A DNA stretch of 27,332 bases, taken from the IMG/VR virus record IMGVR_UViG_3300028920_000227, positions 1 to 27,332 of that record; one strand, given 5' to 3'. Source of the stretch: a virus. Position numbers and translations under genes: made by a program. The notes beneath the pieces were generated by a model that did no database searches, had not been told where the DNA came from, and saw nothing but the letters and a program-made list of their open reading frames with translations. Below, piece by piece: positions 1-27,332 of the stretch; positions within the stretch are counted from its first letter, which is position 1, and each line of letters begins with the position of its first letter.

Positions 1-584
1 TCGAATACAATCCATTCCTGCGCCGTGTAGGCAAAATAGATAGTTCTGACGCTGTATTCAATCGCGCCGCTGCGCGGATTGGCCGTTTCAACCCTGCGGT
101 CACCCATAGCTATAATGAAGTGAGTAGGCACCGTCGGATTAACGCGGTCTGCCGTGTAGGGCAGGAATCGATCCGATGGAATCGCCCGCAGGTAGGGCTT
201 TCCGTTCCAAATATACGGCTCCAGCAGCGAGGATTTGAACAGGTTGAAAAACTCGTTTGCCTGGTTGCAAATTTGATTGGCGTTAAGAGTATCCTCATAC
301 CAGGCCAGCAATTCGCCGTCCTGGTCGGCGCCGTCGATCACCCGCCGTGTGGGCGGGTATATGCGGCTCAGCTTGTCCATCAATTGGCGCAGAATATTGA
401 GCAGACAAATCCGATGCCTGGCCTGCTCGAATGATTGCGGCGACAATTGCCGCGCAAGGTCCTGCTCAACGTATTTCAGCAGATTGCCTTCATAGATATC
501 GAAAAGCTTGAAATTGTGGTCGAGGATGCATTGATTTGCTTTGATGTGGTCAACAAGTGCAGGAATATCGTCACGTAGTGCCAT
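1..584 (-). CDS. Portal protein, N-terminal part (runs off the left edge)
   Basis: An uninterrupted minus-strand frame runs from an ATG at 584 to the window edge, giving about 194 residues without a stop. It begins MALRDDIPALVDHIKANQ and is preceded by a GAGGA ribosome site. It starts 10 bases after the terminase large subunit stop, the usual place for a portal gene. The helical N-terminus, the segment around LLNILRQLMDKLSRIYPP and the later stretch PSDRFLPYTADRVNPTVPTH resemble SPP1-gp6-like portals, which form the dodecameric ring at the DNA-entry vertex and dock the terminase. The family call rests mostly on synteny plus general resemblance. The C-terminal part is outside the window. Confidence 0.75.
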   Translation of the reverse strand, partial: MALRDDIPALVDHIKANQCILDHNFKLFDIYEGNLLKYVEQDLARQLSPQSFEQARHRICLLNILRQLMDKLSRIYPPTRRVIDGADQDGELLAWYEDTLNANQICNQANEFFNLFKSSLLEPYIWNGKPYLRAIPSDRFLPYTADRVNPTVPTHFIIAMGDRRVETANPRSGAIEYSVRTIYFAYTAQEWIVF

Positions 585-593
585 CGCAAATCC

Positions 594-1949
594 TCAAAGC
601 AAAACCGTTTTTTGCGGCTTCGGCAGGTGTTTCTGTGCCCAAAGGCCATAGCCGATTGCCGTGGTTATGTGCTGGTACGGCTTGGAATCGTCCTCGGTCG
701 TTCGGCCGCCTGGCTTTAATGCCGTCAGTCTCAGGCCCTTGTCTGCCGTTGGCGCATCCTTGTAAACAAACAGGCGTTTTTGGCCATCCATGTTTTCGCA
801 ATAAGCGTTCACCAATGCCCACCGTTTGCGCACTGCCGGGTTGCTGAGCGGTACCACAATTTCGTAATTAAGTTGGCCGCCGTCCTTGGGCTTGTACCTG
901 GCAAGGTAGGAATCGATCTGATCAATATCCGATTTGATGTTGCGTGTATCGCGGTTGCGACCTGTCGCGTCAGAGTGGATATAGACCTTGGCGCCCATGT
1001 CGAAAATGCCGCGCTCTGCCGCCTCGTCCATCGCGTCAAGTGTGCGCATGCCTTCGACCACGATTTCTCCGAAAATGTGTAAAACATCGTCGGAAAACTG
1101 CATCAACACGGCTGACAGCGGTTTTCCAAGGGCAATATTGAAATCCAATGATAATATTATAGGCTGTTTTGTGTCAACAGCATAGGTTTCATTCCTGTAA
1201 TTATTCTGCCGGTTGTACGCGTAGTAGATTTTTTCCTCGTGCAGGTCAATCCATTCGCCGTATAGCATGCGCCGGGCCATCTTCTGGTCAAGGTTGGCTT
1301 GCAGGGATTTCACGTACGCATCCGGCAGGTACGGGTTGTCGGCCGTTACGCTGTAAAAGGTCTTGCGGAAATCGCCGTCCTGTTCGATGAAATAGCTGTA
1401 AAGGTCATGTGCCGGCGAGCCGGGGTTGGTTGCCGCGATGATCCAGGATTCGGGCACTTTTGGCAATCTGCCAACCCGCATTTTGATTTCGTGGTAATAT
1501 TCCATGTCATCGTTCTCGACCACTTCCTCAAGCGCCGCCGCGCTAAACTCGTATGATCGGACGTTCATGATTTTGCCGTCGGCCCATGACTTGGCAATGA
1601 TGGACGAGCCGTTGCGGAATTTGATGCCGCTTGTGGATTTGTTGTAAACATAGTCGGTGTATGGCTCCAGGTCGTCCAAGTGCTCAAGGATTTTTGCCAG
1701 CAGTGTGGCTTTCAAGTCTGCCAGCGTTCGCCGGCCGATCAACACGCAGGCGCCTGGATACATGAGGCAATGGGTGACGACAAGGTGCGCCATGACCAGG
1801 GATTTGCCGCTGCCCACCGATCCGCTTAGCAGGCATTCCGCTATTTGCTTTTTATAATCAACTACTTTGCGCAGCCAGCGTATGCAATCATACTGGTAGG
1901 GTATTTGCGTAGGATCAAACGCCTTGAGTGTTGCCGCCGATTCAATCAT
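594..1949 (-). CDS. terL: Terminase large subunit (packaging ATPase/nuclease)
   Basis: This is the motor that cuts concatemeric DNA and pumps it into the prohead. The 451-residue product, normal for the family, has a Walker A loop GSVGSGKS at residues 43-50. An acidic Walker B-like segment AAALEEVVE lies near 137-145 and a coupling motif IIAATNPGSP near 170-179. The C-terminal RNase H-like nuclease shows LSLDFN (Asp 269) and IHSDATG (Asp about 327) as metal-ligand candidates. The ATG at 1949 has only a weak GAAAG ribosome site. TerS lies upstream and portal downstream, the standard order. A strong terminator sits just before the gene, so its expression probably depends on read-through or an unseen promoter. 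Confidence 0.95.
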   Translation of the reverse strand: MIESAATLKAFDPTQIPYQYDCIRWLRKVVDYKKQIAECLLSGSVGSGKSLVMAHLVVTHCLMYPGACVLIGRRTLADLKATLLAKILEHLDDLEPYTDYVYNKSTSGIKFRNGSSIIAKSWADGKIMNVRSYEFSAAALEEVVENDDMEYYHEIKMRVGRLPKVPESWIIAATNPGSPAHDLYSYFIEQDGDFRKTFYSVTADNPYLPDAYVKSLQANLDQKMARRMLYGEWIDLHEEKIYYAYNRQNNYRNETYAVDTKQPIILSLDFNIALGKPLSAVLMQFSDDVLHIFGEIVVEGMRTLDAMDEAAERGIFDMGAKVYIHSDATGRNRDTRNIKSDIDQIDSYLARYKPKDGGQLNYEIVVPLSNPAVRKRWALVNAYCENMDGQKRLFVYKDAPTADKGLRLTALKPGGRTTEDDSKPYQHITTAIGYGLWAQKHLPKPQKTVLL

Positions 1950-1971
1950 TCAAAATACTTTCGATTGGCGT

Positions 1972-2006
1972 AAAAAAAACGCCGGCGGGAAAGCAAACGC
2001 CGGCGT
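1972..2006 (-). terminator. Intrinsic terminator between terS and terL
   Basis: On the minus strand, ACGCCGGCG pairs perfectly with CGCCGGCGT across a 10-base loop and is followed at once by a run of eight T. This is a textbook Rho-independent terminator. It lies 34 bases after the TerS stop and ends about 22 bases before the TerL start, inside the packaging operon rather than at its end. Confidence 0.88.
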
Positions 2007-2039
2007 ACCTCAAGAAAATCTGAACGTAGATCCATGCAA

Positions 2040-2399
2040 TCAATCTAATTTGTAGTTGAGCACAAACGGCTTGTTTTCGCCAGTGGAAATTTCGTTTTTA
2101 TCCGATTGATCAAGATACTGCTTGCCGAGCCAAATCGCCATTGTGCAATTGCCGCCTTCGAGGATTTGCATCTGCTTGCGCCTTATCGCAATTCGACCGC
2201 CCTGGCTCTTTTGTTGCCATGCGTCCGCAAAAGTCTGTTTATATTGCCGTTTACACCAGCGCTCTATCGTATCCTCGCTGCAATCGAAAAAACCGGAAAT
2301 TTCCTTGAGCGTACATTGCAGGTAGCAGAGTTTTTCAAAATGCTTCGCGTCAATCTCGACACGCGGCCGGCCCATTTTCTTTTTGCCGTTATCCGGCAT
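2040..2399 (-). CDS. terS: Terminase small subunit (DNA-recognition HTH protein)
   Basis: This 119-residue protein would recognise the packaging site and load TerL. It begins MPDNGKKKMGRPR, has a basic N-terminus, then a helix-turn-helix around TLKEISGFFDCSEDTIERWCK (residues about 29-49). The downstream part contains IRRKQMQILEGGNCTMAIWL and GKQYLDQSDK, the pattern of a common phage small-terminase family. The ATG at 2399 was chosen over the longer frame to 2504 because it has an AAAGGA site at the right distance and matches the family start. It overlaps the end of the upstream 43-aa gene by 11 bases, suggesting coupled translation. Confidence 0.85.
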   Translation of the reverse strand: MPDNGKKKMGRPRVEIDAKHFEKLCYLQCTLKEISGFFDCSEDTIERWCKRQYKQTFADAWQQKSQGGRIAIRRKQMQILEGGNCTMAIWLGKQYLDQSDKNEISTGENKPFVLNYKLD

Positions 2400-2520
2400 G
2401 TTTGATCCTTTGTATCTCGCGTTCGCGTTTCTGTGCCGCCGCCTTGGTTTTGAACCGGCCCAGCTTGCGCTTGCCGTCGCGGCTGAACAGCACGTACCAA
2501 ACACCTATTTTTCGGATCAT
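2389..2520 (-). CDS. Small basic KLG-type phage protein (43 aa)
   Basis: A short minus-strand gene begins MIRKIGVWYVLFSRDGKRKL and ends IQRIKHAG. A GAGG ribosome site lies just upstream of its ATG at 2520. The pattern (MIRK, then YVL, S.DGKRKLG.F.TK, then AAAQKRERE) is a recurrent small protein found beside terminase or portal genes in many tailed phages; its function is not known to me. It has a two-strand hairpin-like start and a charged helical end. It overlaps the TerS start by 11 bases, so the two are probably translated together. A parS-like palindrome lies 20 bases upstream. Confidence 0.75.
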   Translation of the reverse strand: MIRKIGVWYVLFSRDGKRKLGRFKTKAAAQKREREIQRIKHAG

Positions 2521-2539
2521 TGCTGCCTCAACTTTAGAA

Positions 2540-2555
2540 TGTTCCACGTGGAAAA
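2540..2555. promoter_or_regulatory. parS-like palindrome TGTTCCACGTGGAAAA
   Basis: The core TTCCACGTGGAA is a perfect 12-base palindrome with a central CACGTG. It matches the bacterial parS consensus TGTTTCACGTGAAACA at 13 of 16 positions. It lies between the end of the ParB-domain methyltransferase gene and the small gene before terS. Its half-site TGTTCCA is the same heptamer that is repeated at 5720-5985. It may be a ParB-like binding site or an operator for the packaging operon. Confidence 0.45.
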
Positions 2556-2556
2556 G

Positions 2557-4740
2557 TCAATTTTCCTGCAAAACAGCCTTATTACCGCTAAGCGCCTCGT
2601 ACCTTGCAAGTATTATATCACAGTGCGCCGGCTCCAATTCCGCCGCGATGCAGGTAAATTCCAACCGCTCAGCCGCGAGCAGCGTTGTACCGCTGCCGGC
2701 AAACGGCTCAAGTATCGTACCGCCTGGTGGCGTAATCAGTTTGCAAAGGTATTCCATGAGTTTGATTGGTTTGACAGTGGCATGAACGTTACTTTCACCG
2801 CGCTCACTGCGGCTGGCCTTGGCTTGGTATAGAAATCTGGTTGCGGTATTTCCTGTGATAGGCGTTGTGCTTTTCTCGGTTGGATTCTCGCCATTTTCGC
2901 AAATACTCGCGGCTACAATCTTTACAATACCCTTGATAGGTGCCTGATTTTCTCCTACTAAATAAATCAAGCAATCGGTATTGCTTACAAGACTGACACC
3001 TTCGATACTCTCGACCGTCAATGGTTTTATGATCTTCTCGCAATCGATTGTGCAATGACCAATGAGCGTGCTTGTCGAGACACTCAATATTGGAAAGGCA
3101 ATTATTGAGTGGGTTTCCATCTGCGTGATGGATATGGTGCCCATCTGGAATAGGGCCATTTGCCTGTTGCCAAATCCACCGGTGCTCAAGCATTCGCTTT
3201 TGCTTGCCGTTTTCTTTCCAGCAAACGTATCGCCGCCCTTTGTCTTGTCTAATCCACATGCGTCATTTATTACCATAAAAAAACGGCTTGCGCCACCGGT
3301 GTCGCCAAAACCGCAACCTACAGTATTATTTTTATCGGTTGCACCATGTTTATATATATTTGATCCCTTAACCCCTGACTGACCTCCCGCCGATTTTCCC
3401 AACTCACCGCTCTGCTTATCCAGCATCGCCGCTGCCGTTTCGTCAAGTATGACGTTGGCGGGGAAGCGGCCGGTACGCTTTTCTGAATCATTCCAATCAT
3501 CCTTGTATCCATCGCGATATTTCAACTCCGAATATGTATTGTGTTGTTTTTGCTCAAGCGTATGCCGTATTTCGCTTGATCGCCTATCTTTATCAGACTG
3601 AAAACCAATCCTCCCCCCATCCACATTAATCCCGCCGCATCCCCATTTGAGCACATTGTCTGCTACCGTTTTTTCGCTGATCGGTTTGCGAGCCAGCACG
3701 ATTGGCTCATTTGCCGGCTTGAGCGCTGTCCCCCAACCGTCCCAGGCTTTGGCGATATCTGTAACCGCCGTGTTATCCCTCGTAAGATCATTATTAGAGC
3801 TATTTTTCCAACCCTTAAGATTCTGATCGTGCTTACCTACAGAACGCCCATCAAATGTTTTTCTTTCAACCAAATCCCTCTCAACCCCTGCCGCCTTGTC
3901 GATAGCCTTACTGATATCCAGAGACTTCGGAAAACCTGAGCCATAAAGCCATTGCAATTGATCGCGAATATCAAACCCGCCGTCCTCAACATTGACAGCC
4001 ATTCGGTGATATGTCCTGGTGCCGCCAAACGACAGAACATGAGCGCCGGGTTTTACCGCGCCGAATACCGCTTGCCAAAACTCAACACCCGGCACATCGT
4101 AATCCCACTTTTTCCCCATAAATTCCAAGCCATACGGCGGATCAGTCACAACAGCATCCACCGTATTTGGCAATAAACCAGTTATCATTGCTTTCGCATC
4201 GCCAACAAATAGTTGGTGCCTTCCCAATTTCCACGTTTCGCCGGCCTTGCACCTTGCCGGAATATCGGCGGGCATATCATCGGCGCCATCTGCCGGTTCA
4301 TCATCGGCCGCGCCGTCGCCGCCTGTTGCCGTGGTGTCATCTTTAAACTTAAACCCCAGCCCGTCCAAATCCTCAGCCGTAAATCCAATTTCCTCCAGGT
4401 CAAACCCGTCCAGCCGCAGACTGTCGAGTGTTTCGCCGAGCACCGCGTTATCCCAATCTGCCAGTTCAGACGTGCGGTTGTCTGCCACAGCAAACGCACT
4501 TAATTCGGTTTCTGATCCATCCATGACGCTAACGGTAATCTCGGTCCATCCCAGCTGCCGTGCGGCCTCCAGCGTACCGTTGCCGGCCCTGACGACGCCT
4601 TTTTGATCGACCACAATGTTTTTGCGTTGGCCGAACCGTTTCAGGCTGCCTTTAATTGCTTCGATATTTTTTGGATCATGCCGCCTGGCATTGGACGGGT
4701 CGGCGACAAGGCTATTGATCGGGACAGTTTTGATATCCAC
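2557..4740 (-). CDS. ParB-domain/adenine- or cytosine-N4 DNA methyltransferase, interrupted by an HNH ORF
   Basis: The 727-residue product starts with a ParB/Srx-like domain (residues 1-95, with GNGTLEAARQLGW) and an acidic linker. A beta-class amino-methyltransferase follows: motif IV DPPYG at 200-204 and the SAM-binding FAGSGTT at 680-686. Such ParB-methyltransferase fusions are common in phages and modify phage DNA against host restriction. The ATG at 4740 follows AAAGGTGAG. The expected continuous motif around SRFF and YQAKASRSERGE is split by about 149 extra codons (residues about 489-637, bases about 2830-3276). That insert encodes an HNH nuclease in a different frame, yet this frame stays open. 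Whether the enzyme is still active is unknown. Confidence 0.85.
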   Translation of the reverse strand: MDIKTVPINSLVADPSNARRHDPKNIEAIKGSLKRFGQRKNIVVDQKGVVRAGNGTLEAARQLGWTEITVSVMDGSETELSAFAVADNRTSELADWDNAVLGETLDSLRLDGFDLEEIGFTAEDLDGLGFKFKDDTTATGGDGAADDEPADGADDMPADIPARCKAGETWKLGRHQLFVGDAKAMITGLLPNTVDAVVTDPPYGLEFMGKKWDYDVPGVEFWQAVFGAVKPGAHVLSFGGTRTYHRMAVNVEDGGFDIRDQLQWLYGSGFPKSLDISKAIDKAAGVERDLVERKTFDGRSVGKHDQNLKGWKNSSNNDLTRDNTAVTDIAKAWDGWGTALKPANEPIVLARKPISEKTVADNVLKWGCGGINVDGGRIGFQSDKDRRSSEIRHTLEQKQHNTYSELKYRDGYKDDWNDSEKRTGRFPANVILDETAAAMLDKQSGELGKSAGGQSGVKGSNIYKHGATDKNNTVGCGFGDTGGASRFFMVINDACGLDKTKGGDTFAGKKTASKSECLSTGGFGNRQMALFQMGTISITQMETHSIIAFPILSVSTSTLIGHCTIDCEKIIKPLTVESIEGVSLVSNTDCLIYLVGENQAPIKGIVKIVAASICENGENPTEKSTTPITGNTATRFLYQAKASRSERGESNVHATVKPIKLMEYLCKLITPPGGTILEPFAGSGTTLLAAERLEFTCIAAELEPAHCDIILARYEALSGNKAVLQEN
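2804..3259 (-). CDS. HNH homing-type endonuclease nested in the methyltransferase gene
   Basis: The 151-residue product reads MWIRQDKGRRYVCWKE at its start and carries a clear HNH core: EHRWIWQQANGPIPDGHHIH, then HADGNPLNN and NIECLDKHAH (residues about 25-67). A C-terminal zinc ribbon follows, CQSCK and YCKDC at about 88-117, ahead of a basic tail. This layout matches free-standing phage homing endonucleases, which nick or cut DNA and spread by recombination. It is read in a different frame from the surrounding methyltransferase and fills nearly the whole inserted block. Its last 8 or so codons run into methyltransferase sequence. Only a weak GGTAA-like ribosome site precedes the ATG, so expression may be low or coupled. 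Confidence 0.85.
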   Translation of the reverse strand: MWIRQDKGRRYVCWKENGKQKRMLEHRWIWQQANGPIPDGHHIHHADGNPLNNCLSNIECLDKHAHWSLHNRLREDHKTIDGREYRRCQSCKQYRLLDLFSRRKSGTYQGYCKDCSREYLRKWRESNREKHNAYHRKYRNQISIPSQGQPQ

Positions 4741-4790
4741 GGCTCACCTTTGAGTGGTTTATGCCGTGGATTGTAATATTCGACCGTTTT

Positions 4791-5063
4791 TTAGTCAAGC
4801 AAACCCACTACGCAGCCGAGCGGCATATTGATCTGCCGTGCTATTTCCGGCGCTGTGAGGCCCGTACTGCCAAGCTGGCGCACTGTTTCCACCAGGCCAA
4901 CGTTTGCTATTGATTTTTCCGCCGATAGCGTTCTGTGGTCGATTCCGTGCGCCATGTCATGGCAACGCGAGCACAGCGGCACGGTTTTGGTGCCGCCGCG
5001 TGATTTGGGCACAACGTGGTGCCGGCTTGTGGCCGGCTCGCCACATTCAAAACATGCCTGCAC
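4791..5063 (-). CDS. Small HNH nuclease with C-terminal HTH-like segment
   Basis: The 90-residue product has the compact HNH/McrA pattern CFECG, RHHVVPKSRGGTKTVPLC and CHDMAHG in its first 42 residues. The cysteines are zinc ligands and the HH/N-type centre is catalytic. The C-terminal part, GLTAPEIARQINMPLGCVV, looks like a resolvase-type helix-turn-helix. The start is a GTG at 5063 sharing one base with the TAG stop of the upstream gene (TAGTG), after a GGAG site, so translation is coupled. Role is uncertain: a DNA-processing nuclease or a packaging-associated HNH are both possible. Confidence 0.8.
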   Translation of the reverse strand: MQACFECGEPATSRHHVVPKSRGGTKTVPLCSRCHDMAHGIDHRTLSAEKSIANVGLVETVRQLGSTGLTAPEIARQINMPLGCVVGLLD

Positions 5064-5653
5064 TATCTCGCTCCAAATTTTCTAATAAGGTTGAAATATT
5101 TTGCGCCGGTTTCAGGGCCATTGACTTTGGACCATATTCTAACGTCACCGCCTGTCCTTAACGTCAGGCCATGCCATTTGGTACGGCCCAAATCTCCGAC
5201 ACCAAGTTGGGCCATTATTCTGCTCATCCAAAAACGTGCTCCATTTTGGTGATAATGCTTATCGAGCGAATCATAGAGGTTTGCGCAAAACACGTAAATA
5301 TAGCCATATTTTCCAAAACTTGTATGAGCATAATCGACAGCCTGGGCCGCGTATTGCGTATATTTGTTGACCTGGCCTAGTTGTCGGTCGTTTTCCGGCT
5401 CGAAACATTTAAACTCTATGCCGAGCGCCGCTTTTTTATTTTTCCATTCCGTTTTGTCTCTTGGCTGTATGATTGCATCTATACGCAGGTTTTTGCCGCT
5501 GAAATGCCTTCCCCATACCTCGGTTTCAATCTCAAAATGCGGCTCCAATTCATTCAATATCCTGCTGGCCGTCTTTTGCTCACGTACTGGAAAATCCTTG
5601 ACGTTTGGTTGCCATGTGTCCCATTTTCTTTTAAAAAATTCCTGATCACCCAT
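5063..5653 (-). CDS. Putative PD-(D/E)XK-type nuclease
   Basis: The 196-residue product begins MGDQEFFKRKWDTWQPN. Between residues about 45 and 85 it shows a possible PD-(D/E)XK core: an acidic residue in LRIDAIIQPRD, then GIEFKCFE giving the E-x-K pair, then a helix with QVNKYTQYAAQAVDY. This is the layout of many phage and restriction-like nucleases, but the fold assignment is inferred from this motif alone. It is the first gene after the iteron region and is coupled to the downstream HNH gene. It could act in recombination, DNA degradation or as a partner of the nearby methyltransferase; I see no basis to choose. Confidence 0.55.
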   Translation of the reverse strand: MGDQEFFKRKWDTWQPNVKDFPVREQKTASRILNELEPHFEIETEVWGRHFSGKNLRIDAIIQPRDKTEWKNKKAALGIEFKCFEPENDRQLGQVNKYTQYAAQAVDYAHTSFGKYGYIYVFCANLYDSLDKHYHQNGARFWMSRIMAQLGVGDLGRTKWHGLTLRTGGDVRIWSKVNGPETGAKYFNLIRKFGAR

Positions 5654-5719
5654 CTATTTTCCCTATAGTTAATGATTAACGCCGATTATTACGCCAGCCG
5701 TTATACGCAACAAATACCA

Positions 5720-5799
5720 TGGAACATATTGGAACAACCTTGGAACACTGCTTGGAACACAACTTTTTCCAACAATATCAACGTTGTCACAATGGAACA
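5720..5799 (+). repeat. Left iteron block (5 x TGGAACA)
   Basis: Five direct copies of TGGAACA are set at 10, 11, 12 and 40 base steps, so the first four lie on nearly one face of the helix. The innermost copy is extended as TTGTCACAATGGAACAC. The block is the mirror partner of 5905-5985. Confidence 0.85.
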
Positions 5800-5904
5800 C
5801 CTTTTTTGCCATAGCGGTTAATTTTTGAAGTGTAACATTTGTAATAAACATATTACCACACAATTACATTTCGACATATGCATAACACGACCTATACATT
5901 TACG

Positions 5905-5985
5905 TGTTCCACTGTGACAAACATGAAATCATTGACCTTTTCGTGTGTTCCAAGCCCTGTTCCATGGGTGTTCCAAGGTGTTCCA
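5905..5985 (-). repeat. Right iteron block (5 x TGTTCCA, inverted)
   Basis: Five copies of the same heptamer on the opposite strand have spacings 41, 12, 11 and 10. Read on the minus strand, the innermost copy is preceded by TTGTCACAG, matching the left block's extension. The sequence between heptamers is poorly conserved while their positions are kept, which points to protein-binding sites rather than a recent duplication. Confidence 0.85.
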
Positions 5986-5994
5986 AAGCGATAA

Positions 5995-7341
5995 TCAGTA
6001 CAGTTTTGTTACGCTAACGCCAGCCGCCCGATCCATTTCAGTATCGACGGCGTATTCAGTTTTCACGCAGGCGCCAACAAACACGCGCCGGCGTTTTGGT
6101 TCAACCCGTACGTTTTTGTAAATGATGCCGTGTTCGTATCTCATCCATTTGATAAACGCGGCCCTAAAGTCATCGTCAAGCCGTTTGGTAGCGACAATCC
6201 TTGCAAGCTCGGCCTGGCTGAAATGGAGTAGCTGGCAGTCGGCAATTCCCGGCCGCGTATCCAGCGCAAAGCAATCCTCGAAAATTTCCTCAAACCTTCC
6301 GCTATTCTTTTCAATCAACGCGTCCAAGCTATCGGCCTCGGTCCTGATCGGCCCGTGATCTACGGTCAAATCCTTGTAGCAGGCGCGGCATTTCCACAAA
6401 ATCCCTGCCGCCTCGGCCCACAACCGGTCATCGTAGTGTGGATCGGGTTCGCCGTTGATGCGGCCTACCTCGCAATAGATCGCCCGCCGGCGGTCTGCTT
6501 CCTGGCCGCTTAGTTTCGGCTCATCGTTACTTGCGAAAATAAACTTGCATGAGAGCGGCGCAGTGTACGCCTGGTGGCCTTTTTGCTCCACGGGTACATG
6601 GTCGCCACCGGTCAGCATTTTAAACAGCGGAGAGGCCGGGAAATGCCTGTCAGAGCAATCCGGGAACGCCACCAGCCTTTTACCGAGCAGCCCATAGGTC
6701 CAAAAGTTGTCCCCATGCCTGTTTGGCGGCACTTTTGCGGCATATGCCGGACCCATAACCCGCGCCAGAAACCTGAGCAATGCGCCCTTGCCGTTCATGC
6801 CGTCGCCATGCAAATAAACGTATTGTTGCCGGTCGGCTTCCGGCACCAGCAGGCTGCCGATAAAGGCACACAGGGCAGTGGCGTTTTCGGTCCTGCTTAA
6901 AAACTCATCAAAAACCGGTGTTGGCACAGCTGCAACATCAAATGGCAGGCGGTGAAAGCACAGGCCTGCGTCTGATTTTTCCCTGATCATTTTCGGCTCG
7001 GGGATGGCCGGCGTGAAAGCCTTCCAGAATTTCATGGCGGCCTTGGCTCCGGCCTCATCCACGGCGCGGAACATCGGCCAGTTGGTATCATGATGGCAAA
7101 ACCTCAAAATCTCACACGTAACGGCGTTTTCGCTAACGTATTCAACAACCTGCCCGGCGTGTTCCAACAGCACTTCCCTGGCACCAGGCACCGGCTCCAC
7201 GATATGGAAAATCGACCGAAACGGCGGTCCATGTGCGGTGGCGCTTGCCAGCCGGTTGATGGCGTTGCTGATATTGAATTGGATTTCAGCCTTGGTGAAT
7301 CGCGGTTTTTTCTGCCGCCCGCCGGATTCCGTTTCTGACAT
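5995..7341 (-). CDS. SF3 (D5-like) replicative helicase
   Basis: The 448-residue product carries the superfamily 3 helicase core. Walker A is GDGMNGKGAL at residues 179-188, Walker B is LVAFPDCSD near 223-231, and motif C is KFIFASNDEP at 266-275. An arginine-rich ADRRR segment follows. SF3 helicases of phages and plasmids unwind DNA at the origin, usually with a primase. The ATG at 7341 has a GGGAG site and overlaps the end of the primase gene by 56 bases, so the two act as a pair. The C-terminal 100 residues look like a winged-helix region. The gene ends at the edge of the iteron dyad, supporting a role in initiation there. Confidence 0.9.
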   Translation of the reverse strand: MSETESGGRQKKPRFTKAEIQFNISNAINRLASATAHGPPFRSIFHIVEPVPGAREVLLEHAGQVVEYVSENAVTCEILRFCHHDTNWPMFRAVDEAGAKAAMKFWKAFTPAIPEPKMIREKSDAGLCFHRLPFDVAAVPTPVFDEFLSRTENATALCAFIGSLLVPEADRQQYVYLHGDGMNGKGALLRFLARVMGPAYAAKVPPNRHGDNFWTYGLLGKRLVAFPDCSDRHFPASPLFKMLTGGDHVPVEQKGHQAYTAPLSCKFIFASNDEPKLSGQEADRRRAIYCEVGRINGEPDPHYDDRLWAEAAGILWKCRACYKDLTVDHGPIRTEADSLDALIEKNSGRFEEIFEDCFALDTRPGIADCQLLHFSQAELARIVATKRLDDDFRAAFIKWMRYEHGIIYKNVRVEPKRRRVFVGACVKTEYAVDTEMDRAAGVSVTKLY

Positions 7342-8128
7342 TCCTGATTATCTCCCCGTCGTTCATGTGGTCGCCGTCCGTATCGGTTCGCGCAAACGGC
7401 GCACCTATTACCATTGAAATGATGTTTTCCTCGGTGTGGCCCATCAAGGCCAGCGCTTCGCCAGCGGCAAAACACGCCACATGCCGGCCTTTCCAGGTCG
7501 TACCGTAATTTAAAAAATCCTGCACATTACGCGGTAACGCACCGGATTTTATCTTTATATTTTGAGTTGATCTATACTTTTCCGACGCGGTAACCAGTTT
7601 TTTGGCGGCCTCGACCGGCGGCGGGTCGATGTATTCGCCGGTATCGCGGCCGTACAGGATTGCCGTGCACGGGTAATAATACCGTGCGCCATCCTTGCAG
7701 TGCGGATCGGCGGCGCCTTTAAAGATACGCTGCATGATCCGCATTTGTGCCTTGAATATTTCCCAATTATCACTAAAGGCCGTGCTGGTCGGCATCACCA
7801 GCCGGAAGCGGTCGCACACGCGGCCGTGTTTGCTGACCAGATGCGAGCGGGTTGTACCGATAAAGTACGCCAAGCTCGAGCGTTCGCACCAGGCGCGGAC
7901 GGTTTCAAGGGTTGGCTTGCCGTCGTCAAAATCCCAAACGGCTGCCTCGGCGCCGAGGAAGTTTACCGACCGCCGGCGTCCCCCTGACCAGCGGCAGGGG
8001 GACCACGTATGGTTTAGGGATATCCCGGCGAGATCGCGCAACGTGGCGACTGAAACGGTATGAAAACTTTTAATATCTTGCTGGTATTTTCTATTGCTTA
8101 TTGCCGTGGAAATCTGTATATTTCGCAT
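7286..8128 (-). CDS. AEP-like DNA primase
   Basis: From the ATG at 8128 the product is 280 residues. It has the archaeo-eukaryotic primase signature: VWDFDDG at 64-70 for metal binding, TTRSHLVSKHGR near 92-103 for the basic/histidine motif, then RFRLVMP. The C-terminal part (GTTWKGRHVACFAAGEALAL onward) resembles the helical PriCT-type linker found before SF3 helicases. Primase and helicase are separate genes here but overlap by 56 bases. A TTG at 8140 is an alternative start; the ATG is preferred although its GATAGAGA ribosome site is weak. It would make primers for replication by a polymerase not encoded in this window. Confidence 0.82.
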   Translation of the reverse strand: MRNIQISTAISNRKYQQDIKSFHTVSVATLRDLAGISLNHTWSPCRWSGGRRRSVNFLGAEAAVWDFDDGKPTLETVRAWCERSSLAYFIGTTRSHLVSKHGRVCDRFRLVMPTSTAFSDNWEIFKAQMRIMQRIFKGAADPHCKDGARYYYPCTAILYGRDTGEYIDPPPVEAAKKLVTASEKYRSTQNIKIKSGALPRNVQDFLNYGTTWKGRHVACFAAGEALALMGHTEENIISMVIGAPFARTDTDGDHMNDGEIIRNVRNGIRRAAEKTAIHQG

Positions 8129-8158
8129 ATTCTCTATCAAATGTAGCGGTTTGGTGCG

Positions 8159-8188
8159 AGCCGTCAGTCATCCCTTGGGCTGACGGCT
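8159..8188. promoter_or_regulatory. Stem-loop in the primase leader
   Basis: AGCCGTCAG and CTGACGGCT form a perfect 9-bp stem around a 12-base loop that can itself pair CCC with GGG. On the minus strand it sits 30 bases before the primase start, inside the predicted 5' leader. No T-run follows on that strand, so it is not a normal terminator; a translational or attenuation element is possible. Confidence 0.5.
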
Positions 8189-8220
8189 TAAACTTTTGTA
8201 TCCGAAAATTGGTATTGATT

Positions 8221-8249
8221 GTTTTAAATTCGGCGGGTGCTAAAGTCAA
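8221..8249 (-). promoter_or_regulatory. Candidate sigma70-type promoter for primase-helicase
   Basis: On the minus strand TTGACT (5 of 6 to consensus) is separated by 17 bases from TAAAAC (4 of 6). It would drive leftward transcription through the leader hairpin into the primase gene. It was found by eye only. Confidence 0.35.
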
Positions 8250-8340
8250 TCGCTATTTTGCCGATACGTATCATGTACGCATTTTCATTGCCGCATGACG
8301 CGGCAACCTCCCTTTTGTGGTTTGTAGACCCACAGCCATT

Positions 8341-8372
8341 TGGACCCGCTGCCATCCTTGCCGGCGGGTCCA
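8341..8372. repeat. Perfect 9-bp inverted repeat downstream of the small-gene cluster
   Basis: TGGACCCGC and GCGGGTCCA pair exactly across 14 bases. It lies 57 bases past the last small minus-strand ORF. There is no T-run next to it on either strand. It may be a factor-dependent terminator or an RNA end-protecting structure. Confidence 0.5.
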
Positions 8373-8428
8373 CTTCATTTAACCCTGTTATTATTTGAAC
8401 AATCCATATATAGCGTGTTCAAGAATCT

Positions 8429-8503
8429 TTACTTAACTGAAAATATTTCCAGAAGCATCCAACAGATGCCGACCAAAATTATCAATCCTAGAATGTATCC
8501 CAT
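8429..8503 (-). CDS. Tiny hydrophobic membrane peptide (24 aa)
   Basis: An ATG at 8503 with a TAAGGA site at good spacing opens a 24-residue frame beginning MGYILGLIILVGICWML and ending in FSVK. Almost the whole peptide is a single hydrophobic helix, so it would insert in the membrane. It follows the 64-aa gene by 10 bases, and its ribosome site overlaps that gene's stop. Many phage early regions carry such peptides; function unknown. It could be chance, but the start signal and context favour a gene. Confidence 0.5.
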   Translation of the reverse strand: MGYILGLIILVGICWMLLEIFSVK

Positions 8504-8513
8504 TCAGAAATCC

Positions 8514-8708
8514 TTAGTCTTTTGAACACTTTTCCAATATTAAGTCATGATCGGAAGCGTCACCGATCTGTATATGCTTAGAACACTGGCAACATACGGA
8601 CATATGCATATCATCGAAAGCCAATTTCTCAGCTTCCTCCCTGGTGTCGGCCTCAACATATCCAATGCAGTCAGCATGAATAGGCTGCATATAAAACCAC
8701 TTTGGCAT
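8514..8708 (-). CDS. Unknown 64-aa protein with CxxC
   Basis: The product begins MPKWFYMQPIHADCIGYVEA. It has a helix with DTREEAEKLAFDDMH and a CCQC pair followed by HIQIGDASDHD. The pattern (an N-terminal strand pair, then an EAEK-type helix) resembles small phage domains of unknown role; the cysteines could bind zinc. The ATG at 8708 follows AAAGGATATTTGA. The gene sits one base after the stop of the upstream 76-aa gene, so it is in the same operon. Its last codons and the following ribosome site are repeated at 9731-9749. Confidence 0.65.
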   Translation of the reverse strand: MPKWFYMQPIHADCIGYVEADTREEAEKLAFDDMHMSVCCQCSKHIQIGDASDHDLILEKCSKD

Positions 8709-8709
8709 T

Positions 8710-8940
8710 TCAAATATCCTTTAATTTGTGGATCAAATCGACAATTGATTGATATTCGGCAACCGTGCGGCCAAACTCGTCACTGATCCGCGTATGGCTG
8801 CGATACCTATTGCGGCAGTGCACCTGGCGCCGGCCGTGCAGGTTGACGATACAGCCATCCGGCAGCGGCGAAAAATCCCTGATCTCGCCAACGGCAATTG
8901 TGCGCGTTCCGCCCGTGATTTTTTCAACCTCAATTTTCAC
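8710..8940 (-). CDS. Unknown 76-aa protein
   Basis: A GTG at 8940, preceded by a strong AGGAGG site, gives a product starting (V/M)KIEVEKITGGTRTIAVGEI. The GTG overlaps the TGA stop of the resolvase gene as GTGA, a coupled junction, which is why it is preferred to the upstream in-frame ATG. The sequence looks mostly beta in its first 50 residues, with a final helix DLIHKLKDI. No known family was recognised. Confidence 0.65.
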   Translation of the reverse strand: MKIEVEKITGGTRTIAVGEIRDFSPLPDGCIVNLHGRRQVHCRNRYRSHTRISDEFGRTVAEYQSIVDLIHKLKDI

Positions 8941-9557
8941 TTGAATTTCCTCCTGCCGTATTCGCCGATGCATATAGCATCGGCAATGCCGTCATTGAAT
9001 CCGCGCCGGCTGCGGTTTTTCATTAGCGCCACGGCATCCGGCCACTGCCTGGTAACAGCCGTCCAGCTTCGCTGTTTGGTGTCCATGCGGCCCTCGATGC
9101 CCTTGTGGATCACCTTTTGCCACGTGCGCGGCGGCACGATATCGATCGGCCAGCCGAAGCTTGCGGCAACGCCAAGCACAATTCCAAAATTCCAACCGAT
9201 TTTCAACACTCCCTGGCGGCCGTCGCGTTGTTTTGCCATGTTGATACATTCCGCCGTTGCGCACTTCGCCTGTTCCCAATCGCTATCATTAATGAATTGA
9301 TCGATCTGCCACAGCTTTTCCTCAATCGCCTCAACATCTGACGGCAAGGTAATCACCCTTTCGATCACAAACCGCACGTTTTCAAACCGATCAATGCTGA
9401 TGGTTTCCACGGCGTCAAACAAAAACTGGTGGACGGTTGCCGCCTCAATTTTCCTTGCCGGCGACAGCGGCATGGGCCATGCGTTGATCAATTCGCCGTC
9501 ACTGCCGAGCAGTGCAAACCCGCCTTTTATTCCAGGATCACAACCGAGATAAAGAAT
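8937..9557 (-). CDS. RuvC-like Holliday junction resolvase, start apparently frameshifted
   Basis: The frame carries RuvC/RNase H-fold marks: YLGCDPGIKGG (first catalytic Asp), a middle segment GWNFGIVLGVAASFGWPI followed by VPPRTWQKVI, and a C-terminal NDGIADAICIGEYGRR with the last acidic residues. Phage RuvC-like enzymes resolve branched DNA before packaging. The conserved first strand lies upstream of any ATG, GTG or TTG in this frame; 9557 is an ATT and is used only to include it. An ATG at 9565, overlapping the previous gene's stop as ATGA, is in another frame by one base. So a one-base indel, a programmed shift or an ATT start must be invoked. The first TTG in frame is at 9491. Confidence 0.75.
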   Translation of the reverse strand: MLYLGCDPGIKGGFALLGSDGELINAWPMPLSPARKIEAATVHQFLFDAVETISIDRFENVRFVIERVITLPSDVEAIEEKLWQIDQFINDSDWEQAKCATAECINMAKQRDGRQGVLKIGWNFGIVLGVAASFGWPIDIVPPRTWQKVIHKGIEGRMDTKQRSWTAVTRQWPDAVALMKNRSRRGFNDGIADAICIGEYGRRKFK

Positions 9558-9561
9558 TGAT

Positions 9562-9726
9562 TCATTCCGATCTGCCTTCCAATTTCACGATTGCATTGCG
9601 TATGATCTCATGCACGGCGGCAAGCTCACTGATGCTGACCTGATCCATAATGACCATTTTTGCCAGCAGTTTTTCAATCCGCCGCAATGTATTGACCGCA
9701 TAAACCTCGCGCCAGCCGCGCTGCAT
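9562..9726 (-). CDS. Unknown 54-aa helical protein
   Basis: An ATG at 9726 with TAAGGA upstream opens a frame beginning MQRGWREVYAVNTLRRIEKL and ending AIVKLEGRSE. It appears almost wholly helical and amphipathic. Its TGA overlaps the ATG at 9565 as ATGA, the classic sign of coupling to the resolvase gene. No family was recognised. Confidence 0.6.
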   Translation of the reverse strand: MQRGWREVYAVNTLRRIEKLLAKMVIMDQVSISELAAVHEIIRNAIVKLEGRSE

Positions 9727-9737
9727 GTTCAAAATCC

Positions 9738-9944
9738 TTAGTCTTTTGAAACACGTTTGAGATAGACACAGGGTCTGGTATACATTTCACCGGCCCACCA
9801 ACAAACTTCTATAACGTCAAATATTTGCCCTTGTAATTCACCAAGACCCCATACCCGTTCACCCTTTCGCGGAACATGCCCTTTTGTGGAGTGGCACAAA
9901 GTCTCATCTGTTTCGACATCGTGGTATTCAATGGATTCATGCAT
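9738..9944 (-). CDS. Unknown 68-aa beta-rich protein
   Basis: The ATG at 9944 has AAAGGT at proper spacing and gives MHESIEYHDVETDETLCH at the start; the longer in-frame start at 10004 would run into the tandem repeat and has no ribosome site. The segment PRKGERVWGLGELQGQIFDV followed by hydrophobic strands looks like a small SH3-like barrel. The product ends LKRVSKD, the same three last residues as the 64-aa protein at 8514, within a duplicated 19-base junction. Function unknown. Confidence 0.6.
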   Translation of the reverse strand: MHESIEYHDVETDETLCHSTKGHVPRKGERVWGLGELQGQIFDVIEVCWWAGEMYTRPCVYLKRVSKD

Positions 9945-9974
9945 ATTCAAATAACCTTTGATTCTTGAAAATCG

Positions 9975-10018
9975 TCCGCAACTTCTAGTAAATTTTTTCC
10001 GCAACTTCTAGTAAATTT
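9975..10018. repeat. Tandem 21-bp repeat (period 23) upstream of the 68-aa gene
   Basis: Two exact copies of TCCGCAACTTCTAGTAAATT, each followed by one more T, begin at 9975 and 9998. They lie 30-75 bases upstream of the start at 9944, in the gap after the tiny hydrophobic ORF. Two near-helical-turn-spaced copies suggest a repressor or activator site. Confidence 0.7.
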
Positions 10019-10031
10019 CGTCAATAATCTT

Positions 10032-10112
10032 TTATTTAATGAATATCCACAAAAGCAAACCGCCCCATATAGGCGAAAAAATCAAAACTGTAGTAACAAT
10101 ATCCAAGAACAT
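10032..10112 (-). CDS. Tiny hydrophobic membrane peptide (26 aa)
   Basis: An ATG at 10112 with AAAGGTGA at good spacing opens a frame beginning MFLDIVTTVLIFSPIWGGLL and ending in FIK. It is one long hydrophobic stretch with a basic last residue. It resembles the 24-aa peptide at 8429 in kind but not clearly in sequence. Function unknown. Confidence 0.5.
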   Translation of the reverse strand: MFLDIVTTVLIFSPIWGGLLLWIFIK

Positions 10113-10170
10113 TCAACAATCACCTTTAACTTATTTAAAAACCGGCAAACGCCGCATTGAACCGGGTTCA

Positions 10171-10428
10171 TTAATCATCGCGGCGCTGCCGGTTACGGTC
10201 TGTTTTCCCAAAACGCGACCGATTTTTTACACTCTGTTTTTCCAGGCCTTGCGCGAGCAGATCGCACGTTTGTTTAATGATACCGATCTGCTCATCGGTT
10301 GCGGCCGCTGTAGCACGATATGCCAGGGCTTGACGTTCAATTTCTTTTTGCCTTGCCGCATCCTTGCGCACACGGCGGCCAATTTCCGCACAACCAGCAA
10401 GCACAACCGCCCAGGTCTTGTCATCCAT
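10171..10428 (-). CDS. Unknown 85-aa charged helical protein
   Basis: From the ATG at 10428 the product begins MDDKTWAVVLAGCAEIGRRV. It then has long charged helices with RQKEIERQALAYRA and ends in a basic tail RFGKTDRNRQRRDD. It starts one base after the TGA of the upstream membrane-protein gene, with GGATGAG as ribosome site. An ATG at 10440 is possible but has no room for a ribosome site. It looks like a coiled-coil accessory protein; no family recognised. Confidence 0.6.
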   Translation of the reverse strand: MDDKTWAVVLAGCAEIGRRVRKDAARQKEIERQALAYRATAAATDEQIGIIKQTCDLLAQGLEKQSVKNRSRFGKTDRNRQRRDD

Positions 10429-10429
10429 T

Positions 10430-10618
10430 TCAAAACTCATCCCTCAATAAAATTTCCAGCCCGACAAACACCAGGCTGACCGGCCATGTGATGGCGCCGG
10501 CCGCTGCATAGATTGCCGCGTCAAAGCGCGTCAGGAGTGGACTATTTTGACGCGCCATTGATACAAACGGCAACCACACGGCCGCAGCGACCAGCATATA
10601 AATCCCCACCGCAATCAT
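10430..10618 (-). CDS. Small membrane protein (62 aa, two TM helices)
   Basis: The product has two hydrophobic segments, IAVGIYMLVAAAVWLPFV (residues 2-19) and AAIYAAAGAITWPVSLVFV (about 34-52), and a short acidic tail. The ATG at 10618 overlaps the SSB stop as ATGA, so it is coupled to ssb. Small two-helix proteins occur in phage early operons and lysis sets. A holin-like role is conceivable since the M15 peptidase gene is two genes upstream, but nothing proves it. Confidence 0.65.
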   Translation of the reverse strand: MIAVGIYMLVAAAVWLPFVSMARQNSPLLTRFDAAIYAAAGAITWPVSLVFVGLEILLRDEF

Positions 10619-11010
10619 AAATCTACCGACATATTGTCAGCCGGTGCCGCTGCCGGCTGTTCGGTCTTGTCTTTTGGCGAGCCGAGAAATTGGACGCCGC
10701 CGAATTTGTTGGCAATGATCTCGGTTTTGTAATGCTTTGCGCCGTCCTTTTCCCAGCTTCTGGTCTTAAGCTTTCCTTCGACCAGCACGGCCGAGCCTTT
10801 GGCCAGGTATTTTTTGCAATTGTCGGCCTGCTTGCCGTAGACCTTTACCGTCTGCCACTCAACGGATTCCTGTTTGTTGCCTTCCTTGTCGGTCCATTTC
10901 TCGGTGCTGGCAACGTCCATTTCGCAGACGCTGTCGCCGTTATCGAAAGTTTTAAGGCTTGGATCATGGCCCAAATGACCGGCAAAAATCACTCGATTGA
11001 AACTTGGCAT
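10615..11010 (-). CDS. ssb: Single-stranded DNA-binding protein
   Basis: The 131-residue product is a classic SSB: NRVIFAGHLGHDPSLKTF at the N-terminus, WQTVKVYGKQADNCKKYLAK and KGSAVLVEGKLKTRSWE in the OB fold (to about residue 105), then a disordered tail. The tail ends in DNMSVDL rather than the DDDIPF-type tip that recruits host partners. It coats single strands during replication and works with Sak4-type annealases. A GAAAGGGA site precedes the ATG. It lies 12 bases after the peptidase gene's stop in the same minus operon. Confidence 0.95.
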   Translation of the reverse strand: MPSFNRVIFAGHLGHDPSLKTFDNGDSVCEMDVASTEKWTDKEGNKQESVEWQTVKVYGKQADNCKKYLAKGSAVLVEGKLKTRSWEKDGAKHYKTEIIANKFGGVQFLGSPKDKTEQPAAAPADNMSVDL

Positions 11011-11022
11011 GTGCTTTCCCTT

Positions 11023-11460
11023 TCAAATTAAATCCCAAAGCGCCAAAACGCCGTCTGTTTTGACAAGCGCCTCGGCTTCATAAATTGATTTTGGACACGG
11101 CAATTCAAAATGTGGCATGTCCACAATTGACTGAAAATTCCCTCCCCACCGCAAGCCGTGGCGTATGCCGATTTTTCCGAGCGTCTGCCAATCGTGATCC
11201 GGGGACCATGACCATACATGACGGCTGCCGACAAGCGGCCGCGCTACAAAATCAACGGCAAGGCCGTACTGGTGCCAGCTTCGCCATGCCTTCGCCTTGC
11301 TGTTGCCGGCGTCAAAAACCGCCTGCTGATTGGACGGCGAGCGCCACGTTTCAAAAACCGCAAACGGCAGGCCGCTGTGTTTCAATTCGCTCAACATGTT
11401 GTTGACCTTTGCGACAAGCACCGGATGCAGCAAAGAAATTTTATCGTTTCGCTCATACAT
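11023..11460 (-). CDS. M15-family peptidase, candidate endolysin
   Basis: From the ATG at 11460 (AAAGGC site) the product is 145 residues. It has SWHQYGLAVDF and later MPHFELP, the His/Asp/His zinc ligands of D-Ala-D-Ala carboxypeptidase/L-alanyl-D-glutamate endopeptidases (VanY, T5 endolysin type). It also has FETWRSPSNQQAVFDAG, the substrate-loop motif of that family. There is no signal peptide, so it would need a holin to reach peptidoglycan. It opens the leftward early/middle operon, with ssb next, an odd place for a lysis gene. The longer open frame to 11697 is not used since it lacks a start signal and crosses the divergent promoter region. Confidence 0.87.
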   Translation of the reverse strand: MYERNDKISLLHPVLVAKVNNMLSELKHSGLPFAVFETWRSPSNQQAVFDAGNSKAKAWRSWHQYGLAVDFVARPLVGSRHVWSWSPDHDWQTLGKIGIRHGLRWGGNFQSIVDMPHFELPCPKSIYEAEALVKTDGVLALWDLI

Positions 11461-11483
11461 ATTGGTTGCCTTTCGGCGCCAGT

Positions 11484-11514
11484 GGTGATAAATGATCAAT
11501 ACGTTGTTTATACC
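11484..11514. promoter_or_regulatory. Inverted repeat in the divergent intergenic region
   Basis: GGTGATAAA and TTTATACC form an imperfect inverted repeat with a 14-base centre. It lies in the 73 bases between the leftward peptidase/ssb operon and the rightward operon that begins with an RHH-type gene. It is a natural candidate for that protein's operator, controlling both directions; this is inference. Confidence 0.35.
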
Positions 11515-11533
11515 ATTTTGGAGTTGATTGCAA

Positions 11534-11722
11534 ATGGAATTTATCATTTTCAAGGTCCAGGGCGATAAAAAGCGACTGTTCAAACGGGCGGCAAAAAAGG
11601 CTGGCCTGTCGCTATCGGCCTGGTGTAGATACAACCTGTTAAGCGTTATAGGCCATAAACCTGAGCGGGGAATTATGCGTCCTGGTCCAAAACTCAAGGG
11701 AAAAGGGAAACGCCATGATTGA
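11534..11722 (+). CDS. Ribbon-helix-helix-like small protein
   Basis: The ATG at 11534 follows a GGAG site and gives 62 residues beginning MEFIIFKVQGDKKRLFKRAA. The strand EFIIFKV followed by KAGLSLSAWCRYNLL is the Arc/CopG ribbon-helix-helix pattern (strand, helix, turn, helix), typical of small dimeric repressors. A basic tail, RPGPKLKGKGKRHD, follows. It is the first gene of the rightward operon and overlaps the exonuclease start by 8 bases. It may autoregulate through the repeat at 11484-11514. Confidence 0.7.
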   Translation: MEFIIFKVQGDKKRLFKRAAKKAGLSLSAWCRYNLLSVIGHKPERGIMRPGPKLKGKGKRHD

Positions 11723-12371
11723 TCCAGCAGCCTTATACATTGTTTATGATATCGAAACCGTGCCGGCCGCGAATGTTGACGAGTTTGCCGCGCAGGCTGA
11801 CGTGAAACCCAAGGCTAATTTGGTTGACCCAAAAAAAATCGAGGCCGACATTGCCGCCAAGCGCCAGGCAATCATCGATAAGGCCGGCCTGCACTGGTGG
11901 ACCGGGTTTATTTGTTGTATAGGAGCCAAGAATATTGAAAATAGCGAGTGTTTCAGCGTTTGTGACAATGATGAAAAAAGCATTTTGGAGCGTTTTTTCA
12001 TGTGGCTGCAGGCGCAAAGGCCAGTCAGTAAAGAAATGCCAACACTGATCGGCAAATCCTCGGCTGATTTCGACGCGCCGTTTGTTGTCGGCCGCGCAAT
12101 GGCGCATGATATCGGCGTACCGATGGAATTTCGCCGATTCAAATATGCTGACATTGACCACATTTTCGGCTATGGTCACGGCGCATCGCAAACCACAAGC
12201 CTGAATAACTACGCTTGGGGACTTGGCATGGAAGGCAAGCTGGACGGCATGAGCGGCGCAGATGTTGCCGGTCTGTTTGCCGCTGGCGAATACGAAAAAA
12301 TCCGCAAGTATTGTATGCAGGACGTTGAATTAACCGCCGCGATTTGGGAGCGGTATTTAAAGGTGTTTTGA
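11715..12371 (+). CDS. DEDDy-type 3'-5' exonuclease
   Basis: The 218-residue product has the DnaQ-like motifs: YIVYDIETVP near residues 8-17 (Exo I Asp and Glu), IGKSSADFDAPFVVGRA in the middle (Exo II Asp) and KYCMQDVELT near the end (Exo III, Tyr and Asp spaced as in DEDDy). The middle block resembles PolB-type proofreading domains, but no polymerase domain is attached. It would trim 3' ends during repair or recombination with SSB and the Sak4-like protein. AAGGGAAAAGGG gives a strong ribosome site. The gene overlaps both neighbours, with a shared A at the TGATG junction downstream. Confidence 0.85.
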   Translation: MIDPAALYIVYDIETVPAANVDEFAAQADVKPKANLVDPKKIEADIAAKRQAIIDKAGLHWWTGFICCIGAKNIENSECFSVCDNDEKSILERFFMWLQAQRPVSKEMPTLIGKSSADFDAPFVVGRAMAHDIGVPMEFRRFKYADIDHIFGYGHGASQTTSLNNYAWGLGMEGKLDGMSGADVAGLFAAGEYEKIRKYCMQDVELTAAIWERYLKVF

Positions 12372-12616
12372 TGGAAACTGCAAGGGATGTAATTCTTGAG
12401 GATATCATGTCAATGTATTGCTCAATATGCATTAAGCAAGGGCGTATTGAAATTATCAATAATGAAGGAAAATTATTGTATCAAAACATTGACGATTTTG
12501 ACTATCCATCCTTTGCCGCGTTGGAATATATTCTGGCATTGTCTTTTGAATACGTTATAAGTGAGGAAAGAAACCATGCAAATCAGGAAAGCAGCGAGAC
12601 AACATCGACCACTTAA
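12371..12616 (+). CDS. Unknown 81-aa protein
   Basis: The ATG at 12371 overlaps the exonuclease stop as TGATG and has AAAGGTG upstream. The product begins METARDVILEDIMSMYCSIC and contains GRIEIINNEGKLLYQNID, a beta pair, then a helix FAALEYILALSFEYV. The last 41 bases overlap the Sak4-like gene. Operon position suggests a replication/recombination accessory role. No family recognised. Confidence 0.65.
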   Translation: METARDVILEDIMSMYCSICIKQGRIEIINNEGKLLYQNIDDFDYPSFAALEYILALSFEYVISEERNHANQESSETTSTT

Positions 12617-13547
12617 AATCGGTATCGGCGGCATATCCGGCAGCGGCAAAACACTTGGTGCATTGAAGGTTGCGCACGGTATCTGTGGCGATTGGGAAAA
12701 AATCTGTGTGATCGACAGCGAAAACGCAAGCGCCGACCTTTACGCGCACCTTGGCGGATTCAGCAAAATAGACCTGGATGAGGGATCGCCGCAAAAATAC
12801 ATGGCGGCAATCAAGGCGGCAATTGACGCTGGCTTTGATGTTGTGGTTATTGATAGCCTGTCGCATGAATGGTCCGGTCCCGGCGGTCTGCTTGAGCAGG
12901 TTGAAAAAATCAACGCCGCCAGCAAATCAGGCAACAGCTACGCCGCCTGGGGAAAGGCAACGCCGCTACACAATCAGTTTGTACAATCCTGGCTCGGAGC
13001 CAAGGCGCACGTAATCGCCACGCTGCGCAAAAAAGACGATTACGTTCTGGAACAAAACAAGCACGGCAAAACCGCACCGAAAAAAGTCGGTCTGAAAAAC
13101 ATACAGCGCGATGGCCTTGATTATGAATTTGATTTACTTATCGATATCAACCGTGAGCACACCTGTACGGTTGAAAAAGATCGGACCATGATTTTTGACG
13201 GTGAGCCGCCTTTTGAATTGACCGAGGAAGTGGGCAAAAAGCTGGTTGCCTGGTCGCAAACCGGCGAAGCGCCGCCGGTCACACCGCCGGAAATTAAAAA
13301 ACCGGCCGCAGAGGTCAAGCCGTCCGAGCAGACAAAAACAACGGCCGCCAAACTGTTTGATCCAAACGACAGCGAACAGCAGCAAAAGGTTGCAAACGTG
13401 CTCAAGCGCCAGCACGTAGACGAGCAGCATTGGGAAGAAATCTGCAACCGCCTTGCCGGCAAACCAGGCAGCAAACTTGGTGCCATCGTATCCGCCGTGC
13501 TGGCAGATGCGGCGGCAATCCCGGCACCGGATGAAATTCCATTTTGA
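12576..13547 (+). CDS. RecA-core ATPase, Sak4-like annealing/recombination protein
   Basis: The ATG at 12576 follows GAGGAAAG and gives 323 residues. A RecA-like ATPase core has Walker A GGISGSGKT at 18-26, a strand CVIDSENASADLYA near 44-57 and Walker B FDVVVIDS at 87-94, with AHVIATLRKKDDY further on. This fits the AAA_24/Sak4 group of phage proteins, which anneal or pair single strands together with SSB. The last 100 residues are Pro/Ala/Lys-rich followed by a small helical domain and an EIPF end that resembles an SSB-type acidic tip. It is the last gene before the terminator at 13622. Confidence 0.85.
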   Translation: MQIRKAARQHRPLKIGIGGISGSGKTLGALKVAHGICGDWEKICVIDSENASADLYAHLGGFSKIDLDEGSPQKYMAAIKAAIDAGFDVVVIDSLSHEWSGPGGLLEQVEKINAASKSGNSYAAWGKATPLHNQFVQSWLGAKAHVIATLRKKDDYVLEQNKHGKTAPKKVGLKNIQRDGLDYEFDLLIDINREHTCTVEKDRTMIFDGEPPFELTEEVGKKLVAWSQTGEAPPVTPPEIKKPAAEVKPSEQTKTTAAKLFDPNDSEQQQKVANVLKRQHVDEQHWEEICNRLAGKPGSKLGAIVSAVLADAAAIPAPDEIPF

Positions 13548-13621
13548 TTGCCTTATCTAATGTAATGATCGGTGAAATTGCCCATGTTTAAGGCCTTGAC
13601 AGTGTAAACAAGTTTGACAAT

Positions 13622-13661
13622 CGGCCTGAAACCGTTGATATCAGCTGCTTTCGGGCCTTTT
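13622..13661 (+). terminator. Rho-independent terminator after the Sak4-like gene
   Basis: GGCCTGAAA pairs with TTTCGGGCC (one G-U pair) around a 17-base loop, followed by TTTTT. It ends the rightward operon that began at 11534. Confidence 0.75.
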
Positions 13662-13711
13662 TGCCGCCAAAACTGTCAAATCATTAGACACCTGCTGTTC
13701 GGGATTCCCAT

Positions 13712-13728
13712 TGAAATCATTGACCTTT
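13712..13728 (+). repeat. 17-bp element shared with the iteron region
   Basis: TGAAATCATTGACCTTT here is identical to 5924-5940 inside the right half of the iteron dyad. It ends 5 bases before the sigma-54-type promoter. Confidence 0.7.
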
Positions 13729-13732
13729 AGTT

Positions 13733-13750
13733 TGGCACCAGGCTTGCAAT
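13733..13750 (+). promoter_or_regulatory. Sigma-54 type (-24/-12) promoter
   Basis: TTGGCACCAGGCTTGCAAT matches the YTGGCAC-N5-TTGCW consensus with exact spacing between GG (13734-13735) and GC (13746-13747). Transcription would start near 13759, giving a leader of about 55 bases before the ATG at 13814. Inverted copies of TTGACAG/CTGTCAA (13596 and 13672) lie upstream where an activator could bind. Confidence 0.55.
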
Positions 13751-13813
13751 GAGTAGAGACAAGGCGGCGATATGGAAATTGCCAAAACCGCAAACTGAAA
13801 AACGGGGATAACA

Positions 13814-13987
13814 ATGCTGGTGATCAAAAAAGGCTATCTTGTCGTAGCCAACAACCCCCTGACCGGCGCCGACCTTATCGGCAAGGTGCTTGAAATCCGC
13901 AACGAAAACATTTTTATTGAAACCTACGACGGTGAAATCCTCTGCCTTTTGCATGGCGACATTGTTTCGGCTACTCCCGACAGTTAG
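13814..13987 (+). CDS. Unknown 57-aa protein
   Basis: The ATG at 13814 has GGGGAT upstream. The product begins MLVIKKGYLVVANNPLTGAD and continues with a beta-rich pattern including VLEIRNENIFIETYDGEILC. It looks like a small beta barrel. It is the first gene after the sigma-54-type promoter and is followed by its own terminator, so it may be a single-gene unit. No family recognised. Confidence 0.65.
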   Translation: MLVIKKGYLVVANNPLTGADLIGKVLEIRNENIFIETYDGEILCLLHGDIVSATPDS

Positions 13988-14004
13988 ATATAATTATTGC
14001 AAAT

Positions 14005-14037
14005 TGGGCCGCGATTGCGGCCCATTGCTTTTATTTA
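14005..14037 (+). terminator. Rho-independent terminator after the 57-aa gene
   Basis: TGGGCCGC and GCGGCCCA form a perfect 8-bp stem with a GATT tetraloop, followed by TTGCTTTTATTT on the plus strand. The U-tract is interrupted, so some read-through to the next genes is possible. Confidence 0.75.
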
Positions 14038-14062
14038 GAGAAACAAACGACAGGGGGACGGA

Positions 14063-14221
14063 ATGAAATCGCGCCGCGTCGAATTTAGGATTGCATGGGA
14101 CACCTGGCAAATGTTCCTCGATCGGTGCGCGCAGCTTGACAGCACACCGTCGAAAGTGCTGCGTCGCCTGGTCGCCGAATGGCTGGAGAAATTCGACAAT
14201 CACAAAAGGGAGATAAGGTAA
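14063..14221 (+). CDS. Ribbon-helix-helix-like protein (52 aa)
   Basis: The ATG at 14063 follows GGGGGACGGA. The product begins MKSRRVEFRIAWDTWQMFLD and then has TPSKVLRRLVAEWLE. The basic strand RRVEFRI plus two helices is a CopG/Arc-like layout, so it may be a DNA-binding regulator of the late rightward genes. It shares one base with the next gene (TAATG). Confidence 0.65.
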   Translation: MKSRRVEFRIAWDTWQMFLDRCAQLDSTPSKVLRRLVAEWLEKFDNHKREIR

Positions 14222-14367
14222 TGTATGTTTACAAAGACGATCAGCAGGATTTTGGATGTTATACGGTTGGCTATTATGATCCTCAAGGCAATTGGCATCC
14301 TGAATCAGACCATGACACCGCCGAACAGGCCGCCGAACGCGTAAGATATTTGAACGGTGGCAACTGA
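14221..14367 (+). CDS. Small phage protein with YLNGG tail (48 aa)
   Basis: The ATG at 14221 overlaps the previous stop as TAATG and has AGATAAGG upstream. The product reads MYVYKDDQQDFGCYTVGYYD, then PQGNWHPESDHD, and ends AAERVRYLNGGN. This YxVGYYxPxGxW...SDH...A..V.YLNGG pattern recurs in small proteins of many tailed phages, with no function known to me. The longer frame from 14179 is not used because it lies inside the previous gene. Confidence 0.7.
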   Translation: MYVYKDDQQDFGCYTVGYYDPQGNWHPESDHDTAEQAAERVRYLNGGN

Positions 14368-14402
14368 AAAATAACCGCCGGCGCCAGGGATTGCGCCGAC
14401 GG
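14362..14402 (-). terminator. Terminator for the minus-strand gene 14441-14641
   Basis: On the minus strand CCGTCGGCGC pairs with GCGCCGGCGG (one mismatch) around 8 bases, followed by TTATTTTT. It sits between convergent genes and ends the leftward gene. Confidence 0.65.
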
Positions 14403-14440
14403 CCGTCCAACGTATTTGTCGGAAATCCAGTGCTTTTATC

Positions 14441-14641
14441 TTACTTGATTCCCCAAGCCTTGGCGATTTTTTCCACCAGCATATCGTCAATCTCGGTCCA
14501 TGCCGTGTCTGCGGCAAACTCCCTGAGCTTGGCAATGGCAAACTGCTTGGCCGCCTGCTCCCACTTTTGCATCATTTCCGGCGTGATGTACTGGCTGATA
14601 AGCTCGGCCACAAGCTCCAAAATCCATTTTTTGATGTCCAT
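14441..14641 (-). CDS. Unknown 66-aa amphipathic helical protein
   Basis: The ATG at 14641 has AAAGGGAC upstream. The product begins MDIKKWILELVAELISQYIT and continues with two more predicted helices, including WEQAAKQFAIAKLREFA. It has no clear membrane helix. It is the only leftward gene in the rightward block and has its own terminator. It is divergent from the lipoprotein-like gene with 62 bases between, so its timing may differ from its neighbours. Function unknown. Confidence 0.65.
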   Translation of the reverse strand: MDIKKWILELVAELISQYITPEMMQKWEQAAKQFAIAKLREFAADTAWTEIDDMLVEKIAKAWGIK

Positions 14642-14669
14642 CGAACGTCCCTTTCGATATGATTAAATT

Positions 14670-14677
14670 GTGATCAC
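14670..14677. promoter_or_regulatory. GTGATCAC palindrome in a divergent gap
   Basis: A perfect 8-base palindrome lies in the 62-base gap between the divergent genes starting at 14641 and 14704. Short palindromes in such gaps are often operators; this one is tentative. Confidence 0.25.
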
Positions 14678-14703
14678 CCACATATTTTACCATGAGGTTA
14701 AAA

Positions 14704-15585
14704 ATGCGCCTATTGTTGACCGTGCTTGTCATAATTACCGCAAGCTGCGCCTGGCTGCGCTCTGATCCTAAAGATGATCCGGATTTCGACCGATACGAGG
14801 AACTGCGGGCGGTCCATCAACACTGGCTGCAGGCGCTTCATGGACTGAGAAACGCCGAAACGACATGGCCGGCGAACGATTGTGACGCCTGGATATGGAC
14901 CGGCAAAGCCGTTGCCGCCGGCGCAATGGACATCAACCTTGGCCTGTCCGAATATCCCGGCGAGCCAGGACGGTATGGTCGCCGCCCGCCCATTGACAGC
15001 CGCTGGTGCTGGCAGGACGGCCACGCATACGGCTCGGCGTCAACCTGGAGCCGTGACATGTTCAAGTGCGGCATGCTGGTTTATGCGCTGCAAACGGGCG
15101 CCCTTGATATGCTCCAGTGGCACCGCGCCTATGGACAAGACAACGGCTGGATTATGGGCGAACCCGCCGGTAGTGACCGGGTTGTATATACGCCGGCCAT
15201 TCGCGGCCATCTGAGCCGGGCGATTGAGCACCTTGGCGGAGGCAGTGATGACGATGGCCTGATACCGGATATCTATATTGCCGGTCAGACCGATTACAAG
15301 GCCCACTTGCAAATGTGCGGCATATGGGCCGATGGCCGGATCAAGGGAACGCTGTCGCCGGCGCAGATCAAACGGATTGAGGAACACAGTGCGAGAAGCC
15401 CTGAAACAATTTTTTATCAATTTATGCTTGCTCGCTGGGTGTCTGGTGATCTTGATCCTGTTGCTGATGCTCTCTTAGCAGACCCAGCCACGGCAGGCGA
15501 ATACGTGCGTTGCGGTGACAGCGAGCCGGCCTGCCAGCTTGCCGAAAAAGCGTGGGTTGCAAGTTTGATATTGGAGTTGAAATGA
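14704..15585 (+). CDS. Lipoprotein-like secreted protein of unknown function
   Basis: From the ATG at 14704 (GAGG site) the product is 293 residues. It opens MRLLLTVLVIITASCAWLR, a short basic start, hydrophobic core and a Cys at residue 15 that could be lipidated; the lipobox is imperfect. The mature part is Trp-rich, with CDAWIWTGKAVAAG, DGHAYGSASTWSRDMFKCGM, QDNGWIMGEP and paired cysteines. This recalls phage-encoded exported proteins of unknown role. Being next to the holin/spanin-like gene, it may act at the envelope in lysis or superinfection exclusion; that is inference. Another ORF is nested near its 3' end (15389-15478). Confidence 0.65.
   Translation: MRLLLTVLVIITASCAWLRSDPKDDPDFDRYEELRAVHQHWLQALHGLRNAETTWPANDCDAWIWTGKAVAAGAMDINLGLSEYPGEPGRYGRRPPIDSRWCWQDGHAYGSASTWSRDMFKCGMLVYALQTGALDMLQWHRAYGQDNGWIMGEPAGSDRVVYTPAIRGHLSRAIEHLGGGSDDDGLIPDIYIAGQTDYKAHLQMCGIWADGRIKGTLSPAQIKRIEEHSARSPETIFYQFMLARWVSGDLDPVADALLADPATAGEYVRCGDSEPACQLAEKAWVASLILELK
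15389..15478 (+). CDS. Possible nested membrane peptide (29 aa) inside the lipoprotein-like gene
   Basis: A GTG at 15389 is preceded by GAGGAACACA, a well-placed ribosome site, and opens a frame ending in a long hydrophobic stretch, LCLLAGCLVILILLLML. It lies out of frame within the lipoprotein-like gene. Nested small membrane proteins are known in phage lysis cassettes (Rz1 in Rz, antiholins). It may also be chance. Confidence 0.35.
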   Translation: MREALKQFFINLCLLAGCLVILILLLMLS

Positions 15586-15851
15586 TGGACCTTGGCCAGT
15601 TTGTTGAGCCGGCCGCAATTACTGGCGCAGGCATGGCCGCCACGGGAGCGGCCTGGTGGTTTAAAAGATGGACGCAAAACGTTGATCGAAGCCTTGCCGG
15701 AATCGCCGAAATCCTGCGCCACCTGTCGGAAAAAACCGCCGTTGCGGAATCGCAGTTAAAAGACATTGACCGCCTGCGCGAGCGGTCAATAATAAACGAA
15801 CAACGCATCCTTGCCGCACACCGCCGCCTTGACGAGCACAGCAACCACTGA
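15582..15851 (+). CDS. Small membrane protein with coiled coil, holin/spanin-like
   Basis: The start ATG at 15582 overlaps the upstream TGA as ATGA and follows TTGGAG. The 89-residue product begins MMDLGQFVEPAAITGAGMAA. One membrane helix spans about residues 12-27 (ITGAGMAATGAAWWF). A long charged helix follows, with LAGIAEILRHLSEKTAVAES and QLKDIDRLRERS, likely a coiled coil. One N-terminal helix and a coiled-coil domain fit an i-spanin or a class III-like holin. Its stop codon directly abuts the stop of the convergent fibre gene. Confidence 0.6.
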   Translation: MMDLGQFVEPAAITGAGMAATGAAWWFKRWTQNVDRSLAGIAEILRHLSEKTAVAESQLKDIDRLRERSIINEQRILAAHRRLDEHSNH

Positions 15852-18143
15852 TTACATCACGCCGCCGATGCGGTGTCCCTCAAAATGGCATCGTCCATTT
15901 ACAGCGGTAACTACAGGTGTTCCGGTTACAGATTCAAGAATATTAACGTGTACATATTCGCCAGCTTCAAGGTAAAGAGTACTGCTACCGCGAAAATTTG
16001 GCGCTAATGATGCCGTTGAAGGGGCCTCCCAACGGTCTAACCATGATCCTCCATACGCCGCGCCGTTTTTGTATAATTCCATGTTCATGTATTGCGTTGC
16101 ATTAACCGATAGGGATTGCATTTGTAAATAGACATTAAAAACGTAAAACCCGGCAATCGGCGCCGTAAATGTTGTATTTGAGCTAAATGCGTTATGCGTG
16201 TCGTAACGTTTTGTTTGAAATTGAACCGTGTTGGTTACGCCACCGCTCATACTTTGGCCGGTTGTGTCGGTTATATATTTAAATGCCACAACCTCACTCG
16301 CCGCGATTGACGACGGGCCGGATAGGCGCTCTATGGAAAAATAGTTATCTGTCCCTTGCGACAAAAATTCGCAATTGGCGTCGTTGCTGTCCATCGAAAT
16401 CCGTACTGTGTCGCCTGCGTCCAGCCAGGCAATGTCTCTAACAGCAACACTGGTATTAAGGCCTGTTGTTGTCGATGAATAGTACTCGCGGTTAACGCCT
16501 AGATATGTGCCTGTGGATGGCGTTGTTGAGTTTTTCATAATGCGCAATTGCGCGTAACTGGTAGTCCCTGCGCTTGCCGTCAATTCCCAAAATACGTGTG
16601 CATATATTTCATAATAACCGGAGACAGGCGCCGTATATCTGTGGCCTGAGGACGCTGTAGTGCCAGTAGAGCCAAGATTTTCCATGCCGGTGTGTGTATC
16701 GAATTGCAATAAACCAAATTGTAGCCATTGTTCTGTCGTGCCGATTGTATCGCCGCCGCCGCCCGTAACTTTTGCCGCCACAATTCTTGTTTCACCTTCG
16801 TTCGACATGACCGTGTTGCTTGACCAGCCGGCTACAGGAATAAGATCTGTCTGTAAATAAACTCTATCTTGCGCGGCCCATACAAACGGGAGTGTTGCAC
16901 TCTGCGCTCCCCAGGTTTGGCTGCCACTCAAATATGATAATGCAAACGAAGTAGTAGAATTAAATTTAACCCTTCCGTTATATGATGGGCCAGTAGCATC
17001 ATAAAACGAAACCTTGCCTACCATATGGCTATTTCCTGAAACGACAAATTTTGAATTATCTAACACAACCCCGTCAGGGGGACTAAAAGTTATGCTTCCA
17101 GTAAATGCCCCTGTTGTTTCTAGGTCAATATATCCATTTATTTGAATGCTATCACCAACCCTTCGCCATCTAAAAATTCTTGTAGAATCCCCAAGAGTGA
17201 AATTTGTAAATGTTGGCTCATAGTCAACCCAATCCGTCATCGCCGGACCATACACCTTTGTTTGCGGTCCGGTTTCGATTGTGCTCACCTGCAAATCCCA
17301 AGCGCTTGCGTTGGTGCTGGCAATGTGCAGGATAAGCCGGTAGTCATCGTTTCCCGCCTGCGGCTGCCAGGTTGTTTCAAAAACGCCTTGCGTTGCGTTA
17401 AGTTCGTACGTGTGCGGTTGGATAAGGTTGGTGCCGTCCTTGTCGTATATGTAAACGGCCAAATCCTCGGCTGCAAAATTAGCGCTGCCCTGGAAATAAA
17501 ACTTGGTTTTCATAAGCTGCGGCATGTCTTTAAAGATTTTATCAATGGTAAAATCAAACGCCACACCTTCGCCCTGGCGGTTTGCCGCATCCTTGCTGAG
17601 CTTGTAATCCTGCGCACCGATAAGCGGGTTGCTGGAGTTTGCCGCCCAAGTCACGTTTGGGCTGCCGCCTGTGCCGTCATCGGGGACCGTATCGTCTGGC
17701 GAGCCGTCGTCTGTGTCCTCGTATTCCGCGCCGTCGCTCATCGTAATGTAGTTGATACCGCCTGCGCCGCCTGCGCCTAGGTCGGTCCAGGCGCCAGCCG
17801 CGTACACGCGCACGGTATCGGTTGCCGTGTTGTAATAGCAATCGCCATCTTCGGCGGCGCTGTCCTTGTTGGTAACATAGGCCGCATCATCGGCGAAATT
17901 GGGAAAATACTGCGCATAGTCGCCGATATCAACCCAGCCGCCGTCAGCATATAGCCGGCAGGTATGGCGGGTTGTATTGTAGTAAAAATCACCGTCATCG
18001 GCCGCGCTGCCTTTTGCCGTCACGTAGGCCGCATCGTTTGCATATTCGGCCAGTGAGCTTGCCTCGTTTTCAATGCTCAAGTCGCTCGGTGATCCTACCG
18101 TAGTGCCTTCGCTAAAACGCAGTTTTCTGATTTCGCCTGCCAT
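15852..18143 (-). CDS. Tail fibre / receptor-binding protein with C1q-like domains
   Basis: This 763-residue protein is last in the tail operon, the usual fibre position. The N-terminus holds two tandem 39-residue repeats (about 36-74 and 85-123): DAAYVTAKGSAADDGDFYYN and DAAYVTNKDSAAEDGDCYYN, each ending near W.D.G. Two C1q/TNF-like jelly-roll domains follow at the C-terminus: one about 480-610 (YTAPVSGYYEIYAHVFWEL) and one about 640-763 (FTAPIAGFYVFNVYLQM). C1q domains trimerise and bind ligands, so host receptor binding is likely. The middle region (about 290-430) is beta-rich. It overlaps the upstream gene by one base (TAATG). Confidence 0.8.
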   Translation of the reverse strand: MAGEIRKLRFSEGTTVGSPSDLSIENEASSLAEYANDAAYVTAKGSAADDGDFYYNTTRHTCRLYADGGWVDIGDYAQYFPNFADDAAYVTNKDSAAEDGDCYYNTATDTVRVYAAGAWTDLGAGGAGGINYITMSDGAEYEDTDDGSPDDTVPDDGTGGSPNVTWAANSSNPLIGAQDYKLSKDAANRQGEGVAFDFTIDKIFKDMPQLMKTKFYFQGSANFAAEDLAVYIYDKDGTNLIQPHTYELNATQGVFETTWQPQAGNDDYRLILHIASTNASAWDLQVSTIETGPQTKVYGPAMTDWVDYEPTFTNFTLGDSTRIFRWRRVGDSIQINGYIDLETTGAFTGSITFSPPDGVVLDNSKFVVSGNSHMVGKVSFYDATGPSYNGRVKFNSTTSFALSYLSGSQTWGAQSATLPFVWAAQDRVYLQTDLIPVAGWSSNTVMSNEGETRIVAAKVTGGGGDTIGTTEQWLQFGLLQFDTHTGMENLGSTGTTASSGHRYTAPVSGYYEIYAHVFWELTASAGTTSYAQLRIMKNSTTPSTGTYLGVNREYYSSTTTGLNTSVAVRDIAWLDAGDTVRISMDSNDANCEFLSQGTDNYFSIERLSGPSSIAASEVVAFKYITDTTGQSMSGGVTNTVQFQTKRYDTHNAFSSNTTFTAPIAGFYVFNVYLQMQSLSVNATQYMNMELYKNGAAYGGSWLDRWEAPSTASLAPNFRGSSTLYLEAGEYVHVNILESVTGTPVVTAVNGRCHFEGHRIGGVM

Positions 18144-20224
18144 TACAAATCTCCCAAATCGTCGGCCTCAATGCTGGTTTTTTCGCTGCCCTTGCTGATT
18201 TCAGTAATTTTAACCTGCTTATCGCCGCCGGGTATTGTATCAGATACTATTTTTATATCGTCGCCGATAATATTATCAAGGTTATGGGTTGCCGTGTCTA
18301 TCCTGTAACGGCGCTTTGGTGCGCTGCGCATATCAAGCAAATCAGGCAACCGCCCTGTGATATCGTCCAAAACGTGCTCGATTTTCTCAGGCGCCTCTAT
18401 TTCATGCAAATACCTGGCGCTGTCGTTTGATACAACGGCGGCAGCAGATTGTTCGTCCTGCGTTATTATTTCCTCGGCATGCATGTTTGATGCGGTCAAT
18501 TCGGTTTTTATATCACGGTAATTTATTTCAACGTCAACAGAATCCTTTAGAATTTCCATTTCTGTCGTCTCATCTGTTGACGATGGCGTTGCAAGCACAT
18601 GATATTCAATTTCATTATCTGAATTGAGCGTGATATAGCTTCCGCAACTTTCGCAAATGCTTTGCAAATACTGTATATAAGTGCGGTAATCGTTATCTGT
18701 TTTAAACGGTATCGACATACGCAAGTTTGCAGTTAAATCGCTGCCAGCTTGCGTGAAACTTGCCGCATTTGCCGTCAACCCTGCCGCCTCAACAATGGCC
18801 TTAACGCCGTCCTCGTGTGAAATGTTGTCGGCCGTGTGCAAAATATATCTTATTTGATCCTCGTTTGGATCAATCGGAGAGTGAGATGCTCCAGCGTAAC
18901 CATTTTCAGCGTTTGTAACAAATGTAATGTAATGCTGCAACGTGCCGCCAGGCAATGCCGTTGTGTAATGCGTAAAATCAATACCGTCAGCAATCCACGG
19001 GATATGTATGTCTGTGTCTGCCGCGTCCCACCACCAAACTATAGGCTGCGCAAGCGGAGTAAACGTCGAAAGTGAACCGGTAGCCGTATCGTATTCGCGC
19101 AATACGCAGTTATATGTGTTGCTATCGCCAGACCATGTAAACTGCTTGTTATGCAAAACGTAAGCATAGTGCGTGCCAAGGCCGTCAGTGGTTGTGTATT
19201 TTACGGTTTCGCCAATTTCAAGATTATGGCCGCTGAAATAGATAAGCCATTCCTGTCCGGTTGTGTGCTCACGCACAACAGAGCCGAATGTTTGTGTCCG
19301 GATGCCGTTTGATCCTGTGCGGCCGAGATACCACGTTCTATTTGTTGTGCCGCTTATATCGCCCTGGTATGGATTTGCAACGGCGGCGAATCCATCACGT
19401 GGCCGATATCTTGGATAAGGATTTGCTGCCGTGCTTGTAACGTCTGAAAGCGTAAACCATGACGATTTGAAAATAAAAGGTCTTGGCGTTGTGTTTGCAT
19501 CCGGCCAAAAACTGGCGGTTGCCGTGCGGCGGTAATAGGCGCTGTTTGCTTCCTCGCCCATTGTTGCCTTCTCATTAAGTTGCGCCAGTGCGTCATATAT
19601 GCCTATCGTGACTGTGTTATTTGAAAGCCTGATACTTTGCATTTTGCCGGTATATACACGCTCGATTGTGGCATCAACGCCAAACCATGCGACGATTTCC
19701 TTGTTATAAAAACTATCGCGGTTGTCTGTTACATATTGTTGAAAATCATTGTCATGGTTTATGATTTTTATAGATGACGATCCAATCGTTATAACGCCTT
19801 GCGTTATATCCCTGATTGTCTGCGTGAATTGCGGATATCTGTCAATCCTTGGGCGCCATTCGGCAACGGGATTGCTTCCGCTTATCGCATTTTCAGGATT
19901 TTGGCCAAAGTATCTCGTTTTTTCTCCGGTGAAAAACAGGTAATAAAATACAACAATACTGCCGGCGCCGCCTGTTTGCTTGACCTTCAATGTGCTTGTA
20001 TCGGCGTCATAATACCATGTACCGCTGGCTGTTGGCGGGTTTATCGCAACCTCGGTTAATTCAACACCGTTGCGTTTTACAGAAACAGGTTGGCTTTCAA
20101 ATGGCCATGTTGTGCCATACAGGTCTGTTGCCAACGTTGAAAAAACAGGCAAACGCGCAGGTTTTAAGCGCACCAGCATAAACCGTTCGCTTGCGTCCCT
20201 ATCTTTTGCCGTCCCAAACGTCAT
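18143..20224 (-). CDS. Tail tip/hub-like protein
   Basis: The 693-residue product begins MTFGTAKDRDASERFMLVRL. Its position after the tape measure and two minor tail proteins, and its mixed beta pattern with RDITQGVITIGSSSIKIINH, fit a siphovirus tail-hub or tail-associated protein that forms the tip and links to the fibre. A segment with LRMSIPFKTDNDYRTYIQYL and ICESCGSYITLNSDNEIEYH resembles the domain found in hub proteins that wrap the tube end. Assignment is by position and general pattern, not by a specific motif. It is coupled to neighbours by TAATG at both ends. Confidence 0.6.
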   Translation of the reverse strand: MTFGTAKDRDASERFMLVRLKPARLPVFSTLATDLYGTTWPFESQPVSVKRNGVELTEVAINPPTASGTWYYDADTSTLKVKQTGGAGSIVVFYYLFFTGEKTRYFGQNPENAISGSNPVAEWRPRIDRYPQFTQTIRDITQGVITIGSSSIKIINHDNDFQQYVTDNRDSFYNKEIVAWFGVDATIERVYTGKMQSIRLSNNTVTIGIYDALAQLNEKATMGEEANSAYYRRTATASFWPDANTTPRPFIFKSSWFTLSDVTSTAANPYPRYRPRDGFAAVANPYQGDISGTTNRTWYLGRTGSNGIRTQTFGSVVREHTTGQEWLIYFSGHNLEIGETVKYTTTDGLGTHYAYVLHNKQFTWSGDSNTYNCVLREYDTATGSLSTFTPLAQPIVWWWDAADTDIHIPWIADGIDFTHYTTALPGGTLQHYITFVTNAENGYAGASHSPIDPNEDQIRYILHTADNISHEDGVKAIVEAAGLTANAASFTQAGSDLTANLRMSIPFKTDNDYRTYIQYLQSICESCGSYITLNSDNEIEYHVLATPSSTDETTEMEILKDSVDVEINYRDIKTELTASNMHAEEIITQDEQSAAAVVSNDSARYLHEIEAPEKIEHVLDDITGRLPDLLDMRSAPKRRYRIDTATHNLDNIIGDDIKIVSDTIPGGDKQVKITEISKGSEKTSIEADDLGDL

Positions 20225-20682
20225 TAGCTATATCCCAAAACGCTCGCCTGTATGCCGCGTGTAACCGCACTGGCCGGCGTGTTAACGTCATCCGGCCAAT
20301 CCAGCGACCATGCCCAATAATAAGAACCGGCAGAATACGTGTAATTGTTGACCTGGATGCCGAAATAATAGGTGTTGTCGCTGTCCAACTGCTCGCGGTT
20401 GAAATCAAACCGTACGCGGCCGATCCAATTGCTGCTTGTCAGGCTGTCGATCTCAGAAACCGCCACTTCCGCGCTGCTGGCAATCGGTGTGCTCAAATCC
20501 TCATTGCCGTATATGTGAAGTTGAAGCGTTTCGCTGCCGCTGTGGGCGCCAAGTTTGAACAGCCGGCAGGTGATATGGCCAAGCTCAATGTCGCCGCCAG
20601 GCACCAGGCTGCCGGCCTGCGTTGGCTGGTCATCGGTAACAATGATTAGGTATTGATCCTGAGGAAATTGACCGAAACCCAT
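20224..20682 (-). CDS. Minor tail protein (152 aa, beta-rich)
   Basis: The product begins MGFGQFPQDQYLIIVTDDQP and is rich in beta strands, with TLQLHIYGNEDLSTPIASSA and YYFGIQVNNYTYSAG, the look of a carbohydrate-binding or jelly-roll module. It sits between two minor tail genes and is TAATG-coupled on both sides. A tail tip accessory role is inferred from position alone. Confidence 0.55.
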   Translation of the reverse strand: MGFGQFPQDQYLIIVTDDQPTQAGSLVPGGDIELGHITCRLFKLGAHSGSETLQLHIYGNEDLSTPIASSAEVAVSEIDSLTSSNWIGRVRFDFNREQLDSDNTYYFGIQVNNYTYSAGSYYWAWSLDWPDDVNTPASAVTRGIQASVLGYS

Positions 20683-21794
20683 TAGACCGCCTCACGCAAT
20701 CTGATTGCGATTGAATAATAATCGAGAAAAACATGCTGCAAGCCAGGCGCATCCTGAAAATGTACGTACCATGATAACTCGTCTGCGCTGTCCGAAACCT
20801 GCTCAAGCGGGTCAAACGAGATAAAAAACGGCGTGTGCTTGCCAAACGTATGGCCGATGCGTTCGATTTCCAACCTGTCTGCCGCATCAATCACGGCAAT
20901 ATCTGCCGCGCTTATTTCCGTGTAGCGTGTGCGCTGGTCAAAATACAGATGTCCGTTTTCGCTTTCAAGCTCGCGGGACGGGTCAACCTCTGCGCGTGAA
21001 AAACCGCGCTGCACGTTGCTGCTGGTTGGCTGAAACGCACTGCCGATGTAGATATATCCAAGCTTCATAACATCGGCGTTTGCGCCGTCGTATATCTCAA
21101 GGCGCCAATACCGGTAGTATTTGGTTTGATCGGCGTCCAGGTGATGAAAAATGCCGCGTTCGGTAGGCGTAATTGTCTCCGAATAGGGCGCCGTGGGCCA
21201 ATTAAGATCAACATTGTTGCCTTTTATGACCACTGTAGCGTCCAATCCGATGCCGAAAACCTCATCAATCGGCCCAACAACGCCGATAAAATCAATTTCC
21301 GTAGCCACTCCGGCATCGATTTGCACGTATTCCGGGTAATGCTTGCGCGGCTCATCGGCCAGAAACGGGATGACCGAGCGGTTATCGGTGCCGGTAAAGC
21401 CGATTGTGTTCCAAACGGCGCCGGATTGATTGGAAAGCCGGATAACGGCCGTGCCACTGGATCGGCTTATGGTAAATTTGCGCGTTGTGGTCGAGTACGT
21501 GCAGGTCCAATTACTGCTTGTCGCATTCAATTTCGTTTGAATATGGCTGGCCAGGCCGCTTGCCGTGTATTCTCCGGCCGTCAATGTTATAGTTGGGCTG
21601 CCGCCATCGTCCGTAATGTAGATATCGTCATTGACGCCGGCGTCAATAACGAAATTACCGGATGGCAGCCAGTATTTGCCACGGTTGGAATGGTATGCGT
21701 TGGCGCCAGGGAAATCGCTGTCGGCACTTGAAAACGTGGCCGTGCCGCTGTCGAGCAGGTTGTACGCCATAAATTTCATTTGACAGTTAGCCAT
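20682..21794 (-). CDS. Distal/minor tail protein (370 aa)
   Basis: The product follows the tape measure, where the distal tail protein is expected, and begins MANCQMKFMAYNLLDSGTA. An N-terminal module at about residues 45-135, with TLTAGEYTASGLASHIQTKL and KFTISRSSGTAVIRL, also occurs in the tube protein at 25400-26938. The middle contains a discoidin-like beta region (YYRYWRLEIYDGANAD near 225-240) and the C-terminus has HTPFFISFDPLEQ. TAATG coupling at both ends. Confidence 0.65.
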   Translation of the reverse strand: MANCQMKFMAYNLLDSGTATFSSADSDFPGANAYHSNRGKYWLPSGNFVIDAGVNDDIYITDDGGSPTITLTAGEYTASGLASHIQTKLNATSSNWTCTYSTTTRKFTISRSSGTAVIRLSNQSGAVWNTIGFTGTDNRSVIPFLADEPRKHYPEYVQIDAGVATEIDFIGVVGPIDEVFGIGLDATVVIKGNNVDLNWPTAPYSETITPTERGIFHHLDADQTKYYRYWRLEIYDGANADVMKLGYIYIGSAFQPTSSNVQRGFSRAEVDPSRELESENGHLYFDQRTRYTEISAADIAVIDAADRLEIERIGHTFGKHTPFFISFDPLEQVSDSADELSWYVHFQDAPGLQHVFLDYYSIAIRLREAV

Positions 21795-24763
21795 TACGCC
21801 GCCGTCCTTGCATTAACTCGATTTGTCTCAAGTATCAATTCCGCAAACGTCCTGCCGTCAAGCGTTGCCGTTGCCGTTGTTGATTGCGGCTGTTCCAAAA
21901 GGTTTACAATACGTGCAAGCAGGGCGTCTGAAATTGAGCCTGGAGTACTACCGCCCATGTTGTCGATTGCATCAAACAGGTTTTTGGTTGTTGACGGCGG
22001 GACGACAAGCTCACCACTTGTCAGGTTCGCCCTGAATGAATCGTTTGGAAATCCTGGCGGGACCATGCCGCCAGACGCCCAATCAACGCCCAAAATGTCC
22101 TCGACAAATGTTTCGCCGCCGCCGCGTATGCCAAGATCACCGCCACCACTAACGGTCGTGGCGCGGTTTATATTATCAACAACCCAATCGAAAACCTCTG
22201 TTAATTTGCGCCTGAATGATGTTAGCACTTCGCCCAAATTAGATAGGAATTTATTGCCGACGTTCGTAAAACCTTCGCGCCATCTTGCCGCTTCCTCACG
22301 CCAACCTATAAAAAACTCGTCCCACCGTTCATTTAGTTTTCCAAAAGTAACGCGCTCAAGCTCTGCGCGCCAAAACGCTACAATGTTAACGGCGCCGCGC
22401 ACAAACGCCAATGCCAAGGCTATTCCAACCCTTGGGATTACCCTGATCAACCCGTCCACAATTCGGACAAGGCCACCTTGAAAAATCAAAACATCAATGA
22501 GCCGATCCACGAGATAAGGAAGCGCCTCAATTAAACCTTCCACGATGTTGACTACGGCGTCTGGCAAAAATTCCACAAAAGCGTCTATCTGTTTTTTTGC
22601 GGCGTCAGGGCCTTGTGTTAGTGATGCAAACAGCGGTCCAAGTGCTGCGCCCAACCCTGGAACGCCAAGTGCGCCGCCGATGCCTTCGGCAATCAGGCTG
22701 AATATTTGCGTTGCTGCTTTTTTTGCGGCCGAAACACCGTCATTGAAAATAGCTGAAATTGCGCTTGCACCAGCACCAATAGCGGCAACAACACCTTTGC
22801 TTGTCTCATCGGCTGCATTTTCGCCGCCTTCTTTTCCAGCCGCGCCAAACATTGAAGCAATTTTATCACTAACGGCATCAATTGCACTTGTGAAAGCCGA
22901 AGCAATTTTATCTGTTAACGATTGCTCAATATCTTTACCGCCAAAAATATCGCCAAACGATCCGGCACCAGGCTTGAAAGCGCCAACCGCTTCAAGTTTG
23001 CCGACCAGTTTATCAAGCTCATCATTTGCGTCCTGGCCGGCGCCGAACACGCCTTTTAACGCGTCAATAAGCTGGCCAAGAAATCCGCCATCTATATCAA
23101 GGTCTTTTTCGGTTGTTTTTTGCAGTTCGTCTATTTGTTTTTTTGTTGCAACAATTGATTTTTTAAGGTCTGATATGGCCTCATCGTTTTTGATAACAAC
23201 GGTTTTCATTCTGCCAAATGCGTCTGGAACCTCGACAGAAAAATCTTTTCCGCTCTGTTCAAGTTCCTTTAGCTCATCTTTAAGTTTGGCAAGCCGTATT
23301 TGTGCCTCTGTTAACGCCGAATTATCAAGGCCGCGCTTTGCTATTTCGCCGAGTTTTTCCCAATTGCGTATCGTAAAATCAATGGCCGCCGCGATGCCTA
23401 CAAAGGCTGCAGCAATCAATGCCGCCTTTCCTAAAAACAATGCCTGCGCTACCGCTGCCTTTGCATAGGTTTTGGTTAGACTGCTCACAAGCGTTGTGGT
23501 TTTTGCAATGCCGCCATTGAATTTAACAAAAAGTTTAATGCTGTCGGCAAGGTCAATGGCAAACATTGCTGCTTTCAAGGCAACAAACGCGGCCGTAAGC
23601 GAGGCGACGGTTTTAATAAGCGCTTTTAACAATTTGATTATTTTTGGAGTACTTTTTATCAGGCCCAAAAGTGCTTCATTTATTGTCTGCAACAATTTAG
23701 ACAGCGAGCCGCCAAATTCAACCGACAGGCGCAAAAACAGGGTTTTGAAATTGTTACCAAGGATTTCAAGCTGTCGGCCAACCGCCTGATTGACCTTTTG
23801 ATAAGCCGCATCGGCTGCGCCGGCGGCATTTGCGCTCTGCTCAATTGCATCGCCAAGGCCCTTGAAACCATCTGACGCCAGCGATAGGACCGGGACAAGC
23901 GCTTCCTGTGCGCCAAGGATGCGTAAAAGTGCCTCGCTATTGCCGTCTACCGATTCAACCGCGTCCTTTAAAAACCGCGTCAGCCCTTTGGCCTGCAACG
24001 CCTGGAGTGAAAACGCCTCGGCAACATCTGCCGATTCATTTTTAAGGTTGGCTTGTGTGCGGATAAGCGCCGAAAAAAGCGCCCGCAGGCCGGTTGTGGC
24101 CTTGTTTGTTGCAATGCCTTTGGTTGTCAGTGCCGCAATCGCCGCTGTTGTATCAGAAAACGATACGCCAAGCGCCTTTGACACGGGCAATGTGTCGCCA
24201 AGACTGCCGGCCAACTCTGATACGTTCGTTTTGCCAAGCTGAACCGCCTTGAAAAGTGCATCTGATGCCTGTTCGGCCGTTAGGTTTGCGTCCTTGTAGA
24301 CGTTCAAAGCCGTTGTAATGATGTCGATTGATTCGCCAGTGCCGGCAAGGCCGCCGATTGCCAGTTTGTTTGCTGCAATCAGTGCCTTGTTGGCCTCGGT
24401 CGCGTCCGTGATGCCTGCGGAAATGATCTGATAAAACGCTTTTGCCTGGTCTGTTGGCGCCTTGCCAAACTGCGCAGCGGTTGAAATCAGCGATTTCGAC
24501 AGTGATTCAACGCTTCCAACGCTTTCATCGGCAATGGTCGTGATTTCGGTTACGGCGTCAGAAAACCCGGCAAGCTGCTGTGTCAATTCGCGCAGTGCCA
24601 GGCCGCCGGCAACAGCTGAGCCGATGCCGAGAAATGCGGTTTTCAGGCCGCTAAGCGCCGTTTCAACGCCGCCAATCGACCGAACAGCGGATTTTCCAAA
24701 ATCTACAATCTGTTTTTCGGCCGCTTTGTTTTTGGCATTGATTACAAGGTCAACTGTCGCCAT
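21794..24763 (-). CDS. Tape measure protein
   Basis: The 989-residue product spans the tail lumen and sets tail length; the usual 1.5 angstrom per residue gives roughly 150 nm. The first 330 residues match the TP901/PhageMin-type tape measure domain, e.g. AFYQIISAGITDATEANKAL, LGDTLPVSKALGVSFSDTTA and ATTGLRALFSALIRTQANL. Long helices, hydrophobic segments (KAALIAAAFVGIAAAIDF near 445-462) and a Gly-rich helix region follow. The C-terminus has GGMVPPGFPNDSFRANLTSG, a common tape-measure ending. The ATG at 24763 follows AAAAGG and overlaps nothing, 0 bases after the chaperone stop. Confidence 0.93.
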   Translation of the reverse strand: MATVDLVINAKNKAAEKQIVDFGKSAVRSIGGVETALSGLKTAFLGIGSAVAGGLALRELTQQLAGFSDAVTEITTIADESVGSVESLSKSLISTAAQFGKAPTDQAKAFYQIISAGITDATEANKALIAANKLAIGGLAGTGESIDIITTALNVYKDANLTAEQASDALFKAVQLGKTNVSELAGSLGDTLPVSKALGVSFSDTTAAIAALTTKGIATNKATTGLRALFSALIRTQANLKNESADVAEAFSLQALQAKGLTRFLKDAVESVDGNSEALLRILGAQEALVPVLSLASDGFKGLGDAIEQSANAAGAADAAYQKVNQAVGRQLEILGNNFKTLFLRLSVEFGGSLSKLLQTINEALLGLIKSTPKIIKLLKALIKTVASLTAAFVALKAAMFAIDLADSIKLFVKFNGGIAKTTTLVSSLTKTYAKAAVAQALFLGKAALIAAAFVGIAAAIDFTIRNWEKLGEIAKRGLDNSALTEAQIRLAKLKDELKELEQSGKDFSVEVPDAFGRMKTVVIKNDEAISDLKKSIVATKKQIDELQKTTEKDLDIDGGFLGQLIDALKGVFGAGQDANDELDKLVGKLEAVGAFKPGAGSFGDIFGGKDIEQSLTDKIASAFTSAIDAVSDKIASMFGAAGKEGGENAADETSKGVVAAIGAGASAISAIFNDGVSAAKKAATQIFSLIAEGIGGALGVPGLGAALGPLFASLTQGPDAAKKQIDAFVEFLPDAVVNIVEGLIEALPYLVDRLIDVLIFQGGLVRIVDGLIRVIPRVGIALALAFVRGAVNIVAFWRAELERVTFGKLNERWDEFFIGWREEAARWREGFTNVGNKFLSNLGEVLTSFRRKLTEVFDWVVDNINRATTVSGGGDLGIRGGGETFVEDILGVDWASGGMVPPGFPNDSFRANLTSGELVVPPSTTKNLFDAIDNMGGSTPGSISDALLARIVNLLEQPQSTTATATLDGRTFAELILETNRVNARTAA

Positions 24764-25308
24764 TTACCTTTTCCTTGCCTGCCTTTTTTTCATTTCCGCC
24801 TGCTCGGTCTTGTCGATTTCGGTGCTGATAATCATGAAAGCCTGCATTTTCAGGTCATCAATCGCGCCAAAATCCTCTCTATATCCAAGTTTTGCCATCC
24901 GTTGCCGACACACAAACTCCTCAATCCATGGTGCCGCCTTGCCGGTCACAGGTACGCCTTTATACGCCGCCCGTGCTCCGGCTTTCAATGCGGCGGTTAG
25001 GCGTTTCCCAACGGGATACCGCCCATGATGACGTTGCCAAGCTGGTTGATAACATCCATCCCTTCGCGGCTGTAGCCAAGGCTGTCCAAATCCTTAAAAA
25101 CCTCGTCACCGTAGGACAGGTCTACGGATTTAACCTGTTTTTCAACAAGCTCAATTACCTTTGAGCCGGTTTCAAGGCCGACGCTGGCCTCGTCCTTGAT
25201 GCCCATTTCCTGCATGATCGAAATCCGCTCTTTATAGTTTGGGATTTCAACTTCAACCTTGCCGGTAAATCCGCTGTCCTCGGCCGGATGCCACTTAAAA
25301 ACTTTCAT
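24764..25308 (-). CDS. Tail assembly chaperone GT, made by -1 frameshift
   Basis: Reading starts at the G ATG (25308), slips -1 at GGGAAAC (25003-25009) and continues to the stop at 24764-24766, giving about 181 residues. The added part contains RLTAALKAGARAAYKGVPVT and ends in a very basic tail. In lambda-like siphophages the G and GT products, in unequal amounts, hold the tape measure before tube assembly. The T part has no good start of its own, only a TTG at 24988 without a ribosome site, which supports the frameshift route. Confidence 0.82.
24997..25308 (-). CDS. Tail assembly chaperone G
   Basis: This 103-residue product is made when no frameshift occurs. It begins MKVFKWHPAEDSGFTGKVEV and is acidic and helical in its second half, the usual profile. 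A strong TGGAGG site precedes the ATG at 25308. It lies between the tube protein and tape measure, the conserved position of the chaperone pair. It ends PLGNA, just after the slippery heptamer. Confidence 0.85.
   Translation of the reverse strand: MKVFKWHPAEDSGFTGKVEVEIPNYKERISIMQEMGIKDEASVGLETGSKVIELVEKQVKSVDLSYGDEVFKDLDSLGYSREGMDVINQLGNVIMGGIPLGNA
25003..25009 (-). other. Slippery heptamer GGGAAAC for -1 frameshifting
   Basis: On the minus strand G GGA AAC fits the X-XXY-YYZ rule in the G reading frame, four codons before the end of G counting its stop. A shift re-pairs as GGG AAA and joins the T frame. It is a close variant of lambda's GGGAAAG. Confidence 0.85.
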
Positions 25309-25399
25309 TCAAAACCTCCAGAGTGGTTGGGATTGCGGGCGCCGCCACCTCCAGGAACCACTCCAAACCCAGTGGTTTTGGCAACCCGCAAATCGAAGG
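25309..25399. other. Structured spacer between tube and chaperone genes
   Basis: These 91 bases hold competing inverted repeats. GAGTGGTT (25321) pairs with AACCACTC (25356), which can instead pair with AGTGGTT (25371). GATTGCGGG (25331) pairs with CCCGCAAATC (25385) with one bulge. No T-run follows on the minus strand. It may tune expression downstream of the highly expressed tube gene. Confidence 0.45.
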
Positions 25400-26938
25400 C
25401 TAAACAAAACTCAGGTAAACCTCGCCGTTACCTTCGTCATCAACAAAGGCCGTAAACTCAGCCGTGAAACCTACCAGGCCGTCCTGATCCTCAATCGGCG
25501 TAAGGCTGGAAATGGTTGTGGTCGGCAGATACCAGCACAGGCATTTGCCAGGCACCCAGTTGCCGCCGGATTTTTCCCCGGCAACGTAGCACAGCCGCGT
25601 TTCGGTATTCTCGCGCAGTTTGCGGAATTTGTCGGCGTCATACTGATTGAGAAGCGCCGTGACCGAAACCGTAACCGTCCTGGCATTGATCACGCTGCCT
25701 GATTTGCCGCTGGCTGCGCAGATTGAATTGATATCCGTTTTCGGTGTATCAATGTTGATCGAAAAACTGCTGGCATCCACGCAAAGGTTGTCGCTTGCAT
25801 CGTCGCCAATCATAAGCCTGTTGGCCTTTGCCGCCAGCGGGTCCGCATCGTCAAACGAAACCGAGCCAACCGGGTTGCTGAAATCCTGTGCACTACCGGC
25901 AATGTAGGAAGTTGATCCGGTATCGTCGGCGCTATCGTCAAAACCGAGCAGCGTTCCGATATGCTCGTCCGTGTTGTCGCTGCCGCTGGTGCCTGTTTTC
26001 CATAGCAGGCTGAGCACGGTGCTGGTGCTGGTGCTGATTGTGAATTTGCCGGTGCTGTCGCTGTAGATACAGGCGAAGGTTTCGGCCGTATCGGCTGCGT
26101 TCATGGCGCTGGCTATTGCATCTGCAAGCTCGTGCGGGTCTTTCCAGGTTTTCGCCTCGACAGTCACAGCATACGTGCCGTTGTCGCTGGTGAAATCCAG
26201 GTTGTAATCGCTGCTGGTCGTTTCGATCGGATCGAAGTAGTAGCCAACACCTTCAAGGCTAAATTCCTGGTTGATAAGCTGCCCGGCTTCAACCGACATG
26301 CTGTAACTGACAACCCGTGATCCGGCCATCATTTGGATGGCGCCGCCGTTGCCGGCATAATGCCAAATCGACAGCGTTTGCGGTGTGCCGGTATTGGTCG
26401 GGTAATAGGTAATGGCTTCGCCAAGCAGGGTTGTTGCCGCCGGCGCCGATCCGGCCATCTCAAAGCCAAGGGTCAAGGCATCAGTTGCGATGCTGTGAAC
26501 CGGCCTGATTTCGTAGCCGCCGCTGGCCTTGATCATGACAGCCTGGCCGCGCATATAGGTTGCGCCTTCGCCGCTGTCAACATTCAGGACCGCCGTGGTC
26601 GAACCGGCAACAAGGTCATGCTCCACGCCGGCGTCATCTTCGGCGCCAAAAAGCGCCTTGAGAAGGCTTGAGCCGTAGTTGGGCGCATCGCCTTCCGTGC
26701 CGCTGTGTTTCAGGTACAGCGAAAAGCTGGACGTCGGCGATTCGGAGCCGACAATCGGCTTCGCAGGACCGAGCGAGTTTTTCAGTTCGGCATTTTCCAG
26801 CGATTCAAACGCCGGTTCCATGCTGACGTCATCCTCGATTGGTAAAAATTCTGCTGCTGCTGACGGCTTGACCGGCGTACCTTCCGTCGATTCGACAACA
26901 GCCGCCAGGACGCTACTGCGTGTGGTAATGGTTGTCAT
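25400..26938 (-). CDS. Major tail (tube) protein
   Basis: The 512-residue product begins MTTITTRSSVLAAVVESTEG and later has the TPVKPSAAAEFLPI start typical of siphophage tube proteins. It polymerises into the tail tube. It is longer than most tube proteins because of an inserted module at about residues 245-350, with HELADAIASAMNAAD and GKFTISTSTSTVLSLLW. A similar module occurs in the distal tail protein. The C-terminal part, TEFTAFVDDEGNGEVYLSFV region, closes the tube fold. TTAGGAG lies before the ATG at 26938. Chaperone and tape measure follow, the conserved order. Confidence 0.82.
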   Translation of the reverse strand: MTTITTRSSVLAAVVESTEGTPVKPSAAAEFLPIEDDVSMEPAFESLENAELKNSLGPAKPIVGSESPTSSFSLYLKHSGTEGDAPNYGSSLLKALFGAEDDAGVEHDLVAGSTTAVLNVDSGEGATYMRGQAVMIKASGGYEIRPVHSIATDALTLGFEMAGSAPAATTLLGEAITYYPTNTGTPQTLSIWHYAGNGGAIQMMAGSRVVSYSMSVEAGQLINQEFSLEGVGYYFDPIETTSSDYNLDFTSDNGTYAVTVEAKTWKDPHELADAIASAMNAADTAETFACIYSDSTGKFTISTSTSTVLSLLWKTGTSGSDNTDEHIGTLLGFDDSADDTGSTSYIAGSAQDFSNPVGSVSFDDADPLAAKANRLMIGDDASDNLCVDASSFSINIDTPKTDINSICAASGKSGSVINARTVTVSVTALLNQYDADKFRKLRENTETRLCYVAGEKSGGNWVPGKCLCWYLPTTTISSLTPIEDQDGLVGFTAEFTAFVDDEGNGEVYLSFV

Positions 26939-26949
26939 GTTTCAAACTC

Positions 26950-27332
26950 CTAACAATTAACGTTTTCGAGATATTCGACGGTTACTGTCGTTTCGATTAG
27001 AAAATACTTGGCCCTATCGGATTCCAAGTACTCCAATCCGCCGTCATTGATTAACACGGTTTTACCCGCGTTGCCGTTCAGTGTTGGGTTTTCCTCAATG
27101 GCTTTCAGCACGGTATCGAAATCCTCAAGGATTTGCTTTTCAACCGTCTGCCGCGCCTCGGTGTTGGTGCTGGTTGTCATCAATTCGCGTGTTAGAAAAA
27201 CCTGAAAATCGCGCTGGTAACTCTTTTTGCCGCCAATTATGCGCTCGGTGTTGTTGCCTGGCCCTACGGCGATGCCGTATCCCTGGCGCAAATACAGGCC
27301 GACGTTTTCCGGCGTGATGTATGCATTTGGTA
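26950..27332 (-). CDS. Tail terminator/completion-like protein (5' end outside the window)
   Basis: The frame is open from the right edge to a stop at 26950, at least 127 codons, with PNAYITPENVGLYLRQGYGI at the edge. The segment GPGNNTERIIGGKKSYQRDF and the C-terminal ETTVTVEYLENVNC fit small tail-terminator or minor tail proteins that lie just before the tube gene in siphophages. The assignment is by position and size. A TTG at 27291 is open but not convincing as a start because conserved-looking sequence continues upstream. Confidence 0.6.
   Translation of the reverse strand, partial: PNAYITPENVGLYLRQGYGIAVGPGNNTERIIGGKKSYQRDFQVFLTRELMTTSTNTEARQTVEKQILEDFDTVLKAIEENPTLNGNAGKTVLINDGGLEYLESDRAKYFLIETTVTVEYLENVNC

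Follow-up and report, generated by a model that had tools for sequence, protein, structure and literature searches.

The ShiLan domain is an out-of-frame HNH endonuclease gene in a mycobacteriophage methylase, whose own reading frame stays open across the insertion; its nuclease starts at a GTG 18 bp into the insertion, and no intron or intein is recognisable (Arsenault, Gosselin and Gogarten, 2025; PMC11855218). Out-of-frame HNH genes are also found in the phage methylases Pacc40 gp60 and Applejack gp54/gp55, which by their descriptions are set apart as another insertion or methylase family (PMC11855218, PMC12613952). Three further settings for related nucleases are relevant here: the self-splicing group I introns that house HNH homing endonucleases of the I-HmuI type, inteins that carry both splicing domains and an HNH gene, and free-standing phage HNH_3 genes such as that of Acinetobacter phage BP10, in which the homologous nuclease is not nested.

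In this study, we analysed a window of 27,332 nucleotides (IMGVR_UViG_3300028920_000227, the whole stretch of DNA considered here) from an uncultured phage contig that is not a mycobacteriophage. Judged from its sequence, the window holds a ShiLan-type hidden-HNH arrangement, of the kind published in 2025, at a new site and with a different HNH. The likeness to ShiLan is extensive (PMC11855218, PMC9957025): in both, the host is a phage DNA methyltransferase, the insert is open in the host frame, the HNH lies in a third frame and in the identical phase (ShiLan locus L188), the nuclease begins 18 bp (ShiLan) or 17 bases (window) into the insert, neither has a detectable intron or intein, and the end of the insert resembles the flanking host sequence. 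The two differ in position and in the nuclease. The window insert lies at SRFF/YxAKAS near the C-terminal half, around reference residue 300, whereas those of ShiLan and phage Bipolar lie near EPxxxARKP, around residues 141–169; the window HNH has 151 amino acids, an ATG start and one C4 ribbon, whereas that of ShiLan has 195 amino acids and two flanking zinc fingers. They are thus the same kind of element and not the same element.

The host ORF (2557..4740, minus strand) encodes 727 amino acids and is stop-free across the insert. It combines a ParB_N-like domain with an N6/N4 DNA methyltransferase; Pfam returned N6_N4_Mtase (PF01555) at 3.7e-20 and ParB_N weakly, and the profile matches of the ORF include PHROG 498 (4.6e-78) and ParB-like families. 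Alignment to uninterrupted homologues places 149 extra codons (residues 489–637; 447 bases, 2830..3276, minus strand) between the conserved F488 and Y638, a whole number of host codons that splits the methyltransferase between SRFF and YQAKAS. Two methyltransferase motifs lie one on each side of the insert and both are intact: motif IV, DPPY (4132..4143, minus strand), which is invariant in the alignment, lies upstream, and motif I, FAGSG (2689..2703, minus strand), in which F680, G682 and G684 are invariant and S683 nearly so, lies downstream. Promoter and terminator scans of the region gave counts near the expected number. A further small HNH ORF (PF01844, 90 amino acids) adjoins the methyltransferase on its upstream side, at window positions 4791–5063 on the minus strand.

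The nested ORF (2804..3259, minus strand) opens with the ATG at 3259, 17 bases into the insert from its left edge, and stops 26 bases beyond the right edge. Its codons begin at host codon position 3, so that each host codon is made of HNH positions 2 and 3 and the next position 1. The ORF list, Pfam and the predicted fold agree on a homing-type HNH endonuclease: the match to HNH_3 (PF13392) has an E-value of 5.3e-14 and 52 bits against a gathering cut-off of 24.8, the HNH_3 core (HNH residues 26–63; 3071..3184, minus strand) retains H44, H45, N53 and N57 by Pfam and alignment, and a C4 zinc ribbon (C88, C91, C112 and C115; 2915..2998, minus strand) follows. Across 21 aligned nested HNHs, H44, H45, N53, N57, H66, H70, C112 and C115 are invariant, and C88 and C91 are invariant or nearly so. 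The preliminary description of this DNA, which had reported a block of about 149 codons dividing the methyltransferase at SRFF, an HNH plus zinc-ribbon protein in another frame and a methyltransferase frame running through without a stop, was accurate in all three respects.

The HNH was modelled with confidence (mean pLDDT 91.6), and the best match of the model among solved structures is I-HmuI (prob 1.00, E 0.013, 70 columns, a partial match), with which the window HNH has the core fold and the homing-type family in common; searching the solved structures by sequence yielded nothing of use. The 727-residue model is weak overall (mean pLDDT 55.9) and was built on a shallow alignment. In it the flanking halves with the catalytic and SAM motifs reach pLDDT 85–97 and the insert about 25–58, a low value that is no proof of disorder because the alignment is shallow.

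Unlike the I-HmuI-type genes, the window HNH is not accompanied by an intron that we could find. An Rfam search of the region returned no match to any family up to an E-value of 10, and the insert has almost no sequence outside the ORF. HNH_3 endonucleases are, as a matter of general knowledge, common in group I introns, and an unrecognised self-splicing RNA might remove the insert and leave the open host frame as an incidental feature. Such an RNA would have to be accommodated with 17 bases before the HNH and an HNH that runs past the right edge, and it would not need an open host frame, yet the frame is open in 39 of 39 nested cases; we consider it very unlikely. Pfam likewise found no intein or Hint domain in the window host ORF, although such domains were present in the intein loci used for comparison. 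The earlier arguments that the edges leave no room for an intron core and that intein splicing parts are missing are both upheld by these searches.

Two other contigs (L082 and L083) carry the identical insertion at the identical site, with HNHs 63–70% identical. An assembly error, which the preliminary description had named as a possible refutation, is therefore excluded for practical purposes. The broader explanation by a chance ORF overlap or an artefact, in whose favour there is nothing except the modest single-case probability given below, is refuted in practice by these two independent contigs together with the significant HNH_3 match and the intact catalytic residues. An uninterrupted match to xRFFYxAKxS is present in 117 of 192 other fetched loci, and the window site is filled in three loci. 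There is no clean empty site, because even the nearest uninterrupted allele shares about 54% identity. A search of genome contigs with the window HNH as query found no relative, and a profile built from the three window-type HNHs found no further members.

Taken together, we consider it probable that the window holds a homing HNH gene with a pass-through host frame and no splicing, a reading in which the translation of both products, methylation, nuclease activity and homing are deduced from sequence. A homing-type HNH gene would have invaded the gene for the phage DNA methyltransferase, entering at a conserved site within the variable loop that separates the catalytic half (DPPY) from the SAM-binding half (FxGxG). 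The element would carry no splicing device, and the host frame would read the nuclease gene as a stop-free, poorly structured loop. Because the insert comprises whole host codons and the host frame is stop-free, the methyltransferase is most likely translated straight through, giving a 727-residue protein with an extra loop. Internal initiation on the same message, at the ATG at position 3259, would yield the nuclease; this would cut alleles that lack the insert, and repair would copy the element in. The start of nuclease translation poses the same problem as was raised for the published ShiLan case, and no Shine–Dalgarno sequence was seen by eye before the window ATG. A −1 frameshift producing a methyltransferase–HNH fusion, suggested by a T-run that precedes the insert, was rejected since a TGA closes the HNH frame immediately ahead of the ATG.

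The arrangement recurs. A search with the methyltransferase query alone already returned other contigs with a same-phase nested HNH in an open methyltransferase, and across all loci searched 39 nested HNH placements were found (32 after removal of near-duplicates). They occupy several sites of phage methylases as well as the inteins of terminases and one methylase. Nested loci share ancestry, and the counts are of loci and not of independent events. All have one relative phase, with the host frame equal to the HNH frame +1. The methyltransferase cases comprise L082, L083, L002, L003, L048 (with two HNHs), L053, L086, L087, L093 and L170–L183, and in named phages Mycobacterium phages ShiLan, Mantra and Bipolar, Escherichia coli phage BUCT618 and cyanophage Cr-LKS3; contig L071 corresponds to phage Bipolar, whose nested HNH shares 98.9% identity with the ShiLan one. 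Besides the window site, the inserts fall after AKASKSERN near the C-terminal half (L002, L003, L048, L086, L087, L093 and L170–L182), in the loop before GRWPANVI (the second HNH of L048), near EPxxxARKP (L053, Bipolar, ShiLan, Mantra and Cr-LKS3) and, with a different HNH type, after the GSGFPKS region (BUCT618). A methyltransferase and a nuclease in one locus might also form a compact restriction–modification unit with the nested HNH as the restriction partner. This we regard as extremely improbable, given that the HNH resembles homing nucleases (I-HmuI), that unrelated HNHs occupy several sites of the same methyltransferase family and occur in terminase inteins as well, and that the motif is uninterrupted in 117 loci. 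The earlier picture of a homing ORF that had settled in a gene thus survives as far as the homing type and the out-of-frame position are concerned, and fails as a one-off event, the arrangement being recurrent at several sites and in several gene types.

None of the 39 nested placements has a stop in the host frame, whereas each of the 14 free-standing HNHs recovered with the same queries has 2–13, a contrast that is partly by construction because nested cases are defined by openness. In an HNH-only search that was not conditioned on openness, 16 of 18 loci were nested and open. For the window, an exact calculation that held the HNH protein constant and drew synonymous codons according to host-gene usage gave a probability of 0.041 that the host frame is open; other nulls gave 0.0135 and 0.126 (base composition and own-codon shuffling) and 0.053 (other ORFs of the locus). 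The openness of the window by itself is only modestly improbable (P about 0.04). Under the same codon null the 32 nested cases, which are not independent, have a median P of 0.015 and a log10 product of −64.6. In a separate calculation on 30 nested cases, 1.23 open frames are expected and 30 observed, again with cases defined by openness. The openness of the class is not chance. The preliminary judgement that an open frame is unlikely by chance therefore stands for the class (39/39 versus 0/14) and is weak for the window alone. In the other phase, the codon null gives 3.4e-7 for the window and a median of 1.4e-6; stop-codon arithmetic would require many more codons to be adjusted there, hence the single phase in all nestings. 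The relatives gathered here suggest that nested HNH genes are a common arrangement governed by a single fixed frame rule.

The same figures bear on whether the insert might instead have divided the methyltransferase into two parts acting in trans, the C-terminal half being restarted as in Aeh1 nrdA and the openness being accidental. Catalytic and SAM-binding halves can act as separate chains in some methyltransferases, the insert separates exactly these halves, and a P of 0.04 for the window would allow chance. The class as a whole speaks against it, with 30 open frames where 1.23 of 30 would be expected (nestedness being defined by openness) and with nested, open HNHs at 16 of the 18 loci from the search not conditioned on openness; furthermore, an alternate-frame HNH inside an intein needs read-through. 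We hold a split enzyme to be unlikely.

Inteins with an alternate-frame HNH, not fused in frame, were found in terminases (L055, L166, L167, L186 and L191) and in one methyltransferase (L183); they include the large terminases of phages Highwayman (OZ038341), TJE1 (HQ225832) and LS06-2018-MD07 (OP947163) and of contigs L055 and L186. In L166, L167, L183, L186 and L191, Pfam matches to Intein_splicing or Hint extend across the nested HNH or border it, and the L055 intein was judged from sequence. A preprint on non-canonical actinophage inteins, cited by the ShiLan paper (10.1101/2025.01.02.630785), may already contain alternate-frame intein nucleases. The annotation of the named phages gives an oversized terminase only. 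Since Intein_splicing spans the alternate-frame HNH, these inteins need host-frame translation through the nuclease stretch, which makes pass-through the natural reading for the intein-free cases too. The inteins have the HNH phase and the open host ORF in common with the window, but carry splicing domains where the window insert has none. An origin of the window element from an intein with an out-of-frame HNH, whose splicing blocks were lost and whose remainder is tolerated as a loop, would concern its history and not its present working, and inteins of this kind do exist in terminases and in L183. The window insert has no Hint remnants, its HNH fills almost all of it and is only about 25% identical to that of the L183 intein, and such a descent appears improbable. 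For the Highwayman HNH, a free-standing homologue adjoins the small terminase gene of BP10 (L192, 2471–3112). The two are 52% identical over the aligned part, and the BP10 gene has 11 stops in the corresponding +1 host frame; together they form a natural before-and-after pair.

The comparison of dN/dS in both frames, which the preliminary description had proposed, was run and separates them. Naive ratios are 0.08–0.37 in the HNH frame (one pair saturated) and 0.75–2.1 in the host frame across the nested pairs tested; they are NG86 values that ignore the overlap and are descriptive. In almost every pair, HNH codon position 3 differs more often than the other two positions, and the window-type trio is 0.65–0.70 identical in the HNH frame versus 0.39–0.48 in the host frame. 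As read from these alignments, purifying selection acts on the HNH frame, and the host-frame reading of the insert is not conserved. Of the dual-coding insertion proposed earlier, only the HNH half is thus conserved. The host frame is on average less hydrophobic (Stouffer −5.7) and richer in S/T (+7.2) than a null requiring openness only; with a more even null the polarity shift is weaker and in the same direction (20/30 and 21/30), and free-standing genes go the opposite way. The window alone has no significant hydrophobicity or S/T shift. In the host frame, selection seems to keep openness and, on average, polarity.

On balance we lean slightly towards regarding out-of-frame HNHs as a general third way beside introns and inteins by which homing endonucleases inhabit essential or useful genes, selected to be open, polar and in one phase, comprising several HNH types and sites, and moved to the overlapping frame within inteins. 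A few published mycobacteriophage curiosities would thereby become a testable rule, namely that a nested HNH gene stands in one particular phase and leaves the host frame free of stops, with examples from a cyanophage, an E. coli phage, terminase inteins and uncultured phages. The arrangement also offers a natural system for overlapping-gene evolution, with one conserved frame and one under openness only, and a warning for annotation, as a nuclease gene may lie concealed in any oversized methylase or terminase of a phage.

Several individual loci add detail. L048 (IMGVR_UViG_3300050821_019647; 3613–5583) has two different out-of-frame HNHs at two sites in one phase, with the host frame open. 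BUCT618 (L164, OM735461; 1893–2498) has an unannotated zinc-rich HNH of the PF13391/PF01844 type in the usual phase within an annotated methyltransferase CDS. Host function is not always kept, because in L174 (about 2939) and L182 (about 2924) the methyltransferase is disrupted immediately past the HPT motif, which lies just downstream of the insert, in one by a stop and in the other by a frame change. Finally, diverged repeats of host-coding flank lie on both sides of the inserts in the window, L083, L053 and L164 (GGASRFF/TGASRFL, ICLATKPL/ICLARKPL and KAIDK). In the window, the left flank GGASRFF (3277..3297, minus strand) is partly repeated at the right edge as NTATRFL (2830..2850, minus strand), just before YQAKAS, and the copy is clearer in L083 (TGASRFL); such repeats around several inserts are perhaps a trace of the element's arrival.

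Follow-up and report, generated by a model that had tools for sequence, protein, structure and literature searches.

A mirrored iteron array directly downstream of a D5-type helicase gene is a probable replication origin of a tailed phage

The 27,332-bp virus record from IMG/VR that was analyzed here over its full length (the window) contains, at positions 5720–5985, ten TGGAACA iterons in two facing arms around an AT-rich core. This array is best read as an origin of replication served by a self-loading phage helicase. We consider it probable that the phage's own D5/DUF5906 helicase, encoded immediately next to the array, binds the iterons via its C-terminal domain, with two helicase assemblies melting the core and initiating replication bidirectionally. 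To our knowledge, few phage origins have been mapped so far. The general design is already represented among the origins of SaPI/PICI elements and of phage Sfi21; what is notable in the present case is the near-perfect mirror with five heptamers in each arm, the distribution of the layout across tailed phages, and an indication that the iterons are read by the C-terminus of the helicase.

The record is linear and lacks end repeats, and is therefore probably a fragment. It encodes the small and large terminase subunits, a ParB-like/methyltransferase protein, an HNH protein, the DUF5906 helicase, a primase-like protein, SSB, a Holliday-junction resolvase, an endolysin, a Sak4-like protein and tail genes including a tape measure. 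PICI satellites are small, carry an integrase and have no virion gene set of their own; with TerL, TerS, the tape measure and minor tail genes all present, the window belongs to a tailed phage, not to a satellite.

The ten exact heptamers span 266 bp, five on each strand with the arms facing inward, starting at 5720, 5730, 5741, 5753 and 5793 on the plus strand and at 5905, 5946, 5958, 5969 and 5979 on the minus strand. In the entire window the heptamer occurs 15 times against 3.65 expected, a count reached in none of 100 shuffles. The distances between successive iterons are 10, 11, 12 and 40 bp in one arm and 41, 12, 11 and 10 bp in the other, such that the centers of the four outer pairs coincide at 5852.5 and that of the inner pair falls at 5852.0; given two arms of five sites, the naive chance of such mirrored gaps is ~1e-6. 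The number of copies, their strands, their spacings and the symmetry about position 5852, as described in a reading of the sequence that preceded this analysis (hereafter the sequence-only reading), proved exact on recount. The four tightly spaced copies of the far arm (5720–5759, plus strand) and of the helicase-proximal arm (5946–5985, minus strand) form a 42-nt inverted repeat that is 86% complementary. Of the 12 spacer bases of the tight arms, six are identical in the two arms and six differ, which bears out the earlier impression that the bases between the heptamers have diverged. The inner iterons carry an extension, TTGTCACAATGGAACAC at 5784–5800 on the plus strand and TTGTCACAGTGGAACAC at 5904–5920 on the minus strand; as had been noticed, the two inner sites share the extension, and the 17-mer TTGTCACARTGGAACAC occurs nowhere else in the window. 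The additional box that the two inner sites have in common, TTGTCACA, has one further copy in the window, at 11961. Within each arm, the iteron offsets fit a helical period of 10.5 bp (0, 0.95, 2.0, 3.14 and ~7.0 turns; P ~0.009 per arm against random gaps), so that all iterons of an arm point to the same side of the helix.

The core between the inner iterons (5800–5904, 105 bp), which we propose as the melting region, has a GC content of 31%, compared with 50% for the window, which puts it among the 0.8% of 105-bp windows poorest in GC. The GC minima of the window are found outside the array core, in the segments 9942–10046 and 12445–12500, which are located near gene boundaries. The array occupies a 341-bp intergenic gap (5654–5994) with a minus-strand gene on either side, and the only open reading frame that overlaps it is a mechanical one of 64 codons starting with TTG (5669–5863), in agreement with the original description of an array beside the primase-helicase genes with no gene inside. 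The nearest iteron ends at 5985 and the stop codon of the minus-strand helicase gene ends at 5995, which places the array 10 bp past the stop, immediately 3' of the putative initiator gene as in origins of the PICI/SaPI type. The GC skew, one of the checks proposed initially, does not change sign at the array, in a record that is probably a fragment and in which gene direction confounds skew.

The proposed initiator, a superfamily-3 helicase of 448 amino acids (5995–7341, minus strand), matches Pfam DUF5906 with an E-value of 3.5e-14. Its sole relative of known structure detected by sequence is the SaPI5 primase-helicase (PDB 7ola; phmmer, 4.7e-7), and the same structure is the top Foldseek match of the helicase model (1.1e-12), followed by NrS-1, the PrimPol of African swine fever virus and mpox E5. 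The model was built from an alignment of 37 sequences with a mean pLDDT of 66 (41 for a single-sequence prediction), and its whole-chain TM-scores are only 0.4–0.5; the fold match therefore supports membership in the D5 helicase family rather than any detailed structure. Sequence and fold thus relate the window helicase to SaPI Rep, with self-loading as a putative property. The C-terminal region matches the Pox_D5 domain in several helicase homologues; the C-terminus of the window helicase itself (approximately residues 360–448; the Walker lysine is K185) gave no Pox_D5 match and no Pfam DNA-binding match, and the model pLDDT in this part is low (~40–66). Upstream lies the gene for a primase-like protein of 284 amino acids (7286–8140, minus strand; PHROG DNA primase, 2.8e-4), whose best database match is the PriCT-1 primase of phage ctKpZ937 (34%). 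The primase-like frame overlaps the start of the helicase by 56 bp (7286–7341) in a different frame, and in many relatives the two are a single fused protein; separate translation and frameshifting are both possibilities for the arrangement in the window.

Several known origins invite comparison. The lambda ori and the P4 ori/crr combine iterons with an AT-rich region and are bound by a phage initiator, which in P4 is the alpha protein, a primase-helicase. In lambda, the iterons are part of gene O, whose product recruits DnaB via P; the window array resembles the lambda ori in its iterons and AT-rich region but is positioned between genes instead of within the initiator gene. Streptococcus thermophilus phage Sfi21 provides a closer match, with an annotated 302-bp origin (the phage inhibitory sequence) directly after a homologous helicase gene (22% identical to the window helicase; hhalign 99.8%, E = 4e-30). 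The Sfi21 origin contains eleven GTTAC/GTAAC pentamers around a core of 9% GC and thus has the two-armed layout of the window array, although its pentamers are found in both orientations within each cluster, whereas the window array is a clean mirror. In SaPI elements the origin immediately follows rep, is recognized by the C-terminal domain of Rep and appears to bind two hexamers (PMC7581432). PICI origins are situated close to the 3' end of the initiator gene, and an AT-rich region with a set of iterons on either side is invariably present (PMC6092414). The window array differs from these in its carrier (a tailed phage that encodes terminase and tail proteins, not a satellite island), in its iteron word, in having the primase-like protein encoded by a separate gene, and in its near-perfect mirror spacing. 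In the putative origin of SCCmec Cch2, too, a D5/Primase_Cterm helicase gene is closely followed by iterons, but these are just three copies of AAGTG within a direct-repeat region of 23 bp, with no two-armed mirror (PMC7581432). Hence the comparison with PICI and Sfi21 strengthens the identification as an origin that the sequence-only reading had put forward; its description of the two-armed design as unusual was an overstatement, since this layout is standard in SaPI/PICI origins (PMC6092414, PMC7581432) and is present in Sfi21.

Close relatives of the window were sought in several ways. A blastn comparison of the array gap with a phage collection detected no similar DNA. Viral contigs queried with the helicase, TerL or Sak4-like protein singly yielded no relatives, nor did a pattern search with the left-arm DNA, and a TerL scan of GTDB genomes gave no match. 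A five-sequence helicase alignment was too divergent to serve as a query; an alignment of the window helicase with its homologue from a Silvanigrella phage yielded 80 loci. In several of these, a two-armed array built from a different word directly follows the helicase gene: GTAAGTA (locus L009), GTGGTCA (L049, L059, L076), GGTCCAA (L063, L067), GAGGGTT (L070, L075, L081), CAGGGCA (L079), TTGGGGA (L082) and AGTGACA (L083, L085). The L083 array is a perfect mirror, with sites at 18, 29 and 38 and at 144, 153 and 164 bp past the stop codon, and its core has 39% GC in a locus of 62% GC. Loci L067, L081 and L082 contain terminase, portal or head genes and are therefore phages too. The expectation that related phages would share the array was accordingly borne out for the layout, which is kept with other words in distant relatives; a close relative with the TGGAACA word itself was not found.

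When the helicases were clustered at 50% identity, seven of the 18 clusters had a two-armed array within 400 bp downstream of the helicase, compared with 15 of 1333 other 400-bp windows. With the window itself left out, the enrichment is 6 of 17 clusters (Fisher P = 7e-8), subject to a mild bias in that the best member of each cluster was used downstream and one representative elsewhere. By the same test, a downstream two-armed array is missing from 11 of the 18 clusters, including the largest one (33 members), so the layout is common rather than universal; nor was a comparable array seen at L004, L005 and L007, three distant helicase loci. In the complete genome of phage ctKpZ937 (MW202458), a two-armed GTAACAG/GTAGCAG array around an AT-rich core (11968–12299) closely precedes the D5-type helicase gene instead of following it.

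The most informative relative is L009, which has the gene order primase, helicase, array, ParB/methyltransferase, HNH, TerL, portal in common with the window, at 47% identity in TerL and ~29% in the helicase. Its GTAAGTA array is in the same place as that of the window and surrounds a core of 18% GC. Two other loci, L096 and L102, retain TerL and the ParB/methyltransferase gene without this helicase beside them and show no two-armed array, from which it follows that the array goes with the helicase, not with the terminase or the ParB-like gene.

As to the protein that reads the iterons, indirect evidence comes from a cluster of eight helicases in which about nine iteron positions are kept while the copies switch in concert between GGTCA(A) and GGTCCA(A). 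Positions at which the two iteron groups have different fixed residues number 8 of 64 in the helicase C-terminal domain versus 5 of 370 elsewhere (P = 1e-4). In one member, L062, the helicase core is about equidistant from both groups, and the C-terminus and the iterons side with the GGTCCA group. These sequence comparisons support, indirectly, recognition of the iterons by the helicase C-terminal domain, although a recombination event that moved both together could look like co-adaptation because the array adjoins the C-terminal end of the helicase gene. Such recognition would fit the precedent of SCCmec Cch2, for which reading of the iterons by its own C-terminal domain was shown, and of SaPI Rep, which is described likewise (PMC7581432). 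The alternative that the array is an origin to whose iterons a different initiator, of the phage or of the host, binds and then recruits the helicase seems unlikely to us, as both the concerted change of iteron letters with the C-terminal domain in the eight-member cluster and these precedents speak against it. In its favor, the extra box of the inner pair might be read by a second protein, and the array gap of L009 contains a canonical DnaA box, TTATCCACA, at 9212–9220; in the window, however, DnaA-box-like sites occur at the level expected by chance, with no perfect box in the array.

It is rather improbable that the array instead controls transcription of the minus-strand genes on its far side, as an operator or promoter complex to which a phage regulator binds. 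The gap does lie upstream of a minus-strand gene directly beyond the array (5063–5653), with the array ~67 bp from its start codon at 5653; the encoded 196-aa protein looks nuclease-like by eye (IDAII...LGIEFK) and yielded no database match and no family at E-values up to 0.1. An array of ten mirror-spaced sites that spans 266 bp and encloses an AT-rich core goes beyond an ordinary operator, though, promoter- and terminator-like matches near the array are at chance level, and the layout recurs past homologous helicase genes in other phages. The array may nevertheless have a dual use, as an origin and in autoregulation.

In attP regions, too, short sites are clustered to the left and right of a core, and the window array could be compared to integrase arm-type sites on these grounds, but this is very improbable: no tyrosine integrase is encoded beside the array, or elsewhere in the window record (probably a fragment) or in L009, and in the four related records that have an integrase it is located ~3.5–17 kb from the array. 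Equally far-fetched is a role as a parS-like partition site or as a packaging site, recognized by the ParB-like/methyltransferase protein or the terminase, whose genes are ~1–5 kb away, given the array-free L096 and L102 and the fact that the arrays track the helicase gene in phages with other neighbors.

If the array is an origin recognized by its own helicase, a plausible sequence of events can be outlined. The C-terminal domain of the helicase would bind the TGGAACA iterons, as the relatives support, and each arm, with its five iterons on one helix face, would nucleate one helicase assembly. With one assembly per mirrored arm, two would face each other head to head across the AT-rich core, an arrangement that we infer from the symmetry of the array and from the two-hexamer model of SaPI Rep. 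The core would then melt, and two hexamers would presumably load and depart in opposite directions together with the adjacent primase.

On a broader scale, we lean somewhat towards the view that this arrangement, rather than being a PICI hallmark, is a mobile cassette of origin and helicase that is widespread in tailed phages; the C-terminal domain and the iterons would switch specificity together while the iteron positions are kept, and the mirror seen in the window and in L083 would reflect two identical helicase complexes placed head to head. The phages found here extend the two-armed layout to several tailed-phage lineages and suggest that phages and satellites draw on one pool of origin cassettes. 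If this is true, the place and the rough layout of the origin would often be predictable from the position of the D5/DUF5906 helicase gene, even in uncultured phages, and arrays with kept positions and switched letters would make a natural series for studying how the helicase C-terminus reads iterons.

Some additional features of these genomes were observed. In the large cluster without a downstream array, one heptamer (GACATAA, ATGCCCC, AACAGGC or ATGTCCC) is repeated 7–9 times in mixed orientation ~2.5–6 kb upstream of the fused primase-helicase genes, in L018 (1214–1533), L044 (2101–2364), L054 (290–617), L036 (915–1225) and L038 (1376–1811); these clusters are possibly origins in their own right or operators. 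The ParB/methyltransferase protein of the window (2557–4740) has 727 amino acids compared with 427 in L009, and its ~290 extra residues split the methylase match (phrog_498 up to residue 358, another methylase family from residue 645); a target-recognition domain and an intein are both possibilities for the insert. The C-terminal part of a 763-aa protein (15852–18143) shows weak C1q/TNF-like matches, and this protein is perhaps a receptor-binding tail protein.
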